Of a stretch of DNA of 64,000 nucleotides, positions 1-64,000 are shown in pieces. Numbering within the stretch: position 1 is the stretch's first letter; each line of letters begins with the position of its first letter. Under the pieces are notes generated by a model, which was not told the origin of the DNA, made no database searches, and was given only the letters and a program-made list of their open reading frames with translations. Both the position numbers and the translations under genes were made by a program. Source of the DNA: Treponema sp. Lineage in GTDB: Bacteria > Spirochaetota > Spirochaetia > Treponematales > Treponemataceae. The stretch covers positions 1-64,000 of the forward strand of contig NZ_JAILGZ010000109.1 in NCBI RefSeq assembly GCF_024696245.1, given 5' to 3'.

Positions 1-36
1 GCTATGTTTGTATCCCTATAAAGTATGGAGGAAAAA

Positions 37-3000
37 ATGTTAAAAACTTTAAAAGTCATTTCTGCAGCAATTTTAACAGCTGCTATGATTTTTACTTCCT
101 GTGATACCGAGGGTGGATTTGACTATGTAGACACAAATTCAAATTCTTCACCAGAGTACTCAGTGGAAGGTCTTAGTACATCTTCTTCAGAAACATATGA
201 TTTTGTTCTGGATAAGACTAATATTATGCCTGGAGATGAAGAGGGTACTTTTACTGTTTTTGTAAAAAACTCTAAACCTGTAAAATTAATTGCCAAAAAC
301 AGCGCTTCCGGCGTAAGTATTTCTGCTGGTAAATTTACAGCAACTACATCTTCTGACTCTGTTGGAGAAGGTGCATGGAAGGCTGTAGTTTCTTATGCTG
401 TTGATTCTTCAATTACAGAAGCTGTAGATGGAGCATGTAAGTTTTATGTAATGTTCTCTGATTCTGATGTAGAAACTGTAATTCTTGACGTTAATGTAAA
501 AGCAAGCTATATGCCTGAAAGTGAAACATATAAACTTGTAGATGCAACAGAAAGTGCTTCTTCAGAACACTCATTTACTTTGACCTGGACTTATCAGTCT
601 GGAATAGAAGCTACTTCTGTAACATATGAAATTTATAAGGTTACAAGTTCTGGTGATGAATATGTTTATACTGAAGTTGAAACAGGAAGTCTTGCTGCAG
701 GTGCTGTAACTCTTACTCCAACATCAACTCTTGATGGTAAATCAAATTACTGTGTAAAGATTAAGGCTGTTGGTGCTGACGGATGGTATGAAACTACTGT
801 TGGTACATCTGACGGATGGGTAACAACAACTAATGATATAACACCTCCTGTTGCTCCTGCTGTCGTAGTAGCTTCTACTGGTGAAGATTCTGTAACCCTT
901 ACTTATACAAAGGGAAACAGCACTGATGATACAACAAACCTTACAATTGCAGTTACAACTACAGCAGATGGTATTACAGTACCTGCAATGGCAAGTGCTG
1001 TTACTGCAACTTATGGAGAAACAGCTTTAACTTATGATGTAACTGATGGTCTTGATGTTTCTTCTGTTGCTGCTGAAGGAACAGTTACTGTTGTAATCGG
1101 CAGCCTTCAGCGTGCTGAAACAGCAGTTGAATATTCTATTACAGTAACAGCTTATGACGCATGTGATAATCATACTTCTGCAACACCTCTTACAGCTTCT
1201 ACAGTTGCTGATACAACAGCACCAGTAGTAGATGCTGATGGAGTAAGTGTAAGTGCAGGTCTTTCTTCTGCAAAGATTACATGGGCAAATCCAGCTGATA
1301 ATGACTTTGCAGGAATTACACTTAAAAAAGGCGATGAAGTTGTAGAAACAGGTCTTACAGGTGGAGTTTATGCTTTGACTGGTCTTACAGAGGGTGCTAC
1401 ATATACACTCTATGCTACTGATACTCTTGGACATGTTCAGACAACTGGAACAGATGTTGTTGTAACTCTTGATACATTTGAAGCTTCTGCTGTTGTTAAC
1501 TACACAGGTTCTGTTCTTGTAACATGGAATGATGTAGTTGATTATGAAGCAGACGGAAGTAAAATTTCTTATACTTATGATGTTTCATGTACTAATGGAG
1601 TTTCTTCTATAACTGGTGTTGAAGAAGGTACAAAAAGTGCTCACTTTAAAGGTCTTGAAGTAGGTTCTGAATATACCTTTACTGCAAGCGTTATGAACGG
1701 TTCTACAACAGTTGTATCATCTACACCTGATGCTGTAACAGCTAAGACTGTAATCCTTAAGATTGGAAACGGATATAGTGCTAACGGTACAACTCCTTCA
1801 CGCTACCTTGCATGGGTATCAAGTAAATCTTCTACAACCTGTTATAACACAGGTGCTGTAGCAGATTCTGCAAATCCAACAGCAAGCTACTGGATTATCC
1901 GTCCTGCATTAAGCGGAACAGACGGTTACTTCTCTCTTGAAGCTGCTACAGGTACAACAGGAGTTGGAACTGGTTATTTCCTTTATGCAGATACAAACAG
2001 TCGCAGTTATGTTGATTATAATGGAACATGGGGTAGTGGCGACTGGTCTAATTTTGCAATGGTTGCAACAACAACAGGTGTAGAAAACGACGGTACTTCT
2101 TATATTACTGATACAAAACAGGCTTCATTCTACTGGGGTGAATCAAGCTGGAACTCTTCTTTCAGCAGATTGTATTCTGAAAGCATGTCAGGCTACTATG
2201 TATGCCATGCTTCCCTTACATTCGGTTTAACAAACTCTTCTTCTGAAGATAACGCCGGATGTGCTGCATTTATAATTGCTTCTACAGCTACAGCTAATAG
2301 TGATTATTATAATGATGTTGCTCCTGCTGCTGTTACAAATTTAACAGCTGGAACAGCTAAATCTACTAAAATTCCGCTTACATGGACAAATCCTTCAGAT
2401 CTTGACCTTAGTTTTGTAAGAATCAGTTATACAACAGGTTCTACAACAAAGACTCTTGATGTAGCTGCTGGTACTGTCTCTGCAACTCTTAGTGGACTTA
2501 CAAAGGGTACTTCTTATAGTATTACTGCCACTGCTTATGATGTGTACGGAAATGCTTCTGATGCTACTGAAGCCATAACTGTTGAAACTTCGAATCCGAC
2601 TAATATTCCTATGAATGTTGCTGCAACAGCCCGCTTTACAGGAGAAATTCTTGTAACATGGGATAGGGCATCTGATGATACTTCTTCTAACTGGCAGTAT
2701 AAAGTTGAATGTTCTGATGCGAATGTAACAGCTAAGAGCTTTATAAGTCTTACATCTTATGCAGGAACTTATGCAGATGAAGCAGATGGTGTAGCCCAGT
2801 TTACAGGTCTTACAAGTTCTACTGAATACACATTTACTGTATATGCAAGTGAAGATGGTGAAACATGGAACGCTGCTGAAGAAACTGTAAGTGCAACTGC
2901 TGCAACAATGACACATAAGATTAGGAATACATTTGCTCAGGCAAATCATGGAAGTGATCACAGTCCTTTGAATACTGCTGGAGCTGCAAATAAACTTATG

Positions 3001-3438
3001 TGTCAGTGGTCAACTGGTGGTGGTACTGCAACATGGAATATTTATCCTGCCCTTGATGGAACAATTACAGTTACCCATGATGTAACAAATAGTTCATCAG
3101 AAACAGTTTCTAAAGTTTATGATACTTTCTCTATCTATCATACATCAAAGGGATACGTTACTTTAGCTAGTAGTGCTATGACAGAAACAGCTGCAACATC
3201 ACTTGGAACTAATGTTTCATTAAGTACTTCAACATCAAGTGATGCAACAGGTGCTTCAACTTTCTTCTTTGGATATAATTCTACAGAATCTGCTTATACA
3301 CTCAGAGCTAATGTAGCATCTAAAAATTTTGCTCTTGGTTATTCAGGAACAAATAATAATGATACTGAAATCCTTTATTTTAATGATGCTACATCAGCTA
3401 CTTGTGAAAGTAATAAATATGCATGGTATTTTGATTAA
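37..3438 (+). CDS. Large secreted lipoprotein with repeated fibronectin type III-like domains
   Basis: Lipobox-like N-terminus MLKTLKVISAAILTAAMIFTSCD; repeated FN3-like segments (e.g. TDTTAPVVDADGVSVSAGLSSAKITWANPADNDFAGI). Start moved from 25 to 37 because the GGAGG Shine-Dalgarno lies at 28-32. Confidence 0.8.
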   Translation: MLKTLKVISAAILTAAMIFTSCDTEGGFDYVDTNSNSSPEYSVEGLSTSSSETYDFVLDKTNIMPGDEEGTFTVFVKNSKPVKLIAKNSASGVSISAGKFTATTSSDSVGEGAWKAVVSYAVDSSITEAVDGACKFYVMFSDSDVETVILDVNVKASYMPESETYKLVDATESASSEHSFTLTWTYQSGIEATSVTYEIYKVTSSGDEYVYTEVETGSLAAGAVTLTPTSTLDGKSNYCVKIKAVGADGWYETTVGTSDGWVTTTNDITPPVAPAVVVASTGEDSVTLTYTKGNSTDDTTNLTIAVTTTADGITVPAMASAVTATYGETALTYDVTDGLDVSSVAAEGTVTVVIGSLQRAETAVEYSITVTAYDACDNHTSATPLTASTVADTTAPVVDADGVSVSAGLSSAKITWANPADNDFAGITLKKGDEVVETGLTGGVYALTGLTEGATYTLYATDTLGHVQTTGTDVVVTLDTFEASAVVNYTGSVLVTWNDVVDYEADGSKISYTYDVSCTNGVSSITGVEEGTKSAHFKGLEVGSEYTFTASVMNGSTTVVSSTPDAVTAKTVILKIGNGYSANGTTPSRYLAWVSSKSSTTCYNTGAVADSANPTASYWIIRPALSGTDGYFSLEAATGTTGVGTGYFLYADTNSRSYVDYNGTWGSGDWSNFAMVATTTGVENDGTSYITDTKQASFYWGESSWNSSFSRLYSESMSGYYVCHASLTFGLTNSSSEDNAGCAAFIIASTATANSDYYNDVAPAAVTNLTAGTAKSTKIPLTWTNPSDLDLSFVRISYTTGSTTKTLDVAAGTVSATLSGLTKGTSYSITATAYDVYGNASDATEAITVETSNPTNIPMNVAATARFTGEILVTWDRASDDTSSNWQYKVECSDANVTAKSFISLTSYAGTYADEADGVAQFTGLTSSTEYTFTVYASEDGETWNAAEETVSATAATMTHKIRNTFAQANHGSDHSPLNTAGAANKLMCQWSTGGGTATWNIYPALDGTITVTHDVTNSSSETVSKVYDTFSIYHTSKGYVTLASSAMTETAATSLGTNVSLSTSTSSDATGASTFFFGYNSTESAYTLRANVASKNFALGYSGTNNNDTEILYFNDATSATCESNKYAWYFD

Positions 3439-3466
3439 TATCTGCAAGCTTTAGCTAAAAACAATT

Positions 3467-3502
3467 AAGGCGGTACTCTTATTAAAGGGTGCCGCCTTTT
3501 TT
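3467..3502 (+). terminator. Rho-independent terminator after the FN3 lipoprotein gene
   Basis: AAGGCGGTACTC-loop-GGGTGCCGCCTT followed by a T run. Confidence 0.85.
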
Positions 3503-3534
3503 ATTTGCTGTGCATTTATTTTTTTAAGTTACAG

Positions 3535-3640
3535 CCGGGGTGGGATTTTTATGCCAGCCCGGATTGGAATGGGTGCGGAGCACGTCTGGAGCAGGGCGGA
3601 AGACCGGCCGGTAGGGCAAGCCATGGAAAGCCGGTTATGT
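3535..3640 (+). repeat. Intergenic GGA-rich structured repeat, copy A
   Basis: AGCCCGGATTGGA (3556-3568) ... AAAGCCGGTTATG (3627-3639); the same flanking boxes recur at 50204-50274. Confidence 0.7.
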
Positions 3641-3672
3641 AATCCGCGGTGCTCCAGAGTAAAAGTCAAAGT

Positions 3673-4542
3673 CTATTTGTTGTTGAGGATTTTTACGTCG
3701 TAGTGGGTGTAAGGGATTTCTACATTGTCCTGACGGCAGATTTTAACTATGTTTGTATAGACCTGATTTTTAACTGTTATAAGGTCGGAGGTTTTAAACC
3801 ATACTGCAAGCTTAAGGTTGATTGCGTCACCAAAACCGTCGTAAAAAACTGCTGGCTCCGGGTCGGAGAGAACTGCGGGGCACTGGGCCGGAACTTTCTT
3901 AATTGTTTCAAGGACTTTGTCTACGTCGGCATCGTAGCTGATAGGGATGTCAAAGACCAGGCGGCGCTTTGTGTAGCTGTTGTAGTTTACAAGGTTGTTG
4001 TTGATTACTGTGCTGTTTGGAATGCGTACTACCTGATTGTCCAGGGTGCGGATTTTTATGCTGAGAAGGCCGATGTTGTCTACGATTCCGCTTTCGTCTC
4101 CTACTGTGATGTAGTCTCCCAGTTTAATTGTTTTTTCGCTTAAGACGAAGAGGCCGGATATAAGGTTGCTGACACTGGTCTGGGCGGCAAAACCTATGGC
4201 AAGTCCGGCTACTCCTGCTGCTCCCCATATTGCACTAAGGTTGATTCCAAAGAGTCCCAGGATGTACATGGTGATGAGTACGTAGAAGACGTAGCTTACT
4301 GTTTTGTTTAAGAGCATGGCGGTGTGGGGCTGCATGCGTTCTTTTGTTTTTTTGAGTATTACGTTTTTAATGATTCTGTAGACAACGTAAAAAATCAGGA
4401 TGGCGATTACTGCTGTGGCAACTTTTGCAAGGTTGGACCAGGTAATGTAATTTTTAAGGTCATCAAGGTGAAGGAATTTTGTTGTCTGACCTACTGTTTC
4501 TGAAACGGTGTCTGCTACACTTTCTGTTTCTTTTTCCGGCAT
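3673..4542 (-). CDS. MscS-family mechanosensitive ion channel
   Basis: Membrane N-terminus, then GVAGLAIGFAAQTSVSNLISGLFVLSEKTIKLGDYITVGDESGIV, typical of MscS; AAGGAG upstream. Confidence 0.9.
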   Translation of the reverse strand: MPEKETESVADTVSETVGQTTKFLHLDDLKNYITWSNLAKVATAVIAILIFYVVYRIIKNVILKKTKERMQPHTAMLLNKTVSYVFYVLITMYILGLFGINLSAIWGAAGVAGLAIGFAAQTSVSNLISGLFVLSEKTIKLGDYITVGDESGIVDNIGLLSIKIRTLDNQVVRIPNSTVINNNLVNYNSYTKRRLVFDIPISYDADVDKVLETIKKVPAQCPAVLSDPEPAVFYDGFGDAINLKLAVWFKTSDLITVKNQVYTNIVKICRQDNVEIPYTHYDVKILNNK

Positions 4543-4570
4543 TTGTTTCTCCTTTTTGTTATATGCATTT

Positions 4571-5770
4571 TTATGAGCGGCCTGTCATCTGTATAATTTT
4601 ATCCAGAATTTTATTTGCTGCATCAAACTTGCTTAATAGTGGAAGTTCCTGAGTGTCTTCTTTAGTAATTAATGTGATTACATTTGTGTCTTTCTGAAAT
4701 CCTGCGCCTTCTGTTTTAAGGTTGTTGGCACAAACAAGGTCTAAGTTTTTTTTGTCCAGTTTTGCTCTGGAGTTTTCTATCATGTTCTGGGTTTCCATGG
4801 AGAAGCCGCAGAGGAATTGTCCGCTCTTTTTATTCTGTCCAAGCCACTGGAGGATGTCGCTGGTGCGTTTTACTTTTATGGAAAGGTCATCGTCGCTTTT
4901 TTTGATTTTGTTGTCAGAAAACTGGGCCGGGGTGTAGTCTGCAACGGCGGCACTTTTTATTATGATGTCGGCTTCAGGTGAAAATTCTTTTACTGAATTG
5001 AACATATCTTCTGCTGAAATTACATTCTGAATTTTTACACCATAGGGTACTGGAATATTTACAGGGCCGCTGATTAGGGTTACGTCTGCTCCCCTCATGG
5101 CTGCGGCTTTTGCTATGGCGTATCCCATTTTTCCGCTGGAGTGGTTTGTAATGTATCTTACCGGGTCAAGGCTTTCCTGGGTTGGTCCTGCTGTTACTAA
5201 AAGTTTTTTTCCTGTCAGGTCTTTTGTAAGGGCAATCTGATTAAGTATTGCTTCGTAGAGAAATCCTGGTTCCGGGAGTTTTCCTTTGCCGGTGTCTCCG
5301 CAGGCAAGGCGCCCGTTGGAGCTTTCTATAATTTGAATTCCATAGTGGATGCATTTTTGTATATTGTCCTGAGTTATCTGGTTTTGCAGCATGGCTGTGT
5401 TCATGGCAGGTGCAATTATTTTTGGACAGGAGGCTGCAAGGAAGGTGGTGGTAAGCATGTCATCTGCAATTCCTCCCGAGATTTTTGCTATTATGTTTGC
5501 AGTGGCAGGTGCTACCATAAAAAGGTCGGCCTTTTTTGCAAGGGAAACATGTTCTACATTGAACTGAAAGTTTCTGTCAAAGGTATCGGTAAGGCATTTG
5601 TTGCCGGTAAGGGTTTCAAATGTTATTGGGTTTATAAAGTTAAGGGCGTTCTTAGTCATTATGACGTGAACGTCTGCGTGGGCTTTTACAAGAAGGCTTG
5701 CAAGGCTTGCGGCTTTGTAGGCTGCTATGCTTCCTGTTACTCCCAGTACGACTGTTTTATTTGCCAGCAT
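4571..5770 (-). CDS. coaBC: Bifunctional phosphopantothenoylcysteine decarboxylase / phosphopantothenate-cysteine ligase
   Basis: MLANKTVVLGVTGSIAAYKAASL, PAMNTAML and VTAGPTQESLDPVRYITNHSSGKMGYAIA motifs. Confidence 0.95.
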   Translation of the reverse strand: MLANKTVVLGVTGSIAAYKAASLASLLVKAHADVHVIMTKNALNFINPITFETLTGNKCLTDTFDRNFQFNVEHVSLAKKADLFMVAPATANIIAKISGGIADDMLTTTFLAASCPKIIAPAMNTAMLQNQITQDNIQKCIHYGIQIIESSNGRLACGDTGKGKLPEPGFLYEAILNQIALTKDLTGKKLLVTAGPTQESLDPVRYITNHSSGKMGYAIAKAAAMRGADVTLISGPVNIPVPYGVKIQNVISAEDMFNSVKEFSPEADIIIKSAAVADYTPAQFSDNKIKKSDDDLSIKVKRTSDILQWLGQNKKSGQFLCGFSMETQNMIENSRAKLDKKNLDLVCANNLKTEGAGFQKDTNVITLITKEDTQELPLLSKFDAANKILDKIIQMTGRS

Positions 5771-5790
5771 TTATTTCCTCTTTAGTTACT

Positions 5791-5820
5791 ATTATATAGA
5801 CTATACTATAAAATTGTAAA
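5791..5820 (-). promoter_or_regulatory. Candidate sigma-70 promoter for coaBC
   Basis: Reverse strand TTTACA-N18-TATAAT. Confidence 0.5.
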
Positions 5821-5868
5821 AAAGTCGTTTAAGAAAAGGCTGTTTTAGATTAGAATGATGGCAGAGTT

Positions 5869-7059
5869 ATGAAGAAATTTGTATTTGTATTTTTATTGCT
5901 TAATATTCTTTTTTCCCTGAATGCCCAGACTCCTGAGGCTTATATTGAATATATAGAAAAAATAAAGGTTGAGATAAATCAGGAAAAGGCTTCCGGTGAA
6001 TCTACTACAAGGGCTTTGCGTCAGCTTAGAAGTGAATTGTCAGATATATATGAATCTTTTGAAAGTCAGAAGTATACCAATTCTACTTATGATAATACTT
6101 TAAAGATGTCAGTGATAAATTATGACAAGGTTAAGCAGGGCTGGACTTTTGTTTTTTCTGCTGATATTGCCGGCAGAAAGAAATTGTTTAATCAGAAAAT
6201 ATGTATTCCTTATTCTGTCTTTACGGGAAAAAAGTTTACTCCTGTAGAAAAGATGACTGAACACCAGAAGGAGGATTATGAATACTCTGTAGAGATTTAT
6301 AATGACCTTCTGATGAATTCCGGAATTATTTTGTCTGCCAGATTAAGTTATTCATTTAAGAAATGGGCTGCAGCTTCTGAGTACAGGTTTTGTCCGGATC
6401 TTCTTGTACTTTACGAAAACCAGAATGGAATTGATAAGCCTTTAATTTTTTTATCCTCCAGGGATCTTTCTTCCGTAATGTTTACTGTTAAACCTCAGGT
6501 TGAAGTTCGTAGTGATTTTCAGATTAAGGCTGATTATGAAAAATGTCAGGCTTTACTTGAAGCAGAAAGTGACAATGGGCTTGCTGAAAATAATAATGAA
6601 GAAGAAGATTCAGAAGAATCAATTCAGGCTGGGCGAAGGGCTTTTTATCTTGATGTGGAACTTAAGGAAAAGGAACCTGTTTTTGTAAGGGGAACTTTGA
6701 CCTGGGCTATTGGTACTTATGCTTTTGCCGGTGCTACAATTGGTTATGACCTTACTTCCATGGAAAATAATTCAGTTTATGACTTTGGTGCAGTTTTAGG
6801 TTTTAATGCCTGCATTACTAAATTATTCAGGCCTTTTGTTATTGGTGTGGCAGATATCAGTACGGATAATCATCTTACTCTTAAACCAGGTGCCGGTCTT
6901 GATTTTAAGATTGGACACCTGATGTTTACTGCTGTTGCAAATTATAATTTTGACTGGAACCTTACTCCTGTAATTAATAATGTAGTAAATGCTTCCTTCT
7001 CTGATATAGAGAGGGAAGATTACGTTACATTCTCTTTTGGAATGGGTGTTACCTGGTAA
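5869..7059 (+). CDS. Secreted hypothetical protein, possible outer-membrane beta-barrel C-terminus
   Basis: Signal peptide MKKFVFVFLLLNILFSLNAQ; C-terminal half of alternating beta-like strands ending VTFSFGMGVTW. Confidence 0.65.
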   Translation: MKKFVFVFLLLNILFSLNAQTPEAYIEYIEKIKVEINQEKASGESTTRALRQLRSELSDIYESFESQKYTNSTYDNTLKMSVINYDKVKQGWTFVFSADIAGRKKLFNQKICIPYSVFTGKKFTPVEKMTEHQKEDYEYSVEIYNDLLMNSGIILSARLSYSFKKWAAASEYRFCPDLLVLYENQNGIDKPLIFLSSRDLSSVMFTVKPQVEVRSDFQIKADYEKCQALLEAESDNGLAENNNEEEDSEESIQAGRRAFYLDVELKEKEPVFVRGTLTWAIGTYAFAGATIGYDLTSMENNSVYDFGAVLGFNACITKLFRPFVIGVADISTDNHLTLKPGAGLDFKIGHLMFTAVANYNFDWNLTPVINNVVNASFSDIEREDYVTFSFGMGVTW

Positions 7060-10000
7060 GGATTTCTTTCCAGTCTATGTTTTTATTACATTCTTCCGTA
7101 ATGTCTACTTCTTTTCCAAAGCGCAGGTAAAAGAGTGAGCAGCTTATGTCTTCTTCTTTTACAGACAGGAGCTGGGCTGCTGCTGCACGATAGAGGGTAA
7201 GCTGATTATAATAGATTTCTGGTTTTATGGTTTGATTTGTCTTGTAATCAACTACACGGTATCTGCCTTCTCCTTCCTTAAAGATTAAGTCCATTGTTCC
7301 GTGAATTAAATACTGACCTGTGTAATATTTAAATTCGTATTCGCATTTTTTCCAGTCAGCTGCTGTGGCTTTTTGTCCCAGTGAGCTTGAGAGAAAGTCC
7401 TGAGACATTTTTTTGCATACATTCTGAACGGTAAGAAGTTTGTTCTGATTGTTTTCAAGTCCTACTATGTCTTTGTTTGAATACTCAGGGAGATTTTTTT
7501 CTGGTGAGAGGGCTGCTTCCAGGTAAGAGTGGGCAATGGTACCAAAGTTTGCAAAGCTGAATCTTGGCTGGGTTTCTTTTTCTGAGCCGGCATGAGGGAG
7601 ACTTTCTATAATAATGGTGTTGATTTCTTTGTAGGGTGTGTCTTCCTGAGGAGTCCATGCCTTTATGAGATCCTCCCTGGTGTTTTGCTTTTGAACCTGT
7701 TCCTGGTTTTGATGCATAAGCTGGCTTGGGAGTATATACCTGTCCATTACTTCATCAAGGCTGATGATTTTTTTATTGTCTGTGCTGTTATAAACATCAA
7801 TGGTTTTAAAGTCTTCCAGAAGTTGATATTTTGCTTCCTGGGTATTTGGCCTTACTTTATCTGATTGGGTAGAAAGGTTTTCTTCGAGTTCAATATCTTC
7901 AAAGGTAAAAGGAGAATTTTCTTTTTCTTTGTAAAATTCCAGAACTGGATAGAGGGTGTTGTAAATATTTTCCAGATTCTTTTCGTTTCCCGGAGTATAA
8001 TCTTCAGCCTCAATTGTTTTTGGATCTTCCTTACACTTGGAAATGTAGAGGCTGTTGATTGCTCTTGTGAGGGCAACATAGGTTAAGCGTCTTAATTCTG
8101 CATTTGCTTTAAGGGCGTTTTCTTTTTTTGCCAGGTCAAAGAAGTAGTTGATTTTTTTATTGTCATTAATTGAATCCTGGCTGGGAGAGGTGTTTACTGT
8201 AAAACCATATTCCTTGCTGTAGTAAACCGAGAAGTTGTTTTTTTGTTGCTGGCCTTTTTTATTTGTAACAGGAATGAATACGATTTTAAATTCCAGTCCC
8301 TTACTTTTATGTATGGACATAAGGTGGACACCTTCTTTTTGTACGATAGGGATGTCCATGTTGTCAAGCTTTGCCTGTTCATCCTTGTAGTTTCTAAGTT
8401 CATCAACAAAGGCAGCAAGGCTCATGTTTTTTAACTGACACTGGCGGGCAAATTCAAAAATTAAATCATAGAGTTTTGAATACATGGATACCTGCTGATT
8501 CCACAGGGTTTCGTATCTGTAGCCTGCCTTGTACCAGATTATGTTTATAAGGTCAGTAAGGGTGGCGGTTTTACTTTCTTTTTTTATTTCCTGATAAAAG
8601 TCTGCGGCCTTCTGGTAGTGATGCTGACCGTCTGGAGAAAGAAGGTTAAGGTTGTTTGGGTTAAAGGGCTCCCTGTCCTGAAGAAGAATAGCATTTATTT
8701 CTGTAATCGAAAGATTTACAAAAGGTGAGCGGAGAATCTGGGCATAGGAAAGAGTGTCTGAAGGATAGACACATAATCTTAAGAAAGAAAAAATATCGTT
8801 TACAGGTCCGTCAGAGAAAAATCCTTTTACAGTTTCTGTGTTATATGGAATTCCGTATTTAAGAAGAACGCGTTCGTAACGGCTCTGGGGTTCATAGCTC
8901 TTAAAGAGAATTGCTATGTCTCCAGGATTTACCGGTCCGTTTTCATCTGCTCCTGTAGTTATAAGGGCCTTTATTTTTTGTGCAACCCATTCGGCTTCTG
9001 TTTCTTCATTGTCAGTTTTTGCAATGTGAATGTGAGGCTGGTATATTTCTTTATAGTTATCTTTTGTGATTTCTTTTTTTGCAGAATCAGAAAGAGTAAC
9101 TTTGTGATAGACAGCTTCGTATTCTGGGATTTCTATGTCTGGATAAGTTTTCTTTTCTGAGAAAAAAACAGATGGCTGATTTATTTCTTCTGTCTCCTGG
9201 GAATCTTCTGAGTCTTCATTCATTGATGGGGGAAATTTATATCCGCCAAAGATTGTATTGAAGCTGGCGATAAGGGACTGATGGGATCTGTAGTTGTTTG
9301 TCATCTGTAAGTTGCCTTCCTTAAAGTCCAGGGAGAGCTTTCTGAATACAGATACATCTGCACCACGGAAGAGGTAAATACTTTGTTTTTCATCACCTAC
9401 AAAGAAAAGTTTGTCCGGACAAAGTTCATCAGGGCGGGGAACTGATTTTTCTGTACGTTCAGGTTTTTCTGCCAGAAGAAAGAGCATGTCCCTTTGCATC
9501 TGGTTATTATCCTGGAACTCATCAATCATAATAGCCTTGTATTTGTCTTTTTCAGTTTTTCTTATTTCCGGGTGTTCAATAAGAGTTTTAAGGGCAAGGG
9601 CAGAAATATCACTAAAAGAAAGAATGCCGCTTTGTCTTTTAAAATTATTGGCCATAGTCTGGAATTCTTTCATCAGGGGAATGAGGGCAGAGATTACTGG
9701 CAGATTTTGTATAAAAAGGATAATCTCTTCAAGAACAATAATGATTTCTTTTGCACTTTTAAGGGATATGGCTGCTTCTCTAAGATCCTTTAACTGACCT
9801 GGACTTGGAGTTGTGCAGAAATATTTAAGTTGATTAAAGGTTTCTTCTATATTGCTGGTATTGTGATTATTAATATCTTCTTCTGTCAGTTGGGATTTGT
9901 AGGGTGGCGTAAAAGGCTGAAGATGTTTTTTAATTTTGTCATAAGTTTTAGAATCTTTTTTTTCTGGAAGGGAATTCCAGTCGTTCATAAAAAGATTCAT

Positions 10001-10615
10001 GGCATTAAATATTTTGTCCTGATTTTCTTTCCATGCGTTTTTTATTTCAGTCTTCTGTCGTTCAAGGTCCTTTTCAAAATCGATTTCTGAAACAACGGTG
10101 GAGTATGTGGTAATTGTGTTTGCAAAAATTTCCTGAGCTATCTGGTCGTAGTTATTTGTTTTTACCAGTTTTTTAATTGCCAGGCTGTCGCGGTTTTTAA
10201 GGATAAATGGCAGGGCCATTTCATTTATTTTTTTATCTATGCTTTCTTTATCCTGAGTAAAGTCCGGAGAGATTCCATAAAAGTGGGCTCCCATTTTTGC
10301 TACGGAATTACAGTAAGCGTCTATGGTTTTAATATTTGCCTTGTAAAAATTTGCTGCCTGTTCCGGAGAGTTTTCTTTGAGAACTTTATAGATTCTGGAA
10401 GACATTTCTACAGTTGCTTTTTTTGTAAAGGTAAGGGTAAGTATCTGGTCTACGTTGCAGTTTCTGTTTTGAACAAGGTCAAGAAATCTCTGGGAGAGAA
10501 CGGAGGTTTTTCCTGAGCCGGCTCCTGCACTTACTACAGAGTTTATATTTGACTTAATGGCTGCCAGCTGATACTGGTCTGCCTGGTTTTGTTTTTTTTC
10601 TTTTTTATCTGCCAT
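7049..10615 (-). CDS. addA: UvrD-like helicase/nuclease, AddA type
   Basis: Walker A SAGAGSGKTSVLSQRFLDL; IDEFQDNN; GDEKQSIYLFRGAD; LMSIHKSKGLEFKIVFIP; C-terminal nuclease motif VVDYKTNQ. Confidence 0.9.
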   Translation of the reverse strand: MADKKEKKQNQADQYQLAAIKSNINSVVSAGAGSGKTSVLSQRFLDLVQNRNCNVDQILTLTFTKKATVEMSSRIYKVLKENSPEQAANFYKANIKTIDAYCNSVAKMGAHFYGISPDFTQDKESIDKKINEMALPFILKNRDSLAIKKLVKTNNYDQIAQEIFANTITTYSTVVSEIDFEKDLERQKTEIKNAWKENQDKIFNAMNLFMNDWNSLPEKKDSKTYDKIKKHLQPFTPPYKSQLTEEDINNHNTSNIEETFNQLKYFCTTPSPGQLKDLREAAISLKSAKEIIIVLEEIILFIQNLPVISALIPLMKEFQTMANNFKRQSGILSFSDISALALKTLIEHPEIRKTEKDKYKAIMIDEFQDNNQMQRDMLFLLAEKPERTEKSVPRPDELCPDKLFFVGDEKQSIYLFRGADVSVFRKLSLDFKEGNLQMTNNYRSHQSLIASFNTIFGGYKFPPSMNEDSEDSQETEEINQPSVFFSEKKTYPDIEIPEYEAVYHKVTLSDSAKKEITKDNYKEIYQPHIHIAKTDNEETEAEWVAQKIKALITTGADENGPVNPGDIAILFKSYEPQSRYERVLLKYGIPYNTETVKGFFSDGPVNDIFSFLRLCVYPSDTLSYAQILRSPFVNLSITEINAILLQDREPFNPNNLNLLSPDGQHHYQKAADFYQEIKKESKTATLTDLINIIWYKAGYRYETLWNQQVSMYSKLYDLIFEFARQCQLKNMSLAAFVDELRNYKDEQAKLDNMDIPIVQKEGVHLMSIHKSKGLEFKIVFIPVTNKKGQQQKNNFSVYYSKEYGFTVNTSPSQDSINDNKKINYFFDLAKKENALKANAELRRLTYVALTRAINSLYISKCKEDPKTIEAEDYTPGNEKNLENIYNTLYPVLEFYKEKENSPFTFEDIELEENLSTQSDKVRPNTQEAKYQLLEDFKTIDVYNSTDNKKIISLDEVMDRYILPSQLMHQNQEQVQKQNTREDLIKAWTPQEDTPYKEINTIIIESLPHAGSEKETQPRFSFANFGTIAHSYLEAALSPEKNLPEYSNKDIVGLENNQNKLLTVQNVCKKMSQDFLSSSLGQKATAADWKKCEYEFKYYTGQYLIHGTMDLIFKEGEGRYRVVDYKTNQTIKPEIYYNQLTLYRAAAAQLLSVKEEDISCSLFYLRFGKEVDITEECNKNIDWKEILTR

Positions 10616-10641
10616 AATGTTTTCCTCTTAAAAATAAAAAA

Positions 10642-13416
10642 TTAGTTTTTTCTGCTGACGGTAAAGGTTCGCCGGCAAATGGCTTTGTAATGACAGGATG
10701 AACAGGTGTTAAAATCCTGGGCAGTGTTGTTTACGGAAAAATTGTTATCCCTGATTCTTTCTGCGTAACGATTTGTGCATTCCACCATTTTATCAATAAC
10801 CTTTTCAAAGTCTTCAGGGCTTACCGTATTTCTTTTATTTTTTCTCTGGTAGATTGATATTCCTGCAACAGGATCTGCTTCTGATTTTTGAACATTATAG
10901 AAGCAGCAGTTTTCTATATTAACTGCAGGAGTCTGTTTGCGGAGAAGATAAATATAAAAAGGCATCTGAAAGTCAGGAAGGTTTTGTTCTTCAAGAGGAC
11001 TTGCCGGATTATCTTCCGGGTCCAGATATTTATTGCCGGGAATGTTTTTGCTCTTAAAATCTACAAGGATGTATTCTTCTGCCTCAGGATCCATGAGAAG
11101 ACAGTCTATTCTTCCTTCAAAGAGAATATTTTTTTCTTTATCTGCAAATGAATATCTTTCTTCTGTTGCAATTACCTTGCAGCCGTTAAAGGTTTGTGAA
11201 AAAGTACTGACACTTTTAACCAGTAATTCAGTAAGGGAATTTTCTGTTGCAGATAAAAGTTCTCCTGTAAGAAAACTTTTTTTACTTTCTTCTATGGCAT
11301 CTTTAATTGCCTGCTGTAAAATTTTTTTATGCTCTTCAGGTATTGAGTTTTCTTCATAGAGAATTAATAGATTTTTAAACTTCAGCTGACGGCAGTAAAG
11401 TTCAAAAACTCTGTGATATAAATCTCCCAGTTCTGTGTTTTTTACAAGTTCGGCTTCTGTATTTTCTTCATCCAAATTTGATACTGAATAAAAAAGCCAC
11501 TTTCTTGGACAGTCAAAGAAATGGTTAAGGACTGTTGGAGAAATACAAACGTAAGAGTCCTTAAGTCTTTTTTTATTTACGGCATCCTGGATTTTTTTAA
11601 TTGTTTCTTCAGGTACTGCTGAATCTTCTGAAAGCTGGCAGTCATACCAGAAATCCTGTCCGTCTTTTTGGAGCTGAGTAATTTTTTCCGGAAATGCTGT
11701 CTGATTTATAAGCCACTGGTTTTCTTCGTAGTAAGTATCCTTATTGTGAAGTATTTTATCATCAGAGCACTTTGTTAAATCTTCTGGAATAAGATAGCTT
11801 GAACTTTGGGCATAGTCGGTAAAGGTTTTGGAACTGCAGGTAAAGTATGGTTCTTCCTTTAAGGAATTCATTGCGTAAAGCTGAATAAATTCTTCTGAAG
11901 TATTTGAGTCCTGATAATCTGTTCCAAAAAGTATTTTTCTTTTTTCATCAGTAAGGAAAGGCAGTTCTTTGTAAATTACAGAAAGTCCTCTTTGACTTGA
12001 ATCAATAATAATGTGACAGTCAAAAGGAGAGGAGGCTGCTGTTTTGTATGGCAGAATTGAAACTCCGTTGTTTTTATTTTGAGCAAGATATTTTGTATCA
12101 GAAAGATAGCTGACAAAAAAACTGTAAGGATTTTTTACCATACATTCCGGAAAGACTGTCTCAAGGTCAATTAAGGAACCAAGTTCACTTATACAGCGGC
12201 TTATAATGCGGTCACTTTCTTCCGGACATTCTTCCATATTAAAGAAGGTGTTTCTAAAAATAAAATAATTGTCCCTTATTTGTGAGAAGCTTTTGCTTTC
12301 CACAAGTTTTTTTAGCTGACCTGAAAAATCGTTGTAAAAAGTTTCTACTTCCTTATCGTAGTTTTGTTTAAGGGATTGTTTCCATACATCGATTTTTTTA
12401 TTTTTATATTCGTAGCTGCAGATGCAGTGATTGTTTTGTCCGTAGGCAATAAAACGATTTACAGGCAGACCTTCTTTCCATGGAAGCTGAGTGTTAAGAA
12501 GAAGGTTTTTAATTGATTCATAAGTAAAATCAGAATTAACACATTCTTCTGCCATAGAAAAAAATGAACCTGCAGAACTGTCAGAAAGGGGAGCAGCCAT
12601 TTTTAAAACATGGGGAATCTGGTAGAGCTCAAATTCTCTTTTTATGTAGGGACCATAATTATCAAGATCAGGAACGCTTACAGCAATTTCTGACCAGGGA
12701 ATATTTTTTTCTTCATGAAGTTCCCTGATTTTTAATGCAATATTTGTAAGTTCTGTCCTGGAATTGTTGAACATTTTTACTTTTGCATCTTTGTAGGAAT
12801 TATTATCCATGTGAATGAGTTTTATTTCTTCTGTAGATTCAAGAATAGTTTTATATTCAAACCAGTCAGAAAGTATTTCCGGAAAAAATAAAATATAGGT
12901 GTTTCCGTCTTTTTTAAAAGGTGGAGTTTCCCATGCAGGGTCAAAAAGATTGTAAGTGTTTAAAAAGTCAGAGTAACGTTTGTAAAGTTCAAGAAGGTCT
13001 GAATCTTCATCATCCGGAGAAATCTTTTTTAAATCAAACTGTCTCTTCCATGTGGCAAGTCCGGGAAGTATGGATGCAAACCATTTATAAAAACCAGAGG
13101 CACTGCCGGCATATTCCGGGGTAATAAGATTTTTTAGGAAAGGAGATTCTGCGTTTTTTTCTATAAGGATTTTTGCAAAAATCTGACGCATGGTAGAAGG
13201 AATGGAAGTTTTATTCTGGTTCTGGGATCTGATGGATGTTCCCTTAAAACGGTCCCAGGCAATAAAGCGTTCAGAAGCAACTGCTTTTACCTGTGAATAT
13301 TTAACTGTTCTGTCTGCCCATAAATCAGCTGCATTCTGGGTAGGAAAAATAAATACAGAGTTGATGTTTTTAATGTTTTCTTCAATTGTTTTTTGAATAA
13401 GGTTATTTTCTTCCAT
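10642..13416 (-). CDS. PD-(D/E)XK nuclease protein, AddB-like
   Basis: FFDCPRKWLFYSVSNL, YILVDFKSKN and C-terminal CSSCHYKAICRR (Fe-S-type cysteine set); adjacent to addA. No Walker A in the N-terminus. Confidence 0.75.
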   Translation of the reverse strand: MEENNLIQKTIEENIKNINSVFIFPTQNAADLWADRTVKYSQVKAVASERFIAWDRFKGTSIRSQNQNKTSIPSTMRQIFAKILIEKNAESPFLKNLITPEYAGSASGFYKWFASILPGLATWKRQFDLKKISPDDEDSDLLELYKRYSDFLNTYNLFDPAWETPPFKKDGNTYILFFPEILSDWFEYKTILESTEEIKLIHMDNNSYKDAKVKMFNNSRTELTNIALKIRELHEEKNIPWSEIAVSVPDLDNYGPYIKREFELYQIPHVLKMAAPLSDSSAGSFFSMAEECVNSDFTYESIKNLLLNTQLPWKEGLPVNRFIAYGQNNHCICSYEYKNKKIDVWKQSLKQNYDKEVETFYNDFSGQLKKLVESKSFSQIRDNYFIFRNTFFNMEECPEESDRIISRCISELGSLIDLETVFPECMVKNPYSFFVSYLSDTKYLAQNKNNGVSILPYKTAASSPFDCHIIIDSSQRGLSVIYKELPFLTDEKRKILFGTDYQDSNTSEEFIQLYAMNSLKEEPYFTCSSKTFTDYAQSSSYLIPEDLTKCSDDKILHNKDTYYEENQWLINQTAFPEKITQLQKDGQDFWYDCQLSEDSAVPEETIKKIQDAVNKKRLKDSYVCISPTVLNHFFDCPRKWLFYSVSNLDEENTEAELVKNTELGDLYHRVFELYCRQLKFKNLLILYEENSIPEEHKKILQQAIKDAIEESKKSFLTGELLSATENSLTELLVKSVSTFSQTFNGCKVIATEERYSFADKEKNILFEGRIDCLLMDPEAEEYILVDFKSKNIPGNKYLDPEDNPASPLEEQNLPDFQMPFYIYLLRKQTPAVNIENCCFYNVQKSEADPVAGISIYQRKNKRNTVSPEDFEKVIDKMVECTNRYAERIRDNNFSVNNTAQDFNTCSSCHYKAICRRTFTVSRKN

Positions 13417-13429
13417 CAGTTCTTCCCTT

Positions 13430-16210
13430 CTAGTTTTCTATTTGTACTGTACTGTTTCCGTTTATATCTTTTGTAACAATAATCCTGTTGTCGATTCTGC
13501 TTTTAAGTTCTTCAACGTGTGAAATTATTCCAATGAGTTTATCGTTTTGAGCAAGAGACATGAGTGAATTCATTGCCTTGTTTAAGGTTGCAGGATCAAG
13601 ACTTCCAAAGCCTTCATCTATAAACATTGAGTCAAGGTGAATGCCACCTCCTCCTGAACTTTCCTGAATTTCGTCTGACAGTCCCAGTGCCAGGGAAAGT
13701 GATGCCTGAAACTGTTCACCGCCGGAAAGTGTAGATACTGCCCTGATGCTTCCGTTGTGATGATCAACAACATTTAAATCAAGACCAATCTGGCTTCTGT
13801 GATTTTCTGTAGAAATATCCCTGACAAGTTCAAACTGTCGTGATGACATTGTAAGGAATCTTTTGTTGGCCCTGGCAATTATTCTGTCAAAGAAAGCTGC
13901 CTGTACATAAGTTTCAAGTCTTACTTTTCCGCTGGAAGAAATATTTCCGTTGGCAATATTTGCAAGGTGGCTGACCATCTGCCTTTTCTTTTCTATAGTG
14001 GCAATACTTTCAAAAAGTTTTTTAATGGATTCAAGACTGCGGCTGTTGTTTTTGCAAACAGAGATAAGGCTGTCGTGAATCTGTGACAGGTTATATTTTT
14101 TTTCTTCAAGTTTTGCCTGTTGGGAAAGAACTTCTTCCTGGTTTATATCCTGGTAAGTTGCAAGAACTTCCTGGGCCTGTTTAAGCTGACCGGAATATTC
14201 TGCATGTTTTTTACTGGAGTTTTCATAGGTCTTTTTAGCGTTATCAATATCCCTGTCAATGTTATTGATTACGTCTTCAAGACTGCTGATATTTTCTTCA
14301 GCCTGAGCTTTAGAAGAGAAGAGAAGTTTTTCTTTAAGCTTGTTAATAAAGGCAGTTTTTTCTTCAAGGGCAGAGCGATATTTTTCGCAGTCAATAAGAT
14401 TTTGTGAAAGAGAAGCCTGATCGTCTGAAAGTGTTTTTTCAAGAAGAGGAATTTCGTTTTGAAGATCCGTCTTTTCTTTGACCATATCTTTTGCTTCATT
14501 CACCTGACTGCGTAAGAGACTGAGTTTTTTATTTACTTCTCCTTCTTTTTTTAAGAGACTGTCATTAAGGTTTTCTATTGTTCCTGTGTAATCCGGGAGT
14601 AAGCTAAGAATCTGTTCCCTTAAATTTTTTTCTTCGTTGGAAAGACCTGCCATTAATTCAGAACTTTCTCCGGAAAGCTTTGTAAAGTTATTGCTGGATT
14701 CTTCTGCTTCTTTTTCTAATTCATCAAGTTCTTCTTTATCAGGAGCATTTCCGGATTTTTTTGCAGGAGACGGATGGTCTAATGAACCGCATACAGGACA
14801 GGGCTGGTTTTCAATAAGTTCCTGGGAGAGAATGCCTGCCTGTTCCATAAAGAAAAGTCTTTTCTTTTCAAGATAAAGGGCATTTTTATTTTTAAAGTCC
14901 TGACTTGCTTTTGCAGCTTCTTCCTGTTTTTCGTTAAGAATTTCTTTTTGTCTGATAAAGCCTGAGTATTTATTTTTTATAGTTTGAATCTGTTCATAAC
15001 TGTCAGAGGCTTCTTCAAGCTGATTCTGAATAATAATCAGCTGTTCTCCACAATCTTCAAGTTTGTTAAGCCTGTCTTTTTTTGCTGTAATTTCTTTTTC
15101 TGATACAGCTATTTCGTTTTTAAGTTTATTTTGTGAGTTAAGGGACTCTGCTATTTTTTTAGCAAAGTCTTTGGCTGCCTTTTCTTCTGTGTCCAGCTGC
15201 TGGTAATCTTCAAGGGAATTTTTTATAAGGGTAAGCTTTTCCTGGGCCTGAGATTTTTCTTCTTCCCTGAGCATTGCCTTTTTAAGACTGCTTTCTGCAG
15301 CAAGACTTTCTTCTTTTAGATTTTCCAGCTGTGCAGTAAGGCTTACAATCTGACCGGCAATTTTTCTTTTTTCTTCAGCTCTGGTTGCCTTTGAATTTAT
15401 TTCTTCCAGTTCTTTCTGGTTATCTTTTATAAGCTTTTCGTTTTTCTTAAGTTTTTTATCGTTGTCCTTACAAATATATTCAAGAAACTCTATATCATTT
15501 TCTTCCGGAAAAGATTTTTCTTTTATAAGGGACAGCTCTTTATTTTTTTCTTCATCATCAAAGGCTTCAATAAGATTTATATCATGACTTATCTGATTGT
15601 TTATTTCCCTGCATTCAAAAGAAAGGGCTTTTGCATCAGCGTCCAGTCTTTCTTCCAGCTGCTGGTATCTGCTTGTCTTAAAGATTTCACGGAAGATAGT
15701 TTTTTTATCCTCAGTTGGGGCGAGGAGAAATTTCTGAAATGCCCCCTGGGCAATCATTGCAATCTGACAGAAATCTTTTTTACATAATTTTAAAATGTCC
15801 TGAACTGCAGCCGTAACTTTAGATGTCTGTACTACCGGATCCCTTCCGTCTGAATAAATAAGTTCAGCATTTGCATTTTCGGTTACAGTTTTATTTCCTG
15901 TCTTGGCTTTGCGGATATATTTTGGATTTCTTTTTACTGTATAAATTTTTGAGTTTACCTCAAAGGTAAATTCTACTTTTGTAGGAATATTTTCATCTGC
16001 AAGAGTAGAGCGGAGCATGCTTTCTTTTCTTGTATCACCGCTTGGTTCGCCATAAAGGGCATAGGTAATGGCATCAAAAATTGTAGTCTTACCGCTGCCA
16101 GTGGAACCACAAATAAGAAAGAGTCCTTTGTCTGATACTTTTGTAAAATCTATTTCAACAGGCTTACAGTAAGATTCAAAGCCTGTCATTTTAAGGCTGA
16201 TAGGTTTCAT
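13430..16210 (-). CDS. sbcC: Exonuclease subunit SbcC (Rad50-like SMC ATPase)
   Basis: ICGSTGSGKTTIFDAITYALYG; zinc hook QPCPVCGSLDHP in a long coiled coil; TLSGGEQFQASLSLALGLSDEIQ ... MFIDEGFGSLD. Confidence 0.95.
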   Translation of the reverse strand: MKPISLKMTGFESYCKPVEIDFTKVSDKGLFLICGSTGSGKTTIFDAITYALYGEPSGDTRKESMLRSTLADENIPTKVEFTFEVNSKIYTVKRNPKYIRKAKTGNKTVTENANAELIYSDGRDPVVQTSKVTAAVQDILKLCKKDFCQIAMIAQGAFQKFLLAPTEDKKTIFREIFKTSRYQQLEERLDADAKALSFECREINNQISHDINLIEAFDDEEKNKELSLIKEKSFPEENDIEFLEYICKDNDKKLKKNEKLIKDNQKELEEINSKATRAEEKRKIAGQIVSLTAQLENLKEESLAAESSLKKAMLREEEKSQAQEKLTLIKNSLEDYQQLDTEEKAAKDFAKKIAESLNSQNKLKNEIAVSEKEITAKKDRLNKLEDCGEQLIIIQNQLEEASDSYEQIQTIKNKYSGFIRQKEILNEKQEEAAKASQDFKNKNALYLEKKRLFFMEQAGILSQELIENQPCPVCGSLDHPSPAKKSGNAPDKEELDELEKEAEESSNNFTKLSGESSELMAGLSNEEKNLREQILSLLPDYTGTIENLNDSLLKKEGEVNKKLSLLRSQVNEAKDMVKEKTDLQNEIPLLEKTLSDDQASLSQNLIDCEKYRSALEEKTAFINKLKEKLLFSSKAQAEENISSLEDVINNIDRDIDNAKKTYENSSKKHAEYSGQLKQAQEVLATYQDINQEEVLSQQAKLEEKKYNLSQIHDSLISVCKNNSRSLESIKKLFESIATIEKKRQMVSHLANIANGNISSSGKVRLETYVQAAFFDRIIARANKRFLTMSSRQFELVRDISTENHRSQIGLDLNVVDHHNGSIRAVSTLSGGEQFQASLSLALGLSDEIQESSGGGGIHLDSMFIDEGFGSLDPATLNKAMNSLMSLAQNDKLIGIISHVEELKSRIDNRIIVTKDINGNSTVQIEN

Positions 16211-17343
16211 TCTTCTTTTCCCCAGATATCTTCTACTAATGTTTTAATGTATTCAGATTCATCTTCAGATAATTCTTTTTCTGTTCTGTCTGTGTAAAAG
16301 GCAGAGAATACATCACAGGGATTCATTTTTTTTACGTCGCTGGTTTTAATTGAATCAGCAATATGCTGTGTCCTGTAGTTGTCATATTCAATCTGAAGGG
16401 CAAAAGGATAAACCTGTCTGATTCTTGCCATTGCATCTGCTACATCATCTTCATCCGTTAAAACTACATTGATATAGTCTTCATGGTTTTTGTCATCAGA
16501 GCTGCTGTTTTTTATAATGTCATCAAACTTTCCTTTAACCTGCCTCATATCACGGAGAGGTTTAAGTTCCTTTTGATAAACAGAAAGGTTTCCTTTTTCC
16601 TTAAGGTCAATAACTGTTACGGATTTAGTCTGATTGATTTCTGACGTTGAATACTTTAAGGGTGTTCCGCAGTAACGGATGCTTTCCCTTTCTATATGCT
16701 GGGGTGAATGAATATGTCCCAGGGCTACATAGTCAAAGTCCTTAAAAATTTTAGAACTGATGTTATCAAGTCCCCCAAAAATAAGTTCTTCAGAATCGCA
16801 GTGCTTTGCATTTGTAACATTCTGGTGGGTAACAAGAATATTTCTTTTGCTGCAGTCTATGTTCAGGGAATCAACTGCAGTTTTTAGAGCATCATTGTAG
16901 TCAGCAATTTCTTTATCCGGAAAGCAGGGCCTTACGTTTTGAGGACGGATAAAAGGCAGAAGGTAAATCTTTACTTCCCCAAATTCATCCGTAAAGGTAG
17001 GGCATGCCGCAGTTCCGTCATAGTTATGGCTGAAGAATATGCCTGAATTCTCCATAAAGCCTGAACCAAAGGTAAGCCTGTCTGAGTTATCATGGTTTCC
17101 GCTGATTATGTAGACCTTGATTTTAAGTTTTACAAGTTCAGTAAGAAAATCTTCAAAAATGCGGATAGCTTCTACAGGTGCTATTGCCTTGTCGTAGATG
17201 TCACCGGCTATGATTATGCCGTCTGCCTTTTCTTCTTTGGTAATTTTAATGATTTGATCAAGTATGTATTTCTGATCATCAGCCATGGAGTATCCGTATA
17301 AGGATAAGCCCAGATGTAAGTCCGAAATATGGGTAAGTTTCAA
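16207..17343 (-). CDS. sbcD: Exonuclease subunit SbcD (Mre11-like nuclease)
   Basis: MKLTHISDLHLGLSLYG, IIAGDIYDKA, IISGNHDNSDRL, ALGHIHSPQ; 4-nt overlap with sbcC. Confidence 0.95.
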   Translation of the reverse strand: MKLTHISDLHLGLSLYGYSMADDQKYILDQIIKITKEEKADGIIIAGDIYDKAIAPVEAIRIFEDFLTELVKLKIKVYIISGNHDNSDRLTFGSGFMENSGIFFSHNYDGTAACPTFTDEFGEVKIYLLPFIRPQNVRPCFPDKEIADYNDALKTAVDSLNIDCSKRNILVTHQNVTNAKHCDSEELIFGGLDNISSKIFKDFDYVALGHIHSPQHIERESIRYCGTPLKYSTSEINQTKSVTVIDLKEKGNLSVYQKELKPLRDMRQVKGKFDDIIKNSSSDDKNHEDYINVVLTDEDDVADAMARIRQVYPFALQIEYDNYRTQHIADSIKTSDVKKMNPCDVFSAFYTDRTEKELSEDESEYIKTLVEDIWGKEE

Positions 17344-17397
17344 TAGTATCCCCTGTGTTTTAATTCCCTCAAAATAATATACCTCTAAAATATAAAA

Positions 17398-17426
17398 TTG
17401 ACCACATAAAAAATAATAGGTAATAT
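17398..17426 (+). promoter_or_regulatory. Sigma-70 promoter for ptsI
   Basis: TTGACC-N17-TAATAT, with the -10 ending 6 nt before the ATG at 17433. Confidence 0.65.
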
Positions 17427-17432
17427 ATAAGA

Positions 17433-19139
17433 ATGAATGTTTTACTTGGAATTTCTGCTTCTAGCGGAACAGGGATAGGAAAAGCCTTTGTTTTACCAGA
17501 AACACCGGAACGTATAATTTCTAAAAATAAACTCTCTGATAATGAACTGGAGTCTGAATGGCAGAGATTTGAGTCAGCCTGCACAAAAGTTAAGGAAAGT
17601 ATAGAAAAATCACTTTCTGAGGTTTCTGCAGAAGACCTTAACAGGGTTATTCTTGAAACCTATCTTCTTATGCTTGCAGATCCTGTTTTTTTACAGGAAG
17701 TAAAGGCTGCCTTTGAAAAAAACAAGTATAACATTGAATACATAGTTGATATGAAGGCCGGGGAATATGCAGACCGCCTTCGTAACAGTGGTAATGATTA
17801 CCTTGCAGAGCGTGCCGGAGACATAGAAGATGTTTTTGGTAAAGTTCTTGATATACTTCTGGACTATCACCCTTTTGACATAGAAGAAGTTCCTGAAAAT
17901 GCAGTAATTGTTGGCCGTAACATGAAGACTTCGGACACGGTTATCCTTAATAAAAGGAAGATTGCCGGTCTTGCCCTTATTGAAGGGGGAATTTCCAGTC
18001 ATGTTGCCATTCTTGCCCGCACTTACGGTATTCCTGCTGTTGTAGGCCTTGAGGGAATTACATCTCAGGTAGAAAACGGTGAACAGATAATTGTAGACGG
18101 AAGCCTGGGAGAAGTTGTAGTTTCACCTGATTCAGCAACATTAATGCAGTCTCAGTCCAAGATTGCCGCTGAACAGAAAAGGGTGGACCGCCTTAAGCAG
18201 TTTAGAAATAAAGCTGCCATGACAGAAGACGGAGTTGAATTTAAGCTTTACGCCAATATTGGTACTCCGGAAGAAGCAGAAATTGCCCTTGAAGAAGGTG
18301 CAGACGGAATTGGTTTGTTCAGGACAGAATTCCTTTTTATGGATTCAATGAAATCAAACGGCAACAAAAATGCTTCCTATTCAAATTCCGTAAGTGAAGA
18401 AGTACAGTTTCAGGCTTATAAAAGAGTTCTGGAGATAATGGGAGACAAACCTGTAACAATAAGAACCCTTGATTCCGGTGGAGACAAGGATATTGGTACT
18501 AAGGAGATTCCTTTTAATTCAGAAAAAAATCCTCTTATGGGCTTAAGGGCTATAAGACATTCACTTTTTTATCCTCAGATTTTCAGAACCCAGCTCAGGG
18601 CCCTGTACCGTGCCAGTGTATACGGAAACTTAAGGATAATGCTTCCTTTGATTACAGATGTTTCTCAGGTTGATACAGTCCGGGGAATCATTAAAGGTGT
18701 TCAGTACAGTTTAAAAGAAGACAACATTCCTTTTAAAGCAGATGTTCCTGTAGGAATTATGGTAGAGACGGCAGCAGCTGCAATTTGTGCAGATTGTTTT
18801 GCCAGCCACTGTGACTTTTTCTCTCTTGGAACCAATGACCTGACTCAGTATACCATTGGAATTGACAGGGAAAATCCAAGTGTTGCTCCATATTACAATG
18901 AGTTTAATCTTGCAGTCCTGAGACTTATAAAGATGACAATAGATGCAGCAAAAAAAGAAGGTATTCCTGTTTCTATTTGTGGAGAAATGGCAGGAAAAAA
19001 AGAGAGTGTAATTATTCTTGCAGGATTTGGAATCAGAAGTTTGAGTATGGCTCCAAAACAGATTTCTGTAATAAAAGAAATTCTTTCCCAGTTTTCTATG
19101 GATGAACTTGAAAGCCTTTCTTCAAATTCACTCTTCTGA
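17433..19139 (+). CDS. ptsI: Phosphoenolpyruvate-protein phosphotransferase (enzyme I)
   Basis: GGISSHVAILARTYGIPAVVG (active-site His), GLFRTEFLFMD, FSLGTNDLTQYTIGIDREN, ISICGEMAG-like segment. Confidence 0.95.
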   Translation: MNVLLGISASSGTGIGKAFVLPETPERIISKNKLSDNELESEWQRFESACTKVKESIEKSLSEVSAEDLNRVILETYLLMLADPVFLQEVKAAFEKNKYNIEYIVDMKAGEYADRLRNSGNDYLAERAGDIEDVFGKVLDILLDYHPFDIEEVPENAVIVGRNMKTSDTVILNKRKIAGLALIEGGISSHVAILARTYGIPAVVGLEGITSQVENGEQIIVDGSLGEVVVSPDSATLMQSQSKIAAEQKRVDRLKQFRNKAAMTEDGVEFKLYANIGTPEEAEIALEEGADGIGLFRTEFLFMDSMKSNGNKNASYSNSVSEEVQFQAYKRVLEIMGDKPVTIRTLDSGGDKDIGTKEIPFNSEKNPLMGLRAIRHSLFYPQIFRTQLRALYRASVYGNLRIMLPLITDVSQVDTVRGIIKGVQYSLKEDNIPFKADVPVGIMVETAAAAICADCFASHCDFFSLGTNDLTQYTIGIDRENPSVAPYYNEFNLAVLRLIKMTIDAAKKEGIPVSICGEMAGKKESVIILAGFGIRSLSMAPKQISVIKEILSQFSMDELESLSSNSLF

Positions 19140-19181
19140 TTTTTTTATAATATATATATTTTTTATTAAAGGTGTTTAAAA

Positions 19182-20735
19182 GTGTGCGCAATGAAAAAAA
19201 AACGCAAGCCTGATTTTTCTAAACCAAAGCCGGTAAAAGTTCAGGTAGAAGAAACTTATGTAGAAGAAGCAGAAGAAGCTGCTCCTGCAGAAAATGAAGG
19301 TTCAGAAAAAGACATAGAAAGTAAGAGAAAACAAAAGATACAGAAGTTTTTTCCTGACAAGGTTTATTTTAATCTTCCCCTTATAGTTATTGCCGGAAGA
19401 CCAAATGTTGGTAAGTCTACATTGTTTAATGCCCTTACTCATACCAAGAGGGCAATCACAGACCCTACTCCAGGTGTTACAAGAGACCCTGTAGAAGGAA
19501 CCTGTTTTCTTGCAGGTAAGCCTGTTCACCTTATGGACACTGGCGGATATAAACTTACCCGTGACATTACCAGCCGTGAAAGCGAAATGGATGATCTTGT
19601 AGTAGAAAAGACAGTATCAATGCTTTCTAAGGCAGACAGAATTCTTCTTCTCCTTGATGCAACAGAAATTACAGCAGAAGACGAGGAACTTATTTTAAGG
19701 TTAAGGCCTTACTGGAATAAACTTATTGCTGCTGTTAATAAAACAGAAGGCGGAAAAAACACCAACCTTGCCTACAATTATGCAAAGTTTGGTTTTCAGG
19801 ACCTGCTTTTTATTTCTGCAAGTCATGGAGACAATCTTCCGGAACTGGAAGAAAGAATGATTTCCGGAATTGATTTTTCTTCAGTTACAGAAGGCAGCGA
19901 AGAAGACAGACCTATTCGTATTGCGATTTTAGGAAAACCAAATACAGGTAAATCTACTTTAAGTAATGCCCTTACTCATACGGAAGCTTCTATTGTAAGT
20001 GATTATGCCGGAACCACCCGTGATGTAGTAGAAGGAAACTTCCGCTATAACGGCAGGGATATTCAGATTCTTGATACAGCAGGAATCAGGCGTAAGGCTA
20101 AGGTAAAGGAAAACGTAGAATATTATTCCGTTAACCGGGCCATTAAAACAATTGATGAGTGTGACATTGTATTTATTATGATAGATGCAACCCTGGGGCT
20201 TTCGGAACAGGATAAAAAAATTACTTCCCTTGCTTTTGAAAAAGGTCGTGGTGTTATTTTTGTCCTTAACAAGTGGGACCTTATGGAAGACCAGAGTAAC
20301 AAGGCTATTCGTGCAACTCAGGACTGGATTCAGACAATGTTCGGTCACATGAACTGGGCTCCTATTGTTACTTTAAGCGCAAAGAATAAAGACGGAATAA
20401 AGAATCTTATGAATACAGTACTGACTCTTTATGGTCAGCTTACCCGTAAGGTTGATACGGCTGCCCTTAATATGGCATTACAGGACTGGCTCTTTAAATA
20501 TCCGCCTCCAGCAACAAAGGCAATTCATTTTAAAATCCGCTATATGACTCAGACCAGCATTAACCCGGTGAACTTCCTTATTTTTGCAACAAGACCGGAT
20601 AATGTTCCTCAGAGTTATGTTACTTATCTTAAAAACCGCATTCGTGAAGATCTGGGATTTGATCAGATTCCGGTTCAGATAGAAATGAAGGCCAGCCGTC
20701 AGAAGTGGCAGGAAAGGGACAATAACAAGGATTAA
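19182..20735 (+). CDS. der: Ribosome biogenesis GTPase Der (EngA), with N-terminal extension
   Basis: Two G domains: GRPNVGKSTLFNAL ... DTGGY and GKPNTGKSTLSNAL ... DTAGIRRKAKV. Start is GTG 19182 or ATG 19191. Confidence 0.95.
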   Translation: MCAMKKKRKPDFSKPKPVKVQVEETYVEEAEEAAPAENEGSEKDIESKRKQKIQKFFPDKVYFNLPLIVIAGRPNVGKSTLFNALTHTKRAITDPTPGVTRDPVEGTCFLAGKPVHLMDTGGYKLTRDITSRESEMDDLVVEKTVSMLSKADRILLLLDATEITAEDEELILRLRPYWNKLIAAVNKTEGGKNTNLAYNYAKFGFQDLLFISASHGDNLPELEERMISGIDFSSVTEGSEEDRPIRIAILGKPNTGKSTLSNALTHTEASIVSDYAGTTRDVVEGNFRYNGRDIQILDTAGIRRKAKVKENVEYYSVNRAIKTIDECDIVFIMIDATLGLSEQDKKITSLAFEKGRGVIFVLNKWDLMEDQSNKAIRATQDWIQTMFGHMNWAPIVTLSAKNKDGIKNLMNTVLTLYGQLTRKVDTAALNMALQDWLFKYPPPATKAIHFKIRYMTQTSINPVNFLIFATRPDNVPQSYVTYLKNRIREDLGFDQIPVQIEMKASRQKWQERDNNKD

Positions 20736-21067
20736 TGTCGCAATTTACAATCGGTCAGGTAGAAAAACTTACTGGTATTAAGGCTCATGTTCTCCGCTAC
20801 TGGGAAGAAGTAGTTCCAGCTATTGCTCCTAAAAAAACAGTCAGCGGCCGCAGAGTCTATACCCAGCGTCATCTGGATATTATTTTAAGGATGAAGTATC
20901 TGATTCACAAAAAAGGCTTATCAATAGAAGGTGCAAGGAACAGAATACTCCAGGAGAGTGCCAGGTTTTCAGAAAATGCATCTTCCCTTGAGCGTATTCA
21001 TTTAATACGCAAGGAACTGGCTGATTTATATTTAAGACTTCAGGAGACTAAAATAAATGAAAAATGA
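20735..21067 (+). CDS. MerR-family HTH protein
   Basis: FTIGQVEKLTGIKAHVLRYWEEVVPAIAPKKTVSGRRVYTQRHLDII; overlaps the der stop by 1 nt. Confidence 0.85.
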   Translation: MSQFTIGQVEKLTGIKAHVLRYWEEVVPAIAPKKTVSGRRVYTQRHLDIILRMKYLIHKKGLSIEGARNRILQESARFSENASSLERIHLIRKELADLYLRLQETKINEK

Positions 21068-22505
21068 CGACGAAAAAATAGAACTAAAATGGTGGGAAGT
21101 AAAACAGGGACTTACTCCTTATCTTAAAAAAAAGGCTCTTGAAAAAAAAGCAAATAAACATGCTGCCCGTAAAGCTGCTGCAGCCGGTGCTTCCAATGCA
21201 GGCTCTGCTTCAAATAAATTCCCTGCTTCAGAAGAAAAAAAGTCTTCTGTAAAAGAAAAGAGCAGGAGTGACAATAAATCAGCTAAAAATAAATCCTTTA
21301 ATAATAAATCTTCAGATATAAAGACTTCGGCTTCAGGTAAAAGCAGAAAGCCTCTTGATTCACTTTTTGAAGTAAATAAGATTCCTTCTGATGCAGCAAA
21401 ACTTCTTGAAGATTTTGATTCAGTAATATCATCAACTCATCCCCTTAATTCCAAACAGAGGGCTCAGCTTCCTGGCATTATCAGGACATTAAGTCATAAA
21501 CTTACAGACGAAAGGGGAGACAGGCGTCTTGGCTACATGAACAGCCCTGAGTTCCTTATGGCTTATGTTCATTATTTTATGCAGTGGAATCTTGTAAGGT
21601 TAACAAGACTTTTTGCAAACTTAAGCCCTGATTTTTTTAACCTTAAAGACGGAGATGTGTGTCTTGATGCAGGTTCTGGTCCCCTTACTTTAGTAACAGC
21701 TCTTTTTATGGCCCGCCCTGAATTAAGAAAGCTTAAGCTCACCTGGTACTGTATGGATATTTCTCAGGGAGCTTTGTCTCTTGGAGAAAATATTTTTCTT
21801 AGTACAGCAGCTGCCCTTCATTGTGAAGCCTGGAATATTGTCCGGGTTAAGGGAGAGTTTGGTTCTACAATAAAAGAAAAGGTTTCTCTTTTTGCCAGTG
21901 CCAATATGTTTAACGAAGTTGTGCAGGATTTTGAGATGCCGCCGGATTATCTTGCAAAAAAATATGCAGAAAAAATTCTTTCCTATACAAAAGAAGAGAG
22001 CGGCATACTTTTGGTAGAACCTGGATTCCCTAAGGCAGCCCGTTTTATTTCTCTTTTAAGGGATGCCTTCCTTAGAAGAAAGTGTTACATGATTTCGCCC
22101 TGCACTCACTGCGAAGAGTGTCCTATGGACGGAAAGCCGGGAGGTAAGTGGTGTAACTATGCTTTCAGTACTGATAATGCACCAAAAAAACTCCGTACTC
22201 TTTCAGAAAAATCATCCCTGCCTAAAGAAAGGGCTGTACTTTCTTTTATAGCCTGCCGCCGCAGTCAGAAAGATGAGAGCCTGAATGAAGAATGTGATTT
22301 AAAGAAACTGGAATTCAGAATTGCCAGTGACCCTATTCGTCTTCCAAAAAATAAGACTGGATATTACGCCTGTTCCTCTGAGGGGCTGCTTCTTATAGAA
22401 AGCGGGCAGACTTTATTGTCAGGAGACCACATTTCCATTCCTTATCCTAAAAGACCAATGCATGAAGACTGGAAGAGCGGGGCAAAGATAGTTTATCTGG
22501 ATTAA
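21057..22505 (+). CDS. Rsm22/METTL17-like SAM-dependent methyltransferase
   Basis: SAM motif VCLDAGSGPLTLVTALF; cysteine cluster ISPCTHCEECPMDGKPGGKWCNYAF resembling the Rsm22 CPxxxxCP...WCHF set; Lys/Ser-rich N-terminus. Confidence 0.65.
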   Translation: MKNDDEKIELKWWEVKQGLTPYLKKKALEKKANKHAARKAAAAGASNAGSASNKFPASEEKKSSVKEKSRSDNKSAKNKSFNNKSSDIKTSASGKSRKPLDSLFEVNKIPSDAAKLLEDFDSVISSTHPLNSKQRAQLPGIIRTLSHKLTDERGDRRLGYMNSPEFLMAYVHYFMQWNLVRLTRLFANLSPDFFNLKDGDVCLDAGSGPLTLVTALFMARPELRKLKLTWYCMDISQGALSLGENIFLSTAAALHCEAWNIVRVKGEFGSTIKEKVSLFASANMFNEVVQDFEMPPDYLAKKYAEKILSYTKEESGILLVEPGFPKAARFISLLRDAFLRRKCYMISPCTHCEECPMDGKPGGKWCNYAFSTDNAPKKLRTLSEKSSLPKERAVLSFIACRRSQKDESLNEECDLKKLEFRIASDPIRLPKNKTGYYACSSEGLLLIESGQTLLSGDHISIPYPKRPMHEDWKSGAKIVYLD

Positions 22506-22577
22506 AACTTCAGCTGGGTATGGTCTTTGTATTAGCCTGGTGTGGACTGGCCCGGCTGGTTATTACCTGATTACAAG

Positions 22578-24719
22578 CTAGTCCTTTCTTCGGACAAGAA
22601 ATTCTGCCGCAGGAATGTTTTTAGAAGAATCACTTCTCTTTTTATATTTTTTATAAAGCACTTCCTGAACCCTTACAGCCTGTTCTTTTTTAGAAGGACT
22701 GTTTGCCTTCCATGAACCGTCTTTTTGTAAGATGTGGGAGTGGGTGTTATCCTGAAAGTATAAGTCCAGGGATTTTTTTATGCTGGCAAAAATATTTTTA
22801 TCTGTAACAGGGAACATAAGTTCAATACGTCTGTCCAGGTTGCGGTCCATCCAGTCTGCACTGCTCAAGAATAATTCCTCTTCACCATCGTTTTGAAAAT
22901 AGAAAACACGGCTGTGTTCAAGATAGCGGTCGATTACACTGGTAACGGTAATGTTTTCACTCATTCCCGGAAGTCCCGGTATAAGGGTACAGATTCCCCT
23001 TACATTCAGTTTAATCTGAACTCCTGCACAGCTGGCTTTGTAAAGGGCATCGATTATTTCCCTGTGACAGAGGCTGTTCATCTTTGCAATTATAAGACCA
23101 GGTTTTTCTTTAGTGCTTAAGCTTATTTCCCTTTCTATAAGTTCAATAAGTCTTGTCTTTAATGTAACCGGAGCCATGTAAAGATGATGCATGGTCTGAA
23201 GGGCACTGTAACCTGAGATTACGTTAAAGAAAAAAGTTGCATCCCTGGAGATATCATGGTTAGCTGTAAAAATAGAAAAGTCCTGGTAAAGGCGGGCAGT
23301 CTTTGCATTATAGTTGCCTGTACTTAAGTGAACATATTGTCTGAGACCGTCACTTTCTTTTCTTGTAACAAGACATATCTTTGCGTGAACTTTAAGATTT
23401 ACAACCCCGTAGATAACAATAGCACCGGCTTTTTCAAGTTCAGCGGCCCAGGAGATATTTGTTTTTTCATCAAAGCGGGCTTTAAGTTCAACAAAGGCTG
23501 TAACCTGTTTTCCGTTTTTTGCAGCGTGAATAAGGGACTTTACGATTTCGCTTCCTGTACCTGTGCGGTAGAGGGTCATTTTTATTGCAAGAACATGGGG
23601 GTCTTCGCAGGCGTCCTTAATGAATTTAACAACAGGGTCAAAACTTTCATAAGGAACATTGAGCATAACATCATGCTGCCTTAAAGTGTTCCAGTAAGTA
23701 TCTTCTTTAGGAAGATCAGGTGTATTAAAGTGCTTCCACTCAGGCCAGAGAAATTTTTCTGCATCTTCTGCATCAGTGATTCCGATTAAAGTAGAAGGAT
23801 CTATAAGTTCATAAACTTTGTAAATGTCATCATCTGTAAGGCAGAGCTTTTCTTTTACAAGATTAAGGAGCTTTTCACTGCTGGTAGTGCAGACCATGTT
23901 TACGGCAAAAGAGGACTGTCGTTTTTCCAGAACTTCCTGCATTGCCTGAATAAAATTCCTGCTGTTATCTTCGTCTACAGAAAAGTCTGCATCCCTTGTG
24001 ATTTTAAATACCATTGTTTCCGTTACTTTAAATCCGGAAAAAAGTTCCTTACCGTAACAGGTAATTATGTCATCAAGAGTAGTAAATTGTTTTGAACCGT
24101 CAGAAGATGGAAGCCATACAATTCTGTCCAGACCGGAAGGAAGAGGTACAAGAGCTGCAATTTCATTTTCAGTATTTACAGCAAGGGCATTCTGCAGGTG
24201 ATGAACATTTTCCATAGGCTTAAGAAGAAAGGCTGCATGAAGCTTTAAGTTTACAGGCTGAGGAAAAGATTCACCGTCTGTCCTTAATGGTGTAAGGAGA
24301 GGAAAAATATCATGGTGAAAAAAATGTTCCGTAAAGGATTTTTGTGCCGGATTATATTTATCCGGTCTTACATAAAAGATTTTATTTGCTTCACATTCAG
24401 GGAGGATTTCTGTAAGGAGAATGTCATAAGCCTGTCTTACAATCTGGTGAATGCGGCTGCTTAATTTTTTAAGAAGTACGGAAGGTGTGTAGCCGTTGGA
24501 GTCTGTAGCTCTCGGATTATTTTTCTGGGCAGCTTTAAGGGAGGCAACCCTTACCTGAAAGAATTCATTAAAATTGGAAGAGGCAATGGAAATAAATTTA
24601 AGTCTCTCAAAAAGAGGCAGTTCCTTTTTAGCAGCTTCGTGTAAAACCCTGTTGTTAAATTCAACCCAGCTGAGTTCCCTGTTAAGGTATTTATAATTTG
24701 AGTCGGCACTTCTTTTCAT
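22578..24719 (-). CDS. ppk1: Polyphosphate kinase 1
   Basis: YLNRELSWVEFNNRVLHEA, MTLYRTGTGSEIVKSLIHAAKNGKQVTAFVELKARFDE, VHLSTGNYNAKTARLYQDFS. Confidence 0.95.
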   Translation of the reverse strand: MKRSADSNYKYLNRELSWVEFNNRVLHEAAKKELPLFERLKFISIASSNFNEFFQVRVASLKAAQKNNPRATDSNGYTPSVLLKKLSSRIHQIVRQAYDILLTEILPECEANKIFYVRPDKYNPAQKSFTEHFFHHDIFPLLTPLRTDGESFPQPVNLKLHAAFLLKPMENVHHLQNALAVNTENEIAALVPLPSGLDRIVWLPSSDGSKQFTTLDDIITCYGKELFSGFKVTETMVFKITRDADFSVDEDNSRNFIQAMQEVLEKRQSSFAVNMVCTTSSEKLLNLVKEKLCLTDDDIYKVYELIDPSTLIGITDAEDAEKFLWPEWKHFNTPDLPKEDTYWNTLRQHDVMLNVPYESFDPVVKFIKDACEDPHVLAIKMTLYRTGTGSEIVKSLIHAAKNGKQVTAFVELKARFDEKTNISWAAELEKAGAIVIYGVVNLKVHAKICLVTRKESDGLRQYVHLSTGNYNAKTARLYQDFSIFTANHDISRDATFFFNVISGYSALQTMHHLYMAPVTLKTRLIELIEREISLSTKEKPGLIIAKMNSLCHREIIDALYKASCAGVQIKLNVRGICTLIPGLPGMSENITVTSVIDRYLEHSRVFYFQNDGEEELFLSSADWMDRNLDRRIELMFPVTDKNIFASIKKSLDLYFQDNTHSHILQKDGSWKANSPSKKEQAVRVQEVLYKKYKKRSDSSKNIPAAEFLVRRKD

Positions 24720-26245
24720 ACCAGAACCACCTTGTATCCGAATACATTTTCAAATAAATCGCATTTTTCTTCTACGGCAAGTTTCTCCAGGGAAAGGTTG
24801 TGATGTCCTTTTATCCTGAATGTAATACTGTCCGGGGCAAAATGAATTGTAAAGTTATTCAGCTTCTGGCTGTGACTTCTGTCCAGAGCATCGGCCAGCC
24901 TTAAGATAGCAGAAAGTTTAAGTATGGACATTCTTGTAGAACGGGACAATAACCTGAATTCATGGTTTTCGCTTACTTGAATCTTTCCTTTATGAAAACT
25001 TGTAATAAAGGCAACAATGGCTTTTTCTTCCCGGCTAAGTCCAAAAATTTCAGAGTTGTTGATTATGTATTTACCGTGAAGGTTGTGATTTTCTGCCTGA
25101 ATAAACATTCCTATATCATGGAGAATGGCACTTACTTCCAGAAGAATCCTGTCCTGAGCTTCAAGACCATTTTCTTCCTGAAGGGCATCGTATATCTTAA
25201 GTGAGACATCCCTTACAAACTGGGAATGCTTTTCGTCACCCTGATATTTTCTAAGAAGGGCAGAAGCGCTGGCAAAAATCTGAGAATTAAATTCAGCCTG
25301 AAGGTTTTCATCAATATGATTTGTATCACTGATAATAATACCTTCCCTGATGGAAATATCAGGCACAAATATAGAAGAAACATTAGTAAGCTGAACAAAG
25401 AGATTGTAGGCTGTAAGTGAAATCTGAAAGATTGCAGTTTCGTTATAGTTTAGTTTGAATCTTGCAACACATTCTTCCGGAGTATAGTGCTGAACTTCGT
25501 TAACAAAGTCATTAAAGTCTTTACGCTGTATTTCCCACATAAAAGGGGATACCGGTTTACCTGCAAAGATAGCAGCAAGTTTCATATCTCCGCCAACAGC
25601 AATAAAACGCTCTACTTTTGCAAGGTTCATTTCTATGCTTAAGTTGTTGCGGGTGTTTAAAATAAATTCCCTGATAAAACGTTTTGCATCATCTATGTTT
25701 CCGGCAAGGGCATGGATTTTCTGTTCAATAATTACGGTACCAAGCCTTAAACTGTGGGCAGCGGCCATGCGTCCGTTTTCCATAAGCATCATTTCTGTAG
25801 CACCACCGGCTATTTCAAGAATGATGGAGTCTGATTTCTGAGTTACAGGGCTTTCGTCTTTAAGACATTCAGCTACGGCAATATACATAAGGCGGTTTTC
25901 TTCAATACCGTCTATTACTTTTACAGTAAAGCCTGTTTTTATTTTGATTCTGTCTAAGAAAGGGTCCCTGTTGTCTGCTTCCCTGACTGCACTGGTAGCA
26001 ATTACGATAGCATCTTCCGGTTTTAATCCCCAGCCATTTAACTGTTCAACATAGCGGCTTAATATTCTTATACATGAGTGGAGGGTCTGACTGGAAATTG
26101 AACCTGTTGTAAATACATCACGGCCTAAGTTTACAAGCTGTTCGCTTCTGTCGAGGATATTACGCTTGTTGTCGCTGGTGATTTCGGCTACTAACAGACG
26201 AATGCCGGTAGAGCCAATCTCTATAACTGCCCGCAATGCATTCAT
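24716..26245 (-). CDS. ppx: Ppx/GppA-family phosphatase with C-terminal HD domain
   Basis: IEIGSTGIRLLVAEI, VIATSAVREADN, ILEIAGGATEMML, HD motif AILHDIGMFIQ; overlaps ppk1 by 4 nt. Confidence 0.9.
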   Translation of the reverse strand: MNALRAVIEIGSTGIRLLVAEITSDNKRNILDRSEQLVNLGRDVFTTGSISSQTLHSCIRILSRYVEQLNGWGLKPEDAIVIATSAVREADNRDPFLDRIKIKTGFTVKVIDGIEENRLMYIAVAECLKDESPVTQKSDSIILEIAGGATEMMLMENGRMAAAHSLRLGTVIIEQKIHALAGNIDDAKRFIREFILNTRNNLSIEMNLAKVERFIAVGGDMKLAAIFAGKPVSPFMWEIQRKDFNDFVNEVQHYTPEECVARFKLNYNETAIFQISLTAYNLFVQLTNVSSIFVPDISIREGIIISDTNHIDENLQAEFNSQIFASASALLRKYQGDEKHSQFVRDVSLKIYDALQEENGLEAQDRILLEVSAILHDIGMFIQAENHNLHGKYIINNSEIFGLSREEKAIVAFITSFHKGKIQVSENHEFRLLSRSTRMSILKLSAILRLADALDRSHSQKLNNFTIHFAPDSITFRIKGHHNLSLEKLAVEEKCDLFENVFGYKVVLV

Positions 26246-26256
26246 CTGTTAAGTTC

Positions 26257-27729
26257 CTACAGTTTATCGATAAGCATTGAGCATTTTCCGGAAGGAATAG
26301 GAAGGGTTTTCTTTTTCTGATCAAGAATGTTGATGGTAAAGTAATAAAGTTTTTCGCTTTCCATCTGGATTTCCCATCCACGGCTTGTTTTGTTACTGAG
26401 AATTGTAACAAGGTTCCTTTTAAGGGAAAGTTTTTCAATGCCCATTATTTCAAGGTTTGGAATAATCCAGTCTACAGTCTTACGAGGAAGGCTGATGTTA
26501 AGACCGATTACGTTTTCTATCATAAGTGCGATTGTAGAAAGTCCTGCATAATGCATGAATCTTGAACGAGGGAAGCTGCTTTCTGCCTTACATGAAGCAG
26601 GGCCTTCTTTACACGGAAGATATCCTTCGTAAAGATCACCTTTTTTCTTTGAGTCGGCAGGGCTTAAACCTTCAAGTACATAATAGAGGTGGCGGATTGC
26701 ACATTCACGGGCAAAACCGTACTGCTGGTACTTTTCAAGACCCTTTATAATCATAAAGTTAATTGGCGGAACAACAGAACCCTTAAAGCCTTCTCCGGAT
26801 TCCTTAAAGTCAGGGCTGTCTGCACTGAGGGTAGGGAATGGATGGTCAGTTCCAAAAGTCTTAGGGTTGGTAAGATGAGCAATAAGGGTATCTGCCCTGT
26901 CTGCATTAGGAAGTTCAGCAAGAAGAGGCCAGAAGCCGGCTGCTGTTTTCTGAGGAAGACGCTGCTCATTTTTATCAAGGTCATGGTAGAATCCTGTTTC
27001 TGAATCCCACATAAGACCGTTAATTCTTGTTTTAAGGCTAAAGTACATTCTCTTGTACTGAAAGCTGATGTCCTTATCGTTAAGAATGTCTCCCAGAGCC
27101 GACATATGAGCTGCATTAATTGCTACACAGCTGTTAAAGTCAACAGGATAAACGCATCCCTTTCTTGGAGAGTTAAACATTGTAGAAGCTTCATGAGGAA
27201 CAGCATAAAGACCGTTCTGCTGCTTAAAGGTGCGGTCAAGCCAGTCCATGTATTTCTGGAGCACAGGCATGATTTCCTTAATGCGCCTTTTATTTGCACT
27301 CTTGTGATAGAGGTTAAATTCAGCCCAGGCAAAAAGAGGAAGTCCTACACCTTCCGGATTCTGTTTAGTAGTAACTGGTTTTCCGGTTTTAATATCATAC
27401 TTCCAGCGGATTGCACCGTTTTCTTCCTGCTGTTCGTAAAAATAATCAATATTTTTGTTTGCAGGGTAATTTCTGTTTGAGTAAACTAAAAAGAAAGAAG
27501 AGAAAATAGACTCAAACTGATCAAGAACAAGCTGATTTTTTACAGGATATACAAAATAGCCGTCCGGAGATACTTCATCATTAGCCGGATCAAGCCAGAA
27601 ATCCGAGAGCCAGTTCCATGATTTGTCGTAAATATCCACAAAGTCCTGATCATAAAAATGGATCTTTGGAAAATCTCTTTTGTTCACAATTACTCCTGCT
27701 TCATGACTGTCTGTAAAAATAGGGCACAA
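26257..27729 (-). CDS. Six-hairpin glycosidase (trehalase/GH63-like, MGH1 type)
   Basis: RINGLMWDSETGFYHDLD, AAGFWPLLAELPNADRADTLIAHL, FKGSVVPPINFMIIKGL; (alpha/alpha)6 hydrolase style. Confidence 0.65.
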   Translation of the reverse strand: MCPIFTDSHEAGVIVNKRDFPKIHFYDQDFVDIYDKSWNWLSDFWLDPANDEVSPDGYFVYPVKNQLVLDQFESIFSSFFLVYSNRNYPANKNIDYFYEQQEENGAIRWKYDIKTGKPVTTKQNPEGVGLPLFAWAEFNLYHKSANKRRIKEIMPVLQKYMDWLDRTFKQQNGLYAVPHEASTMFNSPRKGCVYPVDFNSCVAINAAHMSALGDILNDKDISFQYKRMYFSLKTRINGLMWDSETGFYHDLDKNEQRLPQKTAAGFWPLLAELPNADRADTLIAHLTNPKTFGTDHPFPTLSADSPDFKESGEGFKGSVVPPINFMIIKGLEKYQQYGFARECAIRHLYYVLEGLSPADSKKKGDLYEGYLPCKEGPASCKAESSFPRSRFMHYAGLSTIALMIENVIGLNISLPRKTVDWIIPNLEIMGIEKLSLKRNLVTILSNKTSRGWEIQMESEKLYYFTINILDQKKKTLPIPSGKCSMLIDKL

Positions 27730-27885
27730 TCAGGTCATGACACTTTTTTTCAATAAGTCCGTAGTACGTTCTGTATAGTATAACATAAAATAGTAAAAAA
27801 GGGCACAGTTTTACAAAAAAAATTTCAATTTTCAAGACTTTTTACTTGACATTGAGAAGAAATTTCTTTGATTGAACCTTAAATC

Positions 27886-29628
27886 TTACTTACTGAAGTT
27901 TGATGCAGGGTCACAGAAGAGTCTTATAAGCTCACGTGGAGATTTATGACGGCTCTTTATAAGAAGTGTCTCTGAATCTGCAAGGTAAACATATCCTGAA
28001 GAGTTATAGGTTTCAAATCTTGAGTCAGTGCGGAACATCTGCTGCTGAATTTCAATCTGTCCGTGGAAGGTTGGAATTCCTTTAAAGATGATGTAGTGAC
28101 TGTAAGACAGAGGAAAGTCTATGTTTATGTTTACAATGTTTTCTTCGTCGATTTTATAGCTTATGTCGCTGGCACAAGTCCATGCCCAGGCTGCTGAATT
28201 TCCGTAGTAACCAAGGATTTCACAGTGAGGGTAGAAGGTGTTGTCCTTAACAAGTATCTGGTAAGCAGAAGCCAGGGTGTGGAAATTCATGGATGATGCA
28301 GAAGCAAGGGATTTGTTTACAAGAAGGCGTCCTGTGTCGCACCAGGAAGGTTTTCCTGCAATCTGTCCGGCTTCTATAAGGGCAGAACCGGCCTGAATGC
28401 AGGTAAGGCCCTGGTTTACATCTGTATTAAATCCTGTAAGTTCAATTACTTCATTATTAAGGGAACAGTTGTCTTCGATTATTGAAGCACAGATTTCTGT
28501 AAGAGGTGTAAGGCTTGCTGCTGTTTCAGGGGCTTCTGAATAAAGTCTTTCGTAAACATTAAGTATGGAAACTGCCTGAGTTAAGTTAGGTCTGCCTGCG
28601 CTGGAAGCCATATTAAGAAGATTTCTGATTCTTGCAGTCTTTTTTCCCTGAAGAATAAAGTCACTGATTCCGTCAATCGTAAAGATATCAAGGTTTTTAC
28701 GGCTGATGGCATTATCTGTCATGGAAACCAGGTTGGAAATATGACGGTCAAGGGAAGGTGTCATTGAAGCCAGGTGGTTAAAGAAAGGTGCTGTAAAATA
28801 AGTCCTTCTTGTTCCGTTTTTAAAGGATTCAGGAACCTGATCTATAGCTTCGTTGAATTTTCCTGCGGCAGCCATTTCTGCAACAAAAACAGCGATTTCC
28901 TGTTCGTTTACGGAATCAGGCTGGGAAGCAAGGGCTGCACTGATTTTAGAAACAGCAAGGGTCTTCATGGACTTAATTGCAGTGTTGTATTCTGACGGGT
29001 CAGTACCAGGAAGTCCTGCAGTCTGGGTAAAGTTGAATTTCTGAATAGGATTATAAGGCTGCATGGTTGCAGGGTGTCCTTTCTGGCGCAGGGTTATGCT
29101 GTTTGCAGAAAGAAGGGGTGCCTTAAACTCAAATCCGTCTTTTTTCTCGTAAACCAGTATGCGGGAAGTGTCAGAAGTATCGATTTTTGACGAACCTGAG
29201 AATTTATAAGGGATTGTAACAGAGGCAGCGTCACTGTTTTCTCCCAGTTTTATAGAAAATATTGAATCTTCGTTCTTTGTAGTGTCAAATACCAGTCTGG
29301 TACCGTCTTTAAAGATAAAGGTTAAGGATTTTTTGTCTGCATCCCAGTCTGTAAGTTCCAGATTTACCTGTTCTCCGCTTTTACTTGTTGAAGTAACAGG
29401 CTCTTCTTCTTTACAATAGAAAACGATTCCTTTGTATTCAGCTTCAAACTGGTTTTTAACAACCATCTGGTGCTGATCATTTTCCTTCTGGTAAATAGAG
29501 ATATGAAGGGATCCAATTGTTCTTGTAATTACGGACTGAGTCTTAAACTGAAGCACGAAAATGCCGATTAATATTACAGATGTAAGAGCAAGGAGTCCGA
29601 TAAACTTTCTTAAAGGGTGTCTACGCAT
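27886..29628 (-). CDS. Hypothetical protein with one N-terminal membrane anchor
   Basis: Long ORF; N-terminus RRHPLRKFIGLLALTSVILIGIFVLQF; no recognised domain. Confidence 0.75.
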   Translation of the reverse strand: MRRHPLRKFIGLLALTSVILIGIFVLQFKTQSVITRTIGSLHISIYQKENDQHQMVVKNQFEAEYKGIVFYCKEEEPVTSTSKSGEQVNLELTDWDADKKSLTFIFKDGTRLVFDTTKNEDSIFSIKLGENSDAASVTIPYKFSGSSKIDTSDTSRILVYEKKDGFEFKAPLLSANSITLRQKGHPATMQPYNPIQKFNFTQTAGLPGTDPSEYNTAIKSMKTLAVSKISAALASQPDSVNEQEIAVFVAEMAAAGKFNEAIDQVPESFKNGTRRTYFTAPFFNHLASMTPSLDRHISNLVSMTDNAISRKNLDIFTIDGISDFILQGKKTARIRNLLNMASSAGRPNLTQAVSILNVYERLYSEAPETAASLTPLTEICASIIEDNCSLNNEVIELTGFNTDVNQGLTCIQAGSALIEAGQIAGKPSWCDTGRLLVNKSLASASSMNFHTLASAYQILVKDNTFYPHCEILGYYGNSAAWAWTCASDISYKIDEENIVNINIDFPLSYSHYIIFKGIPTFHGQIEIQQQMFRTDSRFETYNSSGYVYLADSETLLIKSRHKSPRELIRLFCDPASNFSK

Positions 29629-29629
29629 T

Positions 29630-29658
29630 TTGACTATTTTAGTTATTCATACTATAAA
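29630..29658 (+). promoter_or_regulatory. Sigma-70 promoter for the TPR lipoprotein
   Basis: TTGACT-N17-TATAAA; SD AGGAAGGG before the ATG at 29684. Confidence 0.6.
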
Positions 29659-29683
29659 ATTCAATGTTTAATCAGGAAGGGTT

Positions 29684-31366
29684 ATGAAAAAGTTTTTATG
29701 TGCAGTAAGTATTTTGGGTGCAGCGGCGTTTTTAACAGTATCTTGCGGTTCAAATCAGGTAGAAAATACACAGCCGGCTGTTCAGGTAGAAAATGTTCAG
29801 CAGGAAGAAGTTCAGCCTGTTAATGAAGCAGAGTTTTCCAAAGAGGGATTTATCTCAGAAGTAAAAGCTCTTGCCAGATCTGGTGATTATGAGGGAGCTC
29901 TTTCCCTTTATGATTCCATGAATTCAAAAACAAAGAAAAAGTATGCAAATGATCTGGATATTTTTATCTTAAGGGCACAGCTCCTTCAGGTTACAGACCG
30001 TCTTGAAGCTGCCAGGGATCAGGTAGACCTGCTTCTTAAAAAGCATTCTAAAAATGAAGAACTTAAGCAGATGTCTTTTTCTATCCGTAAGACTCTTTTT
30101 ATGGAAAAACTCAGCAAGGAACTTGAATCCGGCAGTGATGAATCAGCCCTTGCCCTTTATGAAGGCCTGGATGCTGAACTTAAAGATGACTTCAGCATAA
30201 ATCTGATTAAGGCATCCTTACTTACAGGAGCCGGAAAGTATGATGAAGCCCTCGCTGAATGTGATCACCTTGATTCTGTAGAAGCAGGAAGGGTAGAAGT
30301 AATGGAAATCCGTCTTGCAATTATGGACATAAAGGGAGATTCAAAAGACCGCAATGCCATGCTGCAGAAAATAATTAAAAAGGACCCTTACAATGCACCT
30401 GCCAATGTTGCCCTGGGACAGTCTTCTGCCATAAAGAAGCAGTACGGTTCGGCAAAACAGTATTATCTTAAGGCTCTTGCAAAGGAACCTCAGAATCAGG
30501 ATGCCCTTTTTGGTCTTGGTCAGATGGAATATTACCTTGAAAACGATGCAGCAGCAGAAAAAAGCCTTAAAAAACTTCTTGAAATTAATCCTGATAATGC
30601 ACAGGCCTATTCCTATCTTGGAAAACTTGCCTATGCCAATGATAAATATGTAATTGCCCTGAGTTATGTAGAAAAAGCCCTGGCACTTGAGCCGGACAAT
30701 TATGATTATAACCTTGACTGCGGAATGTATAACCGTTATATGGGACATTTTGCAGAAGCAGAAAAATTCTGGAGTAAATGTGTTGAACTTCAGCCTGATT
30801 ACTTTTTAGCTTACGTTTATCGTGCAGGTATTTATGATGAACAGGAAAAACTTGATCTGGCTCTGGAAGATTACAAGGTAGCCGTAAAACTTAACCCTAA
30901 GTATTATTACGCTTACGAAAGCATTGGTATTCTTGAACTTCACAATAAAAACTGGAAGGCTGCCGGGGAAGCTTTTTTTGAAGCCCGCAAGCACAACCTG
31001 AATAATATTTCTTACCCTCTTCTTGTAACATATTGTTACTACATGCTTGGTGATAAAAAACAGGCAAAAAAATATTCAAATGATATCCTTAGAAAGATGG
31101 GAAACATAAACAGCATAGATTACAAGATGCTTCGTGTTTACCATGACGAAAACGGTTATCAGAATCTTCCTCAGCAGATTGGAAACATGTCAAATCTTAA
31201 TGACAGGGCAAAGATGTATTTCTATCTTGGCCTTCTTTATGATATGTTTGGTTCAAAGTCTGCCGCAAAGGAATATTATGCAAAGGTTCTGGAATTAAAC
31301 AGTCCTATGTTCTTTGAATACCGTATTGCAGAGTGGGCTGTAAAAGAAATTCCTCAGGATGAATAA
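29684..31366 (+). CDS. TPR-repeat lipoprotein
   Basis: Lipobox FLTVSCGSNQ; multiple TPRs (e.g. PDNAQAYSYLGKLAYANDKYVIALSYVEKALALEPDNYDYNLDCG). Confidence 0.9.
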   Translation: MKKFLCAVSILGAAAFLTVSCGSNQVENTQPAVQVENVQQEEVQPVNEAEFSKEGFISEVKALARSGDYEGALSLYDSMNSKTKKKYANDLDIFILRAQLLQVTDRLEAARDQVDLLLKKHSKNEELKQMSFSIRKTLFMEKLSKELESGSDESALALYEGLDAELKDDFSINLIKASLLTGAGKYDEALAECDHLDSVEAGRVEVMEIRLAIMDIKGDSKDRNAMLQKIIKKDPYNAPANVALGQSSAIKKQYGSAKQYYLKALAKEPQNQDALFGLGQMEYYLENDAAAEKSLKKLLEINPDNAQAYSYLGKLAYANDKYVIALSYVEKALALEPDNYDYNLDCGMYNRYMGHFAEAEKFWSKCVELQPDYFLAYVYRAGIYDEQEKLDLALEDYKVAVKLNPKYYYAYESIGILELHNKNWKAAGEAFFEARKHNLNNISYPLLVTYCYYMLGDKKQAKKYSNDILRKMGNINSIDYKMLRVYHDENGYQNLPQQIGNMSNLNDRAKMYFYLGLLYDMFGSKSAAKEYYAKVLELNSPMFFEYRIAEWAVKEIPQDE

Positions 31367-31372
31367 AAATAT

Positions 31373-32647
31373 ATGGATAAAAAAATGAATGACACTACTC
31401 AGGCAGCTGACAGTTCGTCTATGAACACAGCTACTCAGAAATTTCTTGAATTCGGTTCAAGAAAAATTATTCTTGTGGGAACTGCTCATGTTTCTGCACA
31501 GAGTATAGAAGAAGTAAAAACTGCAATAAGGGATAATCAGCCTGATAATGTTGCCATTGAACTTGATGAAAAGAGACTTGCTTCCATAGAAGATCCGGAA
31601 AGCTGGCGTAAGATGGATATAGTCCAGGTCCTGAAAAAGAAGATGGGCTTTCTTATGCTTGCCAATATTATTCTTGCCGGTTATCAGAAACGAATGGGAG
31701 AAGGTTCCGGCGTAAAGCCTGGTGATGAGATGGCAGCTGCCATAAATACTGCCAGGGAACTGGGAATTCCTCAGACAATGGTAGACCGCCCTATAGGTAT
31801 TACCTTAAAAAGAGCCTGGTCAAAAAACAGCCTCTGGGGAAAATGCAAGCTTTTAGCCATCCTTCTTGGAACAGCTTTTGCCGGTGATGACGAAGATTCT
31901 ACTCCGGAAAAAATAGAGGAGCTTAAAAAGACCAGCGAAATGGATACCCTTATGAAGGAACTGTCAGGTTATCTTCCTGTAGTAAAGGAAGTCCTTATAG
32001 ACGAAAGGGACCGTTATCTTGCTTCTAAAATATGGGAATGCAAGGGAGACAAGGTTCTTGCCGTTTTAGGTGCGGGGCATCTTCCGGGAGTAATGGCTTA
32101 TCTTACAAAGCTTGCAGCAGGAGAAAAAACTTCTGACTGTTCTGATATTGATTCCCTTCCTCCAAAAGGACTTGCATCAAAAATCGGTATGTGGGCAATT
32201 CCCCTTATTATAATTGCCTTAATAGCATCAGGTTTTTATTTTGGCGGAAAAAGCAAGGGCTGGGATATGCTCAGTGCCTGGGTTATCTGGAATGGTGCCC
32301 TGGCTGGTGTAGGAGCAATTATAGCTTTAGCTCATCCTCTTGTAATACTTATTTCCGTAATTGGTGCTCCGGTAACATCCCTGTGTCCTTTTGTAGGTAT
32401 TGGTCTTGTGGCAGGTCTCCTTCAGGCTGTTCTAAAAAAGCCTTCTGTAGGCGATATGGAAAACCTTCAGAAGGATGCTTCTTCCTTTAAGGGCTTTTAT
32501 AAAAACAGAATCTTAAGGGTTCTTCTTGTTTTCTTCCTCTCTTCTTTAGGAAGTTCAATAGGAACTTTTGCAGCAGGAGCTTCCCTTGTGGCTTCCGTTA
32601 CAACTTTCTTTAATAAAATAATTTCTTGGATAAAGGGAATATTTTAA
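31373..32647 (+). CDS. TraB/PrgY family protein
   Basis: IILVGTAHVSAQSIEEVKTAIRDNQPDNVAIELDEKRLASIED, ERDRYLASKIWECKGDKVLAVLGAGHLPGV, C-terminal TM segments. Confidence 0.9.
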   Translation: MDKKMNDTTQAADSSSMNTATQKFLEFGSRKIILVGTAHVSAQSIEEVKTAIRDNQPDNVAIELDEKRLASIEDPESWRKMDIVQVLKKKMGFLMLANIILAGYQKRMGEGSGVKPGDEMAAAINTARELGIPQTMVDRPIGITLKRAWSKNSLWGKCKLLAILLGTAFAGDDEDSTPEKIEELKKTSEMDTLMKELSGYLPVVKEVLIDERDRYLASKIWECKGDKVLAVLGAGHLPGVMAYLTKLAAGEKTSDCSDIDSLPPKGLASKIGMWAIPLIIIALIASGFYFGGKSKGWDMLSAWVIWNGALAGVGAIIALAHPLVILISVIGAPVTSLCPFVGIGLVAGLLQAVLKKPSVGDMENLQKDASSFKGFYKNRILRVLLVFFLSSLGSSIGTFAAGASLVASVTTFFNKIISWIKGIF

Positions 32648-32665
32648 GTATATTAGTCATCACTT

Positions 32666-34021
32666 ATGGCAAAGAAAAAAGGTTCAATCGTTTATAAATG
32701 TTCAAGCTGCGGTTACAGTCAGCCTGGCTGGCTTGGCCGTTGCCCTGAATGTGGTGAATGGAACACCATGGAAGAGTGCATTCTTGACCCTAACGCAGCA
32801 TCTCCCCTGCAGCATCAGGACGGAATGGCTGTAAAGGTAAAGCCTGTTCCAATGAAAACCGTAGCCCTGGAAGACAGCGGCCGTTACTCTACGGGTAACA
32901 GTGAGTTTGACCGGGTTTTGGGCGGTGGTGCAGTAAAAAGAAGTGCCGTCCTTATTGGTGGTGAACCTGGAATCGGAAAGTCGACCCTTCTTATTCAGAC
33001 ATCAGCTGCATTTCTTTCCGGAAATCCTAAGAGCCGTGTTCTTTACGTGTCAGGGGAAGAATCTGCTTCCCAGATAAAGGCCAGGGCTGTAAGGCTTAAC
33101 CTGAATGTAGATGATGTAGAAATCTTAACAACCCTTCGTCTTGAAGATATTCTGGACGCCCTTGATTCCCTTAATCCAACTCTCGTTATTATTGATTCAA
33201 TTCAGACAGTTTATTCCGTACAGGCAGGTATTGTTCCGGGAACAGTAAGTCAGCTTAAGTACTGCGGCAACGAACTTATCAGCTGGGTTAAGGAAAGGGA
33301 CAGTGTTCTTATAATGACAGCTCATGTTACAAAAGACGGAGTTATTGCCGGTCCAAAAAGTCTTGAGCATATGGTAGACACAGTCCTTAATTTTGAACGC
33401 AGCTCAGATGAAGTCAGATTCCTCAGGGCTCAGAAAAACCGCTTTGGTTCTGTAGATGAGCTGGGAATCTTTATGATGGAAAGTGACGGCCTTAAAATTG
33501 TAGGGGATCCTGCTTCCCTTTTTATTACCAGACGGCAGAATGGAACTCCTGCAGGTATAGCCTGTGTTCCTGTTTTTGAAGGAAGCCGGGTTTTTGTTGT
33601 AGAGATTCAGGCCTTAACGGTTCCTGCAAAAGCGTCACTTAACAGGGTTTATTCAGAAAAGATTGATTCACAGAAAATCAGCAGGATAGCCGCTGTTCTT
33701 GAAAAGCGGGCCGGAATTAAATTCAGCGATCAGGATATTTACGTTAATGTTGCCGGTGGAGTCAGGCTTTCAGAAAGTGCAATAGATGCAGCACTGGCAG
33801 CAGCTTTGTATTCAGCAAGGGCAGACCTCCCTCTTCCGGAAAAAACACTTGTTCTTGGTGAGTTAAGTCTTGCAGGAGAAATAAGGCCTGTTCCCCGCTT
33901 AAAGCAGCGTATAAAAACAGGTAAGGAACTGGGTTACGTTAATATTGTCTGTCCGGAAAAGGAGTCCGGGGCTAAGGAAGTTTCAGATATTAAGTCCCTG
34001 CTGACAGCTCTTTTTAAGTAG
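32666..34021 (+). CDS. radA: DNA repair protein RadA
   Basis: Zinc motif CSSCGYSQPGWLGRCPECGEWN; GEPGIGKSTLLIQ; RAQKNRFGSVDELGIF; Lon-like C-terminus. Confidence 0.95.
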   Translation: MAKKKGSIVYKCSSCGYSQPGWLGRCPECGEWNTMEECILDPNAASPLQHQDGMAVKVKPVPMKTVALEDSGRYSTGNSEFDRVLGGGAVKRSAVLIGGEPGIGKSTLLIQTSAAFLSGNPKSRVLYVSGEESASQIKARAVRLNLNVDDVEILTTLRLEDILDALDSLNPTLVIIDSIQTVYSVQAGIVPGTVSQLKYCGNELISWVKERDSVLIMTAHVTKDGVIAGPKSLEHMVDTVLNFERSSDEVRFLRAQKNRFGSVDELGIFMMESDGLKIVGDPASLFITRRQNGTPAGIACVPVFEGSRVFVVEIQALTVPAKASLNRVYSEKIDSQKISRIAAVLEKRAGIKFSDQDIYVNVAGGVRLSESAIDAALAAALYSARADLPLPEKTLVLGELSLAGEIRPVPRLKQRIKTGKELGYVNIVCPEKESGAKEVSDIKSLLTALFK

Positions 34022-34499
34022 GAGAGAAATTTATTTCCAGAAGCCAGACTTCATCATCCTTGTTGTATTTAAGGGAAGCATTTTCTTCATTAACACCGGT
34101 AAAGTAATGCTCCCTTGGCTTTTGACCACGGTGGCGGCTTTCTGTATATCTTTTGTTCATCATATTCAGAAGCTTTTTACCGGGGTTTTGTCCCGGAATG
34201 TAAGCCCTTACCTTAAAGAGTTCTTCTTTGTCGTTAAAGTAAAGGAAAATCTGGGAGTATTCAATTTTTTCAAAGGTAATCCAGTCTGCTTCTATGCAGG
34301 TAAAAAGTTTTCCTTTTTCTGTATCAAAGTCTATATCCCATTTTTTAAGCTTGTTTCTTACGGTTTTTTCAGGAGTGTTTTTTTCAAAGGTTAAAAATTC
34401 AAATTTGCAGGCTGCTTTTTTCTGTTTCCATTGAACAGGTCTGTTACAGCTGATAAAAAGGCTGAGTGCCGGTATAAGCAGAAGAAAAGGGATTTTCAT
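34014..34499 (-). CDS. Small putative lipoprotein
   Basis: ORF restarted at MKIPFLLLIPALSLFISCNRP (lipobox); convergent overlap of 8 nt with radA. Confidence 0.65.
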   Translation of the reverse strand: MKIPFLLLIPALSLFISCNRPVQWKQKKAACKFEFLTFEKNTPEKTVRNKLKKWDIDFDTEKGKLFTCIEADWITFEKIEYSQIFLYFNDKEELFKVRAYIPGQNPGKKLLNMMNKRYTESRHRGQKPREHYFTGVNEENASLKYNKDDEVWLLEINFSPT

Positions 34500-34575
34500 G
34501 TTTAAACTATACCCCTTAACTTCATATTTTACAAATTGAATTGAATAACTTACCGATAAATGATATTTTTTCCCC

Positions 34576-35439
34576 ATGGCAGATATTGACGCATTCGTTA
34601 CAAATATTTTGGACTCTTACAAAAAATATGGTGGAATTAATCTTGATGAAACAAAGATTTTTCCTAACCGTCAGAATGTAATTGATGTGCTTCATGATAT
34701 TCAGACCCTTATTTTTCCAGGTTATCGTACAGCAGAAGATATAGATGACGAGACCCTTCGTTTTGTTACGGGAGAAAGGGTAAACCGTATAGTTTCGACT
34801 TTATCAAGGGAAATAAAAAAGGCCCTGTATTTTTCACTTCAGGATGACAAAGTAGAAAACTCCTATTGCTTTAGTCTTGCAGAAAGAACGGCTCTTGCCC
34901 TCATAGAAGAAATTCCGGAAATCAGAAGGAAGGTTGGTCTGGATGTACAGGCTGCCTATGCCGGAGATCCTGCTGCAAAATCAACTGAAGATGTAATTGT
35001 AAGTTATCCTGGTCTTGAGGCAATCGTAGTTTACCGTATAGCACACTTTCTTTCTGCAAATGGTGTTCCTGTAATTCCTCGTATTATGAGTGAACATGCC
35101 CACAGCCGTACAGGAATTGATATAAATCCGGCTGCAACTATCGGAGAGAGTTTCTTTATAGATCACGGTACCGGTGTTGTTATAGGTGAATCCTGCAATA
35201 TTGGTAATAACGTAAAGATTTACCAGGGTGTAACGTTAGGGGCTCTTAGTGTAAAAAAAGAACTGATGAATAAAAAACGCCATCCAACTATTTGTGACAA
35301 TGTAACTATCTATGCAAATGCCACAATCCTTGGAGGAGAAACTGTTATTGGAGAAGGTTGTGTAATAGGTGGAAATACCTGGGTTACAAAATCCGTTCCT
35401 GCGGGTACAACTATCGTTCAAACCTGCTTTGGCAGTTAA
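34576..35439 (+). CDS. cysE: Serine O-acetyltransferase
   Basis: Hexapeptide-repeat C-terminus: [46 protein letters not shown]. Confidence 0.9.
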
Positions 35440-35493
35440 GTTCTTTTTTATAGAAAAATATTTGTATTTGGCTCAAAATAAAGTCTCTTATTA

Positions 35494-35522
35494 TTGACAT
35501 ATTTGCTTTATTCAATTATAGT
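35494..35522 (+). promoter_or_regulatory. Strong sigma-70 promoter for the tRNA/rpl/rpo operon
   Basis: TTGACA-N17-TATAGT, 24 nt before tRNA-Thr. Confidence 0.8.
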
Positions 35523-35546
35523 AGCCAAACAAAAATCATTTATTTC

Positions 35547-35619
35547 GCTCTTGTAGCTCAGTCGGTAGAGCACATCGTTGGTAACGATGAGGTCAGCGGT
35601 CCGATTCCGCTCGGGAGCT
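35547..35619 (+). tRNA. tRNA-Thr (GGT)
   Basis: Full cloverleaf; acceptor GCTCTTG/CGGGAGC; anticodon loop TTGGTAA; TTCNANNC-type T loop; no encoded CCA. Confidence 0.95.
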
Positions 35620-35646
35620 TTGGATTATTTTTTTAAGGAGCAAGAT

Positions 35647-35823
35647 ATGGCAAGCAAGAAAAAATCAGCCGTAGAAATTATCGCTTTGCAGTGCACAGAG
35701 TGCAAGAGAAAGAACTATACAACATACAAAAACCGTAAGAACATTACTGGTAAGCTTGAAAAGGCAAAGTATTGTCCTTTCTGCCGCAAGTCAGTTCTTC
35801 ATAAAGAAACAAAGGCAAAATAA
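35647..35823 (+). CDS. rpmG: 50S ribosomal protein L33
   Basis: [32 protein letters not shown]...[16 protein letters not shown]. Confidence 0.95.
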
Positions 35824-35928
35824 TTATAAATATCTCTGCTTTAAGCAGGGAGCATAAATTTCCAATCCTGAAAATGATTGGAGGTTTAGCATGAAGTCTA
35901 TATAAAGTGGATTTCATGTTAAACCTTT

Positions 35929-36001
35929 AGGTCAGTAGCTCAGTTGGTAGAGTCCCGGTCTCCAAAACCGGTTGTCGCGGGTTCGAGTCCTGCCTGGCCT
36001 G
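35929..36001 (+). tRNA. tRNA-Trp (CCA)
   Basis: Acceptor AGGTCAG/CTGGCCT; anticodon loop CTCCAAA; GGTTCGAGTCC T arm; no encoded 3' CCA. Confidence 0.95.
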
Positions 36002-36036
36002 TAATTCTTTTAGAAAATACGAGTTTAGGAAATAAA

Positions 36037-36225
36037 ATGAAGAAGTTGATTAGATTTTGTGAAGAGTGTATTGCAGAGCTTAAAAAAGTTACTTGGCCAA
36101 CAAGAAGTGAAGCTCTTTCTTCTGTAAAAGTTGTATTTATTTCTACAATCGTCGTAGCAGTTGCACTTGGTGTATTTGACTGGATTTTTACTACTGGTGC
36201 TACAACTCTCCTTGGCTCTAAATAA
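36037..36225 (+). CDS. secE: Preprotein translocase subunit SecE
   Basis: MKKLIRFCEECIAELKKVTWPTRSEALSSVKVVFISTIVVAVALGVFDWIF; position before nusG. Confidence 0.95.
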   Translation: MKKLIRFCEECIAELKKVTWPTRSEALSSVKVVFISTIVVAVALGVFDWIFTTGATTLLGSK

Positions 36226-36239
36226 TTAAGGTGGAGTAA

Positions 36240-36797
36240 ATGTCTAAAAGCTGGTATATCCTTCAGGTTTATACAGGTTACGAACAGAAAATCTATCGCA
36301 CACTTAATAAGCTTGTAGCTGAAGGTGCTCTTGATTCATCTATCGTATGCGATGTAAAGCTTCCTTGTGAAGAAGTTGCAGAAGTTCGTAACGGTAAAAA
36401 AGTAACACGTAACAATCTTTTACTTCCAGGTTATCTGATGGTTGAACTTGATCTTCCTCAGATTGGATGGAAGGATCCTTGTTCTAAGATTCGCCGTATT
36501 CAGGGTGTTTCAGGTTTTGTTGGTACAGATCCTTCTGTAAAACCAAGACCAATTACTCCTGATGAAGCAAAGAGACTTCTTCAGGCTGCCGGCGAAATTA
36601 AGGGTGAAAAATCCGTTCGCGTTAAGCAGAACTACGAAATTGGCGATCAGGTTAAGATTATTGAAGGACCTTTCGCTACATTCAGTGGTGCAGTAGAAGA
36701 AGTTAATGCAGAACGCAATAAGCTTCGCGTTAACGTTCAGATTTTCGGAAGAGCTACTCCGGTAGAAGTAGATGTTCTTCAGGTAGAGAAAATCTAA
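36240..36797 (+). CDS. nusG: Transcription termination/antitermination factor NusG
   Basis: SWYILQVYTGYEQKIYRTL; KOW region GDQVKIIEGPFATFSGAVEEVN. Confidence 0.97.
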   Translation: MSKSWYILQVYTGYEQKIYRTLNKLVAEGALDSSIVCDVKLPCEEVAEVRNGKKVTRNNLLLPGYLMVELDLPQIGWKDPCSKIRRIQGVSGFVGTDPSVKPRPITPDEAKRLLQAAGEIKGEKSVRVKQNYEIGDQVKIIEGPFATFSGAVEEVNAERNKLRVNVQIFGRATPVEVDVLQVEKI

Positions 36798-36987
36798 ATT
36801 ATTTATTAAGGGTTGTCTTTTTTATAAAAGATAACCCCTTGCGGTTTTAAATGAACCGTCTGATTTTTGATAGAATAGGGTTTTATACCCGTTCTTAATT
36901 TGGGAGAGGTGCAGGTCCGTTGGACATAGGCACTTCGTTAGGATTATCCCCTTGAGGGAAATCCACACCAAGATAAGGAGATATATT

Positions 36988-37422
36988 ATGGCCACAAAAA
37001 AGGTAACAGCTGTCATCAAATTACAGTGCCCTGCAGGCGCTGCAACACCAGCTCCACCAATCGGCCCTGCTCTTGGACCACACGGCGTTCCTGCTCCAAA
37101 ATTCGTTCAGGAATTCAATGACCGTACCAAGAACATGGAAAAGGGACTTATCATCCCTGTTGTAATCACTGCTTATCAGGACAAATCATTTACATTTATT
37201 CTCAAGACTCCTCCTGCAGCTGTTCTTATTAAAAAAGCAGCTGGACTTCAGAAGGGTGCTGGAAATCCTCTTCGCGATAAAGTTGGAAAGATTTCTCAGA
37301 AACAGCTTGAGGAAATTGCAAAACAGAAGCTTCCTGATCTTAACGCAAATGACGTTGAAGCAGCTAAGAAAATCATCGCTGGTACTGCACGCAGTATGGG
37401 TGTAGAAGTGGAGGCTGAATAA
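36988..37422 (+). CDS. rplK: 50S ribosomal protein L11
   Basis: [42 protein letters not shown]. Confidence 0.97.
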
Positions 37423-38102
37423 TGAAACACGGAAAGAATTACCGCGAATCACTTAAAAAGTATGACCCAGCTAAAAAGTACGATGTTACTGAAGCTTGTC
37501 AGCTTGTTAAAGACCTTCACTATGTAAAGTTTGACGAAACTGTAGAACTTTCAGTATCACTCAAACTTGAAAAGAACCAGACTGTTCGTGATACTCTGGT
37601 ATTCCCACATCAGTTCAAAGGTGAAAAGAGAGTACTCGTATTCTGTAAGGAAGATCGTGTACAGGAAGCTCTTGATGCCGGTGCAACTTATGCTGGTTCA
37701 ACAGAATATCTTGATAAAGTAAAGGGTGGCTGGCTTGATTTCGACGTAGCTGTAGCTACACCTGACATGATGAAGGATGTTGGACGTCTTGGTATGGTAT
37801 TAGGACGCAAAGGTCTTATGCCTAACCCTAAGACAGGAACTGTTACACCTAACATTGCAGAAGCTGTTGCTGAACTCAAGAAAGGTAGAACAGAATTCCG
37901 CGCTGACAAAGGTGGAGTAGTTCACATTGCTGTAGGTAAAGTTTCTATGGATTCTAAAGATACAGCAGAAAACGTTAACACTTTCCTTGCTGAATTGAAC
38001 CGCAAGAAGCCTGCAGATGCTGCAATTGGTTTTGTACGTTCAGTTTCAATCAGTTCTTCTATGGGACCTGGTGTTTGGGTTGACTATAAGGAGGGTGAAT
38101 AA
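37422..38102 (+). CDS. rplA: 50S ribosomal protein L1
   Basis: GLMPNPKTGTVTPNIAEAV; order rplK-rplA-rplJ. Confidence 0.97.
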   Translation: MKHGKNYRESLKKYDPAKKYDVTEACQLVKDLHYVKFDETVELSVSLKLEKNQTVRDTLVFPHQFKGEKRVLVFCKEDRVQEALDAGATYAGSTEYLDKVKGGWLDFDVAVATPDMMKDVGRLGMVLGRKGLMPNPKTGTVTPNIAEAVAELKKGRTEFRADKGGVVHIAVGKVSMDSKDTAENVNTFLAELNRKKPADAAIGFVRSVSISSSMGPGVWVDYKEGE

Positions 38103-38662
38103 TGGCTATTATGGCAAAGAAAATCCAGCCTGCTAAGTCAGCTGCAATCGAAGAAACAAAGAAAGTTCTTGGTGAATATACAAACTTTGTTTTCGTTGAT
38201 TATCGTGGACTTACAGTAGAGCAGATTACAAAACTTCGTGATGGACTTCGCGAAAAGAATTCACAGCTCAAGGTTTTCAAGAATAATTTTGCTCGCCTTG
38301 CTTTTGATGAATTAAAGAACGATGAAGTTGCCCAGTATCTTTCTGGACCAACTGCAATTGCTCTTATTAAAGAAGAAGCAAACGAATCTGCTAAAGTTCT
38401 TTTTGACTTTGCAAAAGATACTCCTGCTCTTGTTGTAAAAGGTGCATGGGTTGACGGCGAACTTTATGATGCTGCTAAAATCGAGGCTCTTGCAAAACTG
38501 CCTGGAAAGAAACAGCTTATCGCTATGCTTATGTCTGCTATCAATGGTCCTGCAAGAAAACTTGCTGGTACATTGCAGGCTTATGTTGAAAAACTGGAAA
38601 AAGAAGGTCCTGCAGCAGCAGCACCTGCAGCAGAAGCTGCACCAGCTCCAGCAGCTGAGTAA
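38102..38662 (+). CDS. rplJ: 50S ribosomal protein L10
   Basis: NFVFVDYRGLTVEQITKLRDGLREKNSQLKVFKNNFARLA. Confidence 0.96.
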   Translation: MAIMAKKIQPAKSAAIEETKKVLGEYTNFVFVDYRGLTVEQITKLRDGLREKNSQLKVFKNNFARLAFDELKNDEVAQYLSGPTAIALIKEEANESAKVLFDFAKDTPALVVKGAWVDGELYDAAKIEALAKLPGKKQLIAMLMSAINGPARKLAGTLQAYVEKLEKEGPAAAAPAAEAAPAPAAE

Positions 38663-38830
38663 TTATACTCGGCGGGGTAACCCAGAGCTTATCTTTTTTC
38701 ACTGTGGTCAGGCTTCATAGCTGTCGACTGTCCGCAGTTTTTACCGTAGTCAGAATAAATAAGGAACAGTTTGTTTTAATTTCGACACGGATTTTATACT
38801 AATCATATATTGATTAATGGAGAAGACAAT

Positions 38831-39205
38831 ATGGCAGCTTTAACAAACGACGAAATCTTAGAAGCAATTGCAAACCTTACAGTTCAGCAGGCAGCTGACC
38901 TTGTAAAAGCAATGGAAGAAAAATTTGGTGTATCTGCAGCAGCTCCAGTAGCAGTAGCAGCAGGTCCAGCAGCAGCTGCAGCTGAAGAACAGACAGAATT
39001 CACTGTTACTCTTGAATCATTTGATGCAGCAAAGAAAATCCCAGTTATCAAGGCAGTTCGTGAAATCACTGGTCTTGGTCTTGGTGAAGCAAAAGCACTT
39101 GTTGAAGGTGCACCAAAAGTTCTTAAGGAAAATGTTTCTAAGGCTGATGCTGACAAGATGCTCGCTGACATCGAAGCAGCTGGTGGAAAAGCAAGCAAGA
39201 AATAA
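38831..39205 (+). CDS. rplL: 50S ribosomal protein L7/L12
   Basis: [59 protein letters not shown]. Confidence 0.97.
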
Positions 39206-39216
39206 TTTTGCTTAAC

Positions 39217-39246
39217 TTAACCTTTTTGAGATTTAGTTAATATACT
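39217..39246 (+). promoter_or_regulatory. Candidate promoter upstream of rpoB
   Basis: TTAACC-N18-TATACT in the rplL-rpoB spacer. Confidence 0.35.
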
Positions 39247-39261
39247 CAAATCTATTTATAG

Positions 39262-39296
39262 AGCTTCAGGAGGAGGTTTATGCTCTTCCTGAAGCT
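39262..39296 (+). promoter_or_regulatory. Leader hairpin upstream of rpoB
   Basis: AGCTTCAGGA ... TCCTGAAGCT, a perfect 10-bp stem containing AGGAGGAGG and the ATG at 39280. Confidence 0.7.
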
Positions 39297-39429
39297 TTTG
39301 GACGTTATATCGGGCAAAAAACCCAAGGTCAGCAGTTCTCGTGCTGAGCTGGAAAGAGTGCTTGTCAAGGATTCCTTTCAGACTTGTAGCGGTTCTGCAG
39401 GTACCAGTTTACCCACCCAAGAGGAAACG

Positions 39430-42400
39430 ATGTTCGCTAAAAGCAAAAAAATCGTACGTCAATATATCGGAAAAGATATTAAAGATTTTATGGAACTTCC
39501 GAATCTTATTGACATCCAGCTTTCTTCATTTGAAGAGTTTATTCAGAAAGACAGGCAGTTGAGCAAGCAGCCACTGCTTAACCAGGGTTTACAGGAAGTT
39601 TTTAATTCAGTTTTCCCTATCGAAAGTCCGAACGGCGACATGGTTCTTGAATATGAATTCTATGAACTTGATTTTGCAAATATTAAATTTTCAGAACTTG
39701 AATGCAAAAAGAAAGGTCTTACTTATGCCGTTCCTCTTAAAGCACGCATTAACTTGAACTTTATTGAAACAGGAGCAATCCTGCAGAAAGATATTTATAT
39801 GGGCGATGTTCCACTTATGACAGACAGAGGTACCTTTGTTATCAATGGTGCTGAACGCGTAGTTGTAAGCCAGATTCATCGTTCTCCTGGAGTTATCTTC
39901 CAGCACGAAAAGGGTGTTTACTCAAGCCGCATTATTCCTTACCGCGGTTCATGGCTGGAATTTGAAATAGACCAGAAGAAAGAACTCCTTTATGCAAAGA
40001 TTGACCGCAAGAAGAAGATTCTTGCAACTATCCTTCTCAGGGCATTAGGATATTCTACTCGTGAAGAAATCATTAACTGCTTCTATAAAACAGAAACAGT
40101 TAAAGTTCCATCTGATTCAGCAAAACGTGAAGCTCTTGTAGGAAAAATTCTTGCATCAGCTGTTCTTATTAAGGATGCTGATTCCGGTGAAGATAAAAAA
40201 CTTTTCCGCGCTGGTGATAAGCTTCGTCCTCATGATCTTGATGATCTTGTTGCAAATGGCATTACAGAAGTAAATGTTATTAAACTTACAACAAGAAAAG
40301 ATCCTAAAAATAAGGAAGAAAAGAATCTTTCATTAGACAGTGAAATGATCGTTAACTGTTTTGAAAGGGAAGAAATTCTCTTTGCTAAAACAGGAAAAGA
40401 AGTTCTTGATGAACCTTCAAAGGAAGATTGTCTTGCAGAAGTATATAAGGTACTTCTTCCAGGTGAACCAATCACTTTTGAAGCTGCAGAAAAGGACCTT
40501 ACAAGCATGTTCTTCTCTTCACGCCGCTATGATCTTAGCCGTGTAGGTCGTTACAAGCTTAACAAGAAATTTGATTTTGATGATTCTGTAACAGATGTTG
40601 TTCTCACTAAAGAAGATATTATTCAGACAGCAAAACATCTTATTGAAGTATATATCGGTGATGAACCAATTGATGATATCGATCACCTTGGTAATCGTCG
40701 TATTCGTTCTGTTGGCGAACTTCTTACTAATTCATTTAAATCAGCTTTCGCCCGCATGGAACGCATTGCAAAAGACCGCATGAACCTTAAGGAAACAGAA
40801 ACCCTTAAGCCACAGGATCTTATTTCAATTAAGCCTATTGTTTCTGCTGTACGTGAATTCTTCGGATCATCACAGCTTTCACAGTTTATGGATCAGTGTA
40901 ATCCTCTTGCAGAACTTACACACAAACGTCGTCTTAACGCTCTCGGTCCTGGTGGTCTTTCACGTGACCGTGCCGGATTTGAAGTTCGTGACGTACACTG
41001 GACTCACTATGGCCGCATGTGCCCTATTGAAACTCCTGAAGGTCCAAACATTGGTTTGATTGTATCTCTTGCTATCTTTACCCGTGTTAATGAATACGGA
41101 TTCCTTGAAGAACCATACCGCAAGGTTGTTGATGGAAAAGCAACTGATGAAGTTGAATACCTTGCAGCAATGGAAGAAGAGAAGTATTACGTAGGTCAGG
41201 TTACTGAAGGAATGAAGGCTGATGGTTCATTCCCTACAGATCTTATTTCCTGCCGTCACCGTGGTGATTATACAAGCCGTTCTCCAAAAGACATTCAGTA
41301 CATGGATGTTTCTCCACGTCAGGTAATTTCTGTATCTGCATCCCTGGTTCCATTCCTTGAACACGACGATGCTAACCGTGCGCTCATGGGTTGTAACATG
41401 CAGCGTCAGGCCGTTCCTCTTATCTTCCCTGAACCACCACATGTTGGTACAGGTATGGAAGCTAAGACAGCTTATGATTCAGGTGTTCTTATTAAGGCTA
41501 AACGTGATGGTGAAGTTGTATGGGTAGAAAGTGACCTTATCAAAATCAAGCCTAACGGAGCTAAAAACGGAGAACTTGATGAATATCAGATTCTTAAATA
41601 TCAGAAGACAAACTCTGATACTTGTAACCACCAGAGACCTACAGTTCAGGTTGGAGAAAAAGTTAAGAAGGGCGATGTAATTGCTGACGGTTCAGCTACA
41701 TTTAACGGAGAACTTGCTCTTGGACGTAATATTCTTGTTGGTTTCGTTCCATGGAATGGTTACAACTACGAGGATGCTGTTCTTATCAGTCAGAGAGTAG
41801 TTAAGGAAGATATGTATACTTCCATCCATATTCATGAATTCCAGACAGAAATTCGTGAAACAAAACTTGGACCAGAAAAGATTACTCGTGATGTTCCAAA
41901 TACATCAGAAAAAACACTGGACAACCTTGACCAGGAAGGTATCATCCGTATTGGTGCTAAAGTACGCTCAGGAGATATCCTTGTTGGTAAAGTAACTCCA
42001 AAATCAGAAACAGAAACAACTCCTGAATTTAAGCTTTTGAACTCAATCTTCGGTGAAAAGGCTAAGGAAGTTCGTGATAATTCACTCCGTCTCCCACATG
42101 GTGTACAGGGTGTTGTAATCGGAATTGAACGCCTTAAGAGAAGTGAAGGTGATGAACTTAACCCTGGTGTTGATGAAGTTGTAAAAGTTATCATTGCAGA
42201 CAAACGTAAGCTTGTTGTAGGTGATAAGATGGCAGGACGCCACGGAAACAAAGGTGTTGTTGCACGTATTCTCCCTGTAGAAGACATGCCTTACCTTGAT
42301 GATGGTACTCCACTTGATGTTTGTCTTAACCCTCTTGGTGTACCTTCACGTATGAATATCGGTCAGATCATGGAAAGTGAACTTGGTCGTGCAGGTATGG

Positions 42401-42987
42401 TTCTTAATGAATGGTATAATTCACCTGCATTCCAGACACCTTCTCAGGAACAGATTGCAGAAAAACTTGTAGAAGCAGGTCTTTCTCCTGACTGTAAACA
42501 GATGGTTCATGACGGATTCACTGGTGAAACATTCGTTAACCCTATTTTCGTAGGTGTTATTTACTTTATGAAGCTCCATCACCTTGTTGATGACAAGATG
42601 CACGCTCGTTCTACTGGTCCATACTCACTGGTTACTCAGCAGCCTCTTGGTGGTAAGGCTCAGTTTGGTGGACAGCGTCTTGGAGAAATGGAAGTTTGGG
42701 CTCTCGAAGCATATGGTGCCGCAAATACCCTTCAGGAAATGATGACTATTAAGTCTGATGATATGAATGGTCGTTCAAAGGTATATGAATCAATCGTTAA
42801 GGGAGATCCTAGTGCTCCAATCGGAGTTCCGGAATCATTTAACGTTCTTGTTCAGGAATTACGCGGTCTTGCTTTGGATTTCACTATTTATGATGACAAG
42901 GGTAAGCAGATTGCCCTTACTGAACGCGATCAGGAAATGATTGACAAGTCAAACGCTGGTTTTGACAAGGAGAATGAAGATGCGTGA
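39430..42987 (+). CDS. rpoB: DNA-directed RNA polymerase subunit beta
   Basis: RpoB throughout (e.g. [31 protein letters not shown]). Internal start [20 protein letters not shown] with GAGG SD preferred over 39280. Confidence 0.95.
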
Positions 42988-45900
42988 TATTCAGGATTTT
43001 GCAAGTCTTAAAATTAAACTTGCTTCACCAGATACAATCCGTAACTGGTCTTATGGCGAAGTAAAAAAGCCGGAAACCATTAATTACCGTACTCTTCGTC
43101 CGGAGCGTGATGGTCTCTTCTGTGAACGCATTTTCGGAACTACTAAGGAATGGGAATGTTACTGTGGTAAATTCAAGAGCATCCGTTATAAGGGTGTTAT
43201 TTGTGACCGCTGTGGTGTAGAAGTAACTCACTTTAAGGTTCGCCGTGAACGTATCGGCCATATTGAACTTGCAGCTCCTGTAAGTCACATCTGGTACTAT
43301 CATGCTGTTCCTAGCCGCATGGGTCTTCTTCTTGACCTTAAGGTAGCAGAACTCCGCTCAGTTCTTTATTACGAAAAATATATAGTTATTGATCCGGGTG
43401 ATACAGATCTTAAGAAAAAGCAGCTTCTTTCTGAAGATGAATACAATGAAGCACTGGAACGCTTTGGTGAAACTTTCACTGCTGGTATGGGTGCAGAAGC
43501 TGTTAAGACTCTTCTTGAAAACATCGATCTTGATGCTCTTGCAGAAGAATTGCGTGAAAAAATGATTGAAAAGGGTGCTAAGAGTGACAAACGTCTTCTT
43601 CGCCGTATTGAAATCGTTGAAAATTTCCGCACTTCAGGAAACAAGGCAAGCTGGATGATTCTTGATGTAGTACCTGTAATTCCGCCTGATCTTCGTCCTA
43701 TGGTTCAGCTTGATGGTGGACGTTTTGCTACATCTGACCTTAATGACCTTTATCGCCGTGTTATTAACCGCAATAACCGTCTTAAGAGACTTCAGAGCCT
43801 TGCTGCTCCGGATATCATCATCCGCAATGAAAAGCGTATGCTTCAGGAATCAGTAGATTCCCTCTTTGATAATACAAAGCGCAAGAACCGCGTTGTTAAG
43901 GGAGCTTCTAGCCGTCCACTCAAGTCAATTTCTGACATGATTAAGGGTAAGCAGGGACGTTTCCGCCAGAACCTTCTTGGTAAACGTGTAGACTATTCAG
44001 GTCGTTCCGTAATCGTAGTAGGTCCGGAACTTAAGCTCTGGCAGTGTGGTCTTCCAGAAAAAATGGCACTTGAACTCTTTAAGCCTTTCATTATGAAAAA
44101 GCTTGTAGATAAGGGTGTTGTATTTAATATTAAAAAGGCAAAGATGCTTGTAGAAAACGAAGCTACAGAAGTATTTGCCATCCTTGATGAAGTAGTTCGC
44201 GAACATCCGGTTATGCTTAACCGTGCTCCTACACTTCACCGCCTTGGTATTCAGGCATTTGAACCTGTACTTGTTCCAGGAAAGGCCCTTAAGCTTCATC
44301 CTCTTGCATGTAAAGCTTTCAACGCCGACTTTGACGGTGACCAGATGGCTATTCACGTTCCTCTTACACAGGCTGCACAGATGGAATGCTGGACATTGAT
44401 GCTTTCTGCACGTAACCTCCTTGACCCTGCTAACGGTAAGACAATTGTTGCACCATCACAGGACATGGTTCTTGGTATTTACTACATGACATCAATTAAG
44501 CCTAATGCAAAGGGAACTGGAAAATTCTTCAGTTCTGCAGATGAAGTTCGTCTTGCAGCATCAAGTGGTGCAATTGAATGGCAGGCAAAGATTAAGATTC
44601 ATAAGAATATTCTTAATAAATGTGTTGCTGGTGATGAAAATCCAGAAAATAAATACATTGAAACTTCTGCAGGTCGTCTTGCATTTAATGAATTCATGCC
44701 GGAAGAAGTAGATTATCAGAATGAGAAGCTTGGAGACAAACTTCTTAAGAAGATGATTGAATCTGTTTATCATAATGAACAGACTTCTGATATTAAGGTT
44801 CGTGCCCTTATCTCTGAATTCTTTGCAGAAAAGGGTAAGACATTCGAAAAGATTACAGCAGAAGCTCTTGATGAACTTCTTTCTGAACCTTCATTCGTTA
44901 AGAAAGTAGAAGTTATCTACAATAGAGAAACTCCTTTTGAAGAAGCTAAGCTTCGTAAACTTATCATCAGTCTTTATGCTGCTGATCGTGCATGGCTTAC
45001 AATCCAGATGCTTGATGCAGTTAAGGCCTGTGGTTATAAGAATGCTACCTTCTACGGTGCAACTCTTTCTATGGATGATATTCTTATTCCGGAAACAAAG
45101 GTTAAGAAGGTAGAAGAAGCTAATAAAGAAGCTGAAAAGATCGTTAATGAATATTCTAAGGGTGCTATTACCGGTGATGAACGTTATAACCGTGTAACAG
45201 AAATCTGGGCTCACGTAACTGATGAACTTACAGAAGCTATGTATAAAGACATGGCTGCTCATAAAGACGGTTTCAATACAATCTTTATGATGGCTGACTC
45301 AGGTGCCCGTGGTTCTAAGAAACAGATGTCACAGCTGGCTGCAATGCGTGGACTTATGCAGAAGCCTAACGGAGACATTATTGAACTTCCTGTTAAGTCA
45401 AACTTTAAGGAAGGTCTTTCGGTTATTGAATACTTTATTTCTTCAAACGGTGCCCGCAAAGGTCTTTCCGATACAGCTCTTAAGACAGCCGATGCAGGTT
45501 ACATGACACGTCGTCTTGTTGATGTTGCACAGGATGTTGTAGTTAACGAAAAAGACTGTGGTACTATCAACGGTATTGATTACACAGCTATTAAAGATGG
45601 TGATACAGTTGTTGTTCCACTGGCAACAAGAATTGCAGGTCACTATACAATTGAACGCGTAATTGACCCTGTAACAGGTGAATTACTTTGTGATGTAAAC
45701 CAGTATATTGATGAAGCTCTTGCTCAGAAAATTGACAAAGCTGGTGTAGAAAAAGTTAAGCTCCGCACAGTACTTACCTGCGAAAGCAAGCATGGTATTT
45801 GTGTAATGTGTTATGGTAAAGACCTTGCACGCAACAAGATTGTAGAAATTGGTGAAGCAGTAGGAACTATTGCTGCTCAGTCAATCGGTCAGCCTGGTAC

Positions 45901-47476
45901 ACAGCTTACACTTCGTACATTCCATACTGGTGGTGCGGCTGATACAAGTGCAGAAGATAACCACATCAGAATCAAGTATCCTGTATACATCGAAAGCGTT
46001 TCTGGTACACACGTAGAAACAAAAGATGGAAGCTGGCTCTTTACACGTCGTGGTGCTATGGTTACTACAAAACTTTTCAAGAAGTATGAAATTGCTTCCG
46101 GTTCAAAAGTTCTTGTAGAAGACGGTGCACGTGTTCGTAAAGATAATCCAATCATTAAAAATGGTTCGGAAGAAATAACAGCTACAGAAAATGGACGCGT
46201 ATTAATCAGAGGTGATGTACTTTATCTGGTTAGCAGTGATCAGAAGATGGAAATTGCCAACGGTTCCAAGATTTATGCTAAGTTTGTTAACGCAGATTGT
46301 ATTGCAGAAAAAGAAGAACCAATTGGTGAAATCGATCCGTTCAGCGAACCAATTATTGCAGAAGTTTCTGGTTATGTTCACTATGAAGATATTATTCCTA
46401 ACGTTACCCTTGAAGAACATGCTGATGTTCAGACAGGTAATAAGGAAAGACTTATCAGTGACCTTCACCTTGATGTTAAGCAGCCACGTCTTATCATCAC
46501 TGATGAAGATGGTAACGAACTTGGAAGTTATCACCTCCCTGCAGGTGCTCTTCTTCTTGCAGATGACAAAGCAAAAGTAGAAGCAGGATTTGTTCTTGCT
46601 AAACTTCCTAAGGCAGCTGCAAAGGCTAACGATATTACTCTCGGTCTTCCACGTGTATCAGAACTCTTTGAAGCACGTAAGCCAAAGAACCCTGCTGTTA
46701 TTTCTCAGATTACAGGTTCAGTAAGCTTCGGTAAGGTTGTTAAGGGTAAGCGTACAGTTATTGTTACTGATGAATACGGAAAGGAATACAGCCACCTGGT
46801 ACCTATGACAAAGCGTCTTCTTGTTCGTGACGGTGACGTTGTAGAAGCAGGAGAAAAACTTTGTGACGGTTCAGTAGATGCACATGACGTACTTAACGTT
46901 CTTGGTGAAGATGCTCTTCAGAACTTCCTTATGGACGAAATCCAGGGCGTTTACCGCTCACAGGGTGTAGATATTAACGATAAACATATCGGTACTATTA
47001 TCCGCCAGATGCTTAAGAAGGTAGAAATCGTTAACGTTGGTGATACAAGATTTATCTTTGGTCAGCAGGTTGACAAGTATACATTCCGCGAAGAAAACGC
47101 AGAAGTTATTGCAAAGGGTGGACAGCCAGCTGTTGCACGCCCAATGTTCCAGGGTATCACAAAGGCAGCTCTTGCTACTGATTCCTTTATTTCTGCATCT
47201 TCATTCCAGGAGACAACCCGCGTTCTTACAAATGCGGCAATTGCAGGATCAATTGATCACCTCCGCGGTTTGAAAGAAAACGTAATTATTGGTCACATGA
47301 TTCCAGCAGGAAGTGGTATGAGACAGTATCATGGCATTAAGCTTACTGATAAATCAAATGTTGACCTTGATGCAAAGATGGAAGAGATTCTTGAACTTCG
47401 CAGACAGGAAGAACTTGAATCACGTCCAGAAGAAGTAATGTTCGGACCTGAAGATAACGCAGGAATGGACGACTAA
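42980..47476 (+). CDS. rpoC: DNA-directed RNA polymerase subunit beta'
   Basis: [15 protein letters not shown] catalytic motif; starts [38 protein letters not shown]; overlaps rpoB by 8 nt. Confidence 0.97.
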
Positions 47477-47513
47477 AAAAACATTAAATTCAGGGGGAAT
47501 TCAGGGAATTCTC

Positions 47514-47543
47514 TTGACGAGTTCCCTCTGAATTTAGTAAACT
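47514..47543 (+). promoter_or_regulatory. Candidate promoter for rpsL-rpsG
   Basis: TTGACG-N18-TAAACT, overlapping the post-rpoC hairpin. Confidence 0.5.
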
Positions 47544-47603
47544 TTCGGCACTCTAATAGTTAATACCCGGGAGTGCTGCCCGGAAAATATAGGAGAATAG
47601 GCG

Positions 47604-47978
47604 ATGCCTACAATTAATCAGTTAATTCGTAAAGGTCGTCAGTCAGCTGCAAACAGAACTAAAGCTCCCGCACTTGAGTCTTGTCCGCAGAAACGTGGCG
47701 TTTGTACACGTGTAATGACTATGACACCAAAAAAGCCAAACTCAGCTCTTCGTAAGATTGCTCGTGTTCGCTTAAGCAATGGAATTGAAGTTACTGCATA
47801 CATTCCAGGTATTGGACATAACTTGCAGGAACACTCAGTAGTATTAGTTCGCGGTGGACGTGTAAAGGACCTTCCTGGTGTACGTTACCATATCATCCGC
47901 GGTACAAAAGATACTCTTGGCGTTGACGGACGCAAACGCGCTCGTTCTAAGTACGGTGCTAAGAAACCTAAGGCATAA
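47604..47978 (+). CDS. rpsL: 30S ribosomal protein S12
   Basis: [13 protein letters not shown]...[60 protein letters not shown]. Confidence 0.98.
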
Positions 47979-47995
47979 TGTAAAGGAGGATTACT

Positions 47996-48466
47996 ATGGG
48001 AAGACATAAGAAATCAGTAAATCGTCCGGTTATGCCAGATGAAAAATATAACAGCGTTGTAATCGCTAAATTTGTTTCACGTATGATGCTTGATGGTAAG
48101 AAACAGACTTGCCAGAAAATCATTTACGAAGCATTGGACAAGCTTAAGGCTAAAACAGACAAGGATCCACTTGAAGTTTTCCTCAAGGCTCTTGACAATG
48201 TAAAACCAATGGTAGAAGTAAAAAGCCGCCGCGTAGGTGGTGCTACATATCAGGTACCAGTAGAAATCCGTGATGCTCGTCGCGAAGCTCTCGCTATGAG
48301 ATGGATGATTGGTGCTGCTCGCAGCCGTTCAGGTCGCGGAATGGCAGAAACACTTGCTGCTGAATTGTTTGATGCATTCAACAACACAGGTTCTGCTTAC
48401 AAAAAGAAGGAAGATACACACAAGATGGCAGAAGCAAACAAGGCTTTTGCTCACTATCGCTGGTAG
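47996..48466 (+). CDS. rpsG: 30S ribosomal protein S7
   Basis: [35 protein letters not shown]...[19 protein letters not shown]...HYRW. Confidence 0.98.
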
Positions 48467-48484
48467 ATTTAACTTCTTTTACCA

Positions 48485-48523
48485 ATGCCCGTTTACAGGT
48501 AATGCTGGACGGGTATTTTTTTT
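48485..48523 (+). terminator. Terminator after rpsG
   Basis: ATGCCCGT-loop-ACGGGTAT followed by T run. Confidence 0.8.
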
Positions 48524-48644
48524 GTCCTCTAATATACGCAAGTATTTTTTTAAGCTTTTTTTATAAAATTAATCTTCCTTTTATAGATTTTATTGTATTT
48601 TTTTAGTTAAAAATGGGACTTACAATTATATTGGAGTCTTATTT

Positions 48645-49679
48645 ATGAATAAAAAATTGATTTTTTCTATTATTATGGGAAGTTTGGTCTTTCTTTCTTT
48701 TTCCTGCAGTACTGGTTCTTCTCAAAGTAATTCTTCTGATAACAATGTTTCAGAAGATTCTCTAACTTGTGATAATTACAGGGCAGCTATGAGGAATTTT
48801 GTAATTAAAATCTCAGAAACTGCAAGGCAAAGTGATTCTGATTTTATCGTTATTCCACAAAACGGACAGAATGTTGCCTGGGATGATGATGATGCCGATT
48901 CAATTGTTCCTGATTCTGCATATTTTGCAGCAATTAACGGTTGCGGAAGGGAAGATGCTTTTTACGGAATGAATGCTTCTTACGATATTGCTGATGGTAC
49001 GGCAACACCGGATGAACAGTCTCAGGAAATTCAGGAACTTTGCGATTATTATACAGCAGCCGGCCTTACAGTACTCTCTACTGATTATACAGGTAGTGAT
49101 CAAAGTAAAATTACTGATTCTTTTGCTAAAAATGCGGATAAAGGATATCTTTCTTTTGCAGCTACTGAACGTTCCCTTAACGTAATCCCCTCTTATTCTG
49201 TTTATAATCAGAACACTGATGATGTTACATCCCTTTCTGATGCAAAGAATTTCCTCTATATAATTAATCCTGAAAATTACGATTCAAAGGAAGCTTTTGT
49301 TTCGGCTCTTGCTGATACTGATTATGATGCAATTATTATGGACCTTTACTGCTGTGATGAAGCCCTTACGTCTTCTGATATTGAAGCTATCAGAAATAAA
49401 AAGAGTGGTGGTAAAAGACTTTTAATCTGTTACATGAGTATTGGAGAAGCCGAGACTTACCGCTGGTACTGGCAGTCAGACTGGAAATCTGGTTCTCCTT
49501 CTTTTATATGTGAAGAAAATACTGACTGGGAAGGAAATTATAAAGTCCGCTACTGGTATGACAGCTGGCAGAATATAATCTGTGGAGAAGACGGTTATCT
49601 TTCTAAAATACAGGAAGCAGGCTTTGACGGGGTATACCTGGATATAATTGATGCCTTTGAATACTTTGAAGAGGAGTAA
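48645..49679 (+). CDS. Lipoprotein with GH114/TM1410-like endo-alpha-1,4-polygalactosaminidase domain
   Basis: Lipobox VFLSFSCSTG; LLICYMSIGEAETYRWYWQSDWK ... VRYWYDSWQNIICGEDGYLSKIQEAGFDGVYLDIIDAFEYFEEE. Confidence 0.8.
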   Translation: MNKKLIFSIIMGSLVFLSFSCSTGSSQSNSSDNNVSEDSLTCDNYRAAMRNFVIKISETARQSDSDFIVIPQNGQNVAWDDDDADSIVPDSAYFAAINGCGREDAFYGMNASYDIADGTATPDEQSQEIQELCDYYTAAGLTVLSTDYTGSDQSKITDSFAKNADKGYLSFAATERSLNVIPSYSVYNQNTDDVTSLSDAKNFLYIINPENYDSKEAFVSALADTDYDAIIMDLYCCDEALTSSDIEAIRNKKSGGKRLLICYMSIGEAETYRWYWQSDWKSGSPSFICEENTDWEGNYKVRYWYDSWQNIICGEDGYLSKIQEAGFDGVYLDIIDAFEYFEEE

Positions 49680-49736
49680 TCTTTCTTTTTTTATTCGACT
49701 TTTTTTTTATCACCCTTAAGCTGTGGGTTTTTACCC

Positions 49737-49764
49737 TTGTTTGTCCTAATGAATATTGTATAAT
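49737..49764 (+). promoter_or_regulatory. Promoter for small lipoprotein
   Basis: TTGTTT-N16-TATAAT; SD GGAGGAG before 49806. Confidence 0.5.
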
Positions 49765-49805
49765 TAACTAACTTTAAGATTATTTCAATGTCAGGAGGAG
49801 AAATA

Positions 49806-50135
49806 ATGAGAAAGTTAAATTATGTTCTGGGGGGCCTGCTTGGTCTTGCAGTTGCACTGGCTTTTACAGCGTGTGGTAATGATGCCGAAGCTGTAATTGG
49901 TAATTCTTACGGTACGAGTGATAAAGGACTCGTTATTGAATTCAGGGATGATAATGAAGCCTGTTATTCTTTCCTTGGACTTCCGGATAAAAGCGTGGAG
50001 TACAGGATAAAGGGTAATGAGATTTCCCTTGCAATGGAGGGAAAAGATTATCTTATGAAATATGATAAAAAAGGTGATGCCATTGAATTCCAGACTGGAG
50101 CTAGTATGGTAACACTTGTAAATATAGAAAAATAA
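49806..50135 (+). CDS. Small putative lipoprotein, hypothetical
   Basis: MRKLNYVLGGLLGLAVALAFTACGND (lipobox); strong SD. Confidence 0.75.
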   Translation: MRKLNYVLGGLLGLAVALAFTACGNDAEAVIGNSYGTSDKGLVIEFRDDNEACYSFLGLPDKSVEYRIKGNEISLAMEGKDYLMKYDKKGDAIEFQTGASMVTLVNIEK

Positions 50136-50159
50136 TTTAAAAATCGTGGAGTCTTTATT

Positions 50160-50193
50160 AGTCCGGTGCTCTTTAGGGTGCCGGGCTTTTTTT
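50160..50193 (+). terminator. Terminator after small lipoprotein
   Basis: AGTCCGGTGCTC-TTTA-GGGTGCCGGGCT + T run. Confidence 0.85.
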
Positions 50194-50203
50194 GTGTCAT
50201 ACT

Positions 50204-50274
50204 AGCCCGGATTGGAGGGGCACGGAGTGTTCCGGACCGGAGGGGAGGAATAAAACCCCGCAAAGCCGGTTATG
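50204..50274 (+). repeat. Intergenic GGA-rich structured repeat, copy B
   Basis: AGCCCGGATTGGA ... AAAGCCGGTTATG, matching copy A near 3556-3639. Confidence 0.7.
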
Positions 50275-50346
50275 AAAGGTAAGCTTTTCTTAGTGTTTTT
50301 GAGTATTGGCGTAAGTACAAGTTGCTCCAATCTTGCAGAAACTTAA

Positions 50347-50375
50347 TTGAATATCTGAGCTGAAAGTGCTACTAT
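50347..50375 (+). promoter_or_regulatory. Candidate promoter for alaS
   Basis: TTGAAT-N17-TACTAT, -10 ending 8 nt before the ATG at 50384. Confidence 0.55.
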
Positions 50376-50383
50376 CTTCTATT

Positions 50384-52210
50384 ATGACTGCAAATGAATT
50401 ACGCTCAAAATACATTGAGTTCTTTAAATCTAAAAATCATGCTGTTATTTCCGGACAGAGTTTAATTCCGGAGAATGATCCTTCTGTTTTATTTACAACT
50501 GCGGGAATGCACCCACTTGTTCCTTATTTACTGGGAGAAAAGCATCCTGCGGGAACCCGTCTTACTGACTATCAGAAATGTGTCCGCACTGGTGATATAG
50601 ATGAAGTTGGAGATCCTTCCCACCTTACTTGTTTTGAGATGCTTGGTAACTGGTCTCTTGGTGATTATTTTAAGAAGGAATCTATTTCTTTTTCTTATGA
50701 ATTCCTTACAAGTAAAGACTGGCTTGGCCTTGATCCACGTAAGATTTCTGTAACTGTTTTTGCCGGTGATGAAAATGCTCCTCGTGATGAAGAAGCTGCT
50801 TCTGTATGGAAGTCAGTGGGAATGCCTGAGGATAAGATTGCATATCTTCCTGCAAGTGATAACTGGTGGGCTGCCGGTCCTACAGGTCCTTGTGGTCCTG
50901 ATACAGAAATTTTTTACTGGGTTGGTGAAGGTCTGCCTCCTGAAGGTTCAAACAAGGGTACTGATTCTGCAAACTGGATGGAAATCTGGAATAACGTATT
51001 CATGCAGTTTAACCGCGTTGATGAAAAGACTCTTGAACCTCTTCCAAAGAAAAATGTAGATACCGGAATGGGTCTTGAACGTACTAACTGTATTCTTCAG
51101 GGAAAGACTTCGGTTTATCTTACAGAAGTGTTCCAGCCTATTATTGCAAAGATTGGTGAACTTGCCGGTGGTTACGTTTATGGTACAGATGCAGAAAAAG
51201 ACAAGAGTGTCCGCATTATTGCCGACCATAGCCGTGCTTCAGTATTTATTCTTGGTGACCAGAAGGGTGTAAGTCCAGACAGAGTTGGAGCTGGTTATGT
51301 TCTCCGCCGTCTTATCCGTCGTGCAGTACGTCATGGAATGAAGCTGGGTATTGAAAAGGCTTTCCTTGCAGAAGTTGCCCAGGTTGTAGTTGATAACTTT
51401 AAGAATGCTTATCCTGAACTTGATCAGAATTCAGTTAAGGTTTACAAGGAACTTACTGCAGAAGAAGAAAAGTTCCGTCTTACACTTAAGAAGGGTGAAG
51501 CAGAATTCCAGAAACTTCTTCCTAACCTTATGAAGAATCCTAAAAAGATTATCAGTGGTAAGGTTGCTTATAATCTTTACGAAACATATGGTTTCCCTCT
51601 TGAACTTACTCAGGAACTTGGTGCAGAAAACGGCTTTACTGTAGATGTTGAAGGTTTCCGTGAAGCAGAAAAGAAACATCAGGAAGCAAGTAAAACTGCC
51701 GAAGCAGGAAAGGCAAAGGGTGGTATTGCTGAACAGTCTGATGCTGCTACAAAGTATCACACTGCAACACATCTTCTTCAGCAGGCTCTTGTAAATGTTC
51801 TTGGTGATCAGGTTGCTCAGAAGGGTTCCAATATTAACAGTGAACGCATGAGATTTGACTTTACTTTTGAACGTCCTATGACTAAGGAAGAGATTCAGAA
51901 GGTAGAAGATATTGTAAACGAAAAGATTAAGGAAGATCTTCCTGTAACTATGGAAGTAATGGCTCTGGATGCTGCAAAAGCTGCTGGTGCCCGTGCTTTG
52001 TTTACAAATAAATATGGTGAAGACGTAAAAGTTTATACAATCGGCCGTGATCCTGTAAATGACTGGTTCAGTAAGGAAGTATGTGGTGGACCTCATGTTC
52101 AGCATACAGCTCAGATTGGTGAATTTAAGATTCAGAAGGAGCAGTCATCTTCTGCAGGTGTCCGCCGTATTCGTGCTGTTATTTCAGGTGGTCTTCCGCT
52201 TGATAAATAG
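50384..52210 (+). CDS. alaS: Alanyl-tRNA synthetase, short form
   Basis: MTANELRSKYIEFFKSKNHAVISGQSLIPENDPSVLFTTAGMHPLVPYL; editing motifs HTATHLL and CGGPHVQHT; ends right after the editing domain. Confidence 0.95.
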   Translation: MTANELRSKYIEFFKSKNHAVISGQSLIPENDPSVLFTTAGMHPLVPYLLGEKHPAGTRLTDYQKCVRTGDIDEVGDPSHLTCFEMLGNWSLGDYFKKESISFSYEFLTSKDWLGLDPRKISVTVFAGDENAPRDEEAASVWKSVGMPEDKIAYLPASDNWWAAGPTGPCGPDTEIFYWVGEGLPPEGSNKGTDSANWMEIWNNVFMQFNRVDEKTLEPLPKKNVDTGMGLERTNCILQGKTSVYLTEVFQPIIAKIGELAGGYVYGTDAEKDKSVRIIADHSRASVFILGDQKGVSPDRVGAGYVLRRLIRRAVRHGMKLGIEKAFLAEVAQVVVDNFKNAYPELDQNSVKVYKELTAEEEKFRLTLKKGEAEFQKLLPNLMKNPKKIISGKVAYNLYETYGFPLELTQELGAENGFTVDVEGFREAEKKHQEASKTAEAGKAKGGIAEQSDAATKYHTATHLLQQALVNVLGDQVAQKGSNINSERMRFDFTFERPMTKEEIQKVEDIVNEKIKEDLPVTMEVMALDAAKAAGARALFTNKYGEDVKVYTIGRDPVNDWFSKEVCGGPHVQHTAQIGEFKIQKEQSSSAGVRRIRAVISGGLPLDK

Positions 52211-52278
52211 CACAGGCCTTTAAATTAATCTGTAACATTTTGATTTTAAGGTGTTTTATTTACTAAAAGAGGATTTTT

Positions 52279-53370
52279 ATGAAACGTTTTGCTTTAGGAT
52301 TAGCTTTAATTTTTGGTATGGCAGTAAATGCATTTGCTCAGAATGATTTACAGCCACTTGCAGTAATTAAGCTCAGTAAACCTGAAACTATTACTGTAAA
52401 AACGCTTAAGGCCCGTGTAAATTTTGTACTTAAGCAGTATGAGCCTTACGGAATGACTGAACTGACCCTGGATCAGAAAAAAGAAGTTCTTGAGAATCTT
52501 ATTATTGAAAAGCTTATTAATCAGGCTGCTGCAAAAGACGGTCTTTCTATAAGTGATTCTCAGGTAAATGAACAGTTCCTTAGGACATTCAGTCAGCAGA
52601 TTGGTCAGAATGTTACCGAAGCTCAGCTTAACGAAACTATTAAAGAGCGTACAGGTAAAAGTCTTGATGAATACCTTAAAGAAAACAGCGGTATGAATAC
52701 CAGCGAATACAAGGCTTACCTTAAGAATCAGATTATTGCCCAGCAGTATGTTCTTAAACAGAAGAGGGATGCTATTGCAGGTGTTCAGGCTTCTGATGAA
52801 GAAATCCGCAAGGCTTACGAAATGAATAAGGCAACATTTGTATGGAATGATATGGTTCGTCTTTTCCTTGTAATGGTTCCAAAGGGAGACGATGACGCTG
52901 CAGCTAAAAAGACAGCCATGGATTTAAGGGCTTCTTACGAAAGCAAACCTGCATCTGCTGCCAATGACATTAAGAATTCTGATAAAAACGGTAAATCTTA
53001 TCGTGCAGGTGACATTATTGTTCAGAAAACATCTCAGCAGGCTCAGCAGCTTGGCTGGAATTATGATAAAATTCTTGAACTGTTCGGAAAAGATACAGGT
53101 TATCTTAGTGATTTAACAGAAACTGCCAATGATTATCAGTTCTATGCAGTACTTAAAAAGTATGATGCAAAGATGCTTGGTATTGGTGATGTTGTTCAGC
53201 CGGAAAGTAATGTAACTGTATATGAATACATTAAAGAGAATTTAACTTCTCAGAAGCAGAATCAGTATTTTTCTCAGGCTGCTAAGGATCTTGGAAAGGA
53301 ACTTGATACTTCTGCAAATGTAGAACGCAAGAAGACCGGTGAAGCTCTTGATAAGCTTCTTAACTGGTAG
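52279..53370 (+). CDS. Secreted SurA/peptidyl-prolyl isomerase-like protein
   Basis: Signal MKRFALGLALIFGMAVNAFAQ; SurA-N-like LDQKKEVLENLIIEKLINQAAAKDGLSISDSQVNEQF. Confidence 0.7.
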   Translation: MKRFALGLALIFGMAVNAFAQNDLQPLAVIKLSKPETITVKTLKARVNFVLKQYEPYGMTELTLDQKKEVLENLIIEKLINQAAAKDGLSISDSQVNEQFLRTFSQQIGQNVTEAQLNETIKERTGKSLDEYLKENSGMNTSEYKAYLKNQIIAQQYVLKQKRDAIAGVQASDEEIRKAYEMNKATFVWNDMVRLFLVMVPKGDDDAAAKKTAMDLRASYESKPASAANDIKNSDKNGKSYRAGDIIVQKTSQQAQQLGWNYDKILELFGKDTGYLSDLTETANDYQFYAVLKKYDAKMLGIGDVVQPESNVTVYEYIKENLTSQKQNQYFSQAAKDLGKELDTSANVERKKTGEALDKLLNW

Positions 53371-53382
53371 TAGGAGTAAAAG

Positions 53383-53835
53383 GTGTCTAGAAGAAAAGGT
53401 AGAATACTGGCTTTTCAGGCTTTATACAGCCATGATCTTGTAAATAAGCCTCTTGAAGAACTTCTTAAGTTTGACTGGGATAAGTCTGATGAATCTTCTG
53501 CTGTTGAAGGCGATGGAGAAAAAGAAGATTCATCTTCTAAGGAAGATTCTTATGATTATGCCCGTCTGCTTATTGCAGGTACAATCAATCATCTTGAAGA
53601 GATTGACGGCATAATTAAGGCTCACTTAAGTGAAAAGTGGACTATGGAACGCCTGAATAAAGTTGCACTTGCTGTAATGCGTATCAGCGTTTTCAGCCTG
53701 CTTAATCAGAAGGATATATCTCCTTCGATTGTAATAAACGAGGCAGTTGCCATTGCAAAAGACTTTGGTGCTGAAGATTCATATAAGTTCATCAATGCGG
53801 TTCTTGATAAAATCAGCAAAGAGACGGCTTCTTGA
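53383..53835 (+). CDS. nusB: Transcription antitermination factor NusB
   Basis: GTG start; SRRKGRILAFQALYSHDL ... MERLNKVALAVMRISVFSLL...INEAVAIAKDFGAEDSYKFINAVLDKI. Confidence 0.93.
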   Translation: MSRRKGRILAFQALYSHDLVNKPLEELLKFDWDKSDESSAVEGDGEKEDSSSKEDSYDYARLLIAGTINHLEEIDGIIKAHLSEKWTMERLNKVALAVMRISVFSLLNQKDISPSIVINEAVAIAKDFGAEDSYKFINAVLDKISKETAS

Positions 53836-55568
53836 GAAAAACATTTCTGATATTTATAGCGGCAGTTTTTATATTGCCGCTTTTTAATTCCTGTTCATCT
53901 CACTCTAAATCAGTTTCTTTAACTGCTACCCTTGAGCAGATTGATATTTACCTTTCATTAAATGATACAAAAGAAGCTTATAAACTTTTAAAAGAAGCAG
54001 AAAAAAATGCCTTTACTTATTTTGAGCGTCTTGGGGTTTACAAGAGATACGTAATTCTGGGAGATGATAAAAAGGCTGAATCTGTTTTATCAGCAGCTTT
54101 AAAGGAGTTTCCTGATAATGTTCAGGTCAGGGCCTGTTATGTAAGCTTTCTTCTTGATCAGGAAAAATATGACAAGGCTGTAAAAACAGCAGAAAAACTT
54201 GCAGATACTGAATATTCATCTTTATACGCTGAGAGTTCTTTAAGGATGCTTCTTCATAATAAAAATGAAGATGCTTTTAAGGATCCATCTCTGATAAGTG
54301 TTTATCTTGATGCCTGGAAAGGTTCAGGGGATTCGGTCTGGTTAAGGAATGCTGCCCTTTTGTATCTTAAAGACGGGAAATTTGAAGAAGCAGGGGAGTT
54401 GTTTTCTGAAAATATTTCCGGAGAAAAAGATGTGCTTTTCTGGCAGAAAGTTCTTTATGATGGGAAGGACTTTGTTAGAAGTGCAATTGCAGGAGAAGCA
54501 AAGGCTGAGTTTTCAGATAGAAATAAAGAGCTGGAGCATCTTATGCTTTTATCTGACTGTTACCATTTGATTCACGATGAAGAAAATGAATGTAAAAGCA
54601 GGGATTTGATAATAGCTGATGCAGAAAAATGGTCACTTATTCCTGATGAAAGTAATGATGTTCTTGCAAAGACTTATATGAATAATGTCCTTTACTGTCT
54701 TTCTAAGGATGATGTTAAAGGGGAGTACGAGGGTATTAATTATCTTTTATCTGTAAATCCCTGTTATGTGCCTGCTCTGGCCCTGTATGTTCAGCATGCT
54801 CTTGATTATCAGCCTGTTCAGGAAGATAAGCTTATGGCTGACTTAAGGTCTTCCGGATTAAAAACCCTGCAGATGGAAGAGAATGATTCAAGGCCCCGTG
54901 CTACTGTTGATGTTGCTCTTTATAAAATAGACAGGGCTCTGGAGATTTCTGACAGTCCGGCTTTGAGGGTCTTAAAGCATTATACCCTTAGCATGAGTAA
55001 GGCAATTCCAGAACAGCAGGCTCCCCGTATCTGGGAATTTCTTGAGGAAAATCAGACTGATAAAAATACTTATCCGGAAGAAGTTGGGGATTATGCAGTT
55101 GATGTTCTTATAAAGGAAAACTCTGTGGACACGGCTGAATTAATCTTTAAGAGAAATATGACTTCCGCCTATGGGGAGAATTTTGATCCCGGAGAGAATC
55201 CTTCTTCTTTAAGAAAAAGGGAACTTGTTTATGCTGCATGGTTTGCCTGTCGTAACGGGGATATAGAGCTTGCAGAAAAATTATATGACTATCTGAATAA
55301 TCATTATGCAAAAGATACAGTTACTCTGGTTAATCTGGCTGTAATTTATGCAGGTTCCTATAGGGAGGAGAAGGCTGTGGATTTGTTAAGTGAGGCTTCT
55401 TCCATTGCAGAAGATTCATTTACTAAATCAGAGATTCTTTACCGTACAGGAAAGCTTAGTGATGGTCTTGGGGACAGAAAAAACGCAATAAGGTCACTGC
55501 AGTATGCACTTCAGCTTAATCCGGGTAATAATAAGGCCAGACTTCTTTTAAGGAATATTCTTGAATAG
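53832..55568 (+). CDS. TPR-containing lipoprotein
   Basis: TTG start overlapping nusB; signal RKTFLIFIAAVFILPLFNSCSSH; TPR C-terminus GDRKNAIRSLQYALQLNPGNNKARLLL. Confidence 0.8.
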   Translation: MRKTFLIFIAAVFILPLFNSCSSHSKSVSLTATLEQIDIYLSLNDTKEAYKLLKEAEKNAFTYFERLGVYKRYVILGDDKKAESVLSAALKEFPDNVQVRACYVSFLLDQEKYDKAVKTAEKLADTEYSSLYAESSLRMLLHNKNEDAFKDPSLISVYLDAWKGSGDSVWLRNAALLYLKDGKFEEAGELFSENISGEKDVLFWQKVLYDGKDFVRSAIAGEAKAEFSDRNKELEHLMLLSDCYHLIHDEENECKSRDLIIADAEKWSLIPDESNDVLAKTYMNNVLYCLSKDDVKGEYEGINYLLSVNPCYVPALALYVQHALDYQPVQEDKLMADLRSSGLKTLQMEENDSRPRATVDVALYKIDRALEISDSPALRVLKHYTLSMSKAIPEQQAPRIWEFLEENQTDKNTYPEEVGDYAVDVLIKENSVDTAELIFKRNMTSAYGENFDPGENPSSLRKRELVYAAWFACRNGDIELAEKLYDYLNNHYAKDTVTLVNLAVIYAGSYREEKAVDLLSEASSIAEDSFTKSEILYRTGKLSDGLGDRKNAIRSLQYALQLNPGNNKARLLLRNILE

Positions 55569-55587
55569 TTTTTATGGATTTACCTGG

Positions 55588-55671
55588 GGCTTTGGAAGCA
55601 GGTGGGGTTTTGCAAGGCTCTGGCAGGTATTTCCGAACATATGGTGGCTTTCCTGAAGCAGGTGGGATGCA
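55588..55671 (+). repeat. Pair of imperfect direct repeats, 58-nt period
   Basis: GGCTTTGGAAGCAGGTGGGGTTTTGCA (55588-55614) and GGCTTTCCTGAAGCAGGTGGGATGCA (55646-55671). Confidence 0.6.
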
Positions 55672-55736
55672 TAGTCGAGAGGCTTTTTTTTTGAAGTTCA
55701 GGTATGTACAGATGAAGAAGTATTTTGAAAAAAAAT

Positions 55737-55765
55737 TTGACTTCATTTTGAGATTTTATTAAATT
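55737..55765 (+). promoter_or_regulatory. Promoter for groES
   Basis: TTGACT-N17-TAAATT; GGAGG SD before the ATG at 55805. Confidence 0.6.
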
Positions 55766-55804
55766 GTCAGTAAATGATGTTTTAAAAAATTACTGGAGGT
55801 AAAT

Positions 55805-56077
55805 ATGAAAATCAGACCATTGGCAGACAGGGTTCTTGTAAAACAGGTAGCAGCAGAAACAAAAACTGCAAGCGGACTTATTATTCCTGATACAGCACAG
55901 GAAAAAACACAGCAGGCTGTTGTAGAAGCTGTAGGTCCAGGAACAGAAAAGGACAAGATTACAGTAAATACTGGAGATAAAATCCTGTATGACAAGTATG
56001 CCGGAACTGGAATCAAGGTTGACGGAGAAGATTACCTTATCCTTAAGATGAGCGATATTATCGCTGTTGTAGAATAA
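55805..56077 (+). CDS. groES: Co-chaperonin GroES
   Basis: MKIRPLADRVLVKQVAAETKTASGLIIPDTAQEKTQQAVVEAVGPGT. Confidence 0.97.
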   Translation: MKIRPLADRVLVKQVAAETKTASGLIIPDTAQEKTQQAVVEAVGPGTEKDKITVNTGDKILYDKYAGTGIKVDGEDYLILKMSDIIAVVE

Positions 56078-56117
56078 TAAGGGTCATTCTGATACAGGGA
56101 TTTTTATTTTCAATTGA

Positions 56118-56144
56118 AGTGGGTCATTTTGACTCACTTTTTTT
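56118..56144 (+). terminator. Terminator after groES
   Basis: AGTGGGTC-ATTTT-GACTCACT + T run. Confidence 0.8.
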
Positions 56145-56340
56145 ATGCCCTAATTTACCACAAATCTCTTGTATTTTTATGATTTTGTTTACATTTTATG
56201 GCCTTTATTGCCGTTTTTTGATATTTATACCCTGATTTTTTGTTAAATAAAGCCTGCTGCAGGTCTTTTTCTGCCGTTTTGGGTTCAATTTATGCATTTT
56301 TTTTATTAAATTCCATGATTTTTGTGATTTTATTATTAGT

Positions 56341-56357
56341 TTGGCACACTTCTTGCT
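56341..56357 (+). promoter_or_regulatory. Sigma-54 (RpoN) -24/-12 promoter
   Basis: TTGGCACACTTCTTGCT; GG (56343-56344) and GC (56355-56356) separated by exactly 10 nt. Confidence 0.75.
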
Positions 56358-56416
56358 AATATATTTATGAGACATTATTTTATGACTTTCATAAATTATG
56401 TTTTCAGGAGGCTCAA

Positions 56417-57253
56417 ATGTACAACGAATTATCTGTAATGAACTCTTATATTAAAGATATTGCCCGTATACCGCTTTTGACAGCAGAAGAAGAAAAAGAA
56501 CTTGCGGTAAAAGCTGCTTCCGGAGATAAAAATGCTAAAACCAGGCTTATAAATGCCAACCTTCGTTTTGTTATAAATATTGCCAAGCAGTTTGCCCACA
56601 GGGGAATGGAACTGGAAGATCTTGTAAGCGAAGGTAATATTGGTCTTATTATTGCTATTGACCATTTTGACGTTAATAAAGGATTCCGTTTTATTTCTTA
56701 TGCAGTATGGTGGATCCGTCAGACAATTCTTAAGGCTCTCAGCGAAAAAACACGTCCTATAAGACTTCCTATGAATAAGGCTGATGATCTTGTACGCATA
56801 GAAAAGGCCCGCAAGATGCTTGGTTCAAAACTTTCAGAGGAAGAAGAATTTACAGAAGTTGCCCGCATGCTTAATCTTGAATCATCTTATGTAAAGGAAA
56901 TGGTAGAGATTTCAAGGGAAATGCTCAGTCTTGATGCAGAAATTAATGCTGATGGTGCAGTAAAGTCTTTTGGAGAAACAGTAGAAGACTGCCGTTATAC
57001 AGCTCCGGAAGAAGCTGCTGTAGATTCATGCATGAAGGAAGATATTTCTAAGGTACTTTCTTCCCTTAAGCCTAATGAAGAACGTGTTCTCCGTCTGCGT
57101 TATGGTCTTAACGGGGTTAAACCAATGTCATTAAAGGAAGTTGGAAAGCAGTTTAATCTTACCCGTGAGAGAATCCGCCAGATTGAACAGAGTGCAATCA
57201 AACACATGCGTGTACCTGGCAAAATGTCAAAGCTCAGCGCGTATGTTGCTTAA
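56417..57253 (+). CDS. Small sigma-70-family factor (RpoS/RpoD-like, no region 1.1)
   Basis: NLRFVINIAKQFAHRGMELEDLVSEGNIGLIIAIDHFDVNKGFRFISYAVWWIRQTILKAL; C-terminal HTH LKEVGKQFNLTRERIRQIEQSAIKHMR. Confidence 0.93.
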   Translation: MYNELSVMNSYIKDIARIPLLTAEEEKELAVKAASGDKNAKTRLINANLRFVINIAKQFAHRGMELEDLVSEGNIGLIIAIDHFDVNKGFRFISYAVWWIRQTILKALSEKTRPIRLPMNKADDLVRIEKARKMLGSKLSEEEEFTEVARMLNLESSYVKEMVEISREMLSLDAEINADGAVKSFGETVEDCRYTAPEEAAVDSCMKEDISKVLSSLKPNEERVLRLRYGLNGVKPMSLKEVGKQFNLTRERIRQIEQSAIKHMRVPGKMSKLSAYVA

Positions 57254-59425
57254 TGCATCGTAGCGGGCAATTTTAAGGATTTCTTTATCCCTGTTTAAGT
57301 CTGCAATGCCTAAAGTAAGATATCCAGACTGAATGGTTCCGGTTACCTGGCCGGGACCTCTTAGTTTTAAATCTTCTTCTGCAATTTTAAATCCGTCTGT
57401 ACTTTCATGCAGGGCCTTCATCCTTTGAATGCCGTCCTGACTTATGTTTTTTCCGTATATGAGGAAGCAGTAGGACTGAATGCTGGATCTTCCTACACGT
57501 CCACGAAGCTGGTGAAGTTCTGCAAGGCCAAACCTGTCTGCGTGTTCGATAACAATACAGCTGGCATTTGCAACGTCTACACCTACTTCTACTACAGTTG
57601 TTGCTATAAGAATCTGTATCTTTCCATTTTTAAAATCATCAAGGATTTCTTTTTGTTCAGTGTCTTCGATTTTTCCGTGGATAAGGGCTGCCTTGTATTC
57701 AGGGTAAACTTTTTCACTTAAAAACTTGTACATCTCTGCTGCAGATTTAAGGCCTGAATCCTGACTTCCGCTGTTATCCAGTTCCTGACCTTCTTCTTCA
57801 TTTATTCTTGGGTATACAAAATAGGCCTGGTGTCCCATTTTAAGTTCTTTTCTTACTTCTTCGTAGACATTTTTTTCGTGTCCCATAACTGTAAGATAGG
57901 TTTTTACAGCTTTTCTGCCCTGTGGCATTGTTTTTATAACGCTTATATCCAGGTCACCAAATACAGTCAGTGCCAGGGTTTGAGGAATAGGTGTGGCACT
58001 CATCATAAGCAGGTCCGGTGTATGGGTTTTTGTTCCTGAAGAAATGCGTCCCTTATCAACTATGGATTCACGCTGGGCTACTCCAAAACGGTGCTGTTCA
58101 TCTATAACTGCCAGATGAAGGTTTTTGTATTCTACGTTTTTGCTAAAAAGGGCATGGGTTCCGATTACAAGGTTTATCTGTCCTTCTTTAAGGGCCTGTA
58201 AAAGTGAGTTTCTGTTTTTTGCCTTAAGGTTTCCTGTAAGAAAGGCAACTTTGATTCCCAGAGGTTCAAGAAGACTGGCTGCGTTTTCTGCATGCTGGCG
58301 TGCCAGAAGTTCTGTTGGAGCAAGAAAGGCACATTGTCCGCCGTAGTTTATTACCCTTACGCATACAAAAAATGCTGTCAGGGTTTTTCCGCTTCCTACA
58401 TCACCCTGAAGTAATCTTTGCATGGAAAAAGGGTGTCCTGTAAGTTTGTCAGGGTCGTTGAGTATGGAGTTTCTGTCACCGGCACTCTGATCAATGTCCC
58501 TGTTCATTTCTGTAATTACCTTCATTTGATCTGAAGTAAGTTCAAAAGTAAGGCGGTTGTATAAATCTTTTTGCAGGGGAGACAGGCTTTTTATAAAGTT
58601 TTCTTTTATTGATTCAATGCTGTCAGGGGTAGAAAAGAAGGCTGCTGCATTGTTGTCCAGGGCGGTACTAATGTCTTCTTCCGGGAGTTTGCCCCTGTGG
58701 TTTAAGGCTCTTAAAGCCATTTTGTATTCAAAGTTGTAGAGTTCTTCGTAAATAAGGGTTTTTCTTGCTTCTTCTGCATCTTTAAGGGTAGCCGGTAAGT
58801 GTATTTTGTATATTGCCTGAGATTTTTTTAACAGGCCCCGGTCTTTTATTGTTTTTTCAGGCAGTTCATCGTCAACAGCCATTGCATATTGTTTTACGGC
58901 CTGAGCAACGGCTTTTCTGTAATTTTTCTGGGACAGGCCTTCTGTCAGGGGGTATACAGGGAGTACTGTACTGTCTGGTACGGGGGTATTTTTGTAATCT
59001 GCTAAGTCTCCTTCTGCTGCAATACGTTCTGCTTCAAAAGTAGAAGACTGAATCTGATTATATCTGATGTCAAATTTTCCGGTTACGCTTATAATACTTC
59101 CTTCCGGCAGGGATTTCTGGAGAAAAGGACGGTTAAATGCAATAAGCCAGGCTTTTGCAGTTCCATCTGTAATTTCTATTTTAAGGTTTCTCATGGCCCC
59201 GTAACCAAACCATTCATGGGCTGTTACCTTGCAGATGGTATGGACTTTAGGGTAAAGGGCAAATTCACACAGGCTGACTTTTCTTGTGCGGTCTTCATAA
59301 TCTCTTGGATATACCTGCAGGATGTCTGCTATGGTAAAGATTCCCAGTCTTGCAAACTGTTTTGCAGCTGCAGGCCCGACTCCACTCAGGGATTCTACTG
59401 TGTTCTTTATTTCTCCAAGTTTCAT
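57227..59425 (-). CDS. recG: ATP-dependent DNA helicase RecG
   Basis: RLLQGDVGSGKTLTAFFVCV; VIDEQHRFGVAQR; LLMMSATPIPQTLALTVFGDLDISVI; LRGRVGRS. Confidence 0.96.
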   Translation of the reverse strand: MKLGEIKNTVESLSGVGPAAAKQFARLGIFTIADILQVYPRDYEDRTRKVSLCEFALYPKVHTICKVTAHEWFGYGAMRNLKIEITDGTAKAWLIAFNRPFLQKSLPEGSIISVTGKFDIRYNQIQSSTFEAERIAAEGDLADYKNTPVPDSTVLPVYPLTEGLSQKNYRKAVAQAVKQYAMAVDDELPEKTIKDRGLLKKSQAIYKIHLPATLKDAEEARKTLIYEELYNFEYKMALRALNHRGKLPEEDISTALDNNAAAFFSTPDSIESIKENFIKSLSPLQKDLYNRLTFELTSDQMKVITEMNRDIDQSAGDRNSILNDPDKLTGHPFSMQRLLQGDVGSGKTLTAFFVCVRVINYGGQCAFLAPTELLARQHAENAASLLEPLGIKVAFLTGNLKAKNRNSLLQALKEGQINLVIGTHALFSKNVEYKNLHLAVIDEQHRFGVAQRESIVDKGRISSGTKTHTPDLLMMSATPIPQTLALTVFGDLDISVIKTMPQGRKAVKTYLTVMGHEKNVYEEVRKELKMGHQAYFVYPRINEEEGQELDNSGSQDSGLKSAAEMYKFLSEKVYPEYKAALIHGKIEDTEQKEILDDFKNGKIQILIATTVVEVGVDVANASCIVIEHADRFGLAELHQLRGRVGRSSIQSYCFLIYGKNISQDGIQRMKALHESTDGFKIAEEDLKLRGPGQVTGTIQSGYLTLGIADLNRDKEILKIARYDALSNIRAEL

Positions 59426-59443
59426 CCTGTAAATAATCCTTTT

Positions 59444-60031
59444 TTATATTGTCATTAAGATGCCTGTAAGTAAGGAAAATATAATTCCTCCTGCGATGTT
59501 TAAGAATATAAGTACGGCAATTGCAGTGATAAGGGCTGTTCTGTAACGAAGGGTTTTTCCAAAAGAAAAAGGCCTTGAAAAGATATATATAAGTTTTGAA
59601 ATCTGAAAATCCAGCTGATTTAATACAGGTGAATCTGAACGTACGCTTTCACCTTTTACAAAGACGATTATAAGTCTGATTACCAGCATAATTATGAGGA
59701 ATATAAGAATTGAACTTATTACAGCCCAGAGGGTAGAGATAAAAAGGGCCAGAAGAAAGCCTATGCTGAAAAATTTCATCTGAGAGATTCCACTCAATAC
59801 AGAAGAAAGTGCTCCCAGAATACAAAGGCCTAAAGCAGGGGTAAAATCAAAACCTGCAATTATAAAGATTCTGAAGCGCTTAAAGAAATTCAGGTAAGGA
59901 CTGCAAATCTTTGAAAGGTAATACACAATCCTGTTGTAGGCCATTCCCGGAATCCATGTAAGAAGTATGTGTATCAGGCAGAGTATGGTATATAGATTTA
60001 CTGCTGCAGCTAAAAAATTAAAAATACTCAT
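59444..60031 (-). CDS. YggT-family membrane protein
   Basis: LCLIHILLTWIPGMAYNRIVYYLSKICSPYLNFFKRFRI...FDFTPALGLCIL; several TM segments. Confidence 0.75.
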   Translation of the reverse strand: MSIFNFLAAAVNLYTILCLIHILLTWIPGMAYNRIVYYLSKICSPYLNFFKRFRIFIIAGFDFTPALGLCILGALSSVLSGISQMKFFSIGFLLALFISTLWAVISSILIFLIIMLVIRLIIVFVKGESVRSDSPVLNQLDFQISKLIYIFSRPFSFGKTLRYRTALITAIAVLIFLNIAGGIIFSLLTGILMTI

Positions 60032-60053
60032 CTGTCTGTGTTCTCCTTAGAAA

Positions 60054-63000
60054 TTATTCCACCCAGGCATCTTCAACCAGATCAAGGTCTTTGACACTCT
60101 GTAAAAAATCCTCACTTGAAGGTGTAGTCATTTGAGGATTAGCTTTTACTATGTAAGAAGTATTGTCCACGTTTACATGAAAATATACTGAACAATTACC
60201 CTGAGCGCCAATTAAAAAATCCTTAATTCTGCTTATTTCCTGAGGATTGGAATATTTAGAGCTGTCGATTTTTATGTGGAGCTGGGAAAATGACTTCTTT
60301 TTAAGGGTCTCTATATTTTCCATTGAATCTACAAGGAAGCCTGCTCTTTCGGAATCTCCGTCTGCCCTAAGATCAGCTTTTCCTTTAAAGGCGTAAACCT
60401 TGCCGTCTTCCAGAACGGAGTGGAGCTGTTCCCATATATTAGGGAAGAAGGTTATGTCGATTTCTCCCTTAAAGTCTGCAAGTTTTGCAAAAGCCATAGG
60501 TTTTCCTTTTTTGGTTACGATTGAACGTAAACCCTGAAGCATTCCTATGGCAATGTAGCTTGAACCTGCATTACGGGCCTGCCATGGATTTCCATTTGAA
60601 GCAATGGCGTCCTTTAAGGCTTTTGTTTCTTTTGCAGCCCTCATAATTGTTTCACTGTTAACCGTAGCACTGGCTTCGATTATGTCCCTCCAGTCATCAA
60701 GAGGGTGTCCGGAAACGAAACATCCTATGAGTTCTTTTTCCATGTTAAGAAGTTCCATTTTTGGCAGTTCTTCTACTTCTTCCCACTTAAAGTCTGCAAA
60801 TTCCTTAATTCCGGCTTCTTCAAAAAGACTTACCTGGCCGTTGTCAGCTCCCAGATGTTTTTTCTGTTCGTATTCAATGGCACGTTCGTAGTTTAAAATA
60901 AGGGTAGCACGGTTTTTATCAAGCTTATCAAAGCCTCCTGTTTTTATGAGGACTTCAATTGCTTTTTTATTTACGGCAAGCTTTGCACCAGGTCCCTTTT
61001 CTTCTTCTCCGGCTGGTAGTTCATCCTTAAGGAAGAGAACCCTGTCCAGAAAATCAATAAAGTCTTTGTAAGGGCCGTTTTTTTCTCTTTCACGGACAAT
61101 TGCTTCTGAGGCACCGTTTCCCATTCCCTTGATACCTCTAAGACCGAACACAATATGACCGTCTACAACGTCAAAGTCTGAATCACTTCTGTTTACATCC
61201 GGAGCGTCTACAGGAATACCCATACGGCGGGATTCTTCTATATAAGCAGGGAGTCCGTCTGTAGAAGTAATTTCGTTTATCAGGTTGGCAGCCATAAATT
61301 CAGCAGGGTAGTTTGCCTTTAACCAGCCTGTACGGTATGCAAGTACCGAGTAGGCTGCGGCATGGGACTTGTTGAATCCGTATCCGGCGAATGGAATCAT
61401 GATGTTAAAGATTTCTGCAGCATGTTCCTTTGTAAAGCCCTGTTTTACGGCTCCTTCTTCAAATTCAATTTGTTTTGCAGCCATTACTTCCGGCTTCTTT
61501 TTTCCCATGGCACGGCGAAGCATGTCTGCTCCACCAAGAGAGAAGCCTGCAATTCTCTGAGAAACCTGCATAACCTGTTCCTGGTATACCATTACACCGT
61601 AGGTTTCTTTAAGGATGCCTTCAAGACATGGGTCAGGGTAGTGAATGGTTTCTGGTTTCCATTTACCGTCAATATAGTTAGGGATGTAGTTCATTGGTCC
61701 CGGACGATAAAGGGCGTTTAAGGCTACAAGGTCTTCAAGTTTTTCCGGCTGAAACTGTCTCAGGATTTTCTGCATTCCGGGGCTTTCAAACTGGAATACG
61801 GCAACAGAATCACCTCTTTTAAAGAGGTCAAAGGTTTTCTGGTCAGTTTCGCTTACCTTATCACAGTGGAATTCAGGTTCACCTTCTTTTCTGTGCTTGT
61901 TAATGATTCTTTCTGCGTAACGAATAAGGGAAAGGGTTTTAAGTCCCAGGTAGTCAAATTTTACCAGGCCGCAAGGTTCAATAATATCCATTGTGTACTG
62001 AACGCCTACTTCTCCGGTTTTAGGATCCTGAAAAACCGGTGCCCAGTTAGGAAGGGCTGTAAGTCCGATAACCATACCTGATGCATGAAGACCTGTATTG
62101 CGGTTTACGTTTTCCAGTTTTTCGGCAATGTTAAAGAGTCTTTCGTATTTAGGGTCGTGTCTGTAAGGAGCCAGCTGTCCGCCCCCTTCAGAAGCAGGAA
62201 ATTTCTTTGTTTCTTCAAAGGCGTCTATAAGTTTAGCCTTAGGAGAATCAGGAACAAGTCCTTTAAGCATGTTTACTTCACTTAGAGGAATATTAAGGAC
62301 ACGGCCTACGTCGGCAATAACCTGTTTAGGCTTTAAGGTACCAAAAGTAACGATATGTCCAACCTGAGGATCTCCATAAAGATCTCTTGTATGCTGAATA
62401 ATGTCCTGTCTGTAGTCAAAGTCCATGTCAACGTCAAAGTCCGGCATGGATACACGTTCAGGGTTAAGGAAGCGTTCAAAAATAAGCTTAAAGCGGAATG
62501 GGTCAATATCCGTGATGGTAAGACAGTAGGCTACAAGGGAACCTGCACCGGAACCACGCCCCGGACCAATAGGAATATAAGGCTTAGGTCTGTCATTAAC
62601 ATTGTCGTAAGTTGATTTAGACCAGTTGATGAATTCCCATACGATAAGGAAGTAGCCGGAAAAGCCCATTTTAAAGATAATGCCCAGCTCGTACTCAGCC
62701 CTCTGACGGATTTCAGGAGTAATTTCCGGATATCTTGCACGAAGACCCTTTTCTACCAGGTAACGTACATAGTCATCCTGATTTTTTGTATAGTCTTCAC
62801 CATGAGTCTGGAATTCTTTAGGAAGTTCAAATCGTGGAAGACAGTCTTTAAGTTCCTGAGTTTTATACTGATGAATTGTAAGGTTGCACATGTTTGCAAT
62901 CTTAATTGTGTTTTCTATCATCTCAGGGTAGTCAGGAAAGAGCTGCCTCATTTCGTTTTCTGTTTTAAAATACCATTCACTTCTACCTTCACCCATAGTC

Positions 63001-63770
63001 TGGTGAGGCTGATCAAGAAGCTGCTTAAAGCCTATACATCTTAAGGCATCCTGGGCTTCGGCATCATCTTTTTCTACATAGTGAATATCGTTTGTTACAA
63101 CCATAGGGATATCCAGTTCCCTGGCAAGCTTTATAAGCATTGGTGCAACACGTTTCTGGTCTTCAAGGCCGTGGTCCTGAAGTTCAATATAGTAATGGTC
63201 AGGTCCAAAAAGATTTTTATATTTAAGGGCAACTTCCCTGGCTTCGTCATCTCGTCCGGCAAGGAGAAGCTGGGGAATTTCACCCTGAATGCAGGCACTG
63301 AGACAGATAAGTCCTTCGTGATATTTTTCAAGGAGTTCCCAGTCAATACGTGGTTTTCCGCGGTAAAGACCTTCTGTAAATGCAATGGAAGAAAGCCAGC
63401 TCATATTTTTATAGCCGGTTTCGTTTTCACAAAGAAGAATCAGGTGAAAGTAGTGGCAGCCTTTTCCATTTTTTCCGTATGGGGCGTCTTTTTTTTCGTT
63501 ATGGCTTCCGTAGGCAACGTAAAATTCTTCACCTACAATAGGATTAATTCCGTTTGCGTGGCAAATATGTTCAAAGTTAAGTACACCAAACATATTACCG
63601 TGGTCAGTAAGGGCCAGAGCCGGCATATTGAGTTTTTTAGCTTTTGCTATAAGTTTATCCAGTTTTGCACAGCTGTCCAGCAGGGAATAGTCTGAATGGA
63701 CGTGAAGATGTACGAAATTTGATACGGGTGTACCCTCTGGAGCAGGGTCAAAAATGTGAATATCTGCCAT
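60054..63770 (-). CDS. dnaE: DNA polymerase III subunit alpha
   Basis: PHP start FVHLHVHSDYSLLDSCAKLDKLI; PDFDVDMDFDYRQDIIQH; GAGSLVAYCLTITDIDPFRF. Confidence 0.97.
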   Translation of the reverse strand: MADIHIFDPAPEGTPVSNFVHLHVHSDYSLLDSCAKLDKLIAKAKKLNMPALALTDHGNMFGVLNFEHICHANGINPIVGEEFYVAYGSHNEKKDAPYGKNGKGCHYFHLILLCENETGYKNMSWLSSIAFTEGLYRGKPRIDWELLEKYHEGLICLSACIQGEIPQLLLAGRDDEAREVALKYKNLFGPDHYYIELQDHGLEDQKRVAPMLIKLARELDIPMVVTNDIHYVEKDDAEAQDALRCIGFKQLLDQPHQTMGEGRSEWYFKTENEMRQLFPDYPEMIENTIKIANMCNLTIHQYKTQELKDCLPRFELPKEFQTHGEDYTKNQDDYVRYLVEKGLRARYPEITPEIRQRAEYELGIIFKMGFSGYFLIVWEFINWSKSTYDNVNDRPKPYIPIGPGRGSGAGSLVAYCLTITDIDPFRFKLIFERFLNPERVSMPDFDVDMDFDYRQDIIQHTRDLYGDPQVGHIVTFGTLKPKQVIADVGRVLNIPLSEVNMLKGLVPDSPKAKLIDAFEETKKFPASEGGGQLAPYRHDPKYERLFNIAEKLENVNRNTGLHASGMVIGLTALPNWAPVFQDPKTGEVGVQYTMDIIEPCGLVKFDYLGLKTLSLIRYAERIINKHRKEGEPEFHCDKVSETDQKTFDLFKRGDSVAVFQFESPGMQKILRQFQPEKLEDLVALNALYRPGPMNYIPNYIDGKWKPETIHYPDPCLEGILKETYGVMVYQEQVMQVSQRIAGFSLGGADMLRRAMGKKKPEVMAAKQIEFEEGAVKQGFTKEHAAEIFNIMIPFAGYGFNKSHAAAYSVLAYRTGWLKANYPAEFMAANLINEITSTDGLPAYIEESRRMGIPVDAPDVNRSDSDFDVVDGHIVFGLRGIKGMGNGASEAIVREREKNGPYKDFIDFLDRVLFLKDELPAGEEEKGPGAKLAVNKKAIEVLIKTGGFDKLDKNRATLILNYERAIEYEQKKHLGADNGQVSLFEEAGIKEFADFKWEEVEELPKMELLNMEKELIGCFVSGHPLDDWRDIIEASATVNSETIMRAAKETKALKDAIASNGNPWQARNAGSSYIAIGMLQGLRSIVTKKGKPMAFAKLADFKGEIDITFFPNIWEQLHSVLEDGKVYAFKGKADLRADGDSERAGFLVDSMENIETLKKKSFSQLHIKIDSSKYSNPQEISRIKDFLIGAQGNCSVYFHVNVDNTSYIVKANPQMTTPSSEDFLQSVKDLDLVEDAWVE

Positions 63771-63824
63771 AGTTTATCCATTATAGCAGTTTTTAATTTT
63801 GAATTCATCTGTTACACTAAAAAC

Positions 63825-64000
63825 ATGAAAAGTAAATTTATGCTTCTTTTTGCAGTAATTCCTCTTTTCTTTTCCTGCAAAGAAAAAAAGGAAGCGTCAC
63901 TAAGTTTTATGGCTATGGATACCTTTATGACTCTAAAATGTCAGGGTGAATATCCGGAAGAAGTTAACCTTCAGGTTAAGGAAACCATAGAAAGTCTGGA
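63825..64000 (+). CDS. N-terminus of ApbE-like (FAD:protein FMN transferase) lipoprotein, truncated by window end
   Basis: MKSKFMLLFAVIPLFFSCKEKKEASLSFMAMDTFMTLKCQGEYPEEVNLQVKETIESL; lipobox and ApbE-like start. Confidence 0.6.
   Translation, partial: MKSKFMLLFAVIPLFFSCKEKKEASLSFMAMDTFMTLKCQGEYPEEVNLQVKETIESL

Follow-up and report, generated by a model that had tools for sequence, protein, structure and literature searches.

Two intergenic elements in the window, the 64,000-nucleotide stretch of Treponema DNA analysed here, share a covarying fold that, by sequence, appears to place them in a divergent branch of the Flavo-1 family (Rfam RF01705), and the unpaired triplet at the 5' foot of this fold is complementary to a short box on its 3' side. 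The favoured reading, held at about even odds and preferred over a small RNA (sRNA), is a REP-like element that acts as folded single-stranded DNA with a pairing of foot and box like that of a guide and a cleavage site. The computed evidence comprises the fold, the covariation of foot and box, dispersal in tens of copies, intergenic placement independent of the gene strand, and retention at orthologous loci.

The genome from which the window comes is 2.66 Mb in size and 98.98% complete. The initial annotation described a GGA-rich element present twice in the window, with two end boxes shared by the copies and two hairpins between them. Both boxes are exact and occur solely at these two sites; the first box alone with up to three mismatches is found at chance level in the window, and the exact pair of boxes about 60-70 nt apart is not a chance occurrence. 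The count of two holds within the window, and a covariance model identifies 12 copies in the genome. The hairpins are found as described (P3 and P4 in Table 1), the second with 13-nt GGA-NN-NNN-NN-GGA loops. The description lacked the outer stem P1 (CCGG/CCGG), the conserved 6 x 6 internal loop, the stem P2 and the downstream box, the last lying in both copies beyond the interval first annotated. Terminators at ~3466-3503 and ~50155-50193 end the upstream genes and precede copies A and B, respectively. The element itself was rejected as an intrinsic terminator, there being no U-run 3' of its stem, and an integron attC site was dropped on inspection as no R'/R'' core sites are present.

Table 1. 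Positions in the window of the parts of copies A and B and of the neighbouring open reading frames
Feature	Positions	Strand	Basis
Copy A, foot triplet AGC (putative guide), directly 5' of P1	3556-3558	+	Covaries with downstream box, 246 copies
Copy A, P1 5' strand CCGG, pairs with 3631-3634	3559-3562	+	Covariation, GC/CG/UA/AU at columns 10-39 and CG/GC at 9-40
Copy A, internal loop 5' strand ATTGGA, near-invariant, opposite GGAAAG 3625-3630	3563-3568	+	Invariant alignment columns; same loop in Rfam Flavo-1
Copy A, P2 5' strand ATGG, pairs with CCAT 3621-3624	3569-3572	+	Both-side changes in 4/4 P2 pairs
Copy A, hairpin P3 GTGC-GGA-GCAC (C-GNA-G triloop), first annotated as stem 1	3573-3583	+	Direct reading; triloop excess in Treponema set
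Copy A, hairpin P4 GTCT-[GGAGCAGGGCGGA]-AGAC, first annotated as stem 2	3584-3604	+	Recurs with compensatory changes in other copies of the same genome
Copy A, core 3' half: P2 3' strand CCAT, loop GGAAAG, P1 3' strand CCGG	3621-3634	+	Alignment, covariation
Copy A, downstream box GCTCC, complementary to foot AGC, 16 nt from core	3651-3655	+	Foot/box rule
Copy B, foot triplet AGC	50204-50206	+	Foot/box rule
Copy B, P1 5' strand CCGG, loop ATTGGA, P2 5' strand GGGG	50207-50220	+	Reading, Flavo-1 alignment
Copy B, hairpin P3 GCAC-GGA-GTGT, first annotated as stem 1	50220-50230	+	Direct reading
Copy B, hairpin P4 TTCC-[GGACCGGAGGGGA]-GGAA, first annotated as stem 2; base 50230 shared with P3	50230-50250	+	Reading
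Copy B, P2 3' strand CCCC, loop GCAAAG, P1 3' strand CCGG	50256-50269	+	Reading, Flavo-1 alignment
Copy B, downstream box GCTCC, 54 nt from core	50324-50328	+	Foot/box rule
Copy A left neighbour, large lipoprotein-like ORF	25-3438	+	Name read from translation
Copy A right neighbour, MscS-like ORF	3673-4542	-	Name read from translation
Copy B left neighbour, small ORF	49788-50135	+	
Copy B right neighbour, alaS-like ORF	50366-52210	+	Name read from translation

A covariance model trained on members of the family recovers copy B (50198-50277) with 64.1 bits (E = 2e-20) and copy A (3550-3642) with 58.5 bits (E = 2e-18), E-values that are inflated because both window copies are among the 27 training sequences; the third-best match in the window scores 13 bits. 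The alignment of these 27 Treponema copies shows a common core composed of P1, a near-invariant AUUGNA opposite GGAAAG, and P2, with a variable middle. P1 occurs as CCGG/CCGG (the window form), CCCG/CGGG, CGGG/CCCG, CCAG/CTGG and CCTG/CAGG, and P2 as ATGG/CCAT, GGGG/CCCC, ACCC/GGGT, AGGG/CCCT and others. Both stems are recovered unaided by RNAalifold. Paired bases fill 88% of the pair cells, and both-side changes number 43 compared with 11.3 in shuffled and 3-10 in slid controls. In the clade of the host genome, stem 2 appears as GTCT/AGAC, GTCC/GGAC, TTCC/GGAA, TTTT/AAAA and TTCT/AGAA, in all cases with the 13-nt GGA-NN-NNN-NN-GGA loop. A further outer stem, P0, formed between the upstream flank and the spacer from core to box, looks convincing in a few copies (8 bp) and was rejected as a general feature: the own-pair mean of 4.56 (4.31 when flanks are swapped) does not leave the range obtained by permutation. 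Folding favours the + strand over the - strand in 30 of 33 and 16 of 20 non-redundant copies, and the likely working form is therefore a single strand of this polarity. Selection on the folded structure, the first part of the annotation's proposal of selection on RNA structure, is well supported by the covariation, by the RNAalifold result and by a compensatory P2 change at an orthologous locus that is described below.

At the curated Rfam threshold only two tRNAs are found in the window. The gathering cut-off of Flavo-1 is 42 bits, and matches below it are seen with a permissive threshold: copy B is aligned over the full model (1-76) with 25.3 bits and an E-value of 0.0014 on 181 bp, which supports it independently of the covariance model built here, and another copy in the same genome scores 22.9 bits. 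The best match in the same genus reaches 38.8 bits (in G032, a genome with ten copies), and one copy from the same order exceeds the cut-off with 44.4 bits. The Flavo-1 consensus core ccGAUuGaAGc...gCGgAaAGCgg comprises P1, the 6 x 6 loop and P2, and its invariant columns are the same in the 27 Treponema copies. A scan of 85,462 species genomes with the canonical pattern CCCGATTGNAGC...GCGGAAAGCGGG gives, among the matches listed, Bacteroidota (mostly Flavobacteriia) and Treponema, so that canonical copies are present in Treponema, Flavobacteriia and other Bacteroidota. Judged on these alignments, the window copies are classed as a divergent branch of the Flavo-1 family described by Weinberg et al. 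(2010, PMC2864571), with which they share P1, the AUUGNA/GGAAAG internal loop and P2, and full-length sub-threshold matches fall at the exact sites; as they score below the level for Rfam membership they are named Flavo-1-like. They differ from the family in having the middle replaced by C-GNA-G hairpins, and the 76-nt model includes neither the foot/box pair nor the downstream box. The remark in the initial annotation that the rest of the window does not explain the element is correct for the window, and an orphan family already described does explain it. No function is given for Flavo-1 in the literature found that names it, and no description of the foot/box pairing was found in the literature. 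The foot/box structural rule, which is valid for the known Flavo-1 family too, and the Treponema branch of that family are new here.

A GCTCC or GCTTC box is located within 77 nt downstream in 70 of the 76 copies from Bacteroidota and 35 of the 46 from Treponema, against about 3 expected, and is hardly ever upstream. The box follows a rule in which the triplet at the 5' foot of P1 is complementary to the downstream box (complement + YC), obeyed by 228 of 246 copies across two phyla. Most feet are AGC (221/246), and GCTYC follows 206 of these 221. Other feet are accompanied by other boxes, with ACG followed by CGTYC (6/6), ACC by GGTYC (5/6), AAC by GTTYC (2/2), and AAA by TTTYC (8/9) and never by GCTYC (0/9). 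Since AT-rich flanks hold TTTYC by chance (83/221 AGC copies), the TTTYC match alone is weak evidence, and the strength of the AAA case lies in the loss of GCTYC. Taken together, 22 of the 25 non-AGC feet match their own complement compared with a mean of 4.8 for permuted feet. Several exceptions fit a longer or shifted pairing, such as GCGGC with GCCGCCC (L249) and CACC with GGTGCC (L335). The spacing between core and box ranges from 4 to 90 nt, with classes near 5 and 31 nt in Bacteroidota and 16 and 56 nt in Treponema. In most Tenacibaculum repeat alignments the first base is the T of TAGC or lies no more than a few bases from it, and the last falls in the A-rich tract that directly follows the box; foot and box therefore look like the ends of the repeated unit.

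Variant architectures are also present. Order-level Spirochaetota relatives (L104, L105, L107, L108, L112) are GC-rich with a quasi-symmetric double internal loop (GGGATTGNAGCGGAAA...ATTGGAGCGGAAAGCCC), and in several of them the foot seems lengthened to GCGCC, with a matching GGCGC and then CCTCC downstream, which suggests an extended guide. In three genomes (G110, G140, G081) there are longer composite elements (L116, L118, L354-L358, L360, L362, L369, L370, L373, L377, L381) in which more than 100 conserved nt, ending ...GACGCGCCCTCC(T)TGGCGCTGCTTG, come after the core, the box being missing or further downstream.

A covariance-model search across the genus gives matches in 100 of 118 sampled Treponema genomes, ranging from 0 to about 95 each: a capped scoring gives up to at least 38 per genome, and full scoring of one genome (G018) gives 95. 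Among 149 sampled Spirochaetota genomes matches are confined to Treponema and two other genera. The Tenacibaculum genomes contain many copies with at least 90% identity. Searches of plasmids with copy A, and of plasmids and phages with a Tenacibaculum copy, return no match. Copies are intergenic and have no gene-strand preference: in Bacteroidota 21 are antisense tandem, 16 sense tandem, 16 convergent and 10 divergent, and in Treponema 8 are sense, 2 antisense, 6 convergent and 9 divergent, with 6 more flagged inside ORFs that were called by a simple script and are mostly short.

Individual sites are retained between species. The counterpart of copy A in a second Treponema genome (G001) adjoins the same MscS-like gene with a nearly identical core and the box kept, the upstream flank being unalignable and the spacer diverged. 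At a parA-like locus compared between G000 and G001, a compensatory change in P2 converts G-C to U-A between species. In two Treponema species (L120/L123) an element lies a short distance upstream of a parA-like gene, next to a promoter-like region that is highly conserved and contains an inverted repeat (TGTGAAACA...TGTTTCACA). In Tenacibaculum one site is kept in six species with a P2 that has changed and still pairs, and three close genomes keep the element in 40 of 41 syntenic comparisons. Two sites occupied in three species lack the element in three others that are more distant. The Tenacibaculum comparisons reveal neither a clean empty site nor a recent insertion, the intergenic DNA of distant species being too diverged and near relatives keeping 40/41, and active mobility is therefore unproven. 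One orthologous site in Tenacibaculum has an unchanged core in L275 (10517-10593), L273 (9999-10068) and L274 (10433-10501), but L275 carries a different version of the inner hairpin and of the bases that follow the box, which suggests conversion between copies. A second dispersed Tenacibaculum repeat of ~165 bp (L188, 4820-4990, and many other sites) is sometimes directly beside a Flavo-1 copy.

Two alternative explanations assign the fold no role. Dispersed, intergenic and gene-strand-neutral copies kept at orthologous loci are consistent with a double-stranded DNA site for protein binding or chromosome organisation (BIME-like), read by dimers and folding only incidentally, but the strand asymmetry of folding, the invariant mismatched internal loop and the complementarity at variable spacing are all unexpected for such a site, making it a distinctly improbable explanation. 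A decayed MITE of an ordinary DD(E/D) transposon, in which the pairing is a functionless relic of terminal inverted repeats, would give complementary ends, many copies and a patchy distribution; compensatory changes at orthologous loci despite diverging flanks, a core that is constant while the hairpin varies, and the lack of any target duplication or empty site at the compared Tenacibaculum sites render it very unlikely.

The second part of the initial proposal, that RNA is the acting form, is not established. A multicopy structured RNA, either an sRNA or carried on mRNA, whose closing helix would be formed by foot and box and whose purine loop would be recognised by a bound protein, is a somewhat unlikely alternative. 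Strong pair covariation, better folding of the + strand with RNA parameters and the Rfam type ("Gene; sRNA", at variance with the DNA reading here) are in its favour, and a closing RNA helix would show the same box pairing. Against it, copies have no gene-strand preference, their number varies from 0 to about 95 within one genus, and the box is placed up to 90 nt off. In Flavobacterium psychrophilum, Flavo-1 matches are in sense and antisense, often outside transcribed regions (PMC9723704), which like the indifference to gene strand fits DNA. G-U is nearly absent from P1/P2 (3 G-U and 2 A-C against 367 Watson-Crick pairs in 67 Treponema copies) compared with 28 G-U to 281 in T-loop-anchored tRNA stems from the same loci (p = 2e-7), whereas a G-U fold-energy test leans towards RNA of the + strand in Treponema (p = 0.035) with no preference in Bacteroidota, both p-values being indicative only because the copies are related.

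The hairpin loops are of a DNA type. C-GNA-G triloops close 63 of 183 Treponema hairpins compared with 0.5 in shuffles, and the middle base is free (GCA 21, GAA 16, GGA 13, GTA 13); the triloops are restricted to Treponema copies, the Bacteroidota set having none. GNA and GNRA loops are acceptable in RNA too. Extraordinarily stable DNA mini-hairpins have a GNA or GNNA loop and at least two G-C pairs (PMC4686876), and the GGA loops of the initial annotation read as instances of this C-GNA-G mini-hairpin rule. The many GGA motifs, with GGA loops in both window copies, could also indicate a CsrB-like RNA that sequesters CsrA/RsmA. GGA is not the conserved feature because the middle base of the triloop is free, which departs from the conserved GGA of CsrB/RsmX-type RNAs, and Flavobacteriia are not known to use CsrA; this explanation is barely credible.

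As a REP-like single-stranded DNA element, the + strand would fold into P1, the purine internal loop and P2, topped by C-GNA-G mini-hairpins, and its unpaired 5' foot triplet would pair with a complementary box that lies 3' of the hairpin and is followed by YC. Foot and box would then correspond to guide and cleavage site, as at IS200/IS605 ends and in REP elements. These systems offer the nearest mechanistic precedent: pairing with the 5' foot of the hairpin determines where cleavage occurs (PMC5934647, PMC8266576, PMC6006769). A trans-acting single-strand nuclease or transposase, present or past, may have recognised the hairpin together with foot and box and spread the element, after which copies would stay put with their structure maintained. 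Two points are inferred: the element works as DNA and not as RNA, and an enzyme would cut at the box. No Y1 transposase (PF01797) is detected at E <= 1e-5 in the host genome with its 12 copies or in G032 with at least 10, and where one is present elsewhere it is not consistently adjacent to copies; a partnership with RAYT/IS200 was rejected on these grounds. One genome of the same order (G056) has 27 Y1 transposase matches, an expansion unrelated to the element. The enzyme may be a member of another family or may have been lost while its copies persisted; alternatively, the pairing would close a fold of RNA.

Like the REP elements of TnpAREP/RAYT systems (REPtrons), the copies are short, intergenic and high in number, with a strand-specific imperfect, mismatched hairpin and an unpaired tetranucleotide at its 5' foot, and in the REP system of Marinomonas the cleavage dinucleotide is specified by its complementarity to the foot (PMC8266576). 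In contrast to REPtrons, the foot is TAGC or CAGC (also TACG, TACC, TAAC and TAAA) rather than GTAG or any GT[AG]G, the hairpin is larger, and no tnpAREP gene flanked by copies was found. For RAYT subclass 2.6 of Bacteroidetes, flanking "atypical secondary structures" have been described (PMC6006769). With IS200/IS605 elements (IS608) the copies share a guide-like position 5' of the hairpin foot, the guide there pairing with the cleavage site at the end (PMC5934647), but they have one hairpin end only, without tnpA/tnpB between two ends, are ~80-150 nt long without an ORF, and use a plain antiparallel complement of three bases + YC. CGTC-tagged REPs (PMC3733652) are likewise reported from Bacteroidetes, Spirochaetes and other phyla and are unlinked to transposase genes; they differ in having 8-9 bp stems with 4-5 nt loops and no AUUGNA/GGAAAG core, and CGTCC is just one box type here.

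It is possible, as a tentative extension to the whole family, that Flavo-1 is not an sRNA and instead represents a REP-like single-stranded DNA element in Bacteroidota and Treponema, with a self-specified, reprogrammable site set by foot-box pairing at variable distance and a nuclease that would not be RAYT/IS200. Flavo-1 has been listed since 2010 as a widespread, functionless orphan RNA, and the foot/box covariation and DNA-type loops supply a testable mechanism. A family typed as "sRNA" may be a mobile-type DNA repeat and, if an enzyme reads the foot and box, it would be a further case of base-pairing target choice outside RNA-guided systems.

Follow-up and report, generated by a model that had tools for sequence, protein, structure and literature searches.

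A conserved sigma-54 promoter upstream of a small sigma factor gene in Treponema, a probable output of a small regulon with an Rrp2-type activator

The window analysed here is a 64,000-nucleotide stretch of a Treponema sp. genome (contig NZ_JAILGZ010000109.1). It contains a gene for a small sigma factor, hereafter sigma1, located between groES and recG. The features of the locus are as follows.

55805..56077, + strand: groES, the upstream neighbour of sigma1, recognised from its translation.
56116..56140, + strand: terminator-like hairpin of 11 pairs with a T tract, after groES, which isolates the sigma1 promoter.
56342..56357, + strand: sigma-54 -24/-12 promoter TGGCAC-ACTTC-TTGCT (TGGCACACTTCTTGCT), from consensus match and conservation.
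About 56368, + strand: predicted transcription start, from the geometry of the -12 element (placed near 56367 in the earlier note).
56406..56411, + strand: AGGAGG ribosome-binding site, from sequence reading.
56417..57253, + strand: sigma1, a 278-aa sigma-70-family factor with regions 1.2, 2, 3 and 4 and without region 1.1, from the open reading frame, domain search and tree.

The description of sigma1 in the earlier note, as a 278-aa sigma factor lacking region 1.1, agrees with the domain search, which matched regions 1.2, 2, 3 and 4 and left region 1.1 unmatched. The same architecture is found in group 2 sigma factors (E. coli RpoS and the primary sigma of Bacteroidota). Unlike these, however, sigma1 scores below both the RpoS and the RpoD cut-offs of NCBIfam in profile searches (251.5 bits with the RpoS equivalog TIGR02394, curated cut-off 378.7). 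In trees it forms a spirochaete clade of its own, nearer to Bacteroidota-type sigmas than to RpoD or to sigma2, a second sigma-70-family factor of the source genome.

By direct reading, TTGGCACACTTCTTGCT spans 56341-56357, with TTGGCAC beginning at 56341. TGGCAC (56342-56347), the spacer ACTTC and TTGCT (56353-56357) place GG at 56343-56344 and GC at 56355-56356, which gives the exact GG-N10-GC spacing; what had been called a near-perfect RpoN consensus is a perfect match. The distance to the sigma1 ATG at 56417, first given as 60 nt, is 59 nt, and the terminator said to separate the promoter from groES was found as the hairpin and T tract at 56116-56140. When the window was scanned with TGGCACN5TTGCW, the sigma1 site was the sole match with fewer than two mismatches. 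The other 32 matches had two mismatches each, a number as in shuffled sequences, and shuffled windows held a mean of 0.06 perfect matches. The spacer upstream of the promoter also contains a palindrome, CCTGCTGCAGG, at 56252-56264, which occurs in none of the other regulon promoters described below.

The long AT-rich leader contains sigma-70-like matches as well, such as that at 56154-56183, and, as is generally known, multiple promoters are common among stress sigma genes. A sigma-70 promoter might accordingly provide basal sigma1 expression, with the sigma-54 site serving stress induction. However, the sigma-70-like matches are weak, their number (six on both strands) is about that of chance (3.0 +/- 1.9 expected), and no conserved sigma-70 element was shown, so that such dual control is possible but somewhat unlikely.

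Conservation of the sigma-54 site was assessed by scoring upstream regions over 11 consensus positions. In the same-genus set, for which 350 nt were examined, 108 out of 110 orthologs have the site at 9/11 or better (75 at 11/11, 28 at 10/11 and five at 9/11), while two genomes (G018 and G098) have no site in the 350 nt upstream. Controls on the same 110 regions reached a maximum of 9/11, a score obtained by four reverse-complemented, one reversed and six shuffled regions. Among the 108 sites, the T-G-G-C and T-G-C columns are 100% identical, whereas the flanks are 40–70% identical, which indicates conservation beyond general sequence identity. All 53 order-level orthologs score at least 9/11, and 49 of them keep GG/GC; the four that do not are all from T. 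denticola-genus genomes. The persistence of the motif in other treponemes, on which the earlier reading depended, is thus borne out, and named genomes, such as that of Breznakiella homolactica, agree on its presence. Members of other Spirochaetia families (G345, G356, G259, G287 and G321) retain the site with scores of 9–10, more distant members of the phylum are mixed in this respect, and the Bacteroidota-type relatives are without it. When 70 full loci were scanned, all 30 perfect matches fell in the upstream zone, and the remaining positions, about 500,000, contained none. The Borrelia rpoS promoter served as a positive control for the scan and scored 10/11 in four out of four genomes, the site being about 82 nt away from where the match starts.

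The site might match by chance, or be a conserved element that another protein binds. This is extremely improbable, since the positions that never vary are precisely those contacted by sigma-54, at the exact spacing, matches are far more numerous than in the controls, and Borrelia rpoS carries the same element. We regard the element upstream of sigma1 as confirmed, in sequence terms, to be a genuine sigma-54 promoter.

The genomes that we take to be those of Borrelia, T. denticola, T. pallidum-like and T. succinifaciens organisms were identified partly from gene content, and that of T. denticola also by primer matches. The T. pallidum-like genome (G157) encodes a divergent sigma1 ortholog (L412:661-1596), which adjoins groES in divergent orientation and has TGGCATGATATTTGCT upstream, at a distance of about 70 nt. 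The syphilis spirochaete appears to retain the sigma1 branch.

Only five perfect sigma-54 sites were detected in the 2.66-Mb source genome. Four lie just upstream of genes, namely those for sigma1, sigma2 (L011), Hsp20 (L010) and a protein referred to here as L009. The fifth (L012) is inside an open reading frame and was treated as chance. The same kinds of gene follow perfect sites in G044, G077 and a close relative, G001. Orthologs of sigma2 have a sigma-54 site in 29 out of 30 loci, and 17 out of 19 L009-family genes have one at 10/11 or better. A relaxed scan (TGGCAY-N6-TGCW) gave seven extra sites, several of them in coding sequence, and was discarded, as a reversed-pattern control returned 8 against 12. 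In eight relatives, a YTTGGCAC-type pattern was used, which is too strict for listing whole regulons.

L009 (G000:C6, 1555-2520) is a 321-aa protein without a Pfam assignment, encoded upstream of an rdgB-like gene, with orthologs in 19 further loci (L312-L330). The sigma70-ECF model matched four out of 15 family members weakly (best 1.7e-5, under the curated cut-off). An AlphaFold model of the L009-family protein (pLDDT 78, pTM 0.45) retrieved long-helix matches only with Foldseek and VIA-align, and a profile–profile comparison with sigma1 was not significant. It is plausible but unproven that the family represents divergent, unrecognised sigma factors. Hsp20 genes with a sigma-54 promoter are present in the source genome (L010:1031-1450) and in T. 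denticola (L402:8715-9155). This heat-shock chaperone is apparently under direct sigma-54 control.

Both proteins that a sigma-54 reading entails, RpoN and an NtrC-type activator, are encoded in the source genome (99% complete). Its rpoN has an intact canonical RpoN box (ARRTVAKYR). A domain search recovered three strong Sigma54_activat proteins, in addition to weaker or degenerate ones. L002, a response regulator, combines GAFTGA with a Fis-type HTH and is encoded beside a histidine kinase gene. It is 53.8% identical to Borrelia Rrp2 over 448 aa, and the order murG, cvpA-like, holB-like, hk2 and rrp2 is the same in the treponeme and in Borrelia, the cvpA-like pair being matched by position and sequence without a BLAST hit. 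In Borrelia, Rrp2 is the known activator of rpoS (PMC3037356). The title of reference 24 in that paper reports Borrelia rpoS as enhancer-independent. In the 220 nt upstream of the four regulon promoters of the source genome, we found no common k-mer or palindrome and no shared upstream activator sequence; among these promoters, only that of L009 has a clear palindrome (TATTCTTAGTTAATTACTAAGAATA).

Three further enhancer-binding proteins (L003, L004 and L005:802-1737) have altered or absent GAFTGA loops. L003 (916-2457) is of the NifA type, with a GAF domain and the loop GAFTDA, and L004 (1213-2223) is an orphan with the loop GAFTGS and no match to a Fis-type HTH. The sigma-54 site could be real and yet be served by one of these two proteins, as both have strong Sigma54_activat domains and the GAF domain of L003 could sense a small ligand. 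We consider this unlikely, given their altered loops and the lack of a Fis-type HTH match in L004, whereas L002 alone is a response regulator with a canonical GAFTGA loop, and Rrp2, its ortholog in Borrelia, is known to activate rpoS (PMC3037356). The activator of the sigma1 promoter is most likely the NtrC-type Rrp2 ortholog, together with the HK2 kinase.

The earlier note had predicted an equivalent of the Borrelia RpoN-RpoS cascade. The prediction is supported, and the evidence goes further than the note did, with rrp2 and hk2 in the same order and Borrelia rpoS matching in the scan. It needs one refinement, in that sigma1 is not the ortholog of Borrelia RpoS. In two maximum-likelihood trees, Borrelia RpoS grouped with sigma2 (support 100/98–100/99, with long branches as a caveat), and sigma1 was placed apart, among other spirochaete and Bacteroidota-type sigmas. 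Moreover, in Borrelia and treponemes alike, a homologous membrane-protein gene comes after rpoS or sigma2, with tsaD behind it in most loci seen, an order absent from the sigma1 locus (groES-sigma1-recG). Tree and synteny together identify sigma2 as the ortholog of Borrelia RpoS, and sigma1, judged by the same evidence, is a paralog. That sigma1 itself might be the rpoS ortholog, in a plain Borrelia pathway, is suggested by the similar promoter logic and size of the two genes and by the lack of region 1.1 in both products. With the trees, notwithstanding their long branches, and the independent synteny pointing elsewhere, this is very improbable. The sampled Borrelia genomes have two sigma matches each, RpoD and RpoS, and sigma1 is an extra branch without a counterpart in them.

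All four components of the Rrp2-HK2-RpoN-RpoS pathway have a conserved context in the source genome (L002, hk2, rpoN and sigma2), so the treponeme has a complete set. In common with Borrelia burgdorferi, a -24/-12 promoter lies directly before a small sigma-70-family gene, RpoN, the Rrp2 ortholog and HK2 are present, and sigma2 has a site too. Unlike Borrelia, the treponemes have several sigma-54 outputs (sigma1, sigma2, the sigma-like protein and Hsp20) as well as multiple candidate activators. A requirement for BosR has been reported for the Borrelia cascade. Given the 54% identity of L002 to Rrp2 within a shared gene order, the Rrp2-RpoN-RpoS pathway appears to be older than Borrelia, and since the sigma-54 system is also found in free-living and gut species, it would not have originated as a tick-host virulence device.

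The T. denticola genus departs from this pattern in both RpoN and its sites. In five genomes, the RpoN box (rpoN L339-L343) reads AVRTVNKYR, not ARRTVAKYR, and the corresponding sites (L242-L246, L326-L330 and L380-L384) mostly have TAGCAY or TTGCAC, not TGGCAC. At the sigma1 promoters, TAGCAT replaces TGGCAT in four out of five, and GG is retained at Hsp20 in T. denticola, at sigma1 in G184 and at L009 in G202. The RpoN box binds the -24 element (PMC4496707), so the changes in box and site look like linked drift, relaxed rather than switched, and sigma-54 and its promoters show an apparent covariation in this genus.

Expression data are available for T. denticola, whose sigma1 ortholog was recognised as TDE0937 with the help of published primers: those for TDE0937 match the gene of genome G198 exactly, and those for TDE0934-0936 match beside it. 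Like sigma1, TDE0937 lies next to groES, there in divergent orientation; its site reads TAGCATGGTTTTTGCT, differing from that of sigma1. Expression of TDE0937 rose 2.8-fold under heat, 21.8-fold with oxygen and 14-fold upon osmotic downshift; the gene belongs to a stress-induced core set that includes the Hsp20 gene TDE1029, and a role in stress regulation was proposed for it (PMC2965109). The sole Hsp20 gene in the T. denticola region examined, which we take from its position to be TDE1029, has TTGGCATATAAATTGCT upstream. We equate TDE0070 with sigma2 on the basis of position; its expression fell 1.8-fold upon osmotic downshift (PMC2965109), so the outputs need not all move together. The text of PMC2965109 makes no mention of RpoN, and in the open-licence papers searched we found neither a description of sigma-54 control of TDE0937 nor any upstream regulator of it. 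Overall, the expression data suggest a general-stress role for sigma1.

We conclude, with a probability of roughly 0.88, that the element upstream of sigma1 is a functional sigma-54 promoter and one output of a small treponeme sigma-54 regulon, whose activator is most likely the Rrp2 ortholog. Transcription of sigma1 would then depend on sigma-54 RNA polymerase and an ATP-driven enhancer-binding protein, and the other predicted outputs would be sigma2, the cryptic sigma-like protein and Hsp20. The signal, as judged from the T. denticola data, is probably protein-damaging, oxygen or osmotic stress. Upon this signal, sigma-54 would switch on several sigma factors at once, which would in turn switch on stress genes in a putative downstream regulon.

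A broader reading, towards which we lean slightly, places sigma-54 at the apex of a general stress response, both in treponemes and across much of the class Spirochaetia. One Rrp2-type activator would fire sigma1, sigma2, the third, sigma-like family and Hsp20 in parallel, the Borrelia cascade would be a reduced remnant that keeps only the RpoS arm, and the changes in the T. denticola genus, R to V in the RpoN box and GG to AG or TG in the -24 element, would reflect a joint drift of the two. The RpoN-RpoS cascade has been studied as a virulence pathway of Borrelia. In the treponemes, the sigma1 branch would control the sigma factor known as the most stress-responsive in T. denticola, a genetically tractable species, and would offer a specific mechanism for a general stress response in spirochaetes without a recognised RpoS or sigma-B. 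The covariation of RpoN box and promoter would amount to a natural experiment on the sigma-54 residue that recognises the -24 GG, and the origin of the Lyme pathway would become an answerable question.
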